DNA of 64,000 bases from Roseobacter sinensis (GTDB lineage: Bacteria; Pseudomonadota; Alphaproteobacteria; Rhodobacterales; Rhodobacteraceae), in NCBI RefSeq assembly GCF_025755255.1, contig NZ_JALIEB010000001.1, positions 62,001-126,000 of the forward strand. The letters are read 5' to 3'. The translations under genes and the position numbers were made by a program. The notes under the pieces were generated by a model, which saw only the letters and a program-made list of their open reading frames with translations, did no database searches and had not been told where the DNA came from. Below, piece by piece: positions 1 through 64,000 of this stretch (positions within the stretch are counted from its first letter, which is position 1; the number at the start of each line of letters is the position of its first letter).

Positions 1-64
1 CCGACATCCGACCGGTGCGTCTGTGTGGCGCGACCAGCGCGTCTCTTGCCGCCGCATCCGTCAT
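1..64 (-). CDS. 5' end of an unidentified gene, cut by the window edge
   Basis: An ATG at 64-62 overlaps the stop codon of the GFA-family gene in an ATGA junction, and the frame stays open for 21 codons to the window edge (it begins MTDAAARDAL). The overlap suggests translational coupling as the third gene of the Spy-like/GFA operon. Too little is present to suggest a function. Confidence 0.4.
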   Translation of the reverse strand, partial: MTDAAARDALVAPHRRTGRMS

Positions 65-498
65 GCGTCACCCCCGCTAAACATGGCGATGGTTTCGGCA
101 GTGCTCAGCTTGCGGTGATTGCCCGCCAGCGCATACCCCTGCGGGCACTCGTCGGCAAAGAACTCCAACGTCATCTCACCAAGTGCCGCGCCGTCGAACA
201 GCCCCGCCGCCGGGTGGCGCGCCCCATCCTCGATGGTGCCGTACCAGAGCGTCGAGCCGCAGGTGCCGCAAAACCCGCGCTCGGCCCACTCTGACGACTG
301 GAAACTCTGCGCGGGCCCGCTCACCTCCAGCGTCCCCGGCACCGTATCAACCGAGATGAACATGCCGGAGGTATGTTGGCGGCACATATTGCAGTGGCAC
401 GCCCGCAAGCGCGGGGTGTCGGTTTGCACGGTCAGCGTCACCGCACCGCAGAGGCATCGACCGCTCAGCTGCGACTCAGTCATGGTCATGTCCGCCAT
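61..498 (-). CDS. GFA-family (CENP-V/GFA fold) zinc-binding protein
   Basis: A 145-residue protein with the cysteine layout of the glutathione-dependent formaldehyde-activating (GFA) family: CLCGA near residue 15, CHCNMC near 34-39 and FCGTCGS near 76-82, which together bind structural and catalytic zinc. Family members range from S-hydroxymethyl-glutathione synthase to proteins of unknown substrate, so the formaldehyde role is not assured. The chosen ATG at 498 has a GGCGG upstream but overlaps the Spy-like gene by 23 bp; in-frame ATGs at 489 and 483 would shorten the overlap. It is probably co-transcribed with that gene and with the partial gene downstream. Confidence 0.85.
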   Translation of the reverse strand: MADMTMTESQLSGRCLCGAVTLTVQTDTPRLRACHCNMCRQHTSGMFISVDTVPGTLEVSGPAQSFQSSEWAERGFCGTCGSTLWYGTIEDGARHPAAGLFDGAALGEMTLEFFADECPQGYALAGNHRKLSTAETIAMFSGGDA

Positions 499-1021
499 GT
501 CCGCCGCCGCGATAGCCGCGTGCCTGATTGTAGAGCATCACCTGATGGCGACTCATCAGCGGCTTCGTTTCCAGATGCGCGGCCAGATGCACGGCGCGCA
601 GATCCGCCTCGATGCGACCCGCCTCCGCCACCAGTGCCGTCAGTACCGCAGAATCGACTTTGTCTTCGGCGAAGCTTGCCCCGAGCGCCGCCTCAGCGGC
701 CACGAGTTCGGCGCCCAGGCGGCGTGCATCAGCATTCATGCGCGCGAAGATATCCTCCACCGCTGCCCGCTGCTCAGCCGTGAGAGCGAGCGCATCGGCC
801 AATTCCAGCACGTGGGTCGGACCCGGGTATCCATTGAGCTCGGCGGCCAGTGCAAAACCCCACCCGCGGCCGGCCAGCAAATCATCTACGTCCTGGGCGG
901 AGAGGGTCGCAATGGCGCGCGTGTCCTGACCGGCGTATGGGGCCGCGTCATGCGCGGTGTCCGCCACAAGGCCGGTCGCTACCAATGCTGCAACAAAGCT
1001 CCACTTCACGGCGGATGTCAT
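476..1021 (-). CDS. Spy/CpxP-like periplasmic protein with a His-rich tail
   Basis: A 181-residue protein with an N-terminal hydrophobic signal segment, then a mostly helical body carrying an LTxxQ-like motif (LALTAEQRAA, about residues 77-86). That motif marks the Spy/CpxP/heavy-metal-sensor superfamily of periplasmic chaperones and metal-stress sensors. The C-terminus ends in Gly and His/Asp (GGGHGGHDHD), suggesting metal binding. The GFA gene starts inside its last codons, so the two are probably one transcript. Membership is inferred from the motif, signal segment and helical composition; the client or metal is unknown. Confidence 0.65.
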   Translation of the reverse strand: MTSAVKWSFVAALVATGLVADTAHDAAPYAGQDTRAIATLSAQDVDDLLAGRGWGFALAAELNGYPGPTHVLELADALALTAEQRAAVEDIFARMNADARRLGAELVAAEAALGASFAEDKVDSAVLTALVAEAGRIEADLRAVHLAAHLETKPLMSRHQVMLYNQARGYRGGGHGGHDHD

Positions 1022-1121
1022 CTGCGTTCTCCTTTCAGGCTGCTTTGGTCAGCCCTTCTGTCCTTAACAAAGTCTCACGGTACACTGCGCGTGCCGCAGC
1101 ACCGACGCGGCGCGAGCGGTG

Positions 1122-2555
1122 CTATTCCGCGGCCATCACAGCGCCGTCGCCAATCCGTTCCAGAATCGCCTGGGCACAGTCGCGGCCGTCGCGGATGGCC
1201 CAGACCACGAGGCTTGCACCGCGCACGATGTCGCCCACCGCATAGACCCCGTCGAGCGCTGTCGCCCCTGTCGTGAACTCCGCCTTGATGGTCCCCCAGC
1301 GCGTGACCGGCAGCTCAGGCTGGTCCCAGAGCGTGGGCAGCGCCTCCGGCTCGAATCCCAGCGCCATGATCACCAGATCGGCGTCTTCCACATAATCTGC
1401 GCCTTCGATCACCTCCGGTGCCTGCCGTCCGGTCGCATCCGGCGCGCCGAGGCGCATCTTCTGCACCATCACACCGCTCACCGGATCGCCGACGAAGCCT
1501 TTGGGGGCCGAGAGCCACTCGAAGATCACGCCTTCTTCCTCGGCGTTCTGCACCTCGCGCTGCGAGCCCGGCATGTTGGCGCGGTCGCGGCGGTAGAGGC
1601 ACTTGACGCTCGTCGCGCCCTGCCGCACCGAGGTGCGCACACAGTCCATCGCGGTATCGCCACCACCGATCACCACGACCCGCTTGCCTTCGGCATTCAG
1701 CGCCCCGGAATCGAATTCCGGCACCGCATCGCCAAAGCTCTTGCGGTTGCTCGCCGTCAGGAAATCGATCGCCCGCACGAGGCCTTGTGCACCGACCCCC
1801 GGCGCCTCGATTTCCCTTGATTTATAAACACCTGTGGCAATGATCACCGCGTCGTGGCGCGACCGGAGGTCTTCGAAAGAGATATCTTCGCCCACGTTGG
1901 TATTGAGCTCGAAAGTGACGCCACCCTGCTCCAGTTGGTCGTTGCGGCGCATCACCACATCCTTCTCCAGCTTGAAGCCCGGGATGCCATAGGTCAGCAG
2001 CCCGCCCGCACGGTCATAGCGATCATAGATCGTGACCTGCACGCCTGCGCGACGCAGCACATCCGCCGCGGCCAGCCCGCCGGGGCCCGCGCCGATGATG
2101 CCCACGCTCTCGCTGCGTTCGGCCAGCGGCGTGATCGGCTGCACCCAGCCTTTCTCCCAAGCTGTATCGGTGATGTATTTTTCCACCGCGCCGATGGTCA
2201 CGGTGCCGTGGCCCGACTGCTCGATCACGCAGTTGCCCTCGCACAGCCGGTCCTGCGGACAGATGCGGCCACAGATCTCGGGGAAGGTGTTCGTCGCCTG
2301 GCTGACCTCATAGGCCTCTTGCAAACGGCCCTCGGCCGTGAGCTTCAGCCAGTCGGGGATATTGTTGTGCAACGGGCAGTGGCTCTGGCAATAGGGCACG
2401 CCACACTGGCTGCAGCGCGCGGATTGCTCCTGCGCCTTGGCCTCTGCATACTCGGCGTAGATCTCGTTGAAATCTTCGCGCCGCACATCTGCGGCACGTT
2501 TCTCGGGCATATCCCGAGGCACGGTCACGAATTTCAACATAGGTTGCTCAGCCAC
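1122..2555 (-). CDS. gltD: Glutamate synthase (NADPH) small subunit
   Basis: The 477-residue beta subunit of NADPH-dependent glutamate synthase passes electrons from NADPH through FAD and iron-sulfur clusters to the large subunit for glutamate formation. N-terminal cluster cysteines are visible at about 48, 51, 56, 60 and 95, 99, 105, 109. A FAD-binding GAGPGG lies near 155-160 and a second dinucleotide motif (VVVIGGGDTAMD) follows. I chose the GTG at 2555 because GGAGG lies about 9 bases upstream and the protein then begins MAEQPMLKF. An ATG 39 bp further upstream has no such support. No gltB lies next to it in this window. Confidence 0.96.
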   Translation of the reverse strand: MAEQPMLKFVTVPRDMPEKRAADVRREDFNEIYAEYAEAKAQEQSARCSQCGVPYCQSHCPLHNNIPDWLKLTAEGRLQEAYEVSQATNTFPEICGRICPQDRLCEGNCVIEQSGHGTVTIGAVEKYITDTAWEKGWVQPITPLAERSESVGIIGAGPGGLAAADVLRRAGVQVTIYDRYDRAGGLLTYGIPGFKLEKDVVMRRNDQLEQGGVTFELNTNVGEDISFEDLRSRHDAVIIATGVYKSREIEAPGVGAQGLVRAIDFLTASNRKSFGDAVPEFDSGALNAEGKRVVVIGGGDTAMDCVRTSVRQGATSVKCLYRRDRANMPGSQREVQNAEEEGVIFEWLSAPKGFVGDPVSGVMVQKMRLGAPDATGRQAPEVIEGADYVEDADLVIMALGFEPEALPTLWDQPELPVTRWGTIKAEFTTGATALDGVYAVGDIVRGASLVVWAIRDGRDCAQAILERIGDGAVMAAE

Positions 2556-2778
2556 GGCCTGCGTCCTCCACCAAAGTCCCGGAGCCGCACGCATACGCGA
2601 ACTGAAACCGGAAATAAAGTCAGTAAAGCTTACCTATATAGCTTTATCTTGGTACGATCTAGCGCAAATACGCTTTCGGATCAGCGAAATTGATTCCGAT
2701 CCGGTCCTATTTTGAGGCTTTTCATTTGATTCCCTGACCTTATACCACAAAGACGCAGTTCCAGCCCGGTGCGCTTTC
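2556..2778. promoter_or_regulatory. Divergent gltD/uppP intergenic region with an inverted repeat
   Basis: This AT-richer 223-bp gap separates the divergent gltD and uppP starts and must hold both promoters. An inverted repeat CGGATC (2677-2682) and GATCCG (2698-2703), separated by 15 bases, could be a regulator site. No confident -35/-10 pair stands out. Confidence 0.4.
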
Positions 2779-3582
2779 ATGACGCTTTTCCACCTGTTTC
2801 TCGTTGCCGCCATTCAGGGCCTGACGGAGTTCCTGCCGGTCAGTTCCTCCGGGCATCTGGTGCTTCTCCCGGCGGTGATAGGCGGCCCCGATCAGGGGCT
2901 CGCCATTGATGTGGCCGTGCATGTGGGCACGCTCTTCGCCGTGGTGCTCTACTTCTGGGCCGATGTGAGAATCGCATTGGTCGGCAGTGCGCGATTGATC
3001 CAAGGAAAGGTCGACACCCGGGGCGCATTCCTCGCCCTCTGTCTGGTGATCGCAACCGTTCCGGTGGTTATTGCGGGGGCGGCCATCAAACTGACCGGCC
3101 TGGACGAAATGCTGCGGTCGGTCGCCGTGATCGGCTGGACCATGCTGGGCTTCGGGCTGGTGCTCTACTGGGCCGACAGGACCGGTGCGCATGACCGCAC
3201 CGCAGCCGAGTGGCGGCTCAAGGACGCGCTGATCATGGGGCTGGCGCAGATGCTCGCTCTGATCCCCGGCACATCACGTTCGGGCATCACGATCACCGCG
3301 GCGCGCCGGCTCGGCTACGAGCGTGAAGGTGCGGCGAAACTTGCCATGCTGATGTCGATCCCGACAATCGCTGCCTCGGGATTGCTGCTCAGTGTCGATG
3401 TGGTGCAGGAGGCCAATTGGGCGCTCGCACGCGATGGGCTGATCGCCGCCACCTTCGCCTTTGCGGCCGCGCTTCTGGCCCTGATCGTCATGATGCGGCT
3501 GCTGCGCAGCGTCAGCTTCACGCCGTATGTGATTTACCGGGTGATTCTCGGGGTGGTCCTGCTGGTCTACGCCTACAGTTAA
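2779..3582 (+). CDS. uppP: Undecaprenyl-diphosphatase (BacA/UppP)
   Basis: A 267-residue polytopic membrane protein of normal family length. It dephosphorylates undecaprenyl pyrophosphate to recycle the lipid carrier of peptidoglycan synthesis, and extra copies give bacitracin resistance. Both signature motifs are present: EFLPVSSSGHLVLL near residues 17-30 (catalytic Glu and Ser region) and PGTSRSGITIT near 160-170. The gene is convergent with the NDUFA9-like gene; the two stops overlap by 4 bp, leaving no room for a separate terminator. Confidence 0.97.
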   Translation: MTLFHLFLVAAIQGLTEFLPVSSSGHLVLLPAVIGGPDQGLAIDVAVHVGTLFAVVLYFWADVRIALVGSARLIQGKVDTRGAFLALCLVIATVPVVIAGAAIKLTGLDEMLRSVAVIGWTMLGFGLVLYWADRTGAHDRTAAEWRLKDALIMGLAQMLALIPGTSRSGITITAARRLGYEREGAAKLAMLMSIPTIAASGLLLSVDVVQEANWALARDGLIAATFAFAAALLALIVMMRLLRSVSFTPYVIYRVILGVVLLVYAYS

Positions 3583-4562
3583 GTGCGCAGGTTCTTGGCG
3601 GAGTCCTTGATCGCGTCATATTGCCCGGACGGGCGGAAGCGCCACAGGTAATCCGGCAGAACCGAGCCCATCGTCATGGGCGAGATGCCCAGATCCGCAA
3701 AGCCCTTCGCGTCGCTGCTGACGACGTTGTCCTTCGCCAGGTTGCGCACCTGATCCCGCGTGATCATCCCGTTGGTGAAGAGCCCGAAGGTCACCGCCTG
3801 CAGCATGTCGAATCCAAATGCCATGATGCGCGCCGCAAAGAACGGCACGTTCAGCACCAGCCTGCGGCGATGGATGATCTGCAACATCCGCTGCATGAGC
3901 TCGCGAAATGTAGCGATCTCCGGTCCGCCCAGCTCGTAGATGCCTGGCGCCACATCATCTGTCAGCGCGCGTTCGGCAGCCTTGGCCACATCGTCGACAT
4001 AGACCGGCTGGAACCGCGTCTCGGCACCCACAACCGGCAGCACCGGGCCGAGGCGGCTCATCGACGCAAAGCGGTTGAAGAACTGATCCTCCGGGCCAAA
4101 AATGATCGAGGGGCGCAGGATCACGGCGCCCGGCATATGCGCCTGAACGCCGGCCTCACCTTCGGCCTTGGTGCGCGCATAATCGCTGTCGGACGCGGCG
4201 TCTGCGCCAATCGCGGAGACATGGACCAGCCCGCCGATCTGCTCTTCCGCAGCGATCCGCGCCACCCGATCGGCACCCTCGGCCTGAACGGTATCGAAGC
4301 GGTTCTTGCCGACCTCGGCAAGGATCCCCACGCAGTTCACAACCGCATCCGCACCCGACATCACGGCGCGCACCGAGGCGTCGTCGCGGATATTGCACAG
4401 CACCGGCTCCACCTGTCCGACAACCCCGTAAGGCTTGACGAAGATGGCTTCGTTGGGGCGGCGAACGGCGACCCGGACACGCCATCCCGCCTTGGCCATG
4501 CGCCGCGCGATGTAACGCCCAACAAAGCCGGAGCCGCCGTAGATTGTCACCAGTTTCGACAT
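3579..4562 (-). CDS. NDUFA9-family (complex I 39-kDa-like) NAD(P)-binding protein
   Basis: A 327-residue atypical short-chain dehydrogenase-like protein. The N-terminal Rossmann motif is YGGSGFVGRYIARRM (about residues 8-22), and the body matches the family related to the mitochondrial complex I accessory subunit NDUFA9, which is common in Alphaproteobacteria. The bacterial protein binds a nucleotide but its reaction is not established, and direct membership of complex I is not shown here because no nuo genes are nearby. It is probably a single-gene transcript starting near 4562. Confidence 0.85.
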   Translation of the reverse strand: MSKLVTIYGGSGFVGRYIARRMAKAGWRVRVAVRRPNEAIFVKPYGVVGQVEPVLCNIRDDASVRAVMSGADAVVNCVGILAEVGKNRFDTVQAEGADRVARIAAEEQIGGLVHVSAIGADAASDSDYARTKAEGEAGVQAHMPGAVILRPSIIFGPEDQFFNRFASMSRLGPVLPVVGAETRFQPVYVDDVAKAAERALTDDVAPGIYELGGPEIATFRELMQRMLQIIHRRRLVLNVPFFAARIMAFGFDMLQAVTFGLFTNGMITRDQVRNLAKDNVVSSDAKGFADLGISPMTMGSVLPDYLWRFRPSGQYDAIKDSAKNLRT

Positions 4563-4692
4563 ATGCGCCTCATCGCTTCCCGTTTCTCAGGATGTACCCC
4601 CGGCCTGCCCACGAAACAAGGTGCAAATCGGCGCAGCCACATGCGTATCAGCGCCCGTTCCGAAGGCTGTGTGGGATTCCGTCAGAATCCGT

Positions 4693-4721
4693 TTGACACC
4701 TTTTGGACATGGGCTTAAACG
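4693..4721 (+). promoter_or_regulatory. Sigma70-type promoter for tRNA-Leu
   Basis: A perfect -35 hexamer TTGACA (4693-4698) is followed after 17 bases by TAAACG (4716-4721) as a -10. That places transcription start about 10 bases before the mature tRNA at 4739. Confidence 0.7.
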
Positions 4722-4738
4722 CAGGCTTCACGACACCG

Positions 4739-4824
4739 GCCCAGGTGGCGGAATGGTAGACGCGCTAGCTTCAGGTGCTAGTGTCCGTATGGACGTGGAG
4801 GTTCGAGTCCTCTCCTGGGCACCA
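4739..4824 (+). tRNA. tRNA-Leu(CAG)
   Basis: The 7-bp acceptor stem GCCCAGG pairs with CCTGGGC (4814-4820), followed by the discriminator A and an encoded CCA. The anticodon stem CTAGC/GCTAG encloses the loop TTCAGGT, giving anticodon CAG, which reads CUG leucine codons. A long variable arm (typical of leucine tRNAs) and a TTCGAGT T-loop are present. Length is 86 nt including CCA. Confidence 0.97.
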
Positions 4825-5271
4825 AAAATCCGCTTAAAGACAATTGATTAGACGCCGGGGTTGCTTTTGGGTCCACCCGACTTCTTCGGCCCCGCGTTGA
4901 CCATCATTGGTTTTATCAGCGGAGTTTGATGGGCTGGCGCTGGCTCACCAGACACATCGGACCAAAACATGAGCAGTGCAGTGGGCCACGACCAAGCCGT
5001 AGCTAGCAAGTCCCTAGTGACCCGCGTGCAGCGGACGCCGGCCAAGGACGACATCAACACAGTCGGAGAGTTGCTCAGCTTGCCGGGTGAACGCGGTACA
5101 GGTCATGTCAGAAACCGGATGTTTGGCGTTTGGGCCATCACTGCGCAGGACGTGCTGCGGCTTGTCTCAGGCGGAGAGTCCTCTCGAAGCCAGCACACAT
5201 TTTTCACCATGTCGTTTGGTTCGTGCCGCTCGCCGTGCTAGGATGCCAGTATTTGGATAAGGATCGATTCA
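4825..5271. other. Gene-free stretch downstream of tRNA-Leu
   Basis: These 447 bp hold no ORF I can support. The open frames present (for example 4969-5241 plus and 4848-5060 minus) overlap one another, lack good ribosome sites and resemble no known family. A 10-base string from the tRNA T-arm, GAGTCCTCTC (4805-4814), recurs at 5176-5185, which could be a relic of integration or chance. Confidence 0.5.
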
Positions 5272-5751
5272 ATGAAGCGTTTCTTTTTACCAATTGCATT
5301 TTTGTGTCTTGGGCCCGCAGCCGTTGCTCAGGAGACCTCCACAAAGCCGATACCGCCTGCCTACTTGTTGGAAAGAGACGCAGCAAGAAGCGGCCTGACA
5401 CAGGGTGAGACGCAAACGATCAGGCGGGCACTTGATGCGATCGACCGCGGACGCTGGAACGCGCCGCGACAACTGTTTGTCCTCGATGGGGATACGGTCT
5501 GGGTGAGAGAGGTCGAACCGAATAGTAGGGTGCGGCCTCAAGCTCGACGGACCATCGACGTTGATATCGACGGCGGTGTTAAGCTGGATCTGAACCGATC
5601 AGGCCGGTTGGGAAAAACGAACATAAACGTTCGAAGCATCAAGATTGGGCCTGGCGTCGTGGGGTTTGTGATCGGTTCAGCGAGCAGCGCCTACGCCCTT
5701 TGCGCATACCTCAATGGCTGTAGTCCGGAGGCCGAAAAGCATGACTTCTGA
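5272..5751 (+). CDS. Small secreted protein of unknown function
   Basis: A 159-residue protein with a clear signal peptide: Lys-Arg, then a hydrophobic core, ending near AVAQ (about residues 18-20). The mature part has alternating charged and hydrophobic residues and a short hydrophobic stretch near the C-terminus (VVGFVIGSASSAYAL, about residues 128-142). It also has two cysteines (residues 145 and 151) that could form a disulfide. Its codon use looks less GC-biased than that of its neighbours, and it sits alone between the tRNA and alkD, so lateral acquisition is possible. I do not recognise the family. Confidence 0.6.
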   Translation: MKRFFLPIAFLCLGPAAVAQETSTKPIPPAYLLERDAARSGLTQGETQTIRRALDAIDRGRWNAPRQLFVLDGDTVWVREVEPNSRVRPQARRTIDVDIDGGVKLDLNRSGRLGKTNINVRSIKIGPGVVGFVIGSASSAYALCAYLNGCSPEAEKHDF

Positions 5752-5790
5752 GCTGGTGCCGGGACGCTACCGGAAGAGCCTGACGCAGCG

Positions 5791-6483
5791 CTACGGCCTC
5801 AACCGTGTTCGGACATGCTCGGGCAAGAGTTTCGAGGCCGCCGTGACCGTAGACCGTGGCAACACATCAAGGTTGTCCTCTAGAAACCGGATCAAGGCGT
5901 GCTGGTCCGTCTTGCCCGCCTCCCGCGTCCATGAGGCAATCGCCTTCTGGACGTAATCGTCCGGATCACCGGCCAGAAGCCCGGCGATGCGGAAGGTATC
6001 CGACGTCTCTCCCCGTTTCAGCATCGCATGGGTCGCGACAATCGCTGTGCGACGCTCATGCGGATTCGCTGACGCAGCCAGGCGGTCCAGAACGGACTGG
6101 TCCTTGTCAATGAGGTAATCGCCCACGACCCGCGCCGCAGCTGGGTCCACGAGGTCCCAGTTGTTGATGCGGTCGTGTCTGCGGAGATAGAGATCGAACA
6201 GCGCCCTGCGTTCATCGTCCGCGAGGCCCCTTTTTTGCGCCTTGAAGTCGAGGATCGCCATCGCCGCCATCCGCACCTCATAGCGGTTGTCCGCCAGAAG
6301 GCTTTCGACGTCTCCCAGATCGAGTGTGCTGTAGCCTTTGGCGACGGGGAAAATCCGTCCGATCTGAATGCCCATTACGGTGGTGTCGGGATCATCGCCT
6401 CTGAAAAACCGACTTACCCGATCGACCTCACCGGGGTCGGCCATCTTCTCCAGGTCCGAGATGACAGCCTCTGGCGTTGCCAT
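5791..6483 (-). CDS. AlkD-like DNA alkylation repair glycosylase
   Basis: This 230-residue, all-helical HEAT-like repeat protein belongs to the AlkC/AlkD family, which excises N3- and N7-alkylated purines without base flipping. The motif NNWDLVD places Trp109, Asp110 and Asp113 at positions equivalent to the functional Trp and Asp of Bacillus AlkD, and Trp185 in SWTREAGK matches a further conserved aromatic. I chose the internal ATG at 6483 because AGAAGAGG precedes it and the 21 upstream residues do not look like family sequence. It is a single gene divergent from the secreted protein. Confidence 0.88.
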   Translation of the reverse strand: MATPEAVISDLEKMADPGEVDRVSRFFRGDDPDTTVMGIQIGRIFPVAKGYSTLDLGDVESLLADNRYEVRMAAMAILDFKAQKRGLADDERRALFDLYLRRHDRINNWDLVDPAAARVVGDYLIDKDQSVLDRLAASANPHERRTAIVATHAMLKRGETSDTFRIAGLLAGDPDDYVQKAIASWTREAGKTDQHALIRFLEDNLDVLPRSTVTAASKLLPEHVRTRLRP

Positions 6484-6587
6484 GCCTTTTGACCTCTTCT
6501 GCCAGCACGACAGAGCGCGCCGCCGGATCACACCGCTGACACGCATGCGCCCCGCGCCGGTCCGCAGCGGGCGCGATGCGGGGCAGC

Positions 6588-7880
6588 CTAGACGATCACG
6601 TCTTGGGCCACCTGCTCGCCCACGCCGAAGACCTTCTTGTAACGGGCGATTTCCGAGGCGGGGCCCATCGCCTTGTTGGGATTGTCCGACAGTTTCACGG
6701 TGGGCACCCCGTTCGCTGCAACCGCCTTGCAGACGAGGGAGAAGGGCGCCAGCCGGTCTTCAGGGACCAGCATGCGAAAGTCGTTGGTGAGCAGCGTGCC
6801 CCAACCGAAAGAGACATTCGTGCGCCCCGCAAACTTGCGGTGCAGCGAGCGGATCTTGTCCACGTCGAGCCCGTCGCTGAAGATGATGCGCTTCTCCGCC
6901 GGATCTTCGCCGCGCGCATGCCACCAGTCGATGGCGATCTCCGCTGCCTTCGCCGGATCGCCGCTGTCGATACGGATACCGGTCCAGCCAGCCAACCAGT
7001 CGGGCGCCTTGTCGAGAAAGCCTTTGGTCCCAAAAGTATCGGGCAGGATGATCCGTAGGTTGCCCTCGTGCTCTTCATGCCAGTCCGACAGCACGTCGTA
7101 GGGCGCCTGCGCCAGTTCGGCATCGGTCTTGGCAAGCGCCGCATAGACCATGGGTAACTCGTGGGCGTTGGTGCCGATCGCCTCCAACTCGCGATTCATT
7201 GCGATCTTGCAATTCGATGTGCCGGTGAAGGCATCTTCCATGCCCTCCTGCATTGCCTGCACGCACCAGTCCTGCCAGAGATAGCTGTGCCGTCGGCGCG
7301 TGCCGAAATCGGCAATCGACAGGTCCGGAATATCGCGCAAGGCCTCGATCTTCTCCCAGACGCGGGTCATCGCACGCGCATAGAGCACCTGCAGCTCGAA
7401 CTTGCCCATGCGGTTCAGCACCGCGCGCCCGCGCAGCTCCATCAGCACGGCCAGCGCTGGAATCTCCCAGAGCATGACCTCGGGCCAGTTGCCTTCGAAG
7501 GTCAGCTCGTACTGATCGCCCTTGCGCTCCAGATGGTAGGGCGGCAGGCGCAGATGCTCGAACCATTCCATGAAGTCGGGCCGGAACATCTGGCGCTTGC
7601 CATAGAATGTGTTGCCGCGCAGCCAGGTGCTCTCGCCGCGCGACAGCGACAGGGACCGGATGTGGTCAAGCTGTTCGCGCAGCTCGCCCTCGTCGATGAG
7701 CTCGGCCAGCGGCACGTGTTTGGATCGGTTGATCAGGCTGAATGTGACGCGCGTGCCGGGTTTGTTGCGGAACACGGACTGGCACATCAGCAGCTTGTAG
7801 AAATCCGTATCGATCAGAGAGCGGACGATCGGGTCGATCTTCCATTTGTGGTTCCAGACCCGTCTGGCGATATCAACCAT
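6588..7880 (-). CDS. pncB: Nicotinate phosphoribosyltransferase
   Basis: A 430-residue enzyme that joins nicotinate to PRPP with ATP hydrolysis, giving nicotinate mononucleotide for NAD salvage. The N-terminal SLIDTDFYKLLMCQSVF and the IFSDGLDVDKIRSLHRKF and SFGWGTLLTND stretches are family signatures. The internal ATG at 7880 gives the normal length, and it overlaps the end of the nicotinamidase gene by 8 bp. The product of PncA (nicotinate) is the substrate of PncB, so the overlap couples consecutive steps. Confidence 0.97.
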   Translation of the reverse strand: MVDIARRVWNHKWKIDPIVRSLIDTDFYKLLMCQSVFRNKPGTRVTFSLINRSKHVPLAELIDEGELREQLDHIRSLSLSRGESTWLRGNTFYGKRQMFRPDFMEWFEHLRLPPYHLERKGDQYELTFEGNWPEVMLWEIPALAVLMELRGRAVLNRMGKFELQVLYARAMTRVWEKIEALRDIPDLSIADFGTRRRHSYLWQDWCVQAMQEGMEDAFTGTSNCKIAMNRELEAIGTNAHELPMVYAALAKTDAELAQAPYDVLSDWHEEHEGNLRIILPDTFGTKGFLDKAPDWLAGWTGIRIDSGDPAKAAEIAIDWWHARGEDPAEKRIIFSDGLDVDKIRSLHRKFAGRTNVSFGWGTLLTNDFRMLVPEDRLAPFSLVCKAVAANGVPTVKLSDNPNKAMGPASEIARYKKVFGVGEQVAQDVIV

Positions 7881-8481
7881 GGCCAGTCTCCAACCGGACA
7901 CCCGCGGCCTGCATCCCGTCGCGGGCCGCTGCCAGAGAGCCGTCGAGATCAATCGCGCGGCAGAGGTCTTCGCGCACCTCCACATCGAACCCCAGCTTCG
8001 CCGCATCCACAGCCGAGAAGTTGACACAGAAGTCCAGCGCCAGGCCGACCATGAGCAGACTGTCGATGCTGCGGGTCCGCAGGTAGCCTTCCAGCCCCGT
8101 GGGCGTCAGGTGGTCGTTCTCGAAAAACGCCGAATAGCTGTCGATCGCAGGGTTGTAGCCCTTGCGGATGATCAGATCGGCCCGGTCGGCCTGCAGTTCG
8201 GGGTGGAACTGTGCGCCCAGGCTGCCCTGAATGCAATGATCGGGCCAGAGCACCTGCGGCCCGTAGGGCATATCGATCAAATCGTAGGGAGACTTGCCTT
8301 CATGCGAGGAGGCGAAAGAGGAATGGCCCGCCGGGTGCCAGTCCTGCGTGAGGATCACCGCCTCGGCCTCGGCCATCAGCGCGTTGACCCCGCCGACGAT
8401 GGCATCCCCGTCCGGCACGGCCAGCGCACCGCCGGGGCAGAAGTCCTTTTGCAGGTCGATCACGATCAGGGCTGTGGTCAT
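7873..8481 (-). CDS. pncA: Nicotinamidase (isochorismatase-like hydrolase)
   Basis: A 202-residue cysteine hydrolase that converts nicotinamide to nicotinate and ammonia. Visible are the catalytic Asp9 in IDLQKDF, the metal-binding DWHPAGHSSF, the active Lys in IRKGYNP and the nucleophilic Cys in GLALDFCV (near residue 157). It precedes pncB in a two-gene salvage operon. Confidence 0.95.
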   Translation of the reverse strand: MTTALIVIDLQKDFCPGGALAVPDGDAIVGGVNALMAEAEAVILTQDWHPAGHSSFASSHEGKSPYDLIDMPYGPQVLWPDHCIQGSLGAQFHPELQADRADLIIRKGYNPAIDSYSAFFENDHLTPTGLEGYLRTRSIDSLLMVGLALDFCVNFSAVDAAKLGFDVEVREDLCRAIDLDGSLAAARDGMQAAGVRLETGHG

Positions 8482-8616
8482 GGGCGCCTCGTTCTTCGCT
8501 CATCTTTGGGTAAGGGGCGGCGCGCAGGGCGTCAATGGCAACCGAACCGTGCTCTGCAGATGCGCCGCCCGCCTCGGCTCTTGCCTGCGCGGCCGCAGCG
8601 GCCTATTGCAGCGCGC

Positions 8617-9513
8617 ATGTACACGATTGCAGCGCTCTATCATTTCACCCGGCTTGCGGACCCCGCCGCGCTCAAACCCACACTGCTCGCGCTCTGCACC
8701 GCGCAAGAAGTGCGCGGCACGCTGTTGCTTGCCCAGGAAGGGATCAACGGCACGATTGCAGGTCCGCGTGCGGGCATCGATGCGGTGATCGCGCATCTGA
8801 AGGCCCTGCCCGGGTGTGCCGATCTGGAGTGGAAGGAGGCGGTCAGCGACCATCCGCCCTTCGGCAGGATGAAGGTGCGGCTCAAGCGCGAGATCGTGAC
8901 CATGGGCCAGCCGGATGTCGACCCCCGCGCGCGCGTCGGACACTATGTCGAGCCGAAAGAGTGGAATGCCCTTATCTCGGCGCCGGACGTGGCGGTCATC
9001 GATACGCGCAACGACTATGAGGTGGCCATCGGCACCTTCGAAGGCGCCATTGATCCCCAGACCGAGAGCTTTGGCGAGTTCCCCGCCTGGTGGGAGGCCA
9101 ACAAGGACCGGTTTGCGGGCAAGAAAGTCGCGATGTTCTGCACCGGCGGCATCCGCTGCGAGAAATCCACAAACTACCTGCTGGGTCAGGGGGTGCAGGA
9201 GGTCTACCACCTCAAGGGTGGCATTCTGAAGTATCTCGAAGAGGTGCCGGAGGCCGAGAGCACGTGGAACGGCGCCTGTTTTGTCTTCGACAACCGTGTC
9301 AGCGTCGAACATGGGCTGCGCGAAGGCCCTCACATGCTCTGCCACGGCTGTCGGCGCCCGATCCTGCCCGAGGACACCCAGCGCCCCGAGTATGAGGCGG
9401 GCGTCAGCTGCCATCGGTGCATCGCGGAAACAACAGAGGCCGACAAGGAGCGGTTTCGCGAACGGCAAAAGCAGATGAACCTGGCAAGGGTCCGTGAAGC
9501 GTCTGCGCGTTAG
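8617..9513 (+). CDS. trhO: tRNA uridine(34) hydroxylase, rhodanese domain
   Basis: A 298-residue member of the TrhO/YceA family, which hydroxylates wobble uridine 34 in certain tRNAs using oxygen and rhodanese chemistry. The N-terminal acylphosphatase-like domain is followed by a rhodanese domain with CTGGIRCEKS (Cys175 and Cys181) and a C-terminal Cys-rich segment (CHGCRRP, CHRC). The ATG at 8617 gives the typical MYTIAALYHF start; the longer open frame upstream is antisense to pncA. The stop overlaps that of the convergent MFS gene by 4 bp. Confidence 0.93.
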   Translation: MYTIAALYHFTRLADPAALKPTLLALCTAQEVRGTLLLAQEGINGTIAGPRAGIDAVIAHLKALPGCADLEWKEAVSDHPPFGRMKVRLKREIVTMGQPDVDPRARVGHYVEPKEWNALISAPDVAVIDTRNDYEVAIGTFEGAIDPQTESFGEFPAWWEANKDRFAGKKVAMFCTGGIRCEKSTNYLLGQGVQEVYHLKGGILKYLEEVPEAESTWNGACFVFDNRVSVEHGLREGPHMLCHGCRRPILPEDTQRPEYEAGVSCHRCIAETTEADKERFRERQKQMNLARVREASAR

Positions 9514-10727
9514 GCCGGAACCACCTCGCGTGTCCGCGGGCCGCTGCGCGACAGGAGCCAGAGCATGATCACGATGTTCAGCCCGTTCCAGAGGATGCCG
9601 TTCACGAAGGCGAGCTGATACGATCCGCTGACGTCATAGATCCACCCCGACATCCAGCCGCCGAGCGCCATGCCCATGATCGTCGCCATCATCACGAAGC
9701 CCACACGCGCACCGGCCTCCCGCGCGGGCATATACTCCCGCACGATCAGCGCATAGCTCGGCACGATGCCGCCCTGGCTGAGCCCGAAGATCAGGCTGAC
9801 CACATAGAGCGAAACCAGCGCGTCAGACGGCAGATAGAGAAACAGCGCAAGACATTGCAGCGCCGAGCCAATGAGCAGCGTCCTGACCCCGCCCAACTGG
9901 TCGGCAAGCAGCCCCGAGACGATTCGCGACGCAACGCCGCCCAGCAGCATCAGGGCCAGCATCTCCGCACCCACTGCCGGGCCATAGCCGAGATCGACGC
10001 AATAGGCGACGATATGCACCTGCGGCATCGACATCGCGACACAGCAGCCGATCCCCGCGAGACCGAGGAGATACTGAAGCGCCCGCGGTGAGAGCCCGGC
10101 GCTCCGGGCCTTGCGCAGCGAAAGTGTCTGCGCCGCCGCCTGTGCCTCCTCCGGCAGGCGGCGGCGCAAGGCGAGGGACAGAGGGATCACGCCCACCAGG
10201 GTCACGACCGCCATGAAAAGATAGACGCTGCGCCATCCTGCCTGCTCCAGCATCCCTGCAAGGACCAAAGGCCAGAAGGCGCCGGAGAGGTAGTTGCCGC
10301 TGGCCACCAGGGCCACCGCGATGCCGCGCCGCCGCACAAACCAATGCGATATGTCCGCGATCAGCGGCCCGAAGCCGACCGCAGAGGCAAAGCCGACAAG
10401 CAGTTGTGCCAGCGACAGCGCCGCGATGGACTGGCTGAGCGTGGCCAGACCGAAGCCCGCCGCGACGCCTATGGCCGCGGCGATCAGCGACACGGTCACA
10501 CCAAAACGGTCGACAGCCTTGCCGATGGCAAAGTTGCCGACGGCAAACCCGATCATGGTCAACGTGTAGGGCATCGATGCGTCGGCGCGGCTCGTGCCGA
10601 ACTCCGCCTCGACCGCCGGCAGGATCACGATGATCGCCCACATGCCGACATTGACGATCACGGCGATCGCGAGTGTCAGTACGAGACGGACCCAAGAATA
10701 CGAGCTGTCAGTGATCGTCGCGGACAT
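9510..10727 (-). CDS. MFS transporter
   Basis: A 405-residue polytopic protein with about 12 hydrophobic segments and a central cytoplasmic loop (RRRLPEEAQ, near residue 185), the usual layout of major facilitator superfamily permeases. A conserved loop resembling GKAVDRFG follows segment 2. The substrate cannot be read from the sequence. The gene stands alone, with its 5' end facing the motB promoter. Confidence 0.85.
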   Translation of the reverse strand: MSATITDSSYSWVRLVLTLAIAVIVNVGMWAIIVILPAVEAEFGTSRADASMPYTLTMIGFAVGNFAIGKAVDRFGVTVSLIAAAIGVAAGFGLATLSQSIAALSLAQLLVGFASAVGFGPLIADISHWFVRRRGIAVALVASGNYLSGAFWPLVLAGMLEQAGWRSVYLFMAVVTLVGVIPLSLALRRRLPEEAQAAAQTLSLRKARSAGLSPRALQYLLGLAGIGCCVAMSMPQVHIVAYCVDLGYGPAVGAEMLALMLLGGVASRIVSGLLADQLGGVRTLLIGSALQCLALFLYLPSDALVSLYVVSLIFGLSQGGIVPSYALIVREYMPAREAGARVGFVMMATIMGMALGGWMSGWIYDVSGSYQLAFVNGILWNGLNIVIMLWLLSRSGPRTREVVPA

Positions 10728-10785
10728 TCAAGCCTCCTGCGCCGGTATCTGCGCAAAGCGGGGGCTTGGTGACAAGGCAGAAAAA

Positions 10786-10805
10786 CTAAGCCTCCATTAA
10801 GGAGG
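10786..10805 (+). promoter_or_regulatory. CtrA-like box and short hairpin upstream of motB
   Basis: CTAA-GCCTCCA-TTAAG (10786-10801) matches the CtrA layout of two TTAA-type half sites 7 bases apart and lies 60 bases before the motB start. It overlaps a perfect inverted repeat CCTCC-ATTAA-GGAGG (10791-10805). Three similar boxes occur at other flagellar operons in this window. Confidence 0.5.
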
Positions 10806-10860
10806 TGGAAAGACCTTTCGCGGTATCACTCTGCCTGGGTGAATACGAGAGTGGTGAGTT

Positions 10861-11694
10861 ATGGCTGCGCAGAGCAATCTGGCACCAGTCATCATCAAGC
10901 GTAAGAAGGTCATCGCCGGCGGCCACCATGGTGGCGCCTGGAAGGTCGCATATGCGGACTTCGTGACAGCGATGATGGCCTTCTTCATGATGATGTGGCT
11001 GTTGAATGCGACGACCGAACAGCAACGGCAGGGGTTGGCGGATTACTTCGCGCCGACCATCCCGGTGAATCGCGTCTCGGGCGGCGGCGATGGCGCGTTC
11101 GGTGGCGAGAGCATCTTTTCGGAAGAAACGCTCCCGCAGAACGGTCTTGGGGCGACCACGCAATACGCCGCGCAACAGCAACAGCAACGGGGCGACAGCG
11201 GCACGGCCACGGATGATGGTGCGCAGGACGCGACCAATGAAGAGCTTGAAGAGATCATTGCCGAGCTCACCGCGCTTGGCGGCGAAAGCACCGTGATGAA
11301 AAACGCGTTGCAGCATATCGTGACCCGGATCACCGATGAAGGTCTGGTGATCGAACTCTTCGCTCTCGATGGGCTGCCGCTCTTTGTCGAAGGCACTGAT
11401 CGGCCCACCGAGTTGATGGAGACACTGGTAGAGATGGTCGCGAGCGTCAGTCAGGCGGTCACCAATGACATCGCCATTGGCGGGCACGTGCGCGCGGCCC
11501 CCATCGTTCTGGCCAGCAATCCGGTTTGGGACAAGTCAACCGATCGCGCCACACGCACGCGGCTCATGCTGGAGCAGAATGGGCTGGCAACCGAGCGCAT
11601 GCAGCGCGTGACCGGACATGCCGACCGCGAGCCGGTGCACCGCAATCCGATGGCAACGCGCAACAATAGGGTGGAGATCGTGTTACTGCGGTGA
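10861..11694 (+). CDS. motB: Flagellar stator protein MotB
   Basis: A 277-residue stator subunit. A basic cytoplasmic N-terminus is followed by a single membrane helix (YADFVTAMMAFFMMMWLL, about residues 31-48) whose Asp33 corresponds to the proton-accepting Asp of MotB. A linker rich in Gln, Gly and Asp comes next, and the C-terminal OmpA-like domain (about 130-277; GGHVRAAP, NNRVEIVL) binds peptidoglycan. It opens the plus-strand operon with flgE, flgK, flgL and flgI. Its partner motA lies 14 kb away on the other strand. Confidence 0.95.
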   Translation: MAAQSNLAPVIIKRKKVIAGGHHGGAWKVAYADFVTAMMAFFMMMWLLNATTEQQRQGLADYFAPTIPVNRVSGGGDGAFGGESIFSEETLPQNGLGATTQYAAQQQQQRGDSGTATDDGAQDATNEELEEIIAELTALGGESTVMKNALQHIVTRITDEGLVIELFALDGLPLFVEGTDRPTELMETLVEMVASVSQAVTNDIAIGGHVRAAPIVLASNPVWDKSTDRATRTRLMLEQNGLATERMQRVTGHADREPVHRNPMATRNNRVEIVLLR

Positions 11695-11725
11695 ATTGTG
11701 GCCGAAATAGGGCGCATTTTATATG

Positions 11726-11741
11726 TTAGCGCGGTGTTAAG
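11726..11741 (+). promoter_or_regulatory. CtrA-like box upstream of flgE
   Basis: TTAG-CGCGGTG-TTAAG lies 54 bases before the flgE ATG. Half-site spacing and distance to the start codon closely match the boxes before motB and fliF. Confidence 0.5.
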
Positions 11742-11794
11742 CCGGGGCCTTTATCTGGGTGGTCAATGGATGATCACATCAGAAAGGCGTGCCC

Positions 11795-13132
11795 ATGACA
11801 ATTTCATCGTCGCTCAATGCAGGTGTTGCAGGCTTGCAAACAAATGCTCAGCGGTTGGCGTCCATTTCGGACAACATCTCCAATGCGTCGACATTTGGTT
11901 ACAAGCGGGTGGAGACAGATTTCGAATCCATGGTCCTGTCATCTGGCGGCGGTTCCTATGCCGCTGGCGGCGTGCGCGCCAGTTCGCAGCGGCTGATTGA
12001 TCAGCGCGGCACATTGATCACGACCTCCAACCCGACCGATCTTGCGGTTCGGGGTCGGGGCATGCTGCCGGTCGCGCAGGCCGCGCAGGTTCAAACCGCA
12101 GGTGCTGACGCGCCGATGTTCCTGACAACGACCGGATCGTTCCGCACCGACGCCGAGGGCTATCTGACTTCTCGTTCCGGCCTGGTGTTGATGGGGATCC
12201 CCGCGGCCGCCGACGGCACGATCCCACCGTTTCCCCGGGACACTGCCGATGGGCTTGAACCGATCCGGATCAACACCGGTCAGCTTGCAGGCAACCCGAC
12301 ACTGAACATGAGCCTGGGGATCAACCTCCCCGCGACCGAGACGGAGTTCGGTGCAGCAGCACTGACCGAGCAGCTCTCTGTTGAATACTTCGACAACCTG
12401 GGCACATCGCAGAGCATCAGCATCACGTTCACGCCGACGGCTCCCGCGACCGCCACGGACCCTGCCACGAATGAATGGACAATGGTGATGACCGACTCCG
12501 CCCAAGCCGGAGCCGAAATCGGTCGCTACACACTGACCTTCACTGACGCGCGCACCGCCGGCGGCACTTTGGCCACGGTCACGCCCGTGGCCATTCCTGC
12601 AGGCCCAAATGCAGGCCCCAGCCCGGCCTATAACACCACGACGGGCCTGATCGACGTGAACGTTGCCGCAGGGCCGATTTCTGTTGATATCGGCGCGATC
12701 GGCGACACCGAGGGGCTGTCGCAGCTCTCTTACAGCTTCGCACCTGTTTCCGTGACCAAAGACGGCTCCGCCATCGGCAACTTCATCGGGCTTGATGTTG
12801 ATGCCAACGGCTTTGTTCGGGCCAGCTTTGACACCGGCGAGATCCGCACGGTCTACCAGATCCCGCTGATCAATGTTGCAAACCCGAACGGCCTTCAGGC
12901 GTTCGACAGCCAGACCTATCTGCCGTCCCGCGAGAGCGGCGCCTTCTTCCTCTGGGATGCCGGGGATGGTCCAACCGGTGACATCGTATCCTTTGCCCGG
13001 GAGGAATCGACAACCGACGTGGCCGGTGAGTTGACCGACATGATCAAGACTCAGCGGGCCTATTCGTCGAGTGCAAAGGTGATCCAGACCGTGGATGAGA
13101 TGTTGCAGGAAACAACCAACATCAAGCGATAG
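11795..13132 (+). CDS. flgE: Flagellar hook protein FlgE
   Basis: The 445-residue hook subunit. The N-terminal rod/hook family motif (LNAGVAGLQTNAQRLASISDNISN) and the C-terminal helical motif (ITDMIKTQRAYSSSAKVIQTVDEML in character) bracket a large variable domain. The ATG at 11795 follows AGAAAGG with 7-base spacing; the GTG 6 bp upstream is less likely. It is exported without a cleavable signal and assembles on the rod under FlgD. flgK follows after 42 bp. Confidence 0.95.
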   Translation: MTISSSLNAGVAGLQTNAQRLASISDNISNASTFGYKRVETDFESMVLSSGGGSYAAGGVRASSQRLIDQRGTLITTSNPTDLAVRGRGMLPVAQAAQVQTAGADAPMFLTTTGSFRTDAEGYLTSRSGLVLMGIPAAADGTIPPFPRDTADGLEPIRINTGQLAGNPTLNMSLGINLPATETEFGAAALTEQLSVEYFDNLGTSQSISITFTPTAPATATDPATNEWTMVMTDSAQAGAEIGRYTLTFTDARTAGGTLATVTPVAIPAGPNAGPSPAYNTTTGLIDVNVAAGPISVDIGAIGDTEGLSQLSYSFAPVSVTKDGSAIGNFIGLDVDANGFVRASFDTGEIRTVYQIPLINVANPNGLQAFDSQTYLPSRESGAFFLWDAGDGPTGDIVSFAREESTTDVAGELTDMIKTQRAYSSSAKVIQTVDEMLQETTNIKR

Positions 13133-13174
13133 GACGCGCCTCGTTGCTCCTGAGTTAACAAGTGAGGGCCTGAC

Positions 13175-14620
13175 ATGACGATCACATCTGCACTGTCGAA
13201 TGCCATGACCGGTTTGCGCGCAGCAGGGCGCAATTCCGAGACAATTTCGGCCAACATCGCCAACGCGATGACACCGGGCTATGGGGTACGCTCCGTCGAC
13301 CTGTCGTCATCGCAGATTGGCGGGGTGAAAATCGATGGGATCAGCCGAAACGTCAACCCTGCCCTCCTGGTAGATCGCGGCCTTGCTGAGGCCGCGTTCA
13401 ACAATGCAAGTGATCGGACCCAATTCCTCACCAACTATGAGGACTTCCTCGGCATTCCGGACGATCCCGACTCACTGTCGGCAAGGATCGCCCAATTCGA
13501 AAGCGATTTGGTCACCGCGGCCAGCCGCCCGGATGCGCCCGAGCGGCTTGATGCCACGGTGAATGCGGCGCGCGATCTGGCCACCCTGATCTCATCCGCC
13601 TCTCGAGACATTCAAGAGGCCCGCAGCGAGGCTGACCGGAGCATCGACTTCCAGATCAAGCAGCTCAATACCGCTCTGACAAGCGTTCAGGAAATCAATC
13701 GTCAAATCACGAAAACGATGGCCTTGGGTGGCGACACATCCGCGCTGCAGGACAACCGGCAGGCCCTGGTCGACGAAATCAGCGGCATCGTCCCGGTTCG
13801 CCAAATCGCCCGGGAGAACGGCCAGATTGCGCTCTATTCGACCGGTGGCGCCATCCTCCTCGATGGCGGCGTAGCGGAAATCGAATTCAGCCCAGTCAAC
13901 CAGGTCACGCCTTACATGACCCTCGCAGGGGGGCAATTGTCGGGCCTGACAGTGGACGGTTATCCGGTCCAAACCAGCAGCGGACGTGGCGCGCTGGGTG
14001 GGGGATCTCTTGGTGCTCAATTCGAGATCAGGGATGAATTGGGGGTCGAGGCTCAGACCCAACTTGATGCGCTTGCGCGCGATTTGATCGAGCGGTTCCA
14101 GGATCCCGCTGTGGATCCGACCCTGGCCCCAGGTGACCCGGGAATCTTCACGGATACCGGCATTGCATTCGACCCGTTGAATGAGGTCGGCATCTCCGAG
14201 CGGCTGACTATCAACGCGGCCATAGATGATCGGCAAGGGGGAGAGTCCTGGCGCTTGCGAGATGGTCTGAATGCCGTGGCACCCGGGGACGTCGGGGACT
14301 CTCGGCTGCTCCAGGCTCTGTCCGGTGCACTCACGGCACAGCGGGTCCCGGCGTCCGGTGATTTCGGCACGGGTGCCTTCTCGATGATCAATCTGGCCTC
14401 GACCTTGACGTCGCAATTGGGCGCTGATCGGGCGCAGGCCGAACAGACCCAGACGTTCACATCAACCCAGTTCAAAGAACTGACCCAGTTGGTCCTGGCC
14501 GAAGGCGTCGACACGGATCAAGAGCTTCAGAAGCTGCTTTTGGTGGAACAAACCTATGCTGCAAATGCTCGCATGATCCAGGCCGCCGACGAAATGATGC
14601 AAACGATTTTGAGGATCTAA
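13175..14620 (+). CDS. flgK: Flagellar hook-associated protein 1 (FlgK)
   Basis: A 481-residue hook-filament junction protein. It has the N-terminal family motif (AGRNSETISANIANAMTPGYG) and a C-terminal heptad-rich end (LLLVEQTYAANARMIQAADEMMQTIL) needed for axial packing. It is shorter than E. coli FlgK (about 547), through a reduced middle domain, as is usual in this group. GAGGG lies 6 bases before the ATG. flgL begins 3 bp after its stop. Confidence 0.94.
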   Translation: MTITSALSNAMTGLRAAGRNSETISANIANAMTPGYGVRSVDLSSSQIGGVKIDGISRNVNPALLVDRGLAEAAFNNASDRTQFLTNYEDFLGIPDDPDSLSARIAQFESDLVTAASRPDAPERLDATVNAARDLATLISSASRDIQEARSEADRSIDFQIKQLNTALTSVQEINRQITKTMALGGDTSALQDNRQALVDEISGIVPVRQIARENGQIALYSTGGAILLDGGVAEIEFSPVNQVTPYMTLAGGQLSGLTVDGYPVQTSSGRGALGGGSLGAQFEIRDELGVEAQTQLDALARDLIERFQDPAVDPTLAPGDPGIFTDTGIAFDPLNEVGISERLTINAAIDDRQGGESWRLRDGLNAVAPGDVGDSRLLQALSGALTAQRVPASGDFGTGAFSMINLASTLTSQLGADRAQAEQTQTFTSTQFKELTQLVLAEGVDTDQELQKLLLVEQTYAANARMIQAADEMMQTILRI

Positions 14621-14623
14621 GCC

Positions 14624-15628
14624 ATGAAATCCACATCCCTCGGTGATCTTGCGCAATCCTTCATGCTTCAACGCCGCAGCGTTGCATTGCGGCAGGATTT
14701 GACCCGCCTGACTGACGAGCTTTCCAGCGGAAAGGTCGCCGATGTTCGGCAGGTTCTTTCAGGCAACCACAATTATCTGACCGGCCTCGAGCGCTCGCTC
14801 GAAGTGCTCCAAGGATATTCGGTCGCAACGACCGAAGCCGAGTATCTGACCGGTGCGATGCAGGACTCGTTGGAGCGTGTTCAGGACTCCGGGAGTCAAT
14901 TGGGAATTGACTTGCTCTTGGCAAGCGGTGGGCCCTTGGGCGTCGTATCTGGGAACCAAGCCGAAAACGCGATGAGCCAACTGGAGGGCATCATCAACGC
15001 GCTGAACGACGATATCGCGGGCCGCAGCCTTTTTGCGGGCACTGCGACTGACGGCGCTCCTCTGCCGGACGCACAGACCTTGGTCGGATTGGTCCGCACA
15101 GCCATCGCAGGACAGCCCACACCGGCAGACGCGCTCGCTGCGGCCGAAACTTGGTTCAATAACCCTGCCGGCTTCGATGCCTTGGCTTACTCGGGCTCGA
15201 CGACAGCGCTCGCACCCTTTGCGCTCTCTGATACTGAAAGGGTCTCGCTCGATATCAGAGCTGACAACGATGCGCTCAAGGATCTGCTGAAGCATGTCAC
15301 GGTTGCGGCACTTGGCGATGATCCAGCACTCGGTTTTGATGTGGAAGAGCAGGCTGAGCTCTATGGCCTCACCGGGATCGGTCTGCAATCCAATCAAGAC
15401 CAGTTGACCAGCCTGCGCGCCAGTATCGGTTTTGTGCAAGAACGGATCGAGATGATCGCAGCGAGAAACCAGGCCGAGGAAACAAGCATGGAGTTTGCGC
15501 GCAATGCGCTGCTGGCTGCTGATCCGTTCGAAACCGCAACAGAGCTGGAAAGCGTGCAGTTTCATCTGCAAAGCCTGTACTCGGTCACAGTACGCAGCTC
15601 GCAACTCAATCTGGTGAACTTCCTATGA
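14624..15628 (+). CDS. flgL: Flagellar hook-associated protein 3 (FlgL)
   Basis: A 334-residue, flagellin-like junction protein that sits between FlgK and the filament. It has the N-terminal coiled-coil (LRQDLTRLTDELSSGKVADV) and a C-terminal helix (LQSLYSVTVRSSQLNLVNFL), with a small domain between. The frame overlaps flgI in an ATGA junction (15625-15628), so the two are translationally coupled. Confidence 0.92.
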   Translation: MKSTSLGDLAQSFMLQRRSVALRQDLTRLTDELSSGKVADVRQVLSGNHNYLTGLERSLEVLQGYSVATTEAEYLTGAMQDSLERVQDSGSQLGIDLLLASGGPLGVVSGNQAENAMSQLEGIINALNDDIAGRSLFAGTATDGAPLPDAQTLVGLVRTAIAGQPTPADALAAAETWFNNPAGFDALAYSGSTTALAPFALSDTERVSLDIRADNDALKDLLKHVTVAALGDDPALGFDVEEQAELYGLTGIGLQSNQDQLTSLRASIGFVQERIEMIAARNQAEETSMEFARNALLAADPFETATELESVQFHLQSLYSVTVRSSQLNLVNFL

Positions 15629-16728
15629 GATCTTTTCTTGCCGCTATTGTCACGGTCCTCCTGAGCGTTTCGGTCGCGAGCGGAGGGCCAGTGCGGATCA
15701 AAGATCTTGTCGAGTTCGATGGGGTTCGCGGAAACGATCTGGTCGGGTACGGCCTTGTGGTCGGTCTGAACGGTACAGGGGACGGTTTGCGAAACTCGCC
15801 GTTCACCGAAGATATCATGTCGAACATCCTCGAACGCCTTGGTGTCAATGTCACGGGCGAGCAATTTCGACCTCAAAACGTCGCTGCCGTTCTGGTAACG
15901 GCGGCGTTACCGCCCTTCGCGCGTGGCGGAAGCCAGATCGACGTTACGGTGTCTGCCATCGGCGATGCAGACAGCCTGCTGGGCGGAACTTTGATCATGA
16001 CACCACTGAATGCGGCAGACGGGCAGATTTACGCTGTCGCTCAAGGAACAATCATTGCAGGCGGAGCGGTGGCTGAAGGCGACGGGGCGAATGTCACCCA
16101 AGGCGTACCAACGGCTGGGGTCATCCCTTCCGGCGCACGCGTTGAACGGGAAATTGAGTTTGATCTCTCGAGCCTGACAAACATGAGATTAGCACTTCGG
16201 GACGCTGATTTCACCACCGCGGCGCGGATCGAAGAGGCCATCAACTTAGATTTCGGTCGCCCTGTGGCGTTCATGTTGGACTCCGGGACCGTGCAGTTGG
16301 ATATTCCGCAGACGAGAATGGCGTCGGTGGCGCATGCCCTTGGTCGCATCGAAAACATCCCAGTTCTGCCTGAGCGTAAGGCACGTGTCGTTGTCGATCA
16401 GCGGTCCGGAACCATCGTGATGGGCGAGGATGTTCGGATATCTCGCGTCGCAGTATCGCAAGGGAACCTGACGCTTCGAATACAAGAGGCGCCGATTGCG
16501 GTGCAGCCAAACCCCTTCTCCGAGGGTGAGACGGTGGTGGTGCCGCGGACAAATGCCGAGATCGAGGAGGAGCCTGGTATAGGTCTTGCGGAAATCCCGA
16601 CAGGTACGTCCCTCTCCGAAGTCATTGCAGGGCTCAATGCACTGGGCGTCGCGCCTCGAGACATGATCGATATTTTGAAAAGCATAAAAGCTGCCGGCGC
16701 TCTGCATGCGGAGTTTATTGTCCGCTAA
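15625..16728 (+). CDS. flgI: Flagellar P-ring protein FlgI
   Basis: A 367-residue periplasmic protein with a signal peptide (residues 1-20, ending near SVASGG) and the highly conserved N-terminal segment VRIKDLVEFDGVRGNDLVGYGLVVGLNGTGDG, here broken by no gaps in frame. It polymerises around the rod in the peptidoglycan layer, with help from FlgA. It is the last gene of the motB operon; about 950 bp without a gene follow. Confidence 0.97.
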   Translation: MRSFLAAIVTVLLSVSVASGGPVRIKDLVEFDGVRGNDLVGYGLVVGLNGTGDGLRNSPFTEDIMSNILERLGVNVTGEQFRPQNVAAVLVTAALPPFARGGSQIDVTVSAIGDADSLLGGTLIMTPLNAADGQIYAVAQGTIIAGGAVAEGDGANVTQGVPTAGVIPSGARVEREIEFDLSSLTNMRLALRDADFTTAARIEEAINLDFGRPVAFMLDSGTVQLDIPQTRMASVAHALGRIENIPVLPERKARVVVDQRSGTIVMGEDVRISRVAVSQGNLTLRIQEAPIAVQPNPFSEGETVVVPRTNAEIEEEPGIGLAEIPTGTSLSEVIAGLNALGVAPRDMIDILKSIKAAGALHAEFIVR

Positions 16729-17681
16729 TCAACTCCATTTATGATCATTTCGCTCAAGATACGCTGTGACAAGCAAAGATGACGGTACGCAGTGGAGCTG
16801 TTTCATCGAGCATCTTTGCTGGTGGCGGTGCCTACCGCGCGAAGCCAGATTTGGCTGCAAAGTTCCACCTTGATCGTATCGTCGGCGAGGTCTGGAGCGG
16901 CCGCTGGTTTTCGAAAGTTTTCGTTGGACGTAGTCTTTGACTTAACCCATTTGTGGTTGGACAACTTCACTCATCGCTCTCGACAACGGCATCGCCGGAG
17001 TAAGAGTTCGATCCGTGGGCACAGCTTAAACCTCTGCTTGGCCTAAAGTCGTGACCTTTGCAATCATGTCTTTCTTTGTGCGGCTATGGTGAGCGCATAA
17101 CGAAAAATGAGGACTTTTTCGATGATGGGAGCCAGGTGAAGATCTGAAGTAGTTTGATCACTCAGCGGCCGGCACCGAAACTACTGGTTTGTTCAATCGT
17201 TACAGTGTGAGCCAAGGGAGCGTGGGTCGTCGGCCTCCTCCAAGACCACGTCGAAACATAGTGACCTGCTCGCGGAGGGCTGGGATGCTGGCTCGAGCAC
17301 GCCTGACTTTTCTCATCTGAGCTTCTCTGGTGGCATGGATAACACCGACAAGCCGGACCCGCAGGGTGCGTCAAAACGCAACTTATCTTCTCATGGCCAG
17401 ATCGTCGCTAGTCCGTCGTGCTGAAATCCTCAGTCTGGAATGAAGATTCGGCCGAAGGCGTTCTCAAGAGCCTCCGGTGATTGATCTTCAATCCCAAAAG
17501 ATAGGATACGCCCGCGAGACCGAAAACAAGCCGCATGTCGCGGCCTGCAGACCTCTTTCGTTCGCAGAAAGAGACTTACTCAACGACGATGTCACGCCCG
17601 GTCGATCCGGAACAATGGGGCAAGCCCCTTTGGCAAGCCTGCCGCATCGATTTCTTCGCGCGACCAAAAGCCAGATTCTGG
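16729..17681. other. Gene-free stretch between convergent flagellar operons
   Basis: This 953-bp stretch between flgI and the fliJ-like gene has lower GC than its flanks and many stops in all frames. The open frames present (16779-16940, 16792-17046, 17477-17695 plus; 17162-17374 minus) are short, overlapping and unrecognisable. It most resembles decayed sequence, perhaps of a former insertion. Confidence 0.5.
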
Positions 17682-18104
17682 TCAAGACTTGTTGAGTTCA
17701 TTCCCAAACAAAGACATGTCGATTGCGGTTTCGAGATCGACCTTGCGAGCCCCCTCGAGCTGTCGTTGTAAGATCGTTTTCACGATTTCTTCGCTGGCAA
17801 GGACCTTGCCATAAGCTTGTTTGACCTGACGGATGTGCTGGTCTTTCTCTGCGAGGATAAGCGCAAGCTTCATATTCAAAGCTCTTTTGCTTTTACCCAG
17901 CCACGCGTTCCAGATCACATCGGCTCCTATCGATTTCATCGTAGGGTTCGCAGACTGCTCCGCCGATTTGGCCTGTGCCTCGAGCTTTGCGAGATCAGCT
18001 CTGATCGCATTCTCCCGCTGCAGAAGCGTTTGAAAGAGCTGCTGTCGGGCGCGATACCGGGCATCCGCCAACGCATGCAAGGTCTTGGCCTCTTCGAGAC
18101 GCAT
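17682..18104 (-). CDS. FliJ-like coiled-coil protein (candidate export chaperone)
   Basis: A 140-residue, strongly helical, charge-rich protein with no signal or membrane segment. Length, coiled-coil character and position as the last gene of an export-gate operon (flhA-fliR-flhB) suggest a FliJ-type stalk, which links the FliI ATPase to the export gate. No FliJ sequence signature can be read directly, so it could be another coiled-coil export factor. Its ATG overlaps the flhB stop by one base (TGATG), indicating coupling. Confidence 0.5.
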   Translation of the reverse strand: MRLEEAKTLHALADARYRARQQLFQTLLQRENAIRADLAKLEAQAKSAEQSANPTMKSIGADVIWNAWLGKSKRALNMKLALILAEKDQHIRQVKQAYGKVLASEEIVKTILQRQLEGARKVDLETAIDMSLFGNELNKS

Positions 18105-19189
18105 CAGATCCGACCCTTCGCACGTTGACGCATCGCCTCGGCAAAGCGGATAGCGGCAGCAACCGCGCGGTAATGATCTGGCGCGATTTCGTCGCCGATC
18201 CCTGTGGTCGCGTGCAGAGCGCGGGCCGTCGGGGGATCGCTGCGGATAGGGACGTCGTTTTCTTCAGCGATTTCACGTATGCGCAAGGCAATTTCATCGA
18301 CGCCTTTTGCCACACAGACGGGGGCCTGGCCGGGTTTGCGGTCCCATTTGAGGGCGACGGAGTAATGGGTTGGGTTTACGATAATCACATCGGCTTTGGG
18401 CACATCGGCCATCATCTGCGCCCCTGCAATCGCCTGCGCCCGCTGCCTGCGCTCCTGTTTCATGTGTGGATCACCTTCGGCATTTTTCGTCTCGTCCATG
18501 ATCTCTTTGCGAGACATCATGTTTCTGCGCAGGTGTTCGAAATGTTGCCAGATCGAGTCAATGACACCGATAACCGCAGAGACGATCACGACAACCAGAA
18601 GGAAGGAGAGGCAGATCTCCGCCAGAAGCGAGACGACCAGGCGCGGGTTGGTCTGGAGAATGGAGACCATCTCATCGAGGCGGACGTGAATGAACACAGC
18701 CAGGCAGGCCGAATAAATCAGCAGCTTTGCGAAACTTACGGCAAACTGGAAAAGGCCCCGGCGGCCAAATTTGTTTTTCGCGTTCGAGATGACCGAGATA
18801 TTCGACAGCGTCGGCGCAACCTTGTTGGGCGCAAAAACAATACCTCTCATCGCGAAGAGACAAAGCAGAACAGCAAGCGCCGGGAAGCCGAAGAAGGGAG
18901 ACATCGACCACGCCACACTTCGGATCAGACCGCCCGTCGGCGCACCTGCCGCACCGTCGAAAAAGAGCGGCGCCAGTTGCGCGGGCTGGTCGATAAGGAC
19001 CATCATGGTTGTGCCCAGATGAACCAGACCGCCGCTGCCGGTTGCCAAGAATGCAACCAGCAGCCCGGCATAGGCAAAGGCGGTCAGGATCTCGGTGGAT
19101 CGTGCGATGTCCCCTTTCTTGCGTGCCTCAAGAAGCTTCTGAGGCGTCGCCTCAAAACTCTTGTCGGCCTGTTCCGTCTGGTCGCTCAT
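18104..19189 (-). CDS. flhB: Flagellar export gate protein FlhB
   Basis: A 361-residue member of the FlhB/YscU family that switches export from rod/hook to filament substrates. Four hydrophobic segments are followed by a cytoplasmic domain with the autocleavage motif NPTH in VIIVNPTHYSVALKW (near residue 270). The N-terminus has the typical EATPQKLLEARKKGDIARS. It overlaps fliR by an ATGA junction. Confidence 0.97.
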   Translation of the reverse strand: MSDQTEQADKSFEATPQKLLEARKKGDIARSTEILTAFAYAGLLVAFLATGSGGLVHLGTTMMVLIDQPAQLAPLFFDGAAGAPTGGLIRSVAWSMSPFFGFPALAVLLCLFAMRGIVFAPNKVAPTLSNISVISNAKNKFGRRGLFQFAVSFAKLLIYSACLAVFIHVRLDEMVSILQTNPRLVVSLLAEICLSFLLVVVIVSAVIGVIDSIWQHFEHLRRNMMSRKEIMDETKNAEGDPHMKQERRQRAQAIAGAQMMADVPKADVIIVNPTHYSVALKWDRKPGQAPVCVAKGVDEIALRIREIAEENDVPIRSDPPTARALHATTGIGDEIAPDHYRAVAAAIRFAEAMRQRAKGRI

Positions 19190-19956
19190 TGTGTCGAACC
19201 GAACGGATTGCCGAGAAAGCTGTCCATGGCCCGGATCCAGACCGAGAGAATCAAAGGCGACGACATCAGCAGCAGGAACAGGCCGCCCGCCGTGATCACG
19301 GGAGCGCCGACGAAGGCCACCATCAGCTGAGGCATGGCCTTGTTGATCGCGCCGAGTGCCACATTATAGAGCACAGACAGAATGACGAAGGGCGCGGCGA
19401 GGGTAAATGCGAGGGTGAACGCGCGCGCGACTTGCGCGACACCCCAGTCTGAGAGAACAGAGCCCTCGGTCAACCGCCCCATCGGCATGACGTCATAGGA
19501 CAGGATGATCAGCTCAGCCGCCTTGACATGCAGGCCGGTCATGACAGCCAGCGCCAGGCCGCCCACGATCAACACATAGCCCATGGCCGGCATCGGGTCG
19601 ACGCCGGCTCCACCTAGAACTTGTGACAGAGAGGTGGCGTGCGCAGCGATTGATCCAGCCGTCTGAAGAGCAAGAATGAAAAGTCGGATGCCAATCCCGA
19701 GAGCAAGCCCGGACAGGATCTCCGTCACGATGATGAAGGCGGTTGTTCCAAACAGATCGGGGATCGGTGTCGTTGGGATGGCAGGCGCGACAATCAAGGT
19801 AAAGGCCAAAGCGAGGACAAGCTTGATACGTGCGGGAACAGACTGTTCGCCGAAGGCTGGCAGCATCGAGGTGATCGCGGCAACACGCACAAACACGGCG
19901 AACCCGTGCCACAAAGTCTCGTTGAGCAGCGGTATGAGCTGCGTCAGACCGTTCAT
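19186..19956 (-). CDS. fliR: Flagellar export gate protein FliR
   Basis: A 256-residue polytopic membrane protein of usual family length with about six hydrophobic segments (FVRVAAITSMLPAFGEQSVP is the typical first helix). It forms part of the FliP-FliQ-FliR export channel. ATGA overlaps at both ends tie it to flhA upstream and flhB downstream, while fliP and fliQ lie in two other operons. Confidence 0.95.
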   Translation of the reverse strand: MNGLTQLIPLLNETLWHGFAVFVRVAAITSMLPAFGEQSVPARIKLVLALAFTLIVAPAIPTTPIPDLFGTTAFIIVTEILSGLALGIGIRLFILALQTAGSIAAHATSLSQVLGGAGVDPMPAMGYVLIVGGLALAVMTGLHVKAAELIILSYDVMPMGRLTEGSVLSDWGVAQVARAFTLAFTLAAPFVILSVLYNVALGAINKAMPQLMVAFVGAPVITAGGLFLLLMSSPLILSVWIRAMDSFLGNPFGSTQ

Positions 19957-22037
19957 GCTGCCACGACACCGACCAGCGAAGGCCGCGCATCAAGGCCGAT
20001 TTCTTCGAAGGACAAGACCGGGTTGTTGATGCCCTTGGCGCGCATGACGGTGCGCAAGAAGCGGCGCCGGCGCGTGTTCGTCACGATAGCCGCGTTGATC
20101 CCGTTCTCGCTGGCGGCCTTTAGTTTCTCCGACATGTTTTCAGCCAAAAGGTTGAAGATGTCGGGCGGCAGAGCAATGTCCAGGCCGCGGTCAGCTTCGA
20201 CCTGATAGGTGTTGAACGTCTCCTCCCATTCTGGGGCAAGCTGCACCAGCGGCAGGGTGCCGTCATCGCGTTTCATGCTGGCAACCAATTGAAAGCCCAG
20301 CCGCTGTCGGACGTGCTCACAAATTGCCTCAGGCTGCGCGTTTTGCGCGCGGGCTTCCGCGGTCGCTTCCAAGATGAGCGGCAAGTTTCTGATCGAAACC
20401 TGCTCATCCAGAAGCAGCCGCAGGACCGCATGCAGTACATCGATGGGAACTTTATCCGGGATCATCTCGTCGAGAAGCTTCCGGTTTGCATCTGCGCGCT
20501 TCGCATCCGACACATTGGTCATCTCATGCAGGAGACGCCGCAGGGACTTCAGAGACAACAACCTGCTGAAGTTCCGCTTGACCGTCTCCAGCAAATGCGT
20601 CGCGAGGATCTCCGCTGGCGTTACAAGTGTCAGGCCATCGAGCGAGGCCTGCTCCTGATCCCGCGTCTTGATCCAACGGGCCGGCGCGCCGTAGACCGGT
20701 TCCGTGGTATCGCGACCATCAGGCAGGCTCGCTGCATCCTCGGGAATGAGAGCAAGTATCTGATCGGGGCTCACCGAGGCACGTGCTTGCTCGACCCCTT
20801 GAATGCGCAAGATATAAGTGCCCACCGGCAGGGCCGCGTTATCGGTCAGTCTGATTTCCGGCAGGATCAGCCCGTAGACCGAGGCAATATGGGTGCGCAT
20901 GTTCGAGATACGGGCATCCAGGCCCGTTCCGGGATCCAGCACCATATTCACGAGATCGGTCGCGAACTCGACGTGAATATCGTCCAGTTCAAGTATGTCT
21001 CCGAGCGGTTTTTCTTTGGGCAGTTCGGCGTGAACGTCCTCTTTGTCCTCCTCGTCCGCTTTCGCCTTGGCGCGTTTGTGCAGCCAATAAGCGAGGCCAC
21101 CCATCATCGCCCCACCAAGAATGAAGGGGCCAAAGGGCAAGCCTGGAAACAATGCGAAGAGCACAAGCAAGCCGGCGACAGTTCCGATTGCCGGGGGGTG
21201 CTTGCCAAGTTGGCTGAACACCGCCAAATCCGTTGCTCCTTGGGCGCCACCACGGGCCAACAGGAGCGCGGACGCGATGGAAATGACCACCGCGGGGATC
21301 TGCGAAACCAAACCGTCGCCCACGGTCAGGATCGCATATGTCTCGAAGGCCTGACCGATCGGCATGTCGTGGACCACAATCCCCATGATCAGCCCGGCGA
21401 CGAGGTTGAGCAGCGTGATCAGCAGACCTGCAATTGCGTCACCTTTGACGAACTTCGAGGCACCATCGAGGGAACCGAAGAAGGTCGTTTCTTGCTGTTC
21501 TCTCTCGCGGCGTTCACGTGCTTCGGCGTGCGTGATCGCGCCGGCGGACATGTCGCTGTCAATGGCAAGTTGTTTACCCGGCATGCCGTCCAAGGCGAAG
21601 CGGGCACCGACCTCTGCCATGCGCGTCGCGCCTTTGGTGATCACCATGAAGTTGACAATCAGCAACACGCAGAAAACGACAAGACCGAGAAAGACGCTGC
21701 CACCCATCACAAATTGGGCGAACCCCTCGATCACATCGCCGGCAGCGTCCGTTCCCGTGTGCCCTTCGCCGATGATCAGCTTGGTCGATGAAACGTTGAG
21801 GGACAGCCTTAACATCAGAGATGCAAGCAGGATGGTCGGGAACGCAGAAAAGTCGAGCGGTCGCTCAATGAACAAGGTGACTGTGAAGATCAGAATGGCG
21901 AGGGCAAAGGAAGCCGCCAAGCCGACATCGAGCACCCAAGCGGGCATCGGCAGGATCATCATGACGATGACCGCCATCAATGCGACTGCAAGCATAACGG
22001 TGGGGTTGAAGAGTGCTTTGGCCGTCAAATTTTGCAC
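19953..22037 (-). CDS. flhA: Flagellar export gate protein FlhA
   Basis: A 694-residue FHIPEP-family protein that forms the nonameric ring under the export channel and docks substrate-chaperone complexes. The N-terminal half has about eight membrane helices (PMPAWVLDVGLAASFALAILI; the loop FVKGDAIAGLLI is conserved), and residues 330-694 form the cytosolic ring domain. The start is a GTG at 22037, two bases after the transglycosylase stop, with GGAG about 10 bases upstream inside that gene. Confidence 0.97.
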   Translation of the reverse strand: MQNLTAKALFNPTVMLAVALMAVIVMMILPMPAWVLDVGLAASFALAILIFTVTLFIERPLDFSAFPTILLASLMLRLSLNVSSTKLIIGEGHTGTDAAGDVIEGFAQFVMGGSVFLGLVVFCVLLIVNFMVITKGATRMAEVGARFALDGMPGKQLAIDSDMSAGAITHAEARERREREQQETTFFGSLDGASKFVKGDAIAGLLITLLNLVAGLIMGIVVHDMPIGQAFETYAILTVGDGLVSQIPAVVISIASALLLARGGAQGATDLAVFSQLGKHPPAIGTVAGLLVLFALFPGLPFGPFILGGAMMGGLAYWLHKRAKAKADEEDKEDVHAELPKEKPLGDILELDDIHVEFATDLVNMVLDPGTGLDARISNMRTHIASVYGLILPEIRLTDNAALPVGTYILRIQGVEQARASVSPDQILALIPEDAASLPDGRDTTEPVYGAPARWIKTRDQEQASLDGLTLVTPAEILATHLLETVKRNFSRLLSLKSLRRLLHEMTNVSDAKRADANRKLLDEMIPDKVPIDVLHAVLRLLLDEQVSIRNLPLILEATAEARAQNAQPEAICEHVRQRLGFQLVASMKRDDGTLPLVQLAPEWEETFNTYQVEADRGLDIALPPDIFNLLAENMSEKLKAASENGINAAIVTNTRRRRFLRTVMRAKGINNPVLSFEEIGLDARPSLVGVVAA

Positions 22038-22039
22038 GG

Positions 22040-22753
22040 TCAGATTTCTCCAGTCTGCGAGAAGAGCGAACCGCCCGGCGCTGATTGCCCCAGCGGCACC
22101 AGGGATCCAAGCCGCGGCTGCGCGTCGGAGCGTTGTAGCAGCGGAAAGCGATTTTCCCGAATTCGAGATACGCTACCCGTCGTGTGGCCAACGGGGTCAT
22201 CCCCGAGGCTTGCATGGATTTCCGAAAAGCGCCTCTTGTAGCGGTTTGCGTGCTCTTGAGTTCGCGAATGATAGGCTCCGACGGCACGCATCCACTCTCC
22301 CTTCTCATCGTAGAGCTCTGTCAGGAAGGCAGCAGCATAGCGCGCATTTTCAATTGGCTCGAACATGTGCTCCAGGCTCGAAAAAGCATGTCCATGCCAA
22401 CGGTAGTTCAACTGGAAGCACCCAATATCAACGTTGGTCAGGCCCTGGTTCAAACGCGATTGTGCATGTTGAACAGCTGCGGATTTGGTCTCGAACCATC
22501 GGCCTGTGCCGCCTGTATTCGTGGCCCAGGGCCAGGGTTCAAAAACACCATTACGGGTGCGCCCGGTTTCCGTCCGGGAAATCGCCTTCAGAATTGAGAA
22601 GGGAACCCCTGTCTCTTGGGAAACAACTGCAGCTGCCCGGTCACAAATGTTCGGCGTGTTTGCGCGGGCCGGCGCTGCGAAAAGGAGTGTACAGGCCAAG
22701 GCAGTCGATGCCATGGCCGCAAAAGAAACGAGTAACGTATTCTGTCGTGCCAT
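22040..22753 (-). CDS. SLT-family lytic transglycosylase, flagellum-associated
   Basis: A 237-residue exported protein: signal peptide (about residues 1-31, ending APARA) followed by a lysozyme-like SLT domain with the catalytic Glu in ISRTETGR and a second motif NVDIGCFQLNYRWHG. Such an enzyme opens the peptidoglycan so the rod can pass. FlgJ in this window lacks a muramidase domain, so this protein probably fills that role, like SltF of Rhodobacter sphaeroides. I chose the ATG at 22753; the ATG at 22804 would add 17 residues before the signal peptide. Confidence 0.82.
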   Translation of the reverse strand: MARQNTLLVSFAAMASTALACTLLFAAPARANTPNICDRAAAVVSQETGVPFSILKAISRTETGRTRNGVFEPWPWATNTGGTGRWFETKSAAVQHAQSRLNQGLTNVDIGCFQLNYRWHGHAFSSLEHMFEPIENARYAAAFLTELYDEKGEWMRAVGAYHSRTQEHANRYKRRFSEIHASLGDDPVGHTTGSVSRIRENRFPLLQRSDAQPRLGSLVPLGQSAPGGSLFSQTGEI

Positions 22754-22859
22754 TCTGACCCTTTTCGCGCGGCGCTCTGCAGCGGTCCATAGATATCGAT
22801 TCAAGGTTTATTTTGCGTAACCGGATGATGTGTCATCCGAACGGGGGTCCGAAGTGGGG

Positions 22860-25118
22860 CTAAGGGTCGACCGGCAAGCCACCAAGTATCTCTTCCAGAG
22901 TCGTTCGGGCCGAGCTGCTTTGCTCAACGGCCGAGCCGATCATCTCCAACATGCCGTCCTCTGCGGCAACCGGAGGTATGGCTTCCTCGGACAGAACTCG
23001 AGCTTGCCCAAACACTGGAGCATCGCTCTCGACCAATTCAGTCCATTCATTCGCCAACCACGCTGCGCGAACGGCATCTTGCTCCGCGTCTAAGGTTTCA
23101 AATAAGCTGAATGCTTCCTTGTTGTCGCCAAGTTGCGACAACGCTCTTGCCTTCAAAGGGACCGACAGATCGCTCTGTACGAGTCCGAGCACAGTGAGTG
23201 CGGCTTCGGGCTGCCGCATTGCAATTAGAGCTTCGGCGTGCAGAAGCCTGAGATCATCATTCGCCCGATCTGCGGGGAGATCGGCGAGGATCGCCTCCGC
23301 TTCGGCTGCAAAGCCCAATTCAAGCAGTCGCGAGACCGTCGCCTCGACCGATACAATCGAGAGCGCAGACGCATTCGTTGGAAACTCGGCAAAAAATGCA
23401 TCCAGGAAGGTAATGTCATCGGCGTTGGACGACAGAGCAGAAAAGATCAGCGACCTCAGTTCGTTCAGAAGGTCAGGATCCGCTGTTACAAGCTCGTTTT
23501 CCAGCGCTTCGAAGGCCTTATCGAATTGATCGGAGTAGGCTGAGGCAATCACATGCGCACGCTGGAGGTCCTGTGCAATCGGGCTGTCGCGCCATTCGAA
23601 CGCATATGTTTCGATCAGAAGCGCAACATCAGCCGAGATCGCTTTCCCCTCGTCAAGACGGCTGTTGACCAAAGCGATCATGGCTTGAGGCGTTTCGGCC
23701 GCATTGTCTTCGATCACCTCTGACAGAAGATTCTCGGCCCTTTCGGTGTTCCCGGATTGTTTCTCGATTGTCGCTTCTGCGAGATCCGAATCGCTCTCAT
23801 TGCCGGTCTTGGTCCAGTCGGTGTTCCGCAAAGCAATCGACGCGGAGTCCAAACTGCCGCTATCTGCAAGACGCTTGCTCAGTGCCGGTGCAATGAACCG
23901 CCTCAGATGGTCAGGCAGTGCTGCCAAAGCGCGCAACGCTGCCGCTTCATTCAATATCTGCTCGGCCGGCAGCTCTTGGGCGGCCATTGCGGCCCAAAGC
24001 GCCAACTCGGATTCGCAATCGGCAAACCGATGGACGAACCGTGGGTTACGTGCGAACCCATGCTCCATGATGTCGGCCAAATCCATCAACTCGGGATGCT
24101 CGGAAGCTAAGGTACCTGACAAGCTCAGCACCTCTTTGGCCTCCGCGCCAAAGCCGAAAAAGATGTAGAGACGGGCGAGCGCAATCGCCTGGTCGGGATT
24201 GAGGCGGTCAACCTCTGAGTACAGCGCTCGCCTCATACCAGCGACCTGAAGATGGAACGGGTCCTCTCCGCCCCATTCCGGCACCATGACACGATCTGGC
24301 GACGCACAAACCGCACCCGATGTCATCAGATCCCCATCAAGCGCTCCACGCGGGGTGTCACGGCTGCTCGTTATCCGGATGTTGCCGCCTTCAGGAGCGA
24401 CCACCACAATTTCTTCTTCGGATGAGTCAAAGATCTCTTCGGCTGGTGGCATCTCCTCCTCGCCGATAACTCCGTTGAGGTCTGGGGTGGCGGGTTCAAG
24501 TATGCCCCGAGATGCCGCGTTGCTGAGCCCGGCCAGCAATTGCTGGCGCGTCTGTTCAACAAAGGCGGCTTCGCTCTCTCTCGCCTCGACGCTCGGATCA
24601 ATAGCATCCGGTTGCTGCTCGGCCGGCGACTTGTTGGATGCAATCGCTTCACCATCGGGGGATGCGAAGTCGGACCAAAGAAGATCGCCAAAATTGAAAC
24701 CGGACGCAGGGCGGGCCGTTATGAAGCGTGGCGCAGACGCTGTGCTCTCGGGAGGCAACGGCGGACCATCCAGAATATCGACGACGAGGAACTCTCGGCG
24801 TTCGACAAATGTGTTGACGTCACAGACGCATGACAGGTCCAGTTCGAGTCGGGAGGGATAGGGGCGGACCTCGAGAAGTTGATCGCGCGGTATCACATCA
24901 AAGACCCGGCTGACGTTGAAACCAGCGTCATGCCCGCGAAAGGAGATCGTCTTTAGCCCAGGTTCTTCAATGAGTTCCCAGGTTACATTTTCCGGCAAAC
25001 GCAAGACCAGACGGGTGAAACCCTCATGATCACCGGATCGGACGACGATGGGATTCGAATGCGCGGCACCCGCAAACAAGAGAGCAATTAGACCCGCGAG
25101 GGACGCCAATCTGATCAT
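22860..25118 (-). CDS. Exported AMIN-like plus helical-repeat protein, unknown flagellar role
   Basis: A 752-residue protein with a signal peptide (residues 1-21, ending AAHS). A beta-rich N-terminal part (about 22-120; TRLVLRLPENVTWELIEEPG...) resembles AMIN domains, which bind peptidoglycan or secretins and occur in cell-wall amidases. Residues 120-280 are acidic and low in order. The remainder (about 285-740) is Ala/Leu/Glu-rich helical sequence, suggesting TPR/Sel1-like solenoid repeats. The start overlaps the motA stop (ATGA, 25115-25118), so it is coupled to the stator gene, and the transglycosylase follows. A motor- or wall-linked periplasmic scaffold is an inference; no family is recognised. 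Confidence 0.72.
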   Translation of the reverse strand: MIRLASLAGLIALLFAGAAHSNPIVVRSGDHEGFTRLVLRLPENVTWELIEEPGLKTISFRGHDAGFNVSRVFDVIPRDQLLEVRPYPSRLELDLSCVCDVNTFVERREFLVVDILDGPPLPPESTASAPRFITARPASGFNFGDLLWSDFASPDGEAIASNKSPAEQQPDAIDPSVEARESEAAFVEQTRQQLLAGLSNAASRGILEPATPDLNGVIGEEEMPPAEEIFDSSEEEIVVVAPEGGNIRITSSRDTPRGALDGDLMTSGAVCASPDRVMVPEWGGEDPFHLQVAGMRRALYSEVDRLNPDQAIALARLYIFFGFGAEAKEVLSLSGTLASEHPELMDLADIMEHGFARNPRFVHRFADCESELALWAAMAAQELPAEQILNEAAALRALAALPDHLRRFIAPALSKRLADSGSLDSASIALRNTDWTKTGNESDSDLAEATIEKQSGNTERAENLLSEVIEDNAAETPQAMIALVNSRLDEGKAISADVALLIETYAFEWRDSPIAQDLQRAHVIASAYSDQFDKAFEALENELVTADPDLLNELRSLIFSALSSNADDITFLDAFFAEFPTNASALSIVSVEATVSRLLELGFAAEAEAILADLPADRANDDLRLLHAEALIAMRQPEAALTVLGLVQSDLSVPLKARALSQLGDNKEAFSLFETLDAEQDAVRAAWLANEWTELVESDAPVFGQARVLSEEAIPPVAAEDGMLEMIGSAVEQSSSARTTLEEILGGLPVDP

Positions 25119-25984
25119 GCAGCACCTTGTTTCACCGATTTTAGCGCTTCTTCAAGCTCGGCAAAGCTGGGTCGACAATGAGAGGGCGTATTCTGGCGAC
25201 CGACTTCAATGCAGATATTGGTGGCGTGGGCGTGCAAATTTGCAACCAACACCTCACGGATCAGCTGGTAAAAGTGGCCATCTTCTTCCGTAATTGTTTT
25301 GACCTTCGCGGCGAATGGTCCAACAAAGCCATAGGCCAGAAATACGCCGAGAAAGGTTCCCACAAGCGCACCACCAATCAGTTTCCCGAGCACTTCTGGC
25401 GGCTGATCGATTGACCCCATTGTCTTAATGATGCCCAACACCGCAGCCACAATGCCGAGAGCGGGAAGCCCGTCCGCGACGGTCTGCAACGCGTGGCTGG
25501 AGTGCATCGCATGGTGCATGTTCGCCTCCATGCGCTTCTCCAGAACCTCCTCAACCTGATGCGGATCGTCATAGTTCATCGACGCTGAACGCATCGTATC
25601 GCAAATCAGGGCAATGGCTTCCTTGTCCTTCAAGATCTTGGGATATTTCGAAAAAATCGATGAGTCGTCCGGTGCTTCGATATGCTCCTCGATCGCGACC
25701 GGGTTCTGCCGCGCGAGGCGAATGAGTTCGAACAGAAGGCATAGAAGATCCTTATAGTCTTCATGCGCCCACTTCGGACCTTTGAAGACCTTCCCCATGT
25801 CGCGGGCCGTCTGCTTGATTGCAGACGAATCATTGCTGATGAGGAACGCGCCAACGGCGGCCCCGCCAATCATCGTCAGCTCGAACGGCAAAGCTTTGAT
25901 GATGATGCCCATCTTGCCTCCGGCAGCCAGATAGCCGCCAAAGACCATCGCAAAAACGCAGACAACGCCAATGATTCCGATCAT
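25115..25984 (-). CDS. motA: Flagellar stator protein MotA
   Basis: A 289-residue stator subunit with four membrane helices: two at the N-terminus (GIIGVVCVFAMVFGGYLA) and two near residues 170-230 (LPALGIVAAVLGIIKTMGSID; ALVGTFLGVFLAYGFVGPFA, which lines the ion path). The charged cytoplasmic loop between them contacts FliG. I chose the ATG at 25984; a TTG 12 bases upstream is the alternative. It forms the proton channel with MotB, encoded 14 kb away on the other strand. Confidence 0.96.
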   Translation of the reverse strand: MIGIIGVVCVFAMVFGGYLAAGGKMGIIIKALPFELTMIGGAAVGAFLISNDSSAIKQTARDMGKVFKGPKWAHEDYKDLLCLLFELIRLARQNPVAIEEHIEAPDDSSIFSKYPKILKDKEAIALICDTMRSASMNYDDPHQVEEVLEKRMEANMHHAMHSSHALQTVADGLPALGIVAAVLGIIKTMGSIDQPPEVLGKLIGGALVGTFLGVFLAYGFVGPFAAKVKTITEEDGHFYQLIREVLVANLHAHATNICIEVGRQNTPSHCRPSFAELEEALKSVKQGAA

Positions 25985-26048
25985 CTCGAACCCCAATGAT
26001 TACCAAGCACCATTGTCGCAAAAGGAAGTTAAAAAAGCCTCTGCGCGG

Positions 26049-26657
26049 TCAGCTTTCGGGGACGTCCGCGTTGCGTCCCGCGAGAATGACGCTGATGGAA
26101 TAGGCCGTTTGCGGAGACAGTCCCGCCATAACCCCAGCCGCCGCATCCGGACGCATACGCCCGAGAAAACCGGCTGCAAAAGCTGGCTCCATTTCCTCGA
26201 ACAAGGCGGCCGCCTCTTTCGGCTTCATGTTTTCATAGACTGTCGTCAGCCGCGCGAGATCATCTTCGGCCGCAGTGTTCGCAAGCGCGAGCAGATTTCT
26301 CAGGGACTCTTCGGCTTGCTGCAGATTGGTCAACCGACGTTCGATCTCCTCATCCGCAACCGACAGGGCTTTCATCCTCATGTCGATCTGCTCTTCACGT
26401 TCAGCAAGCCGGGCTTCGCGCTGCTGAAATGACTCGAGCATCTTCGACATGCGCTCGCGTTCGTCAGCCGCCAAGGGCTTGTCGGAGGTCGTGGCACTCT
26501 TGGCCGCGGTCTCGACAGCTGCAGAGGGGTTTTCGGTTGCGACAGCCTGCCCGGCCCCGATGCCGATGCGAAGAAGCGCAGAGCCGACAAGGAGGCCAGC
26601 GATCAGCAAGATCGAACCACGACCGTTCCGGCCCAAAAGAAGCTTCATCTTTTTCAT
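26049..26657 (-). CDS. MotE-like flagellar motility protein
   Basis: A 202-residue protein with an N-terminal membrane anchor (about residues 15-35), a long coiled coil (about 65-130) and a C-terminal domain (MKPKEAAALFEEMEPAFAAGFLGRMRPDAAAGVMAGL) of the MgtE-N/MotE type. In Sinorhizobium, MotE is a chaperone for the periplasmic motility protein MotC. It overlaps the upstream DUF6468-like gene by ATGA and lies 64 bp before motA, supporting a stator-related role. Confidence 0.75.
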   Translation of the reverse strand: MKKMKLLLGRNGRGSILLIAGLLVGSALLRIGIGAGQAVATENPSAAVETAAKSATTSDKPLAADERERMSKMLESFQQREARLAEREEQIDMRMKALSVADEEIERRLTNLQQAEESLRNLLALANTAAEDDLARLTTVYENMKPKEAAALFEEMEPAFAAGFLGRMRPDAAAGVMAGLSPQTAYSISVILAGRNADVPES

Positions 26658-27043
26658 TGGTGAGTCTCCGCGCTGCGATGACGTACAAACATCGGTTCGC
26701 TGACCTGTGCGGCCGGAGCCGGTGTCGGCTGTGGCGCGGGCTGACGCACCTGCGGAGCCTCGGGAAGATCATGCAGGGACGCCATCTGCAACTCGAGTTT
26801 GCGCGACATGTCCTCGGCTCTCTTCGTCAGGTCCGTCAGGGTCTGCGCCGATGCTGCCGCGGTTGACTGCGCCGCCGACAAGGTCTTCGTCAGGTCATCG
26901 ACCTGAGCGGACAAAACGGCGACAGCTCCACCGACACCTTTTTCCAGGTCGTTGAACCGATTGAGCCGCCGACCAAGCACGAGACAATAAAATCCGGCCC
27001 CAAGTGCGCCGGCCGCCAGCAAAACATCTGCGATCAATTCCAT
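26654..27043 (-). CDS. Membrane-anchored coiled-coil protein (DUF6468-like)
   Basis: A 129-residue protein with one N-terminal membrane segment (DVLLAAGALGAGFYCLVLGRR, residues 5-25), a predicted coiled coil (about 30-95) and a Pro-rich tail (about 98-115). The layout and position between fliL and motE fit the DUF6468 family of alphaproteobacterial flagellar clusters, related to the Caulobacter positioning protein PflI. I assign this by architecture, not by clear motif. An AAGGAGG lies 6 bases before the ATG. Confidence 0.6.
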   Translation of the reverse strand: MELIADVLLAAGALGAGFYCLVLGRRLNRFNDLEKGVGGAVAVLSAQVDDLTKTLSAAQSTAAASAQTLTDLTKRAEDMSRKLELQMASLHDLPEAPQVRQPAPQPTPAPAAQVSEPMFVRHRSAETHQ

Positions 27044-27053
27044 GTCACCCTCC

Positions 27054-27539
27054 TTAATTCAGTACAAATTCCATGATCAGCAGGTCCTTGACCTGCTCCG
27101 GCCCCGTCACCACCTGCACCCGTCTGAGCATTTGCGCCCGAAGACGGGTCAGAGCGGACGGGTTGGCGATGTCCTGCGCGTCGATAGCCCGCAGATAACC
27201 GTTCAGAACATCCACGACGCGTGGCAAAACGGCTTCGACATCAGAGGCATATTTGCTTGCAACCTCGAGTTCGGCGCGAAACCTCAGATGACTTTGCGGA
27301 CTGCCCGGAGGCAGGGACACCGTGATCGGATCGATGGGAACAAAGGCAACGGCCGGTCCTTCAACCGTTTTTGTTTCTTCTGCCTTTGGCTCTTCTGATT
27401 CGGCGCCGAAGAGCAGACCGCTCCACGTCGCATAAAAGCCACCCCCGCCGCCCAGAAGCAGCAGGACAAGGCCAATAATCAAAGGCATCTTTGACGATTT
27501 TGGTTCACTCTCGTCTTCAACAATCGCTGCGTCAGCCAT
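27054..27539 (-). CDS. fliL: Flagellar basal-body protein FliL
   Basis: A 161-residue protein with a short acidic cytoplasmic N-terminus, one membrane helix (PLIIGLVLLLLGGGGGF), an acidic linker and a C-terminal periplasmic domain (LRFRAELEVASKYASDVEAVLPRVVDVLNGYL) typical of FliL. It supports stators and swarming motility in other bacteria. The ATG at 27539 is preferred over one 6 bp upstream because GGG then has a usable spacing. It heads the minus-strand operon through flhB. A second FliL-like gene is at 31630-32148. Confidence 0.9.
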   Translation of the reverse strand: MADAAIVEDESEPKSSKMPLIIGLVLLLLGGGGGFYATWSGLLFGAESEEPKAEETKTVEGPAVAFVPIDPITVSLPPGSPQSHLRFRAELEVASKYASDVEAVLPRVVDVLNGYLRAIDAQDIANPSALTRLRAQMLRRVQVVTGPEQVKDLLIMEFVLN

Positions 27540-27585
27540 GACCATCCCATTTTAGGTTACGAAATTTGTTATAGACGCGATTGCA

Positions 27586-27601
27586 CTAACCGATTGTTAA
27601 G
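27586..27601 (+). promoter_or_regulatory. CtrA-like box in the divergent fliL/fliF promoter region
   Basis: CTAA-CCGATTG-TTAAG lies 61 bases before the fliF start and about 47 bases before fliL on the other strand. It could serve both operons. The surrounding 122-bp gap is AT-rich. Confidence 0.55.
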
Positions 27602-27661
27602 CCAGATCGTTCATTGCTGTTGGCATCGCTGAATAGAACGTTCGGCTGGACGGAGGTGATT

Positions 27662-29284
27662 GTGCAGCAATTGTTGAATGCGTGGACGGGTTTGGATCTG
27701 CGCCGTCAGATTATCGTGATCGTCGCGACTGTCGCCATGTTCTTCGGAATCCTGGCCATGTCCCGGATGGCGTCTGCACCTTCGATGACATTGCTCTATG
27801 CGGGGTTGGAAAACGGGGCGGCTGGTGATGTTGTCCGAGCGCTTGAACAGCGCGGTGCCGCGTTTGAAGTGCGTGGCGGCTCCATCTTTGTCTCCTCGAA
27901 AGAACGTGATGAGCTGCGCATGACTTTGGCCAGCGAAGGTCTTCCGGCGAACTCGAACCGCGGCTATGAGCTGCTCGATACGCTGTCCGGTTTCGGCACG
28001 ACGTCGCAAATGTTTGATGCAGCCTATTGGCGCGCCAAGGAAGGCGAGCTGGCGCGCACAATCGTGTCCAGTCCACATGTGGCGATGGCCCGCGTGCACA
28101 TCGCGAGCACCGGCTCCAACCCGTTCCAGCGGGGCGTGACACCCAAGGCGTCTGTCTCCGTCACACCAACCGGCGCGGCCGTCACACCGCAACAGGCAAA
28201 GGCGATTCGTTTTCTCGTCTCATCTGCCGTGGCTGGTCTGGCCTCGGAAGATGTCGCAGTGATTGATGCAAACGGTGCGTTGATCGGCACCGCCGATGAA
28301 GCCGCGCCTGCGGGATCCGACGACAAGGCCCAGGTTCTGCGCGACCGGGTACAGCGATTGCTTGAAGCACGCGTTGGCTTTGGCAACGCAGTCGTTGAGG
28401 TCAGTGTAGACACCGTCACCGAAAGCGAAGCAATCCGCGAGAGAATCTTCGACCCGGAGAGCCGCGTTGCGATCAGTACGGACACCGAAGAGCGCAGCAA
28501 TACGTCGAGCGAGGCGGGCGGAGGCAATGTGACCGTGGCCTCGAACCTGCCGGACGAAGAAGGCGGGAACGGCGAGAACTCCTCGTCGCAGAACAGCGAG
28601 ACCCGTGAACGGATCAACTATGAAGTCTCTGAAACGGAACGCGAAATCGTCCGGGTCCCTGGTGCGATCAAACGGTTGACGGTGGCCGTCCTTGTCAACG
28701 ACACGATCGTCACGGGCGAAGACGGAGCGGAAGAGCTTGTGTCGCGCGATCAAGCTGAACTCGACGCTCTGCGGGATCTGGTCGCCTCAGCGGTCGGCTT
28801 CGATGAGTCGCGCGGCGACATCATAACCATCAAATCCATGGCGCTCCAAAGCGTGTCCCCGCAGGGCACGGCAGCTGCAACATCCTTCTTCGATGGCCTG
28901 CATCTGGATGTGATGTCCGCTGTACAGATGGCGGTCTTGGCCCTTGTCACGCTCATTCTGGGGTTATTTGTAGTGCGCCCACTGTTGAGCAAGCCGGCTC
29001 TGCCCGCTGAACAAGACGTGCCGGCACTGCCGCCGGGCGAGGGCGCATCGTCGAATGAGGCAGGCCTCGATGGTGAACTCGGCTCTGACGACTTCGAATT
29101 GCCCGAGTTGCCCATGATTTCTGGGTTTGGTGGCGATGCGCCCGGTGAGCTCCCGGAGTTGCCGATGGGCGGCAGCATGTCGGACGACCCGGTGGAGCGC
29201 CTCAGATCGATGATCGGCGAACGCCAGGAAGAAACAGTCGAGATTTTGCGCAGTTGGCTTGAAGACAAAGAGGAGAACGCCTGA
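27662..29284 (+). CDS. fliF: Flagellar MS-ring protein FliF
   Basis: A 540-residue protein with two membrane helices (about residues 12-35 and 420-440) flanking a large periplasmic region that forms the MS ring, and an acidic C-terminus that normally binds FliG. The ring-building motif LYAGLENGAAGDVVRALEQRGAAFEV is near the N-terminus. The GTG at 27662 has a perfect GGAGGTGATT just upstream; a TTG start 48 bp earlier is less likely. Although FliG is not in the window, the FliF tail retains acidic/hydrophobic character (RSWLEDKEENA). Confidence 0.95.
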   Translation: MQQLLNAWTGLDLRRQIIVIVATVAMFFGILAMSRMASAPSMTLLYAGLENGAAGDVVRALEQRGAAFEVRGGSIFVSSKERDELRMTLASEGLPANSNRGYELLDTLSGFGTTSQMFDAAYWRAKEGELARTIVSSPHVAMARVHIASTGSNPFQRGVTPKASVSVTPTGAAVTPQQAKAIRFLVSSAVAGLASEDVAVIDANGALIGTADEAAPAGSDDKAQVLRDRVQRLLEARVGFGNAVVEVSVDTVTESEAIRERIFDPESRVAISTDTEERSNTSSEAGGGNVTVASNLPDEEGGNGENSSSQNSETRERINYEVSETEREIVRVPGAIKRLTVAVLVNDTIVTGEDGAEELVSRDQAELDALRDLVASAVGFDESRGDIITIKSMALQSVSPQGTAAATSFFDGLHLDVMSAVQMAVLALVTLILGLFVVRPLLSKPALPAEQDVPALPPGEGASSNEAGLDGELGSDDFELPELPMISGFGGDAPGELPELPMGGSMSDDPVERLRSMIGERQEETVEILRSWLEDKEENA

Positions 29285-29883
29285 TGTCGCTCTCGCACAG
29301 GTATCGTAACTTTGGCGGACCGAAAGCGCCTGAGGCGAAGGAAAGCGACGCAAATGTCGCCGTGAGCGAGGACCAGCAGCTCGAAGCCTTTGAAAAGGGC
29401 TATCAGGCCGGATGGGACGACGCCGTGAAGGCTCAAGCCGATTCCGTCACAAAGATCAGTGCGGAATTCGGTCAGAACCTGCAGGACATGTCTTTTACCT
29501 ACAACGAGGCGCTGTCGAAGCTGACGCTGTCCTTGAAACCCGTTTTGACCGAGATCGTCGACAAGCTTCTGCCAGACATGGCGCAACGCACGCTTGGGCC
29601 GCAGATCGTCGATCAGCTGATGGATATGATCAAACAACAACCGCATCAACCGATCGAAATCGTCGTCGCGCCGTCGAATGTCGAAACGATCCAGAGCCTT
29701 GCGGAGGACAAGCTAAGCGAGCCCTTTGAAATCGTAACGGAGCCATCGCTTGGCGATGGGCAGGCCTTCGTTCGTATCGGGGAGGTCGAACGCAGTGTCG
29801 ATCTGGAAGCCATCCTGTCGGGTGTGCGCGAGGCTTTGACAGCGTTCTTCCATGAAACAGAGCAGGAGACCGACAATGGATGA
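29284..29883 (+). CDS. fliH: FliH-like regulator of the export ATPase
   Basis: A 199-residue soluble protein with the FliH-type motif FEKGYQAGWDDAVKAQ (about residues 36-51), a helical middle region and a globular C-terminal part (IEIVVAPSNVETIQSL, VRIGEVERSVDLEAILSGV). FliH dimers bind and restrain FliI and anchor it to the C-ring. The start overlaps fliF (TGATG), and the end overlaps fliN. Its partner fliI is 6.5 kb away. Confidence 0.82.
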   Translation: MSLSHRYRNFGGPKAPEAKESDANVAVSEDQQLEAFEKGYQAGWDDAVKAQADSVTKISAEFGQNLQDMSFTYNEALSKLTLSLKPVLTEIVDKLLPDMAQRTLGPQIVDQLMDMIKQQPHQPIEIVVAPSNVETIQSLAEDKLSEPFEIVTEPSLGDGQAFVRIGEVERSVDLEAILSGVREALTAFFHETEQETDNG

Positions 29884-30169
29884 GACACCCGCAGCCCGGA
29901 CCGCTGCCACCGAGGCCAGTAACCCGTTTACCTCCGTTCCGATCGAAGTAAGCGTTTGCGTCGGGAAGGCCCGCCCCCTCATCCGCGACCTTGTCGCCTT
30001 AGGCGAAAACGCTGTCTTGCCGCTTGATAAGACCGTAGAAGATCCGGTCGAGCTCTATGTCGGTGATCGTCTCATCGCCCGCGGCATGCTGGAGGAGAAG
30101 GAAGGCGAAGCGAGCGGGCAACTCGTGGTGAGACTGACCGAAGTCGTCGACTTGCAGGCCGGTCACTGA
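29876..30169 (+). CDS. fliN: Flagellar switch protein FliN
   Basis: A short 97-residue SpoA-domain protein (VPIEVSVCVGKARPLIRDLVALGENAVLPLDKTVEDPVELYVGDRLIARGML...). It forms the lower C-ring and binds FliH. The ATG at 29876 inside the fliH end is preferred, with AGGAG 8 bases upstream; the longer frame from 29852 adds 8 residues. FliM, the other SpoA rotor protein, is not in this window. Confidence 0.92.
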   Translation: MDETPAARTAATEASNPFTSVPIEVSVCVGKARPLIRDLVALGENAVLPLDKTVEDPVELYVGDRLIARGMLEEKEGEASGQLVVRLTEVVDLQAGH

Positions 30170-30175
30170 CACTGC

Positions 30176-30913
30176 ATGCGACCGCCGCATCTTCTTCTCA
30201 GCATCACACTTCTTGTTCTGTTGCTCCTGCCAGCCGCGGGTGCGGCGCAGGAATTCTCTGTGTCTCTCGGTGATGAGGGATCGATCAGCGCACGGACGAT
30301 TCAGCTCTTTGCCATCATAACGGTGTTGAGCTTGGCGCCTGGTCTCGCGATCATGGTGACCTGCTTCCCATTTCTCGTGACCGTGCTGTCTATCCTGAGG
30401 CAGGCGATCGGTCTTCAGCAGTCCCCGCCGAATATGCTGATCGTCAGCCTGGCGTTGTTCCTGACTTACTTCATCATGGAGCCGGTCTTCACCGATGCCT
30501 GGACCAACGGCATTGTGCCGTTGAACGACGATCTTATCGATGTTGAAACCGCTTTCGTGCGCACTTTGGAACCCTTCCGGATTTTCATGGCCGGTCGATT
30601 GGACCCCGACACGTTCTTTGCCATGGCAGAGTTAAGGCCCGAAACAATCAATGCGACGCCCACACCGGATGCGCCTCTCTCTGTCCTCGTGCCCAGCTTT
30701 CTGCTGTCAGAAATCTCGCGTGCATTTCAGATCGGATTTCTGATTTTTCTTCCTTTCTTGATCATTGATCTCGTGGTCGCGGCCATTTTGATGTCCATGG
30801 GGATGATGATGGTTCCGCCGGTCATCGTTTCGCTGCCCTTCAAACTGGCGTTCTTTGTGATCGCAGATGGTTGGAGCCTCATCGCCGGTAGCCTCGTAAG
30901 GAGTTACTTCTGA
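30176..30913 (+). CDS. fliP: Flagellar export gate protein FliP
   Basis: A 245-residue protein with a cleavable signal peptide (about residues 1-23, ending AGAAQ) followed by four hydrophobic segments (LSLAPGLAIMVTCFPFLVTVLSILRQAIGLQQSPPNMLIVSLALFLTYF is broken across family motifs). It forms the core of the export channel with FliQ and FliR. No fliO is seen next to it. About 700 bp without a gene follow its stop. Confidence 0.96.
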   Translation: MRPPHLLLSITLLVLLLLPAAGAAQEFSVSLGDEGSISARTIQLFAIITVLSLAPGLAIMVTCFPFLVTVLSILRQAIGLQQSPPNMLIVSLALFLTYFIMEPVFTDAWTNGIVPLNDDLIDVETAFVRTLEPFRIFMAGRLDPDTFFAMAELRPETINATPTPDAPLSVLVPSFLLSEISRAFQIGFLIFLPFLIIDLVVAAILMSMGMMMVPPVIVSLPFKLAFFVIADGWSLIAGSLVRSYF

Positions 30914-31629
30914 CCAAATCCCAAATGACGAGCGCTACCTGCGGTGCGCGAGCATGCATTGGCAGATAAGTTCCAGTCCTCGTTGCGACGGAAGCTCTGC
31001 CGAACAGCATGGAACTGCGGATTGGAATTACTCTTTGCTGGACCCACTGCGGACATATGGCTGGGTTCGTCGCCCTCTTCGGCACCACAGCGCTCGTCAT
31101 CTGTGAGGCTTGAGAGCCCTTGACGGGCCTTCTCGAATGCGCTGTCAGCTCGCCCTTCGCTCCATCGCAACGGCACCCGCGCGCCGACAAACCCGAACTC
31201 ATCGCAAACTATAGCTCATTTTTGGTCGAGCCTTGCGTCAAGACTGCGTTTCCTTGTCAGAATTCGGGACCTCTGGACCCAACGAATAGACATCGGCGCC
31301 GAACACGAATGCAAGTGGCTGGGGAATGCAAGCTAAGCAAAGTCACTTCACTGGCTAACGACCCGCCATTGGACGCCGCTTCGCTTACGTGTTTCTCAGA
31401 GCCACCATGAGACCATGCGCTACTGGCGCATTGGGCACCTGCTCAAGAGGTCGAAATGGGAGGGCACCAAGGCTCTTTGACGAACGGTACAGATTCCGTT
31501 CGGGTCAAGTATCGCTTTGCGTCAGTACAGTTCGGCGTCTGATAGCAGCATGTGTTCTTGCATGACCACCGGCTCCATCTCAAGCGACGCCTGCAAACCA
31601 AGCCGTTTTCCGATCAGCGTCATGCTCGA
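30914..31629. other. Gene-free stretch between fliP and fliL2
   Basis: These 716 bp lie between convergent flagellar operons. Only short overlapping frames exist (for example 30904-31176 and 30879-31202 minus, 31120-31410 plus), with no recognisable domain or convincing ribosome site. The sequence resembles decayed or spacer DNA. I see no terminator hairpin with a T-run. Confidence 0.5.
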
Positions 31630-32148
31630 TCAGTAGTCTTGCCGTGCAACCTCAAAAATCAGAACATCGTTTGCAACATCCGACCCCATCACGCCCTTCG
31701 CAACGTCGCGCAGCTTCCGCCGAACCACATCAAGGTTTTCGTTATTGACGAACGCACCGTCAAAGCCGCCGATACTGGCGTGATCGAACAGGACCCGCAG
31801 AAAGCCGTCCCGCAATTTCGGTTCGAGATCCAACACCTCTTCGGCGCTGCCAGTCGTAACCTCGATGCTCAGCGACATGACCACCAGTGCCGATATACGT
31901 TCGTTGTCCACAAGCGGTACGACAAACTGATTGGGAAGACGCACGTACTCCATACCCTCAGACGGGCCAGCGTCTTTCGGTTTGTCAGTGCTCTCGACCT
32001 TCGTATCCTGTGCTTCTTCAGGCGCTTCCTTTTCGCCCTCGACCGCAGCGATCTCTTCTTCGACGGGAGCTGGCCGCAGGAAGATTCCGGCTCCGACACC
32101 GGCGCCGGACCCGACAAGCAGCATGACGATTGGCAAGAGTTTCTTCAT
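31630..32148 (-). CDS. Second FliL-like basal-body protein
   Basis: A 172-residue protein with an N-terminal membrane helix (KLLPIVMLLVGSGAGVGAGIFL), an acidic linker (about residues 28-65) and a C-terminal domain with the FliL pattern (RISALVVMSLSIEV, DLEPKLRDGFLRVLFDHASIGGFDG, ENLDVVRRKLRDVAKGV). It ends the flgB-flgH operon, starting 10 bp after flgH with AGGGA 7 bases before the ATG. Its role may be stator support alongside FliL. Confidence 0.8.
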   Translation of the reverse strand: MKKLLPIVMLLVGSGAGVGAGIFLRPAPVEEEIAAVEGEKEAPEEAQDTKVESTDKPKDAGPSEGMEYVRLPNQFVVPLVDNERISALVVMSLSIEVTTGSAEEVLDLEPKLRDGFLRVLFDHASIGGFDGAFVNNENLDVVRRKLRDVAKGVMGSDVANDVLIFEVARQDY

Positions 32149-32158
32149 GTCAACGTCC

Positions 32159-32890
32159 CTAGAAAGGTAGAACAGTGTCGAGAACTTGCTGGCCCAACCG
32201 CGGCTGCTGGACATCCGTGATTTGACCGCGACCGCCGTAAGACACGCGTGCTGTCGCGATCTTGTCGTACGTGATCTCGTTTTGTCGCGAGATGTCTTCG
32301 GGGCGAACGTATCCGGTAACGAGAAGCTCCCGCATCTCGAAATTCACGCGCAGTTCCTGGCTCCCCGAAATGGACAGGACCCCGTTGGGCAGGACGTCGA
32401 CGACGGTCGCCGCAATCCGGAGCGTCAGTTTTTCGTTCCGCCGAACCGATCCGTCTCCAGACGAACTGCTGGACGAGTTGATCGACACCGCTTCGGACGT
32501 CGATGCGCCGTCAGGCAGCCGCTCATCGATACGTTGCGGCAAACCGAACAGTCCGGGGATACCCAGGCTCTCCGATCCCGAGCGAGACCGATCCGTCGCG
32601 TTCGAAATCTCGGCCTCGTCGTCGATCTCGATGACGACGGTCAGAATGTCGCCCTGCTGCACAGCTCGCCGATCGCCCAGAAGCGATTGGCGTGCACCGG
32701 ACCACAGGGACGCCCGTTCGGTCGGACCCTCGGCATCGGTGCGAAGCGGCAAGCCAGGCGACATCATCGCATTATGCTCTCTGGTCTCTTGCGGCGAGGA
32801 AAAAGTGGGCGGCTTCCCGATGTGGTCCATTCGACCGCAAGCGGCAATCAGAACGATGCTGGCAATGGCAGTGCAGTTTCGCAAGAACAT
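32159..32890 (-). CDS. flgH: Flagellar L-ring lipoprotein FlgH
   Basis: A 243-residue outer-membrane lipoprotein. The lipobox lies around residues 15-18 (LIAAC) with lipidated Cys18. The family core ASLWSGARQSLLGDRRAVQQGDILTVVIEIDDEAEISN is clear, as is PNGVLSISGSQELRVN. It forms the L ring around the rod and completes the outer bushing. It starts 9 bp after flgA. Confidence 0.96.
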   Translation of the reverse strand: MFLRNCTAIASIVLIAACGRMDHIGKPPTFSSPQETREHNAMMSPGLPLRTDAEGPTERASLWSGARQSLLGDRRAVQQGDILTVVIEIDDEAEISNATDRSRSGSESLGIPGLFGLPQRIDERLPDGASTSEAVSINSSSSSSGDGSVRRNEKLTLRIAATVVDVLPNGVLSISGSQELRVNFEMRELLVTGYVRPEDISRQNEITYDKIATARVSYGGRGQITDVQQPRLGQQVLDTVLPF

Positions 32891-32899
32891 GGAAAACCT

Positions 32900-33322
32900 C
32901 TATTTTTGTACTTCGACCGAGCCATCCGGTTGGATCTGACCAAACAGTGTGGCCCGAGACGACAAATTCATGATGCGGACGCGGTCCCCGACACCGCCAC
33001 GCTCGAGCGACCGGCCCTCGGTCGTAATCACCAGACCGGCCGACTCGAACTTCAGCGAGACAATCTGGTTGCGCGTCACCAATGCTGGCGGGCCGATCTC
33101 ATCAACACGGATCGGCCGGCCCGCGTAAAGCGTCGTTCTCGCTTCTTGTCCAATGACATCGCCGACGCGATCAAAACCGTTTGCGATCTCACCGGGTTTG
33201 ATGGCCACATCAATGTCGGTGATGATTGCGTTCGTCCGGATCGTTCGAGTCGGAACCACGGTGTCAGCGAACGCCACGGTGGATAGGCTCAGAAGAAGAA
33301 CGAAGCTCAGCAGTCTGGTCAT
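32900..33322 (-). CDS. flgA: P-ring assembly chaperone FlgA, short form
   Basis: A 140-residue periplasmic protein with a signal peptide (residues 1-19, ending AFA) and a single SAF-type domain (ITDIDVAIKPGEIANGFDRVGDVIGQEARTTLYAGRPIRVDEI...). It is shorter than enterobacterial FlgA (about 219), keeping only the C-terminal part, as is usual in Alphaproteobacteria. It helps FlgI polymerise. The start overlaps flgG by ATGA. Confidence 0.92.
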   Translation of the reverse strand: MTRLLSFVLLLSLSTVAFADTVVPTRTIRTNAIITDIDVAIKPGEIANGFDRVGDVIGQEARTTLYAGRPIRVDEIGPPALVTRNQIVSLKFESAGLVITTEGRSLERGGVGDRVRIMNLSSRATLFGQIQPDGSVEVQK

Positions 33323-34104
33323 CGGATCTGCGTCGTCGCGCCCATCATCTGGTCGGCAGCCGAAATGACTTTGGCGTTCATTTCATAGCCGCGCTGCGCT
33401 TCGATCAGCTCTGTGATTTCTCGAACGGCGTCGACGGAGCTGTCCTCCAGGTATCCTTGACGGACAGTACCCAGCCCATCCTCACCCGGCGTCGAGATGA
33501 GCGGCGGGCCAGAGGCCTCGGTCTCACCGAAGAGGTTGCCGCCCAAGGCCTCCAGACCCTTCGCATTGGTAAAGCCAACCATGTTGAATTGCCCCAGCAA
33601 CTGGGCATCAGGCGTGTCCGCGAAATAGGCGTAGACCTCGCCAGAGGCATTGATCGAAATGCTGCGCGCGTCGTCGGGGATCACGATTTGCGGCTCGATC
33701 GGAAAACCGTCGGAGTTCACGATCAGGCCCTCGCCGGTCCGCTTCAGCCCGCCATCGCGCGTGTACGCACTCAAGCCGGAGGGCAGCGTGACTTCCAGAT
33801 AGCCCTTGCCCTCGATAGCCAGATCGAGATCGCCGCCGGTCAGGCTGAGCGATCCCTGCTGCAGCTGAACCGAAACCGCTGCCGGGCGCACACCGAGCCC
33901 CAGCTGCACCCCGGTTGGCATCACAGTGCCGTCTGTCGCGCTGATCGTCCCCGGACGGGTCATCTGCTGATAGTGCAGATCTGCAAACTCCGCACGCCGG
34001 GCGTTGTAGCCGGTCGTGCTCATGTTCGACAGGTTGTTCGAGATGGTTTCAACGCGCATCTGCTGAGCGCTCATACCAGTGGCTGCAATCTTCAAGGCAC
34101 GCAT
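33319..34104 (-). CDS. flgG: Flagellar distal rod protein FlgG
   Basis: The 261-residue distal rod subunit. The N-terminal family motif AATGMSAQQMRVETISNNLSNMSTTGYNARRAEF and C-terminal ITELIEAQRGYEMNAKVISAADQM are both intact. It follows flgF in the rod operon. Confidence 0.97.
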   Translation of the reverse strand: MRALKIAATGMSAQQMRVETISNNLSNMSTTGYNARRAEFADLHYQQMTRPGTISATDGTVMPTGVQLGLGVRPAAVSVQLQQGSLSLTGGDLDLAIEGKGYLEVTLPSGLSAYTRDGGLKRTGEGLIVNSDGFPIEPQIVIPDDARSISINASGEVYAYFADTPDAQLLGQFNMVGFTNAKGLEALGGNLFGETEASGPPLISTPGEDGLGTVRQGYLEDSSVDAVREITELIEAQRGYEMNAKVISAADQMMGATTQIR

Positions 34105-34128
34105 AACGGATCTCCTGCGTCGGTCGAA

Positions 34129-34842
34129 TTACTGAGACATTGTGCGAAGCGCCTGACGAACACGTTCGTCTTCGGCTTCCAGAAAGCTGGCGCCCAACTC
34201 GTAGGCGCGTTGCACTTCGATCATGCGCGTGATCTGCAAGATCGGGTTCACATTCGAGTTTTCTACGAACCGCTGAAGCACCCGCGCACCTTCGGCGGGT
34301 TCGTAACCATCGTCGGCGCGGAACATCACGCCATCCTCGCGGATCATTTCACGCGGGTTGAGCGGCTGGACCACGCCGATTTGACCAATCGGATTTCCTT
34401 CGCTCGAAATCGTCCCGTCTGAAGAGACCGCGATATCCGCCGCACCCGGCGGCACAAAGACAGGCGCTCCACCCGCGTCAAGCACCCTGTAGCCGTCCAT
34501 GGTGACGAGGTCACCCTGCGCATTCGGCGAGAAGGCACCCGACCGGGACAGTCGCTCACCCTCCGGCGTTTCGATCAGGAAGAACCCGTCGCCCTCGATC
34601 GCGAAGTCGAAGGTGCCGCCGGTTTGCGTCAGCGTTCCTTGCTGAAGCGAGGTGTTGCGCACGTTGCCCTGGCCCATCGAGAGGCTCGAGGCGCCATCGA
34701 CGGACATCACGTATTCCGAGAACACCATGCCTTCCTGACGATACCCCGTCGTGGCAGCGTTCGCGATGTTGTTTGCGACAATGCGCATTTCCCGGAGCAG
34801 ACCCGACTGCCGGGTCAGTGTCGTGTAACCAGCGTTGTCCAT
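34129..34842 (-). CDS. flgF: Flagellar proximal rod protein FlgF
   Basis: A 237-residue rod protein with the N-terminal motif LTRQSGLLREMRIVANNIANAATTGYRQEGMVF and C-terminal ITRMIEVQRAYELGASFLEAEDERVRQAL. The ribosome site GGAGG is formed by the last codons of fliQ; only one base separates the two genes. Confidence 0.95.
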   Translation of the reverse strand: MDNAGYTTLTRQSGLLREMRIVANNIANAATTGYRQEGMVFSEYVMSVDGASSLSMGQGNVRNTSLQQGTLTQTGGTFDFAIEGDGFFLIETPEGERLSRSGAFSPNAQGDLVTMDGYRVLDAGGAPVFVPPGAADIAVSSDGTISSEGNPIGQIGVVQPLNPREMIREDGVMFRADDGYEPAEGARVLQRFVENSNVNPILQITRMIEVQRAYELGASFLEAEDERVRQALRTMSQ

Positions 34843-34843
34843 C

Positions 34844-35113
34844 TCAACCTCCGATGATCAGTGGGATGATGCGGTTCTGAAAGAACGCAACGAGCGTCTG
34901 TGTCATGAAGCCCATAGACAGCCAGAAAACGATGACGATGGCCGCAAGCTTGGGGACAAATGTCAGCGTCATTTCCTGGATCGATGTCAAAGCCTGCACC
35001 AGGCCAATCGACACACCCGTGATCAGCGCGGCCGTCAGGATCGGGATCGATATGATCACGGCGATCCACAGGCCCTGGCGAAGCGTGTCGAAAAAGAGGA
35101 CTTCATCCAGCAT
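34844..35113 (-). CDS. fliQ: Flagellar export gate protein FliQ
   Basis: An 89-residue protein with two membrane helices (FDTLRQGLWIAVIISIPILTAALITGVSIGLVQALTSIQEMTL is the conserved part). It forms the peripheral helices of the FliPQR channel. I chose the ATG at 35113, one base after the fliE stop; the 42 upstream codons of the open frame are antisense-type sequence from fliE. Confidence 0.95.
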   Translation of the reverse strand: MLDEVLFFDTLRQGLWIAVIISIPILTAALITGVSIGLVQALTSIQEMTLTFVPKLAAIVIVFWLSMGFMTQTLVAFFQNRIIPLIIGG

Positions 35114-35114
35114 G

Positions 35115-35441
35115 TCAGACCGGCATCCGGAGAATTTCCTGATAGGCTTCGACGACCTTGTTCCGCACGGTGACGGCGGCCTCGACCGCAAGCTCGGTCT
35201 GCGCAAGGGCCTGGACCAGGGCATGCGGATCAGCGTCACCGATCATCGAGGCCTTGGCCGTTTCTTCGCCTTCAGCCAGCGTCTGGGCAAAGTCGACGGC
35301 GACCTTGCTCGCCGCTTCGATCATTGTCGGTTCTTCAGGCATCGGCTCGGTGGCCGGCCGCGCTTGCTGATAGCTTTGGATCGCCGAGGCCGAGCGGGCA
35401 TCGGTGAATCGCTGAATTGCCGAAACTGCTTTCATATCCAT
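35115..35441 (-). CDS. fliE: Rod-MS ring adapter FliE
   Basis: A 108-residue protein that joins the MS ring and rod. The conserved C-terminal helix (ALVQALAQTELAVEAAVTVRNKVVEAYQEILRMPV) is clear. It precedes fliQ by a single base, and GGAGATC precedes its ATG. Confidence 0.93.
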   Translation of the reverse strand: MDMKAVSAIQRFTDARSASAIQSYQQARPATEPMPEEPTMIEAASKVAVDFAQTLAEGEETAKASMIGDADPHALVQALAQTELAVEAAVTVRNKVVEAYQEILRMPV

Positions 35442-35490
35442 TCTGGATCTCCTTCAGATCGCGCAGCCCTTCCGGCTGCGGTAGTACGGG

Positions 35491-35883
35491 TTAGTTCCGC
35501 AACAGGTCCATCAGTCCGCTGGACATCTTGCGGGTCTGCTCAAAGACTTTGAGGTTGGCCTCGTAACTCCGTTGGGCTTCCCTTGCGTCGGCCAACTCGA
35601 TCATCAGATCGACGTTCGAGCTGTCGAAATAGCCGCTCTCATCCGCCATGGGATGGGTGGGGTCATATACGCGCTCGAGAGTGGACCGATCCAGTTGGAC
35701 CGACCCCGTCTCGACCATCGACACGCCACTTCCCGAATTGAAAGACGTCTCGAACGGGACGAGTTTCCGGCGATAGCCGGGTGTATCCGCATTCGAGATA
35801 TTCTCAGCCAGATGGCGGAGCCGGGTTGCCTGAGCTTTCAGGCCGCTTGAGGTGACATCAAGTGCTTTCGAAAAATCGTTCAT
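35491..35883 (-). CDS. flgC: Flagellar rod protein FlgC
   Basis: A 130-residue proximal rod protein with SGLKAQATRLRHLAENISNADTPGYRRKLVPF at the N-terminus and the C-terminal motif VDLMIELADAREAQRSYEANLKVFEQTRKM. It lies 13 bp after flgB. Confidence 0.96.
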   Translation of the reverse strand: MNDFSKALDVTSSGLKAQATRLRHLAENISNADTPGYRRKLVPFETSFNSGSGVSMVETGSVQLDRSTLERVYDPTHPMADESGYFDSSNVDLMIELADAREAQRSYEANLKVFEQTRKMSSGLMDLLRN

Positions 35884-35896
35884 GATACGTTCTCTC

Positions 35897-36295
35897 CTAC
35901 TGGCGGCTCAAGGTGGCGCGCAGAATACCCAAGGATGATTTGTAGATCGCGATGGCGCGATCATGCTGCCGCTTTGCATCGAGCGATTTCAGCATCTCGC
36001 CCTCCAGTGAAACGGTGTTTCCGTTGGGAGATGCGATGGCGTTCTCATCGGTATGAGGCTCAGCCATGCGGCCCTCAGTCGCGCCATGCAGGTGGCGGTC
36101 GCGCGTCGCGCGCTGGCCGGCAGCCTCGCCCATCGAGGTGTGCGTACGATAAGTTTCAGCGAAGGGCGCAAGATCCCGCGCCTTATACTCTGGCGTATCG
36201 GAGTTGGCGACGTTTTCCGCCGCGACGGCCTGCTTCTGGCCGGCGTGGACCGCCATCGCATGCGAAATCTTGAAGACTTCCAAATTTTTGAACAT
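35897..36295 (-). CDS. flgB: Flagellar rod protein FlgB
   Basis: A 132-residue rod protein with FKISHAMAVHAGQKQAVAAENVANSDTPEYKARDLAPF near the start. The ATG at 36295 is the family start (MFKNLEVFK); the longer open frame adds 10 unlikely residues. It heads the nine-gene minus-strand operon running to fliL2, divergent from fliI over 81 bp. Confidence 0.94.
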   Translation of the reverse strand: MFKNLEVFKISHAMAVHAGQKQAVAAENVANSDTPEYKARDLAPFAETYRTHTSMGEAAGQRATRDRHLHGATEGRMAEPHTDENAIASPNGNTVSLEGEMLKSLDAKRQHDRAIAIYKSSLGILRATLSRQ

Positions 36296-36376
36296 CCGGG
36301 CTTCTCCCTCGAACGATTTCATCAAGGCTTAACTCTGATTCCTTTAGAAAGAGTGTGCAAAAGCCAAAGGGTTGCC
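36296..36376. promoter_or_regulatory. Divergent flgB/fliI promoter region
   Basis: This 81-bp gap must hold both promoters. On the minus strand CTAA and TTAAG half sites occur but 11 bases apart (36331-36350) instead of 7, so I do not call a CtrA box here. AAAGGG precedes the fliI ATG. Confidence 0.35.
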
Positions 36377-37753
36377 ATGAACCAGCCAATTTCCTTCGAC
36401 GGGCTGACCGCCCAGATCACTGAATTGAATCCGGTGCGGGCAATTGGTCGCGTGGTTCGTGTCGAACGGGGCGTGGTTCATGTTTCCGGGTTGGCCGGAA
36501 AAGCAAGAATCGGTGATTTGGTCGTCATTTACCGGCAAGGCGAGCCGCTTTCCGGTGAAGTCTTGCAGCTCGATGGTGACATGCTGGTGCTGCTGCCGGA
36601 TCAAGCTCCAGACGGTGTTGCTTTGCGGGACCGTGCAGCCCTTCTCGAATCCCGGGGGATTGCGCCATCGAATGCCTGGGTGGGACGAATCATCGATCCC
36701 TTTGGTAACCCTCTCGATGGCAAACCTCTCTTGCGGGGCGCTGCAGCCCGCGCTCTGCGCCGTGCGCCTCCGGACGCCGGCGCCCGCAGATCTCTGGGCG
36801 CCCGATTGAATACCGGAATGGCTGGGCTCAACACAATGCTGCCGATCGTGCGTGGGCAGCGCGTTGGCCTCTTTGCCGGTTCTGGTGTCGGGAAGTCGAG
36901 CCTGCTGGGGCATCTTGCTCAGAACATGACCGCCGACGTCGTCGTGATCGCGATGATCGGCGAGCGGGGCCGAGAGCTGCGTCATTTCATAGACGACGTC
37001 TTGGGGAAAGAAGGCCTGAAGCGGGCGGTCATTGTTTGCGCCACGTCCGATCAGTCACCCCTGATACGGCGGCGCTGCGCATGGGCCGCGATGTCGGTGG
37101 CAGAGCATTTCCGGGATCAGGGCAGCTCTGTGCTCCTCCTTGCGGACTCCATCACTCGCTTTGCGGAAGCCCACAGAGAAGTGGCCGTCGCAGCCGGCGA
37201 GTCACCGGTGCTCCGCGGCTTCCCTCCGTCGACGGCCCACCTGATCATGTCTCTCTGCGAACGCGCGGGGCCGGGGCAAAATCAACAGGGCGACATCACG
37301 GGCGTGTTTAGCGTTCTTGTCGCCGGTTCGGATATGGACGAACCAATCGCTGACATTCTGCGCGGCGTCCTGGACGGTCACATCATCCTGGATCGGGAGA
37401 TCGCGGAACGCGGAAGATACCCTGCGATTGATGTCTTGCGGTCGGTGTCCCGAAGTTTGCCAGCTGCTGCAACCGAAAGTCAAAACGCCTTGATATCGCA
37501 GGCGCGCCACCTTCTGTCTGTCTACGATCGCAACGCGATGATGGTGCGCGCTGGCCTCTACTCCGCAGGCAGCGACCCGGAACTGGATGCGGCGGTACAA
37601 ATATGGTCTGACCTCGATGCCTTCTTAGCAAAAGTCGAGAAACAAGGCGTTGAGAACAGCTTCACGCAACTCGAACTTATTCTGCGCCGGGCGCGTGGTG
37701 TCGGAGGCGCGGGGCGAAATGGAGCTACGAATAGACCAACGTCTGCCGCCTAG
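36377..37753 (+). CDS. fliI: Flagellum-specific ATPase FliI
   Basis: A 458-residue F1-beta-like ATPase that energises export with FliH and FliJ. The Walker A is GSGVGKSS (residues 168-175); the usual Thr is Ser here, which is compatible with function. The Walker B region is LLLADSITRFAEAHREVA, where the Arg/Glu follow. It is transcribed alone, separated from fliH, and its stop lies 8 bp from the convergent DUF1217 gene. Confidence 0.97.
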   Translation: MNQPISFDGLTAQITELNPVRAIGRVVRVERGVVHVSGLAGKARIGDLVVIYRQGEPLSGEVLQLDGDMLVLLPDQAPDGVALRDRAALLESRGIAPSNAWVGRIIDPFGNPLDGKPLLRGAAARALRRAPPDAGARRSLGARLNTGMAGLNTMLPIVRGQRVGLFAGSGVGKSSLLGHLAQNMTADVVVIAMIGERGRELRHFIDDVLGKEGLKRAVIVCATSDQSPLIRRRCAWAAMSVAEHFRDQGSSVLLLADSITRFAEAHREVAVAAGESPVLRGFPPSTAHLIMSLCERAGPGQNQQGDITGVFSVLVAGSDMDEPIADILRGVLDGHIILDREIAERGRYPAIDVLRSVSRSLPAAATESQNALISQARHLLSVYDRNAMMVRAGLYSAGSDPELDAAVQIWSDLDAFLAKVEKQGVENSFTQLELILRRARGVGGAGRNGATNRPTSAA

Positions 37754-37761
37754 CGCAAAAC

Positions 37762-39060
37762 TCAGGATTGCAGAAGTGTCAGCGCGATCGATGCAGACGA
37801 TGCACCGCTATTGAACGAAGATATCTGCGACCGGACCACAAATTGAGTGATCAACTGATCCAGTTTTTCCGGATCGGAAAACTGGTTTACCTGATCGCTG
37901 CCGAAGGTCTTGCGGGCCCGTTCCTTGAACACAGCCAACTGCTGGTTGATATCCGCCTGCCCGAATTCCGTCGGAAGATTCAGAGCGGTTTCGAACAATG
38001 TCCGCAAAGGGGGCTCGCCCATCACAGTGAACCACTTCGCATCATTGGACATGTCATCGGAGCGGAATGGCTCAAGCTCAACACTCCCGTTTTTGACAAC
38101 GACAGGCTCTGAAAGCGTGATTCCCTCCGGAACTTCGAAGCTCCGCTGGATGTAAAGATCGGTAATCTCATCAGCAAAACCGAAGTTGTTCGCCCGGAAA
38201 TCTTCTGCAACGCCAAAACCAAACGCGCGAGACAACTCCGCGTAGGCTGGGTTGTCGAGTTCATTCGCTCGCGCGACGACTGAAATACTACCCTCTTCCA
38301 AGACTTCCTTGATCTTCGTCCACTCCGGGCTGACGGCTTCATCGCCGGATGGCTCGAAATCAACGATTGCCTGATAGTCCTCTTCAAGACCAAAGGCACC
38401 TAACGCGACCTTGAGCAGCCTTTCGTCGTTCAACAGGTCTTCCGGCGTCGCGATCAAGCCGATGTTACGCTCGAAGTACTCAATGTCTTCTGAGGCTTCA
38501 GCAGCGAAGTCCGATACGGCTTGCGCAACAGCCTCTGCGTCCAGCCGTGCCTGAGTCTTCTGCGGCGGAGTTGCCAGATCGACGAGCACCCGCTGCGCAT
38601 AAAGCGCAATCCGCATCGTCTCGTCCTGCTGACCCGTCGAAACTTCAAAGCTGTTCGCTTGGAAACGCGCCACCATGTTCTCGGCGAACCCTTCGCTGCC
38701 AATCTGCCGGGTTTCGCCCGGACCTAGGCCAAATGCGGCCGAAAACTCTTTGTACCGATTGTCCGAGAACCTGTTGGCCAGCGAATCGTTCGCTGTCGTT
38801 CCCTCTTCAAGGATCTTTCGTATGAAGAAGCGATTGTCGATGTCGTCTTGAATGCCGAAGGCACCCAAAGCGACCTCGAGCAAACGGCGGTCAGACGTTA
38901 GCTCCTCAGCCGACGTCACCTTTCCAATGTTTTCCAGAAAGTACTCGGTGTTCCGCGTAATCTGTGCGGAATTGGAGAAGTTGGCCAGCTGACTGTCATA
39001 TGTCCTTTGCAGGAACCGCCAGCCGGTCAGACCAGACGATGGGATGATCGGCGTAAACAT
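37762..39060 (-). CDS. DUF1217-family flagellar protein with internal repeats
   Basis: A 432-residue cytoplasmic-type protein of the DUF1217 family, found in flagellar clusters of Rhodobacterales and Rhizobiales. Two copies of one unit are obvious: EYFLENIGKVTSAEELTSDR (about 43-62) with LLEVALGAFG, and EYFERNIGLIATPEDLLNDE (about 198-217) with LLKVALGAFG; each ends near AAFGLG or RAFGFG. The ATG overlaps the flbT stop by one base (39060). Its function is unknown; position after flaF and flbT suggests a role in filament biogenesis. Confidence 0.85.
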   Translation of the reverse strand: MFTPIIPSSGLTGWRFLQRTYDSQLANFSNSAQITRNTEYFLENIGKVTSAEELTSDRRLLEVALGAFGIQDDIDNRFFIRKILEEGTTANDSLANRFSDNRYKEFSAAFGLGPGETRQIGSEGFAENMVARFQANSFEVSTGQQDETMRIALYAQRVLVDLATPPQKTQARLDAEAVAQAVSDFAAEASEDIEYFERNIGLIATPEDLLNDERLLKVALGAFGLEEDYQAIVDFEPSGDEAVSPEWTKIKEVLEEGSISVVARANELDNPAYAELSRAFGFGVAEDFRANNFGFADEITDLYIQRSFEVPEGITLSEPVVVKNGSVELEPFRSDDMSNDAKWFTVMGEPPLRTLFETALNLPTEFGQADINQQLAVFKERARKTFGSDQVNQFSDPEKLDQLITQFVVRSQISSFNSGASSASIALTLLQS

Positions 39061-39464
39061 CAGTCGACCCTGGCTGCAAGCAGGCGTTCCTCCCGCGGGA
39101 GCAACGCGCGCAGCGCCTTGAGTGCACGATAGTGCTGTTTTTCAACCAAACCTCGGGTCGCCTCTGCCAGAACGTTTCGACTGTCGGCGTCGGTGAACAC
39201 CTGGCTCAACTCTTCAATCTGCCTGAGCAGGGGCAAATGGGCTTCGTCCGGGCTTTTGTCACCGGACAAAACGAGTTGCATTGCGAAGCATGCTCGTTTC
39301 ACAGGCGTTTTTGCATCTTCGGGGTGAATTGCATCGCGGAGCCTCAGAATGTTGGCCCCCGGCGTCATGATGGAGAGGCGGCTACGCCGATCTCCGTTTT
39401 CGATGACCACGCCATTGATCAACACCCGCTCCTTCGGGCTGAGCTTCAGAACGAGACCGCTCAT
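39060..39464 (-). CDS. flbT: Flagellin translation repressor FlbT
   Basis: A 134-residue protein of the FlbT family: LSPKERVLINGVVIENGDRRSRLSIMTPGANILRLRDAIHPEDAKTP is a clear family N-terminus. In Caulobacter, FlbT binds flagellin mRNA leaders and lowers their stability until the hook is complete. It overlaps flaF by ATGA and is next to the fliC gene whose leader carries hairpins. Confidence 0.93.
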   Translation of the reverse strand: MSGLVLKLSPKERVLINGVVIENGDRRSRLSIMTPGANILRLRDAIHPEDAKTPVKRACFAMQLVLSGDKSPDEAHLPLLRQIEELSQVFTDADSRNVLAEATRGLVEKQHYRALKALRALLPREERLLAARVD

Positions 39465-39832
39465 TTTGTTTCTCCAGCCGGTTTGAGACCACCCAGGATA
39501 AGTGCGTTGATTTCGAGGAGCGGTATGGCCGTGTCCTGTTTGCGCAAGACTTTATGCGTATGGAGACGGGTGAATTCTGCGAGATAGATGATCCGAGCCC
39601 GCAGTTCATCCGGCAGAAGATTGTCGTCATCCGCGACATCCACAGCCAGTGCTGTCCAAAGCTTGTTGTTCTCGTACAACGCCTCGGCAAGGGCCGGAAA
39701 GTCATCGTTCTTGATCGCCTTCTTCAAGCGGTGCGAAATCCGCGCGATGACTTCGTATTCTGCACTGCGTGCCGTTCTGGTCGGGGCCGTTGCAGGCGCG
39801 TAAGCGCTTTGGGCCTGTGCGTATGCGTTCAC
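39461..39832 (-). CDS. flaF: Flagellin synthesis regulator FlaF
   Basis: A 123-residue FlaF-family protein (TARSAEYEVIARISHRLKKAIKNDDFPALAEALYENNKLWTALAVDVADDDNLL), which acts with FlbT on flagellin expression or secretion. The start is a GTG at 39832, with AAAGG 7 bases upstream. It begins the flaF-flbT-DUF1217 operon 70 bp after the fliC stop. Confidence 0.93.
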   Translation of the reverse strand: MNAYAQAQSAYAPATAPTRTARSAEYEVIARISHRLKKAIKNDDFPALAEALYENNKLWTALAVDVADDDNLLPDELRARIIYLAEFTRLHTHKVLRKQDTAIPLLEINALILGGLKPAGETK

Positions 39833-39866
39833 GTTGTAACCTTTATGGGTAACTTGAAACCTGGTT

Positions 39867-39892
39867 CAGGGGCGCGGTGAACCGCGCCCCTG
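39867..39892 (-). terminator. Strong hairpin downstream of fliC
   Basis: A perfect 11-bp GC-rich stem (CAGGGGCGCGG and CCGCGCCCCTG) with a 4-base loop lies 10 bases past the fliC stop. It has no long T-run, so termination may be partial or it may protect the fliC mRNA 3' end. Confidence 0.7.
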
Positions 39893-39901
39893 AGATATCG
39901 C

Positions 39902-41230
39902 TTACCGGAAGAGCGACAGGATGGTCTGCGGTGCCTGGTTGGCAATCGACAGAGCCTGTACACCCAGCTGCTGCTGTGTCTGCAGAGCCTGAAGCTTGGC
40001 CGAGGCCGCTTCCATATCCGCATCGACAAGCGCACCAATGCCCGATGTCAGGCTATCGGTCAGCTTGCTGACGAAGTCGGCCTGAGTTTCGATCCGTAGA
40101 GCGCTCGAACCCAAGTCAGCGGCTGTATCAATCGACGTTTGGATCAAGCCTTCGATTGCAGACAAGGCAGCCGCGGCACCGTTTTCGGTGGTCACATCAA
40201 CTTCGTTCAGAAGCGCAAGACCGCCACTGGTGGTTCCACCAGCGTTCGTGGTGATGTTGCCCGCAGCTGCTGCGGCGAGGGCGGTCGCGGTGTTGTTTGT
40301 GACCGTAATCGCGGCGCCAGAACTTGTGATTGTGAAGTCATCCCCGAAACCTTGCTCCGCCAGGCGGAAGTTCATAACATCAACAAGATTTGAGGCGATG
40401 TCTGCAGCGGTATCGCCGTCCTTCGCGACATAGAGTGCGCGGCCGTCACCTGCGCTAGCGGCTTGTGCTGTCGCAAATGGAGTTCCAGTCAACGCGGCAT
40501 CGAAGATTTCCATGTTGAATTCGTAGCTGTCACCCGCCATGACTGCTTGCGTACGTCCAGCAGTCGTGGTTTCGCCAACAATCGTATATGTCGCATTCGC
40601 TGCGCCATTCGCGGTCGCGGTGCCAGCAACAGTGAATGCAGCCGCATTCAGAGCTCCGATAGTCCCCGCAACCCCTGTCTGGGTAGTCAGGTCACCTTTT
40701 GAGACATCGATGTTGCTTGCCGCAACACCAGTTGCACTACGGTCAAGCGAGGAAAGAATGCTGACGGTTCCACTTCCGTCGGCAGCCGTCCCTGCTGCGG
40801 TGTATGCTGTCGTGGTTTCCTGATTGGACAGGACATTGAGACCGTTGAACTGCGCAGCAGCCGAAATCGACCCGATCTGGCTAGTCAACGCTTCAATGTC
40901 AGCCTGGATCTTGTTGCGATCAACGTTTTCCTCTTGCGAGTTCACGATTTTCGCTTTGATCTCGGTCAACAGGTCCGTGATGCTCTCCGAGGCGTTCAGG
41001 GCGACACCAACCGTTGCCTGACCCAGCGACAGCGAATCAGAGATTGCTTCGAAGCCTTTCACGTCGGACGACATCACTTTGGAGATGGCCCAGACCGATG
41101 CATTGTCCTTGGCGCTTTCCACGGTCTTACCGGTGGAGATTTCGCTCTGGACCTTGCCCAGGTTCATGTTGATGGATTTCAGGGTCTGCAGCGCAACCAT
41201 TGCGCTGTTATTGGTAAGAATGCTCGACAT
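39902..41230 (-). CDS. fliC: Flagellin
   Basis: The 442-residue filament subunit. The conserved N-terminal D0/D1 region (SSILTNNSAMVALQTLKSINMNLGKVQSEISTGK) and C-terminal region (LQALQTQQQLGVQALSIANQAPQTILSLFR) are intact, while the middle is Ala/Thr-rich and variable. I chose the ATG at 41230 (AAAGGA upstream); an ATG 24 bases upstream would add MNDQRNML. It is transcribed alone with a roughly 150-bp leader region and a strong 3' hairpin. Confidence 0.97.
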   Translation of the reverse strand: MSSILTNNSAMVALQTLKSINMNLGKVQSEISTGKTVESAKDNASVWAISKVMSSDVKGFEAISDSLSLGQATVGVALNASESITDLLTEIKAKIVNSQEENVDRNKIQADIEALTSQIGSISAAAQFNGLNVLSNQETTTAYTAAGTAADGSGTVSILSSLDRSATGVAASNIDVSKGDLTTQTGVAGTIGALNAAAFTVAGTATANGAANATYTIVGETTTAGRTQAVMAGDSYEFNMEIFDAALTGTPFATAQAASAGDGRALYVAKDGDTAADIASNLVDVMNFRLAEQGFGDDFTITSSGAAITVTNNTATALAAAAAGNITTNAGGTTSGGLALLNEVDVTTENGAAAALSAIEGLIQTSIDTAADLGSSALRIETQADFVSKLTDSLTSGIGALVDADMEAASAKLQALQTQQQLGVQALSIANQAPQTILSLFR

Positions 41231-41251
41231 AAGCATGTTCCTTTGATCATT

Positions 41252-41295
41252 CACGCTTTGCGTGGATTATGTCCCCAACGCCTTCACGCGGGGAC
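41252..41295 (-). promoter_or_regulatory. Two hairpins in the fliC leader
   Basis: CACGC-TTT-GCGTG (41252-41264) and GTCCCC...GGGGAC (41271-41276 with 41290-41295) can fold just upstream of the fliC ribosome site (near 41237-41244). FlbT of Caulobacter acts on a structured flagellin leader, so these may be its target. Confidence 0.45.
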
Positions 41296-41383
41296 GAAAC
41301 TGTCGTTCTGACCAATGCAGTCGCCGTCATCTGGCGAAGCGCCACCCGACCTCGGATGCAGCGCCAACATGCCGTTCGAAAGG

Positions 41384-41399
41384 CTAACGAGTGTTTAAG
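41384..41399 (-). promoter_or_regulatory. CtrA-like box upstream of fliC
   Basis: CTAA-CGAGTGT-TTAAG on the plus strand, 153 bases before the fliC ATG and 40 bases past the flgN-like stop. Relative to its gene the orientation is opposite to that of the other three boxes, so it is the weakest functionally. Confidence 0.4.
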
Positions 41400-41439
41400 T
41401 CACGCCTTCCGTGTCATTTCGTTTTTATTCAAATCCTCC

Positions 41440-41799
41440 CTAGGCGCGCTTCTCCACCGAGCCGTCTAGCGCGATATCGATGCTCCGCCGCTCGCCCTTG
41501 TCGTCATATGTTTCGAGCGAACTGCGCACACGGCGCAACGCAGCCAGGCGGCGAGAGACCGAGCGTATCCCTTCAAGCGCCTGATCCAGCAAGGCCTGGT
41601 TGCGCTTCAGCTTGGTCTGCAGGCCGGCCAGGGCATCGCGATCCGCGTCATCCAGCGTCGCAAACCGCTCAATCAGACCTTCCTTGCGCTCCAGCAGACG
41701 CCCGACTTCGTCGAGATCTCCCGCCAGCAGCGCAGCGCGCTCGGCCTCCAGGAGATCGTCCAATGCGTCAACGACATCTTCAAACTCTTCATTCGTCAT
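41440..41799 (-). CDS. FlgN-like export chaperone
   Basis: A 119-residue, highly helical and charged protein (EEFEDVVDALDDLLEAERAALLAGDLDEVGRLLERKEGLIERF) with the size and pattern of FlgN, the chaperone for hook-junction proteins FlgK and FlgL. It overlaps flgJ by 11 bp and precedes the fliC regulatory region. FlgN sequences are poorly conserved, so the call rests on size, helical pattern and context. Confidence 0.7.
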   Translation of the reverse strand: MTNEEFEDVVDALDDLLEAERAALLAGDLDEVGRLLERKEGLIERFATLDDADRDALAGLQTKLKRNQALLDQALEGIRSVSRRLAALRRVRSSLETYDDKGERRSIDIALDGSVEKRA

Positions 41800-42070
41800 T
41801 CTGCTTCTCCTTCAAAGCGTGGAAGATTGATTCGCTCAGCCCGATTCCGCCGGCTTTGACCATTTGCATGGCCTGTTCCTGCAACATGAAGGAGCTGAAT
41901 TGGTCTTCCCCGGCGCCACCGCCGAAATGCTCGCTGGTCTTGCCTAAGCCCGCGGATTTCAACATTTCTGCGAGGAAATTTGCCTCGAGTTTCTCGGCCA
42001 CCTCGCGCAATGCCCTGTCCTGCGGGGACATCGCCGTGGCCTGCGGCCGGATGGGGGAAGTTGCTGTCAT
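41789..42070 (-). CDS. flgJ: FlgJ rod-binding domain protein (no muramidase domain)
   Basis: A 93-residue protein containing only the FlgJ N-terminal rod-binding domain (LREVAEKLEANFLAEMLKSAGLGKTSEHFGGGAGEDQFSSFMLQEQAMQM). The muramidase domain of enteric FlgJ is missing, so a separate lytic transglycosylase must open the wall. The ATG at 42070 has GGAG 9 bases upstream. It is divergent from fliK over 36 bp. Confidence 0.9.
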   Translation of the reverse strand: MTATSPIRPQATAMSPQDRALREVAEKLEANFLAEMLKSAGLGKTSEHFGGGAGEDQFSSFMLQEQAMQMVKAGGIGLSESIFHALKEKQNDE

Positions 42071-42106
42071 CGCAAGTATCTCCAATTGCAACTATTTTCC
42101 GGGAGC

Positions 42107-43534
42107 ATGACGGCAATCGGTAAAGATGCAGTAACCAACTGCGGTCATAAGGGAGCTGACGAGGAAGAAATCCCGGAGATGTCAGTGCTCGAAATTTCTA
42201 TGACACAACCAGCAGCCAAGGCTGGTCGAAATGAAAAAATGCCTTCGGGTGAAGGTGGGTCAAAAAAGGCGGAGGCCGAGGGATCGGACGCGGATTTCGA
42301 GACCGCATACTCGGCGGATTCCGAAGGCGAGGCGAACGCGCCCTCGGAGGATGCAAAAAAGGTCGACGTGCCGGATAGCCCTCCGAAGGCTCCCAAACTG
42401 CTCTCCGATGCAGCCGCAGCCGAAGGCGAGGCCGATGTGCGCATCGTAGACGTCGATGCCGAAGCGGATGTGACAAAGGCGCCTTTGCCGGGTAGCGACC
42501 TCGCGTCTCAGACGGAAGAAGCGCCGGGAGATCTGCCGGTCCAAAAGACCCGCGGCTCGGACACGAGTGAGTTGGCCTTCGCGCAACGCGTGCGCGTGGA
42601 ACAAGGCGCCGCGCCACAGGAGGCTCCGACTGGCAAAGTGCAGATCACGGAAGCACAAAAGGGGCCGACCGACGTGGCGACTGAGGGTGCTGTCGCCAAG
42701 CCCGCAGCTGTTGCGGTCGCTGCGACGGACAAGGCTACGACAACGCCTCAGACGCTACTGCAAGCGGCTGCGCAGACGGCGGCCATGCCCACGGAAAAAC
42801 CCGCTCCCGATCCGGCCAAAGCTGCTTTGATGCCAGCGGGCAAACCGCTGCCGGATGTTGCGAACGCCAATGCGCCGAAGGACCGCGCCAGACGTGAGGA
42901 TGAGAGCCGTCTGACCATGGCGCGAGAGGCCCCCTCAAACGCCAATCAAGGGCCCAAAACAACTGTGCCCACTCCGCCGGTGAACCCGTCCGCTCAACAA
43001 AACGTGGCGCTGACGGCACAAACGGAGAAACCGGCGGTCGATCTTCAACTCGCCCCGGTCGGTGATCTTGACGCGCCATCGAGCTGGGATCCGCGCGGTC
43101 CGGCACCCACGACACTTGCACAAACCCTTGCTCGCCCAGAGACGCCGGGCATGATCGGTCGTCAGATGGTAGAGATCCTGCAAAGATTCCCGGACCGGCC
43201 GGTGGAGCTGTCGCTGAACCCGGAAGAACTTGGCCGGGTCCGGCTGAGTATCTCAGCGGCGGAAAGTGGCATCACCGTTCACGTTCTGGCCGAGCGGCCG
43301 GAAACCCTGGATCTCATGCGCAGGCATATCGACCAGCTGGCGCGCGAGTTCCAGGCTCTTGGGTACGATTCGATCAACTTTGCGTTCAATGAGGGTCAGT
43401 CCGAGCAGGGCACCACTGATCACGGCGAAAACGGCGGCCAGCCCTCGGCTGGCGACCTGCTGAGCGGGGTCGAGGCGGATGCCCCCATTCCGGTCACAAT
43501 GACCGCATCAACCGGCGTCGATATTCGGGTTTAA
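42107..43534 (+). CDS. fliK: Flagellar hook-length control protein FliK
   Basis: A 475-residue protein with a long low-complexity N-terminal part rich in Ala, Glu, Pro and Lys (about 1-330), typical of the ruler region, and a C-terminal Flg_hook domain (EILQRFPDRPVELSLNPEELGRVRLSISAAESGITVHVLAERPETLDLMRRHIDQLAREFQALGY). That domain contacts FlhB to switch export specificity. The start is uncertain: ATG 42107 or ATG 42179 (MSVLEISMTQ). flgD follows after 11 bp. Confidence 0.85.
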   Translation: MTAIGKDAVTNCGHKGADEEEIPEMSVLEISMTQPAAKAGRNEKMPSGEGGSKKAEAEGSDADFETAYSADSEGEANAPSEDAKKVDVPDSPPKAPKLLSDAAAAEGEADVRIVDVDAEADVTKAPLPGSDLASQTEEAPGDLPVQKTRGSDTSELAFAQRVRVEQGAAPQEAPTGKVQITEAQKGPTDVATEGAVAKPAAVAVAATDKATTTPQTLLQAAAQTAAMPTEKPAPDPAKAALMPAGKPLPDVANANAPKDRARREDESRLTMAREAPSNANQGPKTTVPTPPVNPSAQQNVALTAQTEKPAVDLQLAPVGDLDAPSSWDPRGPAPTTLAQTLARPETPGMIGRQMVEILQRFPDRPVELSLNPEELGRVRLSISAAESGITVHVLAERPETLDLMRRHIDQLAREFQALGYDSINFAFNEGQSEQGTTDHGENGGQPSAGDLLSGVEADAPIPVTMTASTGVDIRV

Positions 43535-43545
43535 GGAGGCAAACG

Positions 43546-44211
43546 ATGGAAGTGACCAATACCCAAACCGCGCAGACTGCGGCGCGCAGCGCAGCGGCAA
43601 GCGAGCAATCTTCCGCTGTGATCTCTTCGGATTTCGAAACCTTCCTGAAGATGCTCACGGCCCAGGCACGATATCAGGATCCACTGGAGCCGATCGATTC
43701 GTCTGAATATGCCGCACAGCTGGCGCAGTTCTCGATGGTGGAGCAGCAGGTCCTGTCGAACGACCTATTGGAGATGCTCAGCACTCAGCTCAACGCTGGC
43801 AACATCGGCCAAGTTGCAAGTTGGATCGGCATGGAAGCGCGCACCGCAGCAGCGGTGCCATTCGACGGGTCACCGCTGACAGTCATACCCACAACCCAGG
43901 CAGGCTCGGACCAAGCCATTCTGATCGCTTACAATGCGGACGGAGACGAGGTCAGCCGCCAACAGATCTCCACGGAGGGAGAGCCTGTCGAGTGGACCGG
44001 GCGCAGAGCCGACGACACCGCGCTGCCCGAAGGTCTCTACAGCTTCAAAGTCGAGCATCGGGCCGTTGGCCAAACGCTCGGCGTGACGGCGGCGGAAAGC
44101 TATGCACGGATTACCGAAGCCAGACGCCAGGGTACAGAGACGGTTTTCGTGCTCGACGGCGGCTCGACCGTGACCACCGAGGATGTCAGCGCCCTGCGCG
44201 AACCGGTCTAA
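43546..44211 (+). CDS. flgD: Hook cap / hook assembly protein FlgD
   Basis: A 221-residue protein with the FlgD core SSDFETFLKMLTAQARYQDPLEPIDSSEYAAQLAQFSMVEQQVLSNDLL and a C-terminal beta domain. It caps the growing hook. AAGGAGG lies 6 bases before the ATG. Its stop is 3 bp from that of the convergent puuB-like gene, marking the end of the flagellar island. Confidence 0.95.
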   Translation: MEVTNTQTAQTAARSAAASEQSSAVISSDFETFLKMLTAQARYQDPLEPIDSSEYAAQLAQFSMVEQQVLSNDLLEMLSTQLNAGNIGQVASWIGMEARTAAAVPFDGSPLTVIPTTQAGSDQAILIAYNADGDEVSRQQISTEGEPVEWTGRRADDTALPEGLYSFKVEHRAVGQTLGVTAAESYARITEARRQGTETVFVLDGGSTVTTEDVSALREPV

Positions 44212-44214
44212 GGG

Positions 44215-45543
44215 CTAGCCTCGGTCGGCCAGCATCAGCCCGAGGTAGATCGGCGGCATCGCGATGCGCCGCCACCGGCCGAAGGGAAATTTCGCGAGTG
44301 GGCGGCGCATGGCCTCGGGCCAGATCGATGGCGTCCGTCCCTCAATCAATTCGGCAAGGATCTTTCCACTCAACGTGCCCATCGCAATGCCGTTCCCGTG
44401 ATAGCAGAGCCCGGCCCAGAGACGGGATCCGGGCATGGTCTCGCCGACAAAGGGGAGACCAATGCGGCCGAGACAGACCATACCCGACCAGACATGCGCA
44501 GTCTCTACATGCGCCCACTGCGGGAACAGACGAACGAAGTCACGGCGGATCCGCCTCCGCGCCCTTGTCTCGGCAGCGGCACCGGTTATCAGCCCACCGC
44601 GCATCCCGAACAGAAACCTGCGGTCTGGCATCAGGCGAAAGTAGTGCAGAAGGTGCCGGGTGTCATAGCACATCTGGTCGCTGGACCAGCCTTGCCTGAG
44701 GATGTCCCCCTCCGTCAGCGGGCGGGTCACCAGCACGTTCGACTGGCACGGCATGTAGCGACCCCGCAACCAGCCCGGAAGGTCCTCGGACGAATATCCA
44801 TTCGTGGCGACAACGACATGGCGACAGGAAATCGCGCCCAAGGCTGTTTTCACACGATGCCGGTCTCCCTGCGACCCAAGCGCCTCAACCGCACTGTCGT
44901 GGTGGATGACGGCGCCGGCCTGCTCAGCTGCCGCGGCAAGCCCCAGCAGATACTTGAGCGGGTTGAGACCGAACCCAACGGGTACCGTGAGCGCGCCGAA
45001 AAACGGGCCGCCAAGGCCTGCGTCAGGCAAGTGCGCGCGCTCGATCACCACGGGTGCGACGCCGTAGTTTTCCTCGACCGTCTCCGCCTTCTTGCGCAAC
45101 ATGTCCATCTGACGAGGATGATGCGCCAATTGGGTCTCGCCGTGGGAATGCTGGTCAACATCAAGCGAGAGCGTATCGACCAGCTCTGATACAAGGGCGA
45201 CGGCCGCCTTCTCGGCTGCCCGAAACTCCAACCGGCCGGCCTTGCCAAACCCGGCATCGAGTTGAGCGTCGCCGAGCACGCCCCCACCCAAACAGCAAAA
45301 GCCCCCGTTGCGTCCGGACGCGCCCCATCCGGGAAACCGCGCGTCGAGTACAACGGGATTCAGCCCGGCACGGGCGAGATGGTAGGCCGCCGACAGACCG
45401 GTGAAGCCGGCCCCGATGATCACGACGTCCGCGTCGCTGGACCCCATGAGCGGCGAGCGCTCAGGGAGGCGGCAGGTCTCATCCCACCAGCAGCTTTCGC
45501 GCGGGCCATTGCCATAGGCATAATCAGCGAAGATGCGGTTCAT
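44215..45543 (-). CDS. FAD-dependent amine oxidase, gamma-glutamylputrescine oxidase-like
   Basis: A 442-residue DAO-family flavoprotein. The N-terminal dinucleotide motif VVIIGAGFTGLSAAYHLARAG (about residues 40-60) binds FAD, and GWGASGRNGGFCCLGGG, WSGMVCLGRIGLPFVGE and GLCYHGNGIAMGTLSGK are typical of PuuB-like oxidases. It is coupled to potI by an ATGA overlap, which fits a polyamine substrate. No glutamylputrescine synthetase gene (puuA) is in the window, so the true substrate is open. Confidence 0.8.
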   Translation of the reverse strand: MNRIFADYAYGNGPRESCWWDETCRLPERSPLMGSSDADVVIIGAGFTGLSAAYHLARAGLNPVVLDARFPGWGASGRNGGFCCLGGGVLGDAQLDAGFGKAGRLEFRAAEKAAVALVSELVDTLSLDVDQHSHGETQLAHHPRQMDMLRKKAETVEENYGVAPVVIERAHLPDAGLGGPFFGALTVPVGFGLNPLKYLLGLAAAAEQAGAVIHHDSAVEALGSQGDRHRVKTALGAISCRHVVVATNGYSSEDLPGWLRGRYMPCQSNVLVTRPLTEGDILRQGWSSDQMCYDTRHLLHYFRLMPDRRFLFGMRGGLITGAAAETRARRRIRRDFVRLFPQWAHVETAHVWSGMVCLGRIGLPFVGETMPGSRLWAGLCYHGNGIAMGTLSGKILAELIEGRTPSIWPEAMRRPLAKFPFGRWRRIAMPPIYLGLMLADRG

Positions 45544-46358
45544 GCCGCCCGCGCGGCGGCCTGCTCTTCTCGCTGCTGCCGCAGACTGTTGCGCTTTGAG
45601 ACGAGAGAGGCGCTGATCACACCAATCGTGACGATGCCGATCATGATGGTCGACAAGGCATTGATTTCCGGAGACACACCCAACCGCACCGCGGAGAAGA
45701 TCTTGATGGGCAAGGTGGTCGCCGCCGGCCCTGCCGTGAAGGAGGCAATCACCAGGTCATCAAGGCTCAGCGTGAAGGCCAGCAACCAGCCGGAGATGAC
45801 CGCCGGCGCGATGATCGGAAGCGTCACGAGCCGGAAGGCATCGAAGCTGGAGCAACCCAGGTCGAGCGCGGCTTCCTCCAAAGAGCGGTCGAAGGTCATC
45901 AGCCGCGACGAGACGACCACCGAGACATAGCACATCGAAAAGGTCGTATGCGCAAGGACAATGGTGATGACGCCGCGGTCCAGCCCGATCCCGATGAACA
46001 ACAGCAGCAGCGACAGCCCGGTGATGACCTCTGGCATGACCAGAGGCGCATAGATCATGCCGGAGAAAACTGTGCGACCAAGGAACCGGCCACCCCGCAC
46101 AAGCACGTAAGCCGCCATCGTGCCCAGAACGGTTGCGAAGGTCGATGACAGAACGGCGACCTTGATCGTGACCCAGGCCGCATCGAGAAACGCTTCGTTC
46201 CGCAGGAGCTCGCCATACCATTTGGTCGAAAACCCGGCCCAGACGGTCACCAGCTTGCTTTCGTTGAAGGAGTAGATGATCAGGATGACCATCGGCAGAT
46301 AGAGAAAGGCAAATCCCAAGGTCAACGAGGTGACGTTGAACCAGCTCAGGCGCATCAT
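45540..46358 (-). CDS. potI: Putrescine/spermidine ABC permease (PotI-like)
   Basis: A 272-residue ABC permease with about six membrane segments and the EAA loop EEAALDLGCSSFDAFRLVTLPIIAP. Length and order after potH identify the PotI/PotC type. ATGA overlaps join it to potH and to the puuB-like gene. Confidence 0.92.
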   Translation of the reverse strand: MMRLSWFNVTSLTLGFAFLYLPMVILIIYSFNESKLVTVWAGFSTKWYGELLRNEAFLDAAWVTIKVAVLSSTFATVLGTMAAYVLVRGGRFLGRTVFSGMIYAPLVMPEVITGLSLLLLFIGIGLDRGVITIVLAHTTFSMCYVSVVVSSRLMTFDRSLEEAALDLGCSSFDAFRLVTLPIIAPAVISGWLLAFTLSLDDLVIASFTAGPAATTLPIKIFSAVRLGVSPEINALSTIMIGIVTIGVISASLVSKRNSLRQQREEQAAARAA

Positions 46359-47230
46359 GCCGAGTCCTCCGCCTGTCGCTGCTGGTTCCGCTGGAACAGG
46401 ATGATCGGGATGATCAGGATCAAGAGCAGGATCACCGCAACGGCGCTGGCCACCGGCCAGTCGCGGTTGTTGAAGAACTCCTCCCAGAGCACCTTGCCGA
46501 TCATCAGGGTCTCGGATCCGCCCAACAGGGAGGGGATCACGAACTCGCCAAGCGCGGGGATAAAGACCAGGAAGCTGCCCGCGATGATGCCGTTCTTCGA
46601 GAGCGGAATGGTCACCAGCCAGAAGGCCTGAAGACGCGAACACCCGAGATCTTCGGCCGCCTCGATCAGCGAGCCGTCCAGCCGGTCGAGCGCTGCAAAG
46701 ATCGGGAGGATCATGAAGGGCAGATAGGTGTAGACGATACCGATGTAGACCGCCGTGGTCGTGTTCAGAATGGTCAGCGGTTGGTCGACGATACCGATCC
46801 CAAGCAGGAACTGGTTCAGGAACCCTTCCTGGCTCAGGATCCCCATCCAGGCGTAGACGCGGATCAGAAACGATGTCCAGAACGGCAGGATGACCAGCAT
46901 CATGAGCGTCGGACGCCATTCTTCCGGGGCGCGGGCCATGGCGTAGGCAATCGGATAACCGACGATCAGCGTCATGATCGTGGACAACGCCGCGATCCTG
47001 AGAGAGCTCGCATAGGCACGCCAATAGAGATCGTCGGACGTCAGAAAGGCAAAATTCTCGAAATCGAGGGCTGCGAAGAAGGGCCCGATCCCGTCGTCCA
47101 GCGTGGGCGTATAGGGCGGAATCGACAGCGCGATATCGGACAGCGATATCTTGAAGACGATGACGAAGGGGATGAGGAACAGCGCAAGCAGCCAGGCATA
47201 AGGGATGGCGATCAGCGCAAACCGTTGCAT
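46355..47230 (-). CDS. potH: Putrescine/spermidine ABC permease (PotH-like)
   Basis: A 291-residue ABC permease with six hydrophobic segments and the EAA loop IEAAEDLGCSRLQAFWLVTIPLSKNGI. It pairs with PotI to form the membrane pore of the potFGHI transporter. It starts 31 bp after potG. Confidence 0.92.
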   Translation of the reverse strand: MQRFALIAIPYAWLLALFLIPFVIVFKISLSDIALSIPPYTPTLDDGIGPFFAALDFENFAFLTSDDLYWRAYASSLRIAALSTIMTLIVGYPIAYAMARAPEEWRPTLMMLVILPFWTSFLIRVYAWMGILSQEGFLNQFLLGIGIVDQPLTILNTTTAVYIGIVYTYLPFMILPIFAALDRLDGSLIEAAEDLGCSRLQAFWLVTIPLSKNGIIAGSFLVFIPALGEFVIPSLLGGSETLMIGKVLWEEFFNNRDWPVASAVAVILLLILIIPIILFQRNQQRQAEDSA

Positions 47231-47261
47231 CAGGCGCGTACCTCCCTATCCGACGCCGCGC

Positions 47262-48389
47262 TCATTGATCGAGCAGCACGCCGGCGGTCGCGGTCCAGGA
47301 CACCCACACAGGGTCTTCCCAGGTGAAACTCCGGCGAGAAATGCGGCGCGTGTTCGCGGTCTGAGCCTTGATGATCTGCCCCCCCGGAAGCTCGACGTGA
47401 TAGGTACTGAGATTGCCCAGATAGGCAATGTCGAGCACCTTGCCCGTCACAGCATTGTCCGCGCCCGGCGGGCGTTCCTCGCTGATTGCGATCTTTTCGG
47501 GGCGGATTGCGAGATGACAAGCTTGACCATCGGAAAAAACACGCTCTGACGCGGCCGCGAATGGCGCGGCGCCATCAGCCCAGCTCACGTGGAACATCCC
47601 GTCGCCCGCGGGCCTTGCCGTGCCCGAAACGATGTTCACATCACCAATGAAATCAGCCACATAGACACTGTCGGGCGCTTCGTAGATCCGCTCAGGCGTG
47701 GCCACCTGCATCACCCGGCCTTCATCCATCACGGCAACCCGGCTGGCCACAGTCATCGCCTCCTCCTGATCGTGGGTTACGATCACGAAGGTGGTGCCGG
47801 TTTTTTCCTGAATATCCATCAGCTCGAACTGCGTCGCTTGGCGCAGTTTCGCGTCGAGCGCACCCAGAGGTTCGTCGAGCAGCAGAAGCTTCGGCGCTTT
47901 GGCGAGGCTGCGCGCCAAGGCGACCCGCTGGCGCTGCCCGCCCGAGATCTGATGCGGTTTGCGCCGCGCGAACTTCTCAAGCCGCGTGAGTTTCAGCATC
48001 TCGGCGACCCGGGCATCGAGGTCCGCCTTCGGCATGTTGTCGCGGCGCAGCCCGAAGGCGATATTGTCGTAGACGCTGAGGTGCGGGAAGAGCGCATACG
48101 ACTGGAACATCATGTTGACCGCACGCTTGTTGGGCGGAACCGCGGCGATATCCTGGCCGGCAAGCTCGATCGTCCCAGCACTCGGCGTTTCAAAGCCCGC
48201 GAGCATCCGCATCATCGTCGTCTTGCCGCAGCCAGACGGACCCAGCAACGCAAAGAACTCGCGTTCGAAAATGTCGAGCGTCAGATCGTCAATCGCGGTA
48301 AATGCGCCGAAACGTTTGGTGACGTTCTGAAACCGGATCAGCGGTTTCTCGTTCGGGTCGTCCCAAGGGGCGAAGACGGTTTGCGTCAC
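47262..48389 (-). CDS. potG: Polyamine ABC transporter ATP-binding protein (PotG-like)
   Basis: A 375-residue ATPase: Walker A GPSGCGKTT (residues 52-60), signature ISGGQRQRVALARSLAKAP, Walker B LLLDEPLGALD and the switch His in THDQEEAM. A C-terminal TOBE-like domain (about 270-375) follows, as in PotA/PotG. It sits between potF and potH, with a hairpin separating it from potF. Confidence 0.95.
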   Translation of the reverse strand: MTQTVFAPWDDPNEKPLIRFQNVTKRFGAFTAIDDLTLDIFEREFFALLGPSGCGKTTMMRMLAGFETPSAGTIELAGQDIAAVPPNKRAVNMMFQSYALFPHLSVYDNIAFGLRRDNMPKADLDARVAEMLKLTRLEKFARRKPHQISGGQRQRVALARSLAKAPKLLLLDEPLGALDAKLRQATQFELMDIQEKTGTTFVIVTHDQEEAMTVASRVAVMDEGRVMQVATPERIYEAPDSVYVADFIGDVNIVSGTARPAGDGMFHVSWADGAAPFAAASERVFSDGQACHLAIRPEKIAISEERPPGADNAVTGKVLDIAYLGNLSTYHVELPGGQIIKAQTANTRRISRRSFTWEDPVWVSWTATAGVLLDQ

Positions 48390-48430
48390 GTCATGTCCTT
48401 CGTGTGCCTGAGCGCAGGCTCATGCAGAAC

Positions 48431-48453
48431 GGGCGAAGGTTCGACCCTCGCCC
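48431..48453 (-). promoter_or_regulatory. Intercistronic hairpin between potF and potG
   Basis: GGGCGAAGG and CCCTCGCCC flank a 5-base loop (one G-U or mismatch). No T-run follows. It sits 16 bases past the potF stop and may stabilise potF mRNA so that binding protein is made in excess over the ATPase and permeases. Confidence 0.5.
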
Positions 48454-48469
48454 GCCAATCGTTCAAGTG

Positions 48470-49552
48470 TCAGGTGCCGGATTTGATCTTGGTCCAGAGG
48501 CGGGTGACCACCCGCTGCACCTTCGCCGGGTAGGGCGTCACGGTGTAGAGGTTCTCCAGCGTCGCCTCATCCGGGTAGATCGCCGTATCGCCGATGACAT
48601 CCTCTTCCAGAAACGGCTTGGACGCTTCGTTGCCATTCGCGTAGTAGACGTAGTTGGACGCGGCGGCCATGTTCTCGGCGTCCATGATGAAGTTCAGAAA
48701 CTTGTGGGCCGCCTCGGGGTTCGGCGCATCGGCCGGAATGGCCATTTGGTCAAACCACATCAGCGCACCTTCAGACGGCGCGTTGTAGACGATCTCGACC
48801 CCATTGTCGGCCTCGGCGGCGCGGTCACGGGCTTGCAGGATATCGCCGGACCACCCGAAGGCCACGCAGATATCACCGTTGGCCAGCGCGTTGATATATT
48901 CGGAGCTGTGGAACTTCTGCACGTAGGGGCGCACACCCATCAATACCTCTTCGGCCTTGGCGATGACCTCCGGGTCGTGACTGTCCGGATCTTCGCCAAT
49001 GTACTTGAGTGCGGCCGGGATCATCTCGGTCGGTGCATCGAGGAAATGCACCCCGCAGGATGCCAGCTTTTCCATGCTCGCCGGGTCGAAAATCAGGTTC
49101 AGCGATCCAACGGGCGCGTCCGCTCCAAGGATCTCCTGCACCTTGTTGATATTCGCCCCGATGCCGGTGGTGCCCCACATGTAATTGATCGAATACTCGT
49201 TGCCAGGGTCATACTGGGCGGTGCGCTCTTCGATCGTCGCCCACATGTTTTCCATGTTCGGCAGCTGCGACTTGTCGAGCTTCTGGAAGGCTCCGGCAGA
49301 GATTTGACGTTGCAGGAAGGTCCCCGTCGGCACGACCACGTCATACCCGGAGCCACCGGCTAGCATCTTGGTCTCCAGCACCTCATTGCTGTCGAAGACG
49401 TCGTAGATCAGGTCGATACCGGTCTCGGCCTCGAACTTCTCCAGCAGCGATTCATCGATGTAGTCGGACCAGTTGTAAACCCGCACTTCCTCGGCAAACG
49501 CAGCCGTCGTGCAGAGCGCCAGCGTGGCGCAGCTCAGCATAAGCTTGTTCAT
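48470..49552 (-). CDS. potF: Polyamine-binding periplasmic protein (PotF-like)
   Basis: A 360-residue solute-binding protein with a signal peptide (about residues 1-20, ending AAFAE) and the PotD/PotF start EVRVYNWSDYIDESLLEKFEAETGIDLIYDVFDSNEVLETKML. GYDVVVPTG and MWGTTGIGAN are further family motifs. I chose the ATG at 49552 (GGGAG upstream). It heads potFGHI-puuB and is divergent from the gntR gene. Confidence 0.95.
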   Translation of the reverse strand: MNKLMLSCATLALCTTAAFAEEVRVYNWSDYIDESLLEKFEAETGIDLIYDVFDSNEVLETKMLAGGSGYDVVVPTGTFLQRQISAGAFQKLDKSQLPNMENMWATIEERTAQYDPGNEYSINYMWGTTGIGANINKVQEILGADAPVGSLNLIFDPASMEKLASCGVHFLDAPTEMIPAALKYIGEDPDSHDPEVIAKAEEVLMGVRPYVQKFHSSEYINALANGDICVAFGWSGDILQARDRAAEADNGVEIVYNAPSEGALMWFDQMAIPADAPNPEAAHKFLNFIMDAENMAAASNYVYYANGNEASKPFLEEDVIGDTAIYPDEATLENLYTVTPYPAKVQRVVTRLWTKIKSGT

Positions 49553-49597
49553 ATCATACTCCCGTTGATATCGACCGGGTTCGCCCCGATTTCCGCG

Positions 49598-49656
49598 ATT
49601 TTGATCAAGTTTTGCGCCCTGCGGCAAGATGCATTATGCTTTCATGCGATCAAATG
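49598..49656. promoter_or_regulatory. TTTGATC motifs between potF and gntR
   Basis: TTTTGATCAA (49599-49608, centred on the palindrome TTGATCAA) and, on the other strand, ATTTGATC (49648-49655) lie in the divergent region. A third ATTTGATCAT lies before the aminotransferase gene. They are candidate operators of the GntR protein. Confidence 0.5.
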
Positions 49657-49706
49657 CTGTGCAAGAGAAGAGAGCGTCAAACCCGCGCCCCTCCAAAGGA
49701 CCGGCT

Positions 49707-50411
49707 ATGCAACTGCTCAGAAATTCGGCAGCCCCCGCCGAGACCCGACCGGCGAAGCGACCCGCCCACCAGAATGTCTATGAAGAACTCCGCGCGCGCA
49801 TTCTCTTCGGCGATCTCGCGCCGGGGCAGGCGGTGACGATCCAAGGGCTGGTGGAGAGTCTCGAGGCCGGGATGACACCAGTGCGGGAGGCGATCCGCCG
49901 GCTGATCTCGGACGGGGCACTGAGCATGCAGGGAAACCGGCGCGTGATCGTTCCGGTGCTCACGGAAGACTGCGTAGAACAACTTGATTTTATGAGACAA
50001 TCTCTTGAGCCTGAGCTGGCTCGGCGCGCGACCTCGCATATTGACGGCGACGGCCTCTCAGATCTGAAGCTGCGTGACGACGCGCTGAACAGCGCCATCG
50101 AACAGGGGGATATCCGCGGGTATCTGACGCAGAATCACGGCTTCCACGCGGCCCTATACCGGATCGCCCGCGCCCCAATTCTGAGCGCGACTGTCGATCG
50201 CCTGTGGCTTCGGTTCGCACCCTCGCTGCGCGTCGTCTGCGGCCGGTACGGCACCCTCAATCTGCCCGACAAACACGCCGATCTGATCCGTGCGCTGGCA
50301 GCCCGAGATCCCGAGGCGGCTGCGCTGGCGATGGCGGAAGATGTGCATCAGGGCATGCTGCAAATCCGCGCCTCTCTGGAAGACGCCGCGGCCGAACAGC
50401 GATTCGATTGA
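49707..50411 (+). CDS. GntR-family transcriptional regulator (FCD type)
   Basis: A 234-residue regulator with an N-terminal winged helix (VYEELRARILFGDLAPGQAVTIQGLVESLEAGMTPVREAIRRLISDGAL, about residues 23-71) and a C-terminal helical FCD ligand-binding domain (about 85-225). The ATG at 49707 has AAAGGA 6 bases upstream; the open frame extends to 49629 but then covers putative operator DNA. It is placed between divergent potF and the downstream aminotransferase, so it probably controls polyamine uptake and use. Confidence 0.88.
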   Translation: MQLLRNSAAPAETRPAKRPAHQNVYEELRARILFGDLAPGQAVTIQGLVESLEAGMTPVREAIRRLISDGALSMQGNRRVIVPVLTEDCVEQLDFMRQSLEPELARRATSHIDGDGLSDLKLRDDALNSAIEQGDIRGYLTQNHGFHAALYRIARAPILSATVDRLWLRFAPSLRVVCGRYGTLNLPDKHADLIRALAARDPEAAALAMAEDVHQGMLQIRASLEDAAAEQRFD

Positions 50412-50420
50412 CACAGCTTA

Positions 50421-50432
50421 ATTTGATCATAT
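50421..50432. promoter_or_regulatory. TTTGATC motif upstream of the aminotransferase
   Basis: ATTTGATCATAT lies 49 bases before the aminotransferase start and repeats the motif seen between potF and gntR. Confidence 0.45.
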
Positions 50433-50480
50433 TCTGAGGCGGCCGCAGTTGCCGCACATTCTCCAAACGACAGGTGTCCG

Positions 50481-51878
50481 ATGTCCGCGATCACAAATCA
50501 CATGCCCACGGCCGAGTTGCAGGCGCTGGATGCCGCACACCACATGCATCCGTTCACGACCAACGATGCATTGGAGACGCGCGGCGCGCGTGTCATCACG
50601 CGGGCCGAGGGGGTTTATCTGACCGACAGCGAAGGGAACAGCATCCTCGACGGGATGGCGGGGCTGTGGTGCATGAACATCGGCTATGGCCGCAAAGAGA
50701 TGGCCGAGGTTGCTGCACGCCAGATGATGGAGCTGCCCTACTACAACACCTTCTTCATGACGACCCATGTGCCGGCAATCGCACTGTCGCAGGAGATCGC
50801 CAAACTCACGCCGGGAGATCTGAACCACGTGTTCTTCGCAAGCTCGGGCTCCGAGGCGAATGACACCAACATTCGCATGGTCCGAACCTATTGGGCAGAG
50901 AAGGGCCACCCCGGCAAGAGCCACATCATCAGCCGCAAGAACGCGTATCACGGCTCTTCCGTGGGGTCGGGCTCTCTGGGCGGCATGAGCTTCATGCACG
51001 CGCAGGGGGGACTTCCGATCCCCGGCATTCACCACATCAATCAACCCGACTGGTGGGGCGAAGGCGGCGAGATGAGCCCGCAGGACTTCGGCATCGCCCG
51101 CGCCCGGGAACTGGAGAACAAGATCCTCGAGCTGGGCGAAGACAAGGTGGCTGCCTTCATCGCGGAACCCGTACAGGGCGCCGGCGGCGTGATCGTGCCG
51201 CCCGACAGCTACTGGCCGGAGATCCAGCGCATCTGCGACGCCTACGACATTCTGCTGATCGCCGACGAGGTCATCTGCGGGTTCGGCCGGACTGGCACCT
51301 GGTTCGGGAGCGAGACCATGGGCGTCCGGCCCCACATCATGACCATCGCGAAGGGGCTCAGCTCGGGCTATCAACCGATCGGGGGATCGGTTGTCTGCGA
51401 CGAGGTGGCCGAGGTGATCGGCGCGACCGAATTCAACCACGGCTATACGTACTCCGGGCACCCGGTCGCGGCGGCGGTCGCGATGGAGAACCTGCGCATT
51501 CTGCAGGAAGAGAAGATTGTCGACCGGGTCGGGAGCATCGGCGCGCCTGCCCTCAAGGCCGGTCTGGAACAACTGGTGGATCATCCGCTGGTCGGCGGGC
51601 TGTCGATCAAAGGGATGATGGCGTCCCTGCCGCTCACCCCGCACAAGGAGAGCCGCGCGAAGTTCGCGGCGGAGCCGGGGACGGTTGGTTACATCTGCCG
51701 CGAGCGCTGCTTTGCCAACAATCTGGTCATGCGGCACGTGGGTGACCGGATGATCGTCTCGCCGCCGCTGGTCATCGAGCCGGAGGATATCGACGTTTTG
51801 GTCGCCCGAGCGCGCAGGGCGCTCGATGAAACCTACACCGAACTCAAGCGGCAGGATCTTCTGAAAGCCGCGGCGTGA
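50481..51878 (+). CDS. Class III aminotransferase, putrescine/polyamine-type
   Basis: A 465-residue PLP enzyme of the omega-aminotransferase group. Visible are FASSGSEANDTNIRM, the Asp of LLIADEVICGFGRTG that holds the PLP ring, and the Schiff-base Lys in MTIAKGLSSGYQPIGG. Context between two polyamine transporters suggests a putrescine:pyruvate aminotransferase (SpuC-like), but beta-alanine or taurine enzymes look similar. It lies 69 bp after gntR. Confidence 0.85.
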   Translation: MSAITNHMPTAELQALDAAHHMHPFTTNDALETRGARVITRAEGVYLTDSEGNSILDGMAGLWCMNIGYGRKEMAEVAARQMMELPYYNTFFMTTHVPAIALSQEIAKLTPGDLNHVFFASSGSEANDTNIRMVRTYWAEKGHPGKSHIISRKNAYHGSSVGSGSLGGMSFMHAQGGLPIPGIHHINQPDWWGEGGEMSPQDFGIARARELENKILELGEDKVAAFIAEPVQGAGGVIVPPDSYWPEIQRICDAYDILLIADEVICGFGRTGTWFGSETMGVRPHIMTIAKGLSSGYQPIGGSVVCDEVAEVIGATEFNHGYTYSGHPVAAAVAMENLRILQEEKIVDRVGSIGAPALKAGLEQLVDHPLVGGLSIKGMMASLPLTPHKESRAKFAAEPGTVGYICRERCFANNLVMRHVGDRMIVSPPLVIEPEDIDVLVARARRALDETYTELKRQDLLKAAA

Positions 51879-52018
51879 CCCCAACCGCAGCGCTCGATTC
51901 GAGGCCGGACATTCGCGCAGGATGGCGACCCTTCTCAGGACGCCCGCCCGAAATCTGCCCGTCCTTCAGCGAATTCGCCTTGAATTGAGGCGCAGCACCC
52001 TCTGCCGGAGTTAAGCGC

Positions 52019-52049
52019 TTGCACCCGGTGAGTTTCTTCGTGTTAGAAT
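52019..52049 (+). promoter_or_regulatory. Possible promoter of the second ABC transporter
   Basis: TTGCAC (52019-52024) and TAGAAT (52044-52049) resemble -35 and -10 hexamers but with a 19-base spacer, two longer than ideal. The 218-bp gap 51879-52096 also holds a small hairpin CGCCT/AGGCG (51976-51992). Confidence 0.35.
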
Positions 52050-52096
52050 TACGGCAATCAGTGCGGAAAACCGCCGGGTACAACGGGGAGCCACGT

Positions 52097-53197
52097 TTGG
52101 CTGATACAACGACCGGAGACGCGTTCGTCGAATTCGAGCGCGTTCAGAAGAGCTATGATGGCGAAACGCTCGTCGTCAAGGACCTCAACCTCTCAATGCC
52201 GAAGGGCGAGTTTCTCACGATGCTGGGGCCATCCGGGTCGGGCAAGACCACCTGCCTGATGATGCTCGCGGGCTTCGAGACGGCCACCCATGGCGACATC
52301 AGGCTCGCCGGGCAATCGATCAACAACATCCCACCCCACAAGCGCGGCATCGGCATGGTGTTCCAGAACTATGCGCTGTTTCCGCATATGACCGTGGCCG
52401 AGAACCTCTCCTTCCCGCTGGAAGTCCGCAAGATGGGCAAATCCGACCGTGAGGCCAAGATCAAGCGCGCGCTCGACATGGTGCAGATGGGGGCGTTTGC
52501 CGGCCGGCGGCCCTCGCAGCTGTCGGGTGGTCAGCAGCAGCGGATCGCCCTGGCCCGTGCGCTGGTCTTCGAGCCGGAACTGGTGCTGATGGACGAACCC
52601 CTGGGCGCGCTCGACAAGCAGCTGCGCGAGACGTTGCAATTCGAGATCACAAACCTGGCGCATGACCTCGGCATCACCGTGGTCTACGTGACCCATGATC
52701 AGACCGAAGCGCTGACCATGTCGGACCGCGTGGCCGTTTTCGACGACGGGCGCATTCAGCAGCTGGCCCCACCGGATCAGCTCTACGAAGCGCCGGAAAA
52801 CAGCTTCGTGGCGCAGTTCATCGGTGAGAACAATACGCTCGAAGGGGTCGTCAAGGAGATCAAGGGCGAGACCGCGCTGGTGGAGCTGGACGATGGTGAG
52901 CTGATCGACGCCAAGCCTGTGAATGTCGCCAGGGCTGGCGAACGGACCCGGGTCTCAATCCGTCCGGAGCGGGTTGAATACAAGAAGGAACGGCTCAGCC
53001 CCGACGCCCATACACTGAAAGCCGAGGTACTGGAGTTCATCTACATGGGCGATATCTTCCGCACCCGTCTACGCGTCGCGGGCCGGGAGGATTTCATCAT
53101 GAAATGTCGCAACGCGCCTGATCAGACGCGATTGAAGCCAGGCGAACAGCTGGAGATCGGCTGGCTGCCACAAGATTGCCGCGCGCTCGACGCCTGA
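52097..53197 (+). CDS. Polyamine-type ABC transporter ATP-binding protein (PotA-like)
   Basis: A 366-residue ATPase with Walker A GPSGSGKTT, Q-loop FQNYALFPHMT, signature LSGGQQQRIALARALVFEP, Walker B LVLMDEPLGALD and the switch His in THDQTEAL, plus a C-terminal TOBE domain. The start is a TTG at 52097, with GGGGAG 6 bases upstream (protein start MADTTTGDAF). It opens the second ABC operon. Confidence 0.92.
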   Translation: MADTTTGDAFVEFERVQKSYDGETLVVKDLNLSMPKGEFLTMLGPSGSGKTTCLMMLAGFETATHGDIRLAGQSINNIPPHKRGIGMVFQNYALFPHMTVAENLSFPLEVRKMGKSDREAKIKRALDMVQMGAFAGRRPSQLSGGQQQRIALARALVFEPELVLMDEPLGALDKQLRETLQFEITNLAHDLGITVVYVTHDQTEALTMSDRVAVFDDGRIQQLAPPDQLYEAPENSFVAQFIGENNTLEGVVKEIKGETALVELDDGELIDAKPVNVARAGERTRVSIRPERVEYKKERLSPDAHTLKAEVLEFIYMGDIFRTRLRVAGREDFIMKCRNAPDQTRLKPGEQLEIGWLPQDCRALDA

Positions 53198-53214
53198 TGG
53201 CGCAACGGCGGCAC

Positions 53215-53239
53215 CTGTCGCGCCCGGACGCAGGGCGCG
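53215..53239 (+). promoter_or_regulatory. Intercistronic hairpin before the binding-protein gene
   Basis: GTCGCGCCC (53215-53223) pairs with GGGCGCGAC (53231-53239) around a 7-base loop in the 118-bp gap between ATPase and binding-protein genes. There is no T-run. Confidence 0.5.
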
Positions 53240-53315
53240 ACCCGACAGAGGCGGTGTCCAAGCCCGTTGCCACCTGCCTTCCACCCAACGACGGGCACAT
53301 AACTGGGAGACTACG

Positions 53316-54428
53316 ATGAAACTGACCAAGACGCTTTTGGCCTCCACGGCGCTAACTGTCGCCAGCGGCATGGCCTTCGCCGATGGCCATATGGCATCCG
53401 AGATGACAATCGTCAGCTGGGGCGGGGCCTACTCGAATTCACAGCAGAAAGCCTATCACGACCCCTACATGGAGAAGACGGGCATCACCATCATCAACGA
53501 TGAGAGCTCGCCCGAGGGCGTGGCGAAGATGCGCGCTCAGGCCGAGGCCGGGAACATCACCTGGGATCTGGTCGACCTGGAAGCCGCGGACGCCATCCGC
53601 GTCTGCGATGAAGGCCTCGCGATGGAGATCGACCACGATGAGGTGCTGGCCGCGGCCCCCGACGGCACCTCCGCCTCCGATGATTTCGGCGACATGATCG
53701 TGTCCGATTGCTTCATCCCGCAGATCGTCTTCTCGACAACCTTCGGCTATCGCACCGATCAGGTGCCGGACGGGGTGGAGCCGCCGAAAGGTGCCTGTGA
53801 CGTCTTCGACCTGGAGACCTATCCAGGCAAACGCGGGCTCAACAAGCAGCCGATTGCCAACCTCGAATGGGCGCTGCTCTGCGACGGCGTGGCATATGAA
53901 GACGTCTATGACGTGCTTGAGACCGAAGAAGGCCAGGACCGCGCCTTCGCCAAGCTCGATACCATCAAGGATCAGACGATCTTCTGGTCCTCCGCCGCCG
54001 AAGCCATCCAGCTTCTGGCCGATGGCGAGGTGTTCATGAGCTCCACCTACAATGGTCGTCTCTTCTCGGCCATCGAGGAGCAGGGCCAGCCCATCGGCAT
54101 GGCCTGGGATTGGCAGATGTTCGATCTGGACGGTTGGGTTGTCCCGGCGGATCTGCCGGAAGACCGTCTCGCACGGGTGATGGACTATCTCTATTTCGCC
54201 ACCGATACGCAGCGCCTGGCGGATCAGGCGAAATATATCTCTTACGGCCCGGCGCGCGCCTCCTCGGCCCCGCTGGTCGGCCAGCACGCCGAGCTGGGCA
54301 TCGACATGGCGCCGCACATGCCGACCGAGCCGAGCAATGCCGAGAACACCTTTGTGAACAACTACAACTGGTGGGCGGACTACCGCGACGATCTGGATTC
54401 CAAGTTCCAGGCGTGGCTGACCCAATAG
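53316..54428 (+). CDS. ABC transporter solute-binding protein (PotD-like)
   Basis: A 370-residue periplasmic binding protein with a signal peptide (about residues 1-22, ending GMAFA) and the family motif MTIVSWGGAYSNSQQKAYHDPYMEKTGITIINDESSPEG. The order ATPase, binding protein, permease, permease resembles potABCD operons. Its close ligand is unknown: polyamine or another cationic compound. Confidence 0.92.
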   Translation: MKLTKTLLASTALTVASGMAFADGHMASEMTIVSWGGAYSNSQQKAYHDPYMEKTGITIINDESSPEGVAKMRAQAEAGNITWDLVDLEAADAIRVCDEGLAMEIDHDEVLAAAPDGTSASDDFGDMIVSDCFIPQIVFSTTFGYRTDQVPDGVEPPKGACDVFDLETYPGKRGLNKQPIANLEWALLCDGVAYEDVYDVLETEEGQDRAFAKLDTIKDQTIFWSSAAEAIQLLADGEVFMSSTYNGRLFSAIEEQGQPIGMAWDWQMFDLDGWVVPADLPEDRLARVMDYLYFATDTQRLADQAKYISYGPARASSAPLVGQHAELGIDMAPHMPTEPSNAENTFVNNYNWWADYRDDLDSKFQAWLTQ

Positions 54429-54452
54429 GCCCGGCCACAAGCGCATGACATC

Positions 54453-54477
54453 GGAGGGGGCTGCACCGGCCCCCTCC
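54453..54477 (+). promoter_or_regulatory. Strong hairpin after the binding-protein gene
   Basis: GGAGGGGGC (54453-54461) and GCCCCCTCC (54469-54477) form a perfect 9-bp stem with a 7-base loop, 24 bases past the binding-protein stop. It has no T-run and more genes follow, so mRNA stabilisation or partial termination is likely. Confidence 0.6.
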
Positions 54478-54500
54478 CACCCAAGCGGAAGGACACGACC

Positions 54501-54788
54501 ATGCCCAAAGGCTATATCATCGGCCATATCACCGTGAACGACCCTGAAGCCTACAAGGAATACGTCGAACGCGACACGCCGATCCTGCAGGGTCTCGGTG
54601 GCCGCTTCATCGTTCGAGGTGGCAACGCCCAGGTCATGGAGGGGCGGGCCGAGGCCCGCCATGTGGTCATCGAATTCCCCAGCTATCAGGCCGCGCTCGA
54701 CGCTTACAACGACCCCGATTACCAGGAGGTCATGAAGATCCGGCACCGCACCGCCACCAGCACCATCATCGTGGTGGAAGGGGCCTAG
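54501..54788 (+). CDS. DUF1330 family protein
   Basis: A 95-residue ferredoxin-like-fold protein of the DUF1330 family (GYIIGHITVNDPEAYKEYVERDTPILQGLGGRFIVRGGNAQVMEG...RHVVIEFPSYQAALDAYNDPDYQEVMKIR). Relatives are small dimeric proteins of unknown reaction. It sits between the binding protein and first permease, and the permease ATG directly abuts its stop, so it belongs to the operon. It may modify the transported compound. Confidence 0.85.
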   Translation: MPKGYIIGHITVNDPEAYKEYVERDTPILQGLGGRFIVRGGNAQVMEGRAEARHVVIEFPSYQAALDAYNDPDYQEVMKIRHRTATSTIIVVEGA

Positions 54789-56429
54789 ATGCGCGACACG
54801 ACCGATCAGACCGGGCCGATGATGGCCGCCGATGGCACGCCGCTGAAGACCAGCCTGAACCGCGCGCTCCGGCGGCAAAAGCTGCGGGCTCTGGCTCTGA
54901 TCGCGCCGCTGTTGATCTTCATCCTCGTGACCTTCATCGCGCCGATTGCGGATATGCTCTTCCGCTCGGTCGAGAACCAGATCGTCTCGGACACGCTGCC
55001 GCGCACGACCACGCTGCTGGCTGACTGGGAAGGTGACAGCGGCGAGATCCCATCGCCCGAGGTGTTCAAGGCGCTCTACACCGACATTTTCGTCGCACAA
55101 GAGCGCAAGCTGCACACCCGCCTCGGCTCGCGCCTGAATTACGAGCTGACGGGGGTATCGTCGCTGTTTCGCAAATCCGGCCGTAGGGTCGAGGACATGG
55201 GCGAGGTCTATCAGGACCAGTTCGAGGACCTGAACGACTTCTGGAAAGACAGCGAAACCTGGAACGCACTGATGGGCAGCGATGACTGGCTGGCCGAGCA
55301 GGCCGCGTGGGACGATAAGTCCGACGCCCGTCAACCCGCGTTCGAACCGCGCGAAGAGATCATCAACCTGCTGCCGCAGACGGCCGAAACCTTCGAGATC
55401 TTCGCCGATTTCGTACAAAACGAGGACGAGGACAATCTGGCCAAGGAAGACCCCTGGGCCCTGGTCTATTCGGCGCTCTATGACGATCTGATCCAGGAGC
55501 CCGACATCTCCGGATACGGCGGGCCGGGCTCTGCCGAGCTTCTCGAAGCCATGGCCGCCGTCCGCACCTTCGAGACGGTCGACTACACCGCCGCCTTCCA
55601 AGACATCGACAAGGACTGGCACGACATCGAGGTCTGGCAGACCATCCAGACCTACAGCCCCGATTTCACCTCTGGTTACTTCCTCAATGCCGTCGACATG
55701 AAGAAATCCCCCGACGGACCGGAAATGCGGCCCGAGAACGAGCAGATCTACATCAAGCTCTTCATCCGCACCCTCTTCATGTCGCTGGTGATCACCGGCA
55801 GCTGCATTCTTCTAGGCTATCCGGTGGCCTGGCTGCTGGCCAATCTGCCGGCGCGCACCGCCAACCTGCTGATGATCCTCGTGCTGCTGCCGTTCTGGAC
55901 CTCGCTTCTGGTGCGGACCTCGGCGTGGAAGGTGATGCTTCAGCAGCAGGGCGTCGTGAATGACACGCTGGTCTGGCTTGGCATCGTGGCGGACGGCGGC
56001 CGCCTGGCGCTCATCAACAACCAGACAGGCACGATTATCGCGATGACGCATATCCTGCTGCCCTTCATGATCCTGCCGCTCTATTCGGTGATGAAAACGA
56101 TCCCGCCGAGCTACCTGCGCGCGGCCAAGTCACTGGGTGCCACCAATTGGACAGCCTTCTGGCGCGTCTATTTTCCACAGTCCGTACCGGGTATCGGCGC
56201 CGGCTCGATCCTCGTCTTCATCCTTGCCATCGGTTACTACATCACGCCCGAACTGGTCGGCGGCACCACCGGGACCTTCATCTCGAACCGGATCGCCTAT
56301 CACATCTCCAGCTCACTCAACTGGGGCCTGGCCGCCGCCTTGGGGGCCATTCTACTGGCGCTCGTGCTCGCGCTTTACTGGGCCTATGACAAGATCGTCG
56401 GCATCGACAACGTGAAGCTGGGAGGCTGA
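54789..56429 (+). CDS. ABC permease (PotB-like) with a large periplasmic insertion
   Basis: A 546-residue permease, nearly twice the usual length of about 285. One membrane helix (about residues 33-56) is followed by about 260 acidic, helical soluble residues, then the normal permease core from about 316 with five more helices and the EAA loop YLRAAKSLGATNWTAFWRVYFPQ. The insertion is predicted to lie in the periplasm, where it could bind substrate or the binding protein. The ATG abuts the DUF1330 stop. Confidence 0.9.
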   Translation: MRDTTDQTGPMMAADGTPLKTSLNRALRRQKLRALALIAPLLIFILVTFIAPIADMLFRSVENQIVSDTLPRTTTLLADWEGDSGEIPSPEVFKALYTDIFVAQERKLHTRLGSRLNYELTGVSSLFRKSGRRVEDMGEVYQDQFEDLNDFWKDSETWNALMGSDDWLAEQAAWDDKSDARQPAFEPREEIINLLPQTAETFEIFADFVQNEDEDNLAKEDPWALVYSALYDDLIQEPDISGYGGPGSAELLEAMAAVRTFETVDYTAAFQDIDKDWHDIEVWQTIQTYSPDFTSGYFLNAVDMKKSPDGPEMRPENEQIYIKLFIRTLFMSLVITGSCILLGYPVAWLLANLPARTANLLMILVLLPFWTSLLVRTSAWKVMLQQQGVVNDTLVWLGIVADGGRLALINNQTGTIIAMTHILLPFMILPLYSVMKTIPPSYLRAAKSLGATNWTAFWRVYFPQSVPGIGAGSILVFILAIGYYITPELVGGTTGTFISNRIAYHISSSLNWGLAAALGAILLALVLALYWAYDKIVGIDNVKLGG

Positions 56430-56432
56430 CCC

Positions 56433-57611
56433 ATGGCGGCACTGACCCCTGTCTCGCGCACGCCAATCTCATTCTACCTGCCCGTGGTCGCACTCGCGGG
56501 CGCCATTGCGGGCCTGCTGGTCGGCACTGCGCAGGGCAGCCCGCTTCTGGGGATCCTGGGCGGTGCCATCCTCATGGCGGGACTGGCCTTCCTGACCACG
56601 CAAATCGTGAAGGCGGAGACGCCCAGCCGCTGGGGTATGGTCGTCCTTCTCGGCGGGGCGGGTTTCCTGATCGGCGGGCTTGCCGCCGCTCTGATCGGAG
56701 CGGCCTTTGGCGCGTTCTTCGGCTGGTTCACCTTCTGGCTCTTCGAGGGGCGCTACCGGGCCTACGTGCCGCCCTATCTTACGCCGGGACAAGTGCTCTG
56801 GCACCATAGCTTCCGGGTGATCTGCGGCGCGATCCTCGTTTTCCTGATCACGCCGATCCTCGTGGTCATGCCGCTCAGCTTCAACGCGCAGGACTTCTTC
56901 ACCTTCACACCCGAGATGCTCCGGTTCGACCCTGCGGGCTACTCGCTCAAACACTACGAAGACTTCTTCACCAACCTCGACTGGCAAGGCGCCCTGGCAA
57001 ACTCGGTCAAGATCGCACCTGCCGCGACACTCCTCTCGGTGGCCTTCGGCACGCTGGCGGCCATCGGGCTCAGCCAGGCGCATGTGCCCTTCCGTCGGGC
57101 GATCATGGCGATCCTGATTTCACCCATGATCGTGCCCCTGATCATTTCGGCCGCGGGCATGTACTTCTTCTACAGCCGCATCGGGCTGCAAGGCACCTAC
57201 CTCGGCGTTGTCCTCGCCCATGCGGCACTCGGCATCCCCTTCGTGATCATCACCGTCACCGCAACCCTCGTTGGCTTCGACAATTCGCTCACCCGTGCCG
57301 CCGCCAACATGGGCGCGGGACCCGTGACAACCTTCTTCCGCGTGCAGATGCCGCTGATCCTGCCGGGCGTGATCTCGGGTGGCCTCTTCGCCTTCATCAC
57401 CAGCTTTGACGAGGTCGTCGTCGTGCTCTTCGTCGGCTCCGCCGGTCAGAAAACCCTGCCCTGGCAGATGTTCACCGGGCTGCGCGAGCAAATCAGCCCC
57501 ACGATCCTCGCCGTGGCAACGATCCTCGTGATCCTCTCCATCGCCCTGCTGACAGTGGTCGAGATGCTCCGACGCCGATCCGAACGGCTGCGCGGCATGT
57601 CGCCGGGCTGA
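56433..57611 (+). CDS. ABC permease (PotC-like) with an N-terminal membrane extension
   Basis: A 392-residue permease, about 120 longer than typical PotC. The extra N-terminal part has about three or four hydrophobic segments rich in Gly and Ala (residues 8-105), then the normal core with the EAA loop RAAANMGAGPVTTFFRVQMPLILPG. It lies 3 bp after the PotB-like gene and ends the operon. Confidence 0.9.
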   Translation: MAALTPVSRTPISFYLPVVALAGAIAGLLVGTAQGSPLLGILGGAILMAGLAFLTTQIVKAETPSRWGMVVLLGGAGFLIGGLAAALIGAAFGAFFGWFTFWLFEGRYRAYVPPYLTPGQVLWHHSFRVICGAILVFLITPILVVMPLSFNAQDFFTFTPEMLRFDPAGYSLKHYEDFFTNLDWQGALANSVKIAPAATLLSVAFGTLAAIGLSQAHVPFRRAIMAILISPMIVPLIISAAGMYFFYSRIGLQGTYLGVVLAHAALGIPFVIITVTATLVGFDNSLTRAAANMGAGPVTTFFRVQMPLILPGVISGGLFAFITSFDEVVVVLFVGSAGQKTLPWQMFTGLREQISPTILAVATILVILSIALLTVVEMLRRRSERLRGMSPG

Positions 57612-57617
57612 CCCCAC

Positions 57618-57682
57618 GGCTTCTTCTGGCCAAAAATATCCCCGCCGGAGGCCGTCCGGTCTCGACGAGACCGGACAAAAAA
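57618..57682. terminator. Convergent termination region with hairpin and a Rhodobacterales-type motif
   Basis: GTCCGGTCTC-GAC-GAGACCGGAC (57654-57676) is a perfect 10-bp hairpin, flanked by six A on the plus strand. Next to it, CTTCTGGCCAAAAATATCC with CCGCCGGAGG (57623-57652) is a sequence type I recall as common between genes in Rhodobacteraceae. It lies between convergent genes and may act as a two-way terminator; the T-run is on the wrong side for a classic one. Confidence 0.5.
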
Positions 57683-57689
57683 GGACTCG

Positions 57690-59030
57690 CTAGCGCAAGC
57701 GTTTCAACAGGCTCAGCGAGGCATAGCCATCCGGCGCCAGCCCCTGGCTGCGCTGGTAGGCGCGCACGGCGGCGATCGTCTTCGGCCCGATCCGCCCATC
57801 AACACCTTGGGTGCTGAATCCGGCCTGCGTCAGCCGCTGCTGCATCTCCTTGCGCTCCGCAAAGGTCAGCGCCCGGTCGCCACGCGGCCAGCTTGCCTGG
57901 ATCGCAGGCCCGCCCTTGATCCGATCGCTCAGATGCCCGACGCCGATCACATAGGCGTCGGCCGTGTTGTAACGCTCGATCACCGCGAAGTTCTTGAAGA
58001 TCATGAAGGCCGCACCCTGCCCGCCCGCAGGCAGCAGGATGGAGCCCTGCCCATAGTTCGGGACCGCGCGCCCATCCATGCCGACAACACCCAGTTGCGC
58101 CCATTGCGCCGGGGATCGGGTGATCTTGCGATTGGCCTGCGCATAATCGAACCCACGCGGCAGCTGCACCTCCACACCCCAGGGCTGCCCCTTCACCCAA
58201 CCGAAGCGCCTGAGGTAGGCTGCGGTCGAGGCCAGGGCGTCTGTCGGATCATCCGCCCAGATGTCCCGCCGCCCGTCGCCCGTGAAATCCACGGCATAGG
58301 CCAGATAGGATGTCGGAATGAATTGCGTGTGCCCCATGGCACCGGCCCAGCTTCCGGTCATGTTGCGCGGGCTGGTGTCCCCGTTCTGCAGGATCTTCAG
58401 GGCGGCGATCAGCTGCTCCTCGAAGAACGCCCCGCGCCGGCCGTCATAGGCCAGTGTCGCCAGCGACTGGATGATATCGTTCGTGCCACGATATTCGCCA
58501 TAGGCGCTTTCGAGCCCCCAGACCGCCACCACAACCTCCTTGTCGACACCATAGTGTGCCTCGATGGCATCGAGCGTCCGGCGGTGCTGGCGCAGAGCGG
58601 CCTTGCCATTGCGGATTCGCGTGTCCGAGACCGCGCTGTCGAGATACTCCCAGATCGTCTTGGTGAACTCCGACTGGTTGCGGTCGCGCCGGATCACATC
58701 CGGATCGTATCGCACCCCGCGAAACGCCGCCTGCAGTGTCGAGGCGCGAATGCCCTGCGCGCCGGCACGTTGCTCGAAACCACGGATCCAGCGCTCGAAT
58801 CCGCTGTTCGACGCCACTTGCGTCGCGGGCACGATAGGCCCGGTGGCTTGTTCGGGTCGCAGCTTCGGTCGCACTGCCGAGGCGACAACCGCAACCGGCT
58901 GAGGCGCCGGCGATATCTGCTCTGCCGGCCGCAAGACCGGCCGCAACGACTGTGTGGTGCCCAAGGCACCAACGCTGGTGCCCACCATTCCAGTTGCCAC
59001 AGCAACTGCCCAAAACGACCTCAACCGCAT
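57690..59030 (-). CDS. MltB-type lytic murein transglycosylase with peptidoglycan-binding domain
   Basis: A 446-residue exported enzyme: an N-terminal signal-like segment, a Pro-rich linker (about residues 28-75), an SLT_2/MltB catalytic domain (about 80-370; catalytic Glu in VVAVWGLESAYGEYRG, also AMGHTQFIPTSYL) and a C-terminal PG_binding_1 domain (TQAGFSTQGVDGRIGPKTIAAVRAYQRSQGL). It cleaves glycan strands with 1,6-anhydro product. The gene is alone and converges on the ABC operon. Confidence 0.93.
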   Translation of the reverse strand: MRLRSFWAVAVATGMVGTSVGALGTTQSLRPVLRPAEQISPAPQPVAVVASAVRPKLRPEQATGPIVPATQVASNSGFERWIRGFEQRAGAQGIRASTLQAAFRGVRYDPDVIRRDRNQSEFTKTIWEYLDSAVSDTRIRNGKAALRQHRRTLDAIEAHYGVDKEVVVAVWGLESAYGEYRGTNDIIQSLATLAYDGRRGAFFEEQLIAALKILQNGDTSPRNMTGSWAGAMGHTQFIPTSYLAYAVDFTGDGRRDIWADDPTDALASTAAYLRRFGWVKGQPWGVEVQLPRGFDYAQANRKITRSPAQWAQLGVVGMDGRAVPNYGQGSILLPAGGQGAAFMIFKNFAVIERYNTADAYVIGVGHLSDRIKGGPAIQASWPRGDRALTFAERKEMQQRLTQAGFSTQGVDGRIGPKTIAAVRAYQRSQGLAPDGYASLSLLKRLR

Positions 59031-59100
59031 GATATTGCCCTTACTGCTGCTCTTTATTGTTGGCGACAGTGTAGCGCGAGTCGGGCAATTTCAAAAGGAT

Positions 59101-59820
59101 TCAATCGGAGGTTATTCGCTCACCGTTCATCGCCTCGACTTGGCAGCGAATGATCTCCAGATGCTCCCGCAGCATCGGCACCCGGCGCGGGCGAAAGCTC
59201 TGTTCGGTGCGCTGCAGGTTGCGCATCCGGTCGAGCCGGAAGGTGCGAAAATCCTTGCGCAGATGGCACCAGGCCATAAGCACATTGGTCTTGTCGAGAT
59301 ACACGAGGCCAAGCGGGTCCACCTGGCGCACCGTCTCGGCACCATTTCGGTCGCGATAGTCGAAGGCGATGCTCACCTCGTCCCAGGTGGCGGACCGCAG
59401 CGCCGCCACGTCGATCTCGATCTTCGGAAGGCTGACGAATCGATGGGCGTCGAGCACCGCGTGCTGCAGCCGATGTGCCTGGCGTGGCGGCACACGTGCC
59501 TTGATCTTGGCCAGCGCCGACCGGGCCGCCTTGGCCAGCGCCGGATCGCCGATCACCGCCACGTCCCGCAGGCCCAGCACCAGCGCCTCAAGCTCGTCGT
59601 CCTCGAACCCCAGCGGCGGCAATGCTGCATCTTCGATCAGCGTATAGCCAAAGCCCGCCTCACCATCGATGACGGCCCCCATGCTGCGCAGCGCGTCGAT
59701 GTCACGGTAGATCGTGCGCGGCGACATCTGCATCTCATCCGCCAGCTGCGTGGCGGTCACCGGAGGCGGCAGACGGCGCAGCGTCTGCATCATTTGAAAA
59801 AGGCGATGTGTGCGGCTCAT
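59101..59820 (-). CDS. YafY-type HTH/WYL-domain transcriptional regulator
   Basis: A 239-residue regulator: N-terminal DeoR-like HTH (TATQLADEMQMSPRTIYRDIDALRSMGAVIDGEAGFGYTL, about residues 20-58) and a WYL-like sensor domain (about 140-200; VSIAFDYRDRNGAETVRQVDPLGLVYLDKTNVLMAWCHLRKDFRTFRLDRM). It is divergent from the GST gene across 79 bp with repeated TGACAG, so it probably controls that gene and itself. Confidence 0.88.
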   Translation of the reverse strand: MSRTHRLFQMMQTLRRLPPPVTATQLADEMQMSPRTIYRDIDALRSMGAVIDGEAGFGYTLIEDAALPPLGFEDDELEALVLGLRDVAVIGDPALAKAARSALAKIKARVPPRQAHRLQHAVLDAHRFVSLPKIEIDVAALRSATWDEVSIAFDYRDRNGAETVRQVDPLGLVYLDKTNVLMAWCHLRKDFRTFRLDRMRNLQRTEQSFRPRRVPMLREHLEIIRCQVEAMNGERITSD

Positions 59821-59823
59821 ACC

Positions 59824-59885
59824 GTCACACTATCACAAGTGGTGACAGAAATTGACAGCAGCTCCGTATAACTCTTGCCTGACAG
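59824..59885. promoter_or_regulatory. Candidate WYL-regulator operator between divergent genes
   Basis: GTCAC (59824-59828) and GTGAC (59842-59846) form an inverted repeat, and TCAC-N5-GTGA lies within it. TGACAG occurs at 59843, 59853 and 59880, the first two exactly 10 bp apart. These fit an operator for the YafY-type protein. Confidence 0.5.
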
Positions 59886-59899
59886 AAAAGGAGCGTACC

Positions 59900-60592
59900 A
59901 TGATCACACTGCTCACCTACCCTCCCGCCTTCGGCCAATTCTCCGGCAGCCCGTTCTGCATCAAGGCCGCGCATCTTCTGAACCTTTCCGGCCAGCGCTG
60001 GACGCGTGAAAACACGCTCGATCCGCGCATGATGCCGCACCAGAAACTGCCTGTGATCCGCGCCGAAGATCAGCTGATCGCCGACAGCGATATGATCCGC
60101 GCCTATCTCGAAGCGCAAGGCGCGCAGTTCGATGACGGGTTGACCGAGATGGACAAATCGACCTCGCGCGCCTTCATCCGCATGGCCGAAGAGCATCTCT
60201 ATTTCCACATCGTGCTCGACCGCTGGGGCAACGATGCGGCCTGGCCCGAAATCCGCGAGACTTACTTTGCTTCGGTGCCCCGGATCTTCCGCCGGATGGT
60301 GGCCAACAGCGTGCGCCGCAAGCTGCTCTCGGCGATGTATGTTCAGGGTCTGGGCCGGTTCACGCCAGCGCAGCGTTTGGCCCGGTTAGAGCCTGACTTC
60401 GACGCGATCATGACCCGCCTGTGGCAGAACCGGTTCCTCTTCGGCGAGCGGCCCTCAGCCGCCGACGCCTCGGTGGGCCCGATGCTGAGCGCTGCGATCT
60501 CCAGCCCCGGTGAAACGGCGCTGTCGAACCGCATCCGCGAGAACGCGGTGCTGATGGGGTACATCGAACGGGTCGAGGAGATGCTGCACTAG
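59900..60592 (+). CDS. Glutathione S-transferase family protein
   Basis: A 230-residue protein with an N-terminal thioredoxin-like domain (LLTYPPAFGQFSGSPFCIKAAHLLNLSGQRW) and a helical C-terminal domain, the GST fold. The cis-Pro region KLPVIRAEDQLIADSDMI binds glutathione in relatives. The ATG at 59900 has AAAGGAG 6 bases upstream. Substrate unknown; expression probably depends on the divergent WYL regulator. Confidence 0.88.
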   Translation: MITLLTYPPAFGQFSGSPFCIKAAHLLNLSGQRWTRENTLDPRMMPHQKLPVIRAEDQLIADSDMIRAYLEAQGAQFDDGLTEMDKSTSRAFIRMAEEHLYFHIVLDRWGNDAAWPEIRETYFASVPRIFRRMVANSVRRKLLSAMYVQGLGRFTPAQRLARLEPDFDAIMTRLWQNRFLFGERPSAADASVGPMLSAAISSPGETALSNRIRENAVLMGYIERVEEMLH

Positions 60593-60691
60593 GGCGTTTC
60601 GCCTTTGACCAAGGATGGCATGTGTCACCTGTTGCGATGATGTCACCAAAGTCAGGCCGCGACAGGTACGTCAGATTTGGTGCGAATTGCT

Positions 60692-62947
60692 TCAGCGGCG
60701 GCTGCGTTTGACCTTGCGCTTGGTCTTGTCCGCCTTTCGCTTGGCTTTGATGCGCCCGCGACGTGGCGGGCGACCGGCCGGGGCACGCCGGCCCTGCGGA
60801 ATGGCGTCTCCCTCCAGCGCCAGAAGCTCCAGCGCGATGCCGCCGGTGACCGGAGCGGCCTCGGCCAGCCGCACCGTCACCCGTTGGCCCAGGCTGATCG
60901 TCAGCCCCGTGTCGGCCCCCATCAGCGTTGCAGCCTCGGCGTCATAGTGGAAGTACTCGCGTCCAATGGACCGCATGGGGATCAACCCGTCAGCACCCGT
61001 CTCATCCAGTTTCACAAAGACGCCGAACCGCGCAATGCCACTGATCCGGCCGGTGAACTCATTGCCCACCCGCTCGCTGAGGAACGCTGCCATGTAGCGA
61101 TCCGTCGTATCCCTCTCGGCCATCATCGAGCGGCGCTCGGTCTCGGAGATATGCGCGCCGATTGTCTCCAGCGCGTCGTAGTCCTCCGGTCGCAGCCCGT
61201 CCTTGCCCCAGCCATGCGCGGCAATCAGAGCGCGATGCACGATCAGATCCGAATACCGCCGGATCGGTGAGGTAAAATGCGCATAGCGTGGCAACGCGAG
61301 GCCAAAATGACCCAGGTTCGTGGGCGCGTAATAGGCCTGCGTCATCGACCGCAGCGTTGACATATTGATCAGCTCCGCCTCGTCCGACCCGGCCGCGTCA
61401 TGCAGCAGCCGATTGAGGTGCGCGGTCTTCAGCACCTGCCCCTTGGCCAGAGTGTACCCGCTGGCGCGGGCCGTCTCGCGCAGCGCGTCGAGCTTCTCCG
61501 GGCTCGGCTCCTCATGCACGCGAAAGAGCAGCGGGATCTTCTTTGCAATCAGCGTCTCGGCGGCGGCCACATTGGCGAGAACCATGAACTCCTCGATCAG
61601 CCGATGCGCGTCGAGCCGGTCCTTGAAGTTGACCGAGGTGACACGGCCCTCCTCGTCCAGCTCGATCCGCCGTTCGGGCAGGTCGAGGTCCAGCGGCTGA
61701 CGCCGCTCTCGCGCAGCAGCCAGCGCCCGGTAAGCAGCGTAAAGCGGTTTTAAAACAGGCTCTAACAAGGGACCACAGCGCGCGTTCGGCGCGCCCTCGA
61801 TGGCGGCCTGCACCTCTTCGTAGTTCAAGGAGGCCGGCGAGCGCATCAGCCCGCGGTGGAAGCTGTGCGAAAGTTTGTTGCCGTCGGCGTCGAGCTGCAT
61901 GCGCACGGCGATGCAGGCCCGCGGCACGCCTTCGTGCAGCGAACAGAGATCCCCCGAGAGCCGATCGGGCAGCATCGGGACAACCCGATCCGGGAAATAG
62001 GTCGAGTTGCCACGCTTGCGCGCCTCGGCATCGAGCGGCGAGCCCGGCGTCACATAGGCGGCGACATCCGCAATGGCAACCCAGACGATATGCCCGCCCG
62101 CATTCGCCGGGTCCTCATCCGCATGGGCATAGCAGGCATCGTCATGATCCCGCGCATCCGATGGGTCGATGGTGATGAGCGGCAGGTCGCGCAGGTCCTC
62201 TCGCCCCTTCAGGCCAACCGGCTTGGCCCGATCCGCCTCGGCGATGACCGCATCGGGAAAGGCATCCGGGATCCCGTGCTGATGGATCGCAATGAGCGAC
62301 ACGGCCTTGGCTGCCGAGGGATCGCCCAAACGCGCAACGACCCGGGCCCGCGGCAGCCCCATCCGTCCCTTCGGCCCGGCCTGTTCCGCCTCGACCAGTT
62401 CGCCATCCTGCGCGCCATGGGTGGCGCCGGCTGCAACCGTCCATTCGCGGTCCTGGCCCTTGTCGACCGGGAGGATGCGACCACCCTCCGCAGTCTTGCG
62501 AAAGATCCCGAGCACGCGCAGCGGATTGGTTCCGATGCGGCGGATCAGCCGCGCTTCGTAGTGGTGCGCCTCGCCCTTGACCAGCGTGAGCCGCGCAAGG
62601 ATGCGGTCACCCGCACCGAGGGCCGGGTCAGACGCCCGCGTAACGATAAGAACAGCCGGTTCGACCCCCTCGCCGTGCCATTCCATCGGCTTGGCGAACA
62701 GGTCACCCTGCGCATCAGGGCCGATCACCTGAAGAACGCTCACCGGCGGCAGGCGGTCGGGGTCCTGATAGCTGCGCTTGCGCTTTTCCAGATGACCGTC
62801 CGTCTCGAGCTCTTTCAGCACGCGCTTGAGGTCGATCCGCGCGGCACCTTTGACGCCAAAGGCCTTCGCAATATCCCGCTTGGCCGTCAGGGTCGGGTTT
62901 TCGCTGATCCAGTCCAGGATCTCGGATTTCGAGGGAATGCGGCTCAT
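60692..62947 (-). CDS. rnr: Ribonuclease R
   Basis: A 751-residue 3'-5' exoribonuclease. An N-terminal winged-helix part precedes cold-shock domains. The RNB catalytic domain has the Asp cluster in ITIDPSDARDHDDACYA, and an S1 domain near residues 645-715 (VGNEFTGRISGIARFGVFVKL). The tail is very basic (Lys/Arg-rich, about 718-751). It degrades structured RNA, including rRNA and tmRNA-tagged messages. It lies 6 bp after the TIGR04282 gene. Confidence 0.96.
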   Translation of the reverse strand: MSRIPSKSEILDWISENPTLTAKRDIAKAFGVKGAARIDLKRVLKELETDGHLEKRKRSYQDPDRLPPVSVLQVIGPDAQGDLFAKPMEWHGEGVEPAVLIVTRASDPALGAGDRILARLTLVKGEAHHYEARLIRRIGTNPLRVLGIFRKTAEGGRILPVDKGQDREWTVAAGATHGAQDGELVEAEQAGPKGRMGLPRARVVARLGDPSAAKAVSLIAIHQHGIPDAFPDAVIAEADRAKPVGLKGREDLRDLPLITIDPSDARDHDDACYAHADEDPANAGGHIVWVAIADVAAYVTPGSPLDAEARKRGNSTYFPDRVVPMLPDRLSGDLCSLHEGVPRACIAVRMQLDADGNKLSHSFHRGLMRSPASLNYEEVQAAIEGAPNARCGPLLEPVLKPLYAAYRALAAARERRQPLDLDLPERRIELDEEGRVTSVNFKDRLDAHRLIEEFMVLANVAAAETLIAKKIPLLFRVHEEPSPEKLDALRETARASGYTLAKGQVLKTAHLNRLLHDAAGSDEAELINMSTLRSMTQAYYAPTNLGHFGLALPRYAHFTSPIRRYSDLIVHRALIAAHGWGKDGLRPEDYDALETIGAHISETERRSMMAERDTTDRYMAAFLSERVGNEFTGRISGIARFGVFVKLDETGADGLIPMRSIGREYFHYDAEAATLMGADTGLTISLGQRVTVRLAEAAPVTGGIALELLALEGDAIPQGRRAPAGRPPRRGRIKAKRKADKTKRKVKRSRR

Positions 62948-62953
62948 GCTTCG

Positions 62954-63553
62954 TCAGGTAGCACGCGCACCCGGTGCCGTCATGCGCAAATCTCTCGCAC
63001 TGTCGACGTCCTGCAATTCATCCACAAGACGGACACGCAGACCGGGCAGCGTCGCAATTGTGTCGGAGAGCGCATGCGCGCTGGACCAGCGGACCCCGTT
63101 GAAGAGCCCCGGCGGGATTGGCGCGGTCGCCTTCACCCCGATCAGCCAGTATCCGCCATCCGGCGCCGGGCCGAATACGGCGTCCGATGCGCCCAGCCCC
63201 GCGAAGGCGCGGGCGACCTGAGACCGTCCGATGCCGGGGATGTCCGCCCCGATGATGCAGGTGTCACCCCGCCGGAAACGGCGGAACAGCCGGGCCATCC
63301 GGTCGCCGAGATCGCCTCGCCCCTGCGGTGTCCGTGGCAGATCGGCAGGCCAGACGCGGCTCATACGCCCTTCCACGTCGGGGCTGACCGCCAGCACGAC
63401 GCGCCACCGCGGGTCGCGCATCCGGCGAAGCAGGCGGCGGCTCTGATGCCGGAACCACCAGGCGGCCGGGACAAGCCCGATGCCGCGCCCCAGGCGAGTT
63501 TTCACTCGGCCCGGGCGCGGCTCCTTGACCATGACGATCAGGGTGCGTTTCAC
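62954..63553 (-). CDS. TIGR04282-family GT-A-like protein
   Basis: A 199-residue protein with the family pattern [18 protein letters not shown] at the N-terminus, and [10 protein letters not shown] and PDGGYWLIG further on, as in the DUF2064/TIGR04282 glycosyltransferase A-like family. The start is a GTG at 63553 overlapping the dapE stop. The reaction is unknown. Confidence 0.85.
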
Positions 63554-64000
63554 CCGAAATAGTCTCGAAGAACGCGCGCGTAGACGGCCTTGAGCTGCAA
63601 GATATGATCCAGGCGCACGTGCTCGTCGACCTGATGCATAGACTGGCCGACAAGCCCGAATTCGACCACCGGACAGTGATCTTTGATGAAGCGGGCGTCC
63701 GAGGTGCCACCCGTGGTCGACAGGATCGGCGCAACACCGGTTTCCGCCTCCACTGCGCGGGCCACCAGATCCGAAAGGGCGCCCGGTGGGGTCAGAAAGC
63801 TCTCGCCCGAGATCTTGATCTTCACCTCTGCCTTCACGCCAAATTCAGTCTCTATGCGGGCAGTTTCCTCTCTGATCCAGGCGCTTAGCCCGGCACCGCT
63901 GTGGCGGTCGTTGAACCGGATATTGATCGCGGCGGAACAGGCCGCCGGGATCACGTTGGTCGCGGCGTTTCCGGTGTCGACGGTGACAACCGCCAGTGTC
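63550..64000 (-). CDS. dapE: Succinyl-diaminopimelate desuccinylase, 3' part
   Basis: The last 150 or so residues of DapE, cut by the window edge. Recognisable are [61 protein letters not shown] and the final metal-binding His. It removes succinate in lysine and diaminopimelate synthesis. The end overlaps the TIGR04282 gene by 4 bp (GTGA). Confidence 0.92.

Follow-up and report, generated by a model that had tools for sequence, protein, structure and literature searches.

What is the protein encoded directly after motA in this stretch of Roseobacter sinensis, and what could it do in the flagellar motor? The window, by which we mean the whole 64,000-nucleotide stretch that was analyzed, carries an intact ORF at 22860..25118 on the minus strand that encodes 752 amino acids from an ATG start, with an ATGA that overlaps the end of motA. 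It is not a chance frame, because like-sized, similar ORFs occupy the same place across the family, and the window protein has only one match in its own genome, which is the motK gene discussed below. The gene order at the locus is fliL-pflI-motE-motA-ORF-sltF-flhA-fliR-flhB. Together with motB and flgE, which are found elsewhere in the window, the neighboring genes are:

10861..11694, plus strand: motB, stator partner, before flgE (Pfam MotB_plug, E 1.4e-19)
11789-13132: flgE, after motB
18104..19189, minus strand: flhB (Pfam Bac_export_2, 337.4 bits)
19186..19956, minus strand: fliR (Pfam Bac_export_1, 147 bits)
19953..22037, minus strand: flhA (Pfam FHIPEP, 736.5 bits)
22040..22804, minus strand: lytic transglycosylase in the sltF position (Pfam SLT, E 5.8e-06, over cut-off)
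25115..25996, minus strand: motA, stator (NCBIfam MotA1, 370.8 bits, over cut-off)
26049..26657, minus strand: motE / E-ring protein homologue in the CP3 position (NCBIfam FlbB collar, E 1.7e-10, 41 bits, under the cut-off of 110)
26654..27043, minus strand: pflI-like gene in the CP2 position, so named because pflI has this place in the C. sphaeroides operon (Pfam DUF6468, E 0.0025, under cut-off)
27054..27545, minus strand: fliL (Pfam FliL, 52 bits, over cut-off)

The motE-like protein also matches Pfam MgtE_N (E 4.9e-05, 24.2 bits, under the cut-off of 25.9). Its similarity to the spirochaete collar protein FlbB, although under cut-off, is in line with MotE being an E-ring protein.

The 752-aa protein itself has no Pfam or NCBIfam match over cut-off, and a sequence search for solved relatives gave none at E up to 1; a match to a Mu DNA-binding model (E 0.063) is under cut-off and was rejected. 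We modeled it with AlphaFold2 from a 59-row alignment of the window protein with 58 of 80 loci fetched via motA, these being the best 80 of at least 572 MotA relatives and biased to near kin; the 22 loci left out had in part over-extended starts or cut contigs, and the rest were omitted by choice. The full model has a mean pLDDT of 85.4 and a pTM of 0.63. It shows a helix at residues 2-19, eight strands within 24-116, and helices from 274 to 747. Across most of 125-258 the pLDDT falls below 50, the surroundings of a helix at 175-203 being the exception. The protein, on the minus strand throughout, is divided as follows:

25053..25118: putative Sec signal peptide, residues 1-22 (cleavage after AHS by eye; the modeled helix 2-19 fits)
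24765..25052: AMIN-fold domain, residues 23-118, with near-invariant C97 and C99
24333..24764: low-confidence linker, residues 119-262, probably disordered (pLDDT below 50 at 125-174, 212-215, and 217-258)
24498..24563: conserved helical island in the linker, residues 186-207 (column conservation in the 59 rows)
22863..24332: TPR-like solenoid, residues 263-752, with invariant C271 and C368 (model, fold matches, and TPR Pfam matches in some members)

When modeled alone, the N-terminal domain reaches a pLDDT of 95.6, and its best fold match is the AMIN domain of AmiC (Foldseek E 2.8e-03), followed by the AMIN domains of PilQ. Family models seldom reach these parts: at E up to 0.01, Pfam AMIN-like is found in only 2 of the 59 members and TPR_19 in 11. 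The top Foldseek match of the protein is 9hmf_K, a chain of the Campylobacter motor scaffold that is probably PflA, and the model has the AMIN-linker-TPR architecture of a PflA-type E-ring spoke. A second fold ranking of the full model, by Z, is filled mostly by unrelated TPR chains (LGN, OGT, designed repeats, APC/C), and therefore the solenoid matches say little more than "TPR-like"; the 50 matches listed in that ranking include no 9hmf chain. The sequence-only reading had described a signal-like start, an AMIN-like N-terminus, about 450 residues of helical repeats, and the ATGA overlap for this 752-aa ORF. The ORF and the model bear out each of these, with a modeled helical stretch of about 470 residues, and structure prediction with fold searching returns an AMIN fold and a TPR-like solenoid for the two parts.

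The same reading had taken the protein to be undescribed and a candidate new component, a claim that does not hold: it is already described in close relatives, as motK in 2024 and CP4 in 2025, and its Caulobacter counterpart as fssB in 2021. In Cereibacter sphaeroides, MotK is reported to have an AMIN-like N-terminus, a TPR-like remainder, and the same operon position (PMC10954123). In Phaeobacter inhibens the reported order is CP2, CP3, motA, CP4, sltF, flhA, fliR, flhB (PMC12363192). The window ORF lies directly downstream of motA in a fliL-pflI-motE-motA operon, as MotK and CP4 do, and the sltF-flhA-fliR-flhB run that follows it matches the CP4 gene table. Judged by gene order, domain order, and linkage, rather than by the published MotK and CP4 sequences, the ORF is the Roseobacter-group orthologue of both. 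A profile from a first alignment (the window plus 25 of 30 loci; L001 is the window itself, and L018, L023, L024, and L026 were omitted by choice, over-long starts being present in three of the four) scores 543.6 bits against one named relative, Phaeobacter sp. (L094), and 732.5 bits against another, Leisingera aquimarina (L109). A search for related loci from this alignment found no stretch conserved enough. The two papers number flagella differently, and by our reading "Fla2" of C. sphaeroides (PMC10954123) is the vertically inherited flagellum and the counterpart of "fla1" (PMC12363192). In the latter paper CP1-4 are termed enigmatic in function and said to be absent from fla2/fla3 clusters and outside the order, and its main text has zero occurrences of MotK, MotE, or TPR. 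CP4, left without a function there, can now be interpreted as MotK, which brings partners and a role to it. Our own gains are modest: the joining of the names MotK, CP4, FssB, and PflA-like, and class-wide sequence evidence.

Linkage to motA was looked for across the family and is conserved. Of 120 family genomes searched with the window protein, 82 have a match; MotA_N matches in 91 (89 over cut-off) and FlgI in 98. In 81 of the 82, the MotK match is on the same strand as and downstream of motA, 582-1578 nt from the MotA_N match. In the one remaining genome (G040) MotA is without a match, and similarity to MotK sets in only at profile position 190. Among the 80 loci, the best of at least 572 MotA relatives, a MotK ORF adjoins motA in 79, 57 of these with the 4-base overlap by automatic start calls; in the remaining locus (L074) the frame begins, by eye, in the corresponding position and is cut off by the contig end, so that motK directly follows motA in all 80. 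In the same best 80 of at least 572 loci, some with cut contigs, neighbor matches number 79 for motE, 78 for pflI, 77 for fliL, 45 for the transglycosylase, and 72 for flhA. Within the family, then, motK is conserved and directly linked to motA, a modestly new observation.

Ten family genomes have a MotA match and no MotK in the window-protein search. The profile recovers a full MotK in one (G034, E 3.0e-126). Another (G039, L032:3219-4265) has a 348-aa motK beside motE and motA that keeps the AMIN domain and lacks nearly all of the solenoid; the flhA of this genome is only 37% identical to that of the window. In G113 the contig stops soon after motA. G023 carries a 235-aa ORF between motA and flhA (L033:3126-3833) that has no similarity to MotK, as well as a weakly motE-like gene; no MotK match is found elsewhere in its genome. 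Four others (G006, G027, G044, G107) have no motE or fliL match in 5.8-10 kb around motA, and in G045 and G104 the MotA matches are only under cut-off. A tblastn search of plasmids returned one record, covering 40% of the query: plasmid pD4M1D of Paroceanicella profunda (L189:5984-8635), where a flagellar gene cluster includes fliL, two hypothetical genes, motA, and a motK-like gene whose annotation reads hypothetical protein.

We consider it highly probable that the ORF encodes MotK (CP4), a secreted protein in the motor of the flagellum that Rhodobacterales inherit vertically. The AMIN domain would contact the cell wall or a neighboring scaffold, the TPR-like solenoid would be an arm between the stator and the MotE ring around the MS-ring, and MotK with MotE would recruit MotA/MotB units to the motor or keep them in an open state. 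For the window copy, this draws on the domain order, fold, linkage, and conservation observed here. Others have shown periplasmic location, binding to MotE and MotB, and dependence of rotation for orthologues or likely homologues. MotK of C. sphaeroides is reported to be periplasmic, to bind MotE and MotB2, and to be needed for rotation, and MotK-sfGFP is lost from the flagellated pole without MotA2 and MotB2 (PMC10954123). These data agree with the earlier suggestion of a role in stator placement. CP4 mutants of P. inhibens are reported as nonmotile, with complementation published for the whole operon (PMC12363192). In Caulobacter crescentus, fssB (CC_2058) mutants are described as flagellated and nonmotile, with both stator function and mechanical adhesion signaling needing FssB (PMC7885107). 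MotE has been proposed as an E-ring protein, with MotK, MotC, and CC_2058 as PflA-like partners (PMC13023049, PMC11870540). By analogy, the window copy would have the same function, wall contact, and a spoke-like geometry. A simple transfer of function is weakened because MotK localization needs MotA2/MotB2, unlike that of a pre-formed spoke, and because the reported CP3 mutant of P. inhibens has an export defect whereas C. sphaeroides motE mutants are flagellated.

MotK could instead be mainly a stabilizer of MotE, with loss of rotation secondary to loss of MotE. MotE is reported to be unstable without MotK in C. sphaeroides and the two genes are linked, but we regard this as unlikely: MotK itself binds MotB2 and takes its place at the flagellated pole in dependence on MotA2/MotB2, and the solenoid-less 348-aa motK beside motE in G039 misfits a solenoid that only holds MotE. 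It is more improbable still that MotK works with the adjoining transglycosylase to open the wall for the rod or hook. Peptidoglycan can be bound by AMIN domains, as known for AmiC, and sltF adjoins motK in the window; however, BLAST with the window's protein finds the transglycosylase, divergent copies of which could be missed, in 45 of the best 80 of at least 572 loci, all 45 being among the 72 with flhA, against motK in all 80. The rod passage raised by the sequence-only reading is further disfavored by mutants, in that fssB mutants bear filaments and the CP4 mutant, as reported, still exports FlgE, FlgK, and FliC within a set reduced from that of the wild type (PMC12363192). The CP2 and CP3 mutants of the same study export FlgH only. 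Its discussion lists CP1 and CP3 as late-acting and leaves CP4 out, at odds with its own results passage. That MotK marks the pole and positions the flagellum, like FimV/HubP, has almost no chance of being right and was rejected, since the NCBIfam FimV_Cterm match (E 0.029) reaches 14.4 bits against a cut-off of 30.65 and spans only about 30 residues, no LysM family is among the Pfam matches of the protein, and the close motA linkage speaks against it.

Returning to MotK as a stator-associated motor protein, we asked how far its family extends. The C. sphaeroides study noted low-similarity homologues in Roseobacteraceae and found CC_2058 alike by structure only (PMC10954123). The 59-row profile has matches in 153 of 385 class genomes, 4 inside the family of the window and 149 outside it; the "same class" label of these 149 is read here as outside the order, and one of them (G176, L152) has a Rhodobacterales-like gene order. 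The other 232 genomes have no profile match, where the profile may miss divergent copies or the genomes may be non-flagellate. We inspected 40 loci picked from the 149, mostly from the strong end and not at random. On rescoring, 40/40 match with stop-to-stop frames and filters off, and 37/40 with start-codon ORFs and default filters. Frames of at least 900 aa occur in 37 of the 40; in stretches of 12 to 19 kb, 36 have a same-strand motE homologue and 34 have fliL. AMIN and TPR parts both exceed 8 bits in 32 loci, and 17 have two AMIN copies. A profile-profile alignment joins 414 solenoid columns at a probability of 99.9 and one AMIN at 96.5, a result that is partly circular, the second set having been chosen with the first profile; genomic position is independent of it. 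One "same class" genome encodes a 584-aa protein directly after motA (L170:8947-10701) in which the solenoid is matched and the AMIN part is not.

The MotK, CP4, FssB, and PflA-like proteins of the class are probably one family. The profile suggests that the published statement that CP1-4 do not occur outside Rhodobacterales fails for CP4, which favors the proposed antiquity of E-ring partners within the class. A further step, to which we give somewhat less than even weight, is that these alphaproteobacterial proteins would form a single ancestral family of E-ring partners that can be detected by sequence. Outside Rhodobacterales its members would often carry two AMIN domains in tandem; within the order they would have been reduced to one and have acquired a new conserved linker helix at which a stator or scaffold partner docks. 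As part of this reading, MotK could, like FssB, serve mechanical sensing for surface attachment in Roseobacters, an idea raised because FssB serves stator-based mechanical sensing in Caulobacter.

The linker helix at 186-207 is conserved among near kin at L194 (0.90 of the 59 rows), A201 (0.92), and G205 (0.95), and across its core, 194-207, majority residues range from 29 to 95% of rows. A weight matrix scores all 59 members at 19.9 or more, against 6.7 for the 99th percentile of shuffles. As a class-wide motif the helix was rejected: an HMM, run without a positive control, places 0 of the 40 class-wide relatives over 5 bits, and the weight matrix places 1 of the 40 over the 99th percentile of shuffles. 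Because the motif is confined to near kin, the helix may be a Rhodobacterales-specific docking site; PflA is reported to hold PflB through its linker (PMC11870540, PMC12222027). The helix and the four cysteines fixed among near kin (C97 and C99 near-invariant, C271 and C368 invariant), a further modestly new observation, offer concrete targets for testing how stators are held.

These features compare with known systems as follows. MotK of C. sphaeroides Fla2 shares the position after motA in a fliL-pflI-motE-motA operon, the AMIN domain, and the TPR-like remainder; its signal peptide and disordered middle correspond to the putative signal peptide and the probably disordered linker of the window protein. 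It is 652 aa long against 752 aa here. CP4 of P. inhibens fla1 shares the motA-CP4-sltF-flhA-fliR-flhB order and the bacterial group, and is essential for swimming. FssB is likewise a secreted TPR protein, whose gene adjoins the E-ring candidate CC_2059, whose loss leaves paralyzed flagella, and which is required for stator function; it differs in acting also in mechanical stimulation of the holdfast. Its link to MotK is structure-based in the work of other authors and runs here only through the class-wide relatives. A 2026 review likens MotK to PflA and treats MotC and MotK as diverged homologues on structural grounds (PMC13023049). PflA of Campylobacter jejuni has the same AMIN-like beta-sandwich, flexible linker, and TPR superhelix and interacts with the E-ring protein (PMC11870540, PMC12222027). 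As differences, it binds PflB by its linker, and MotK localization needs the stator proteins.
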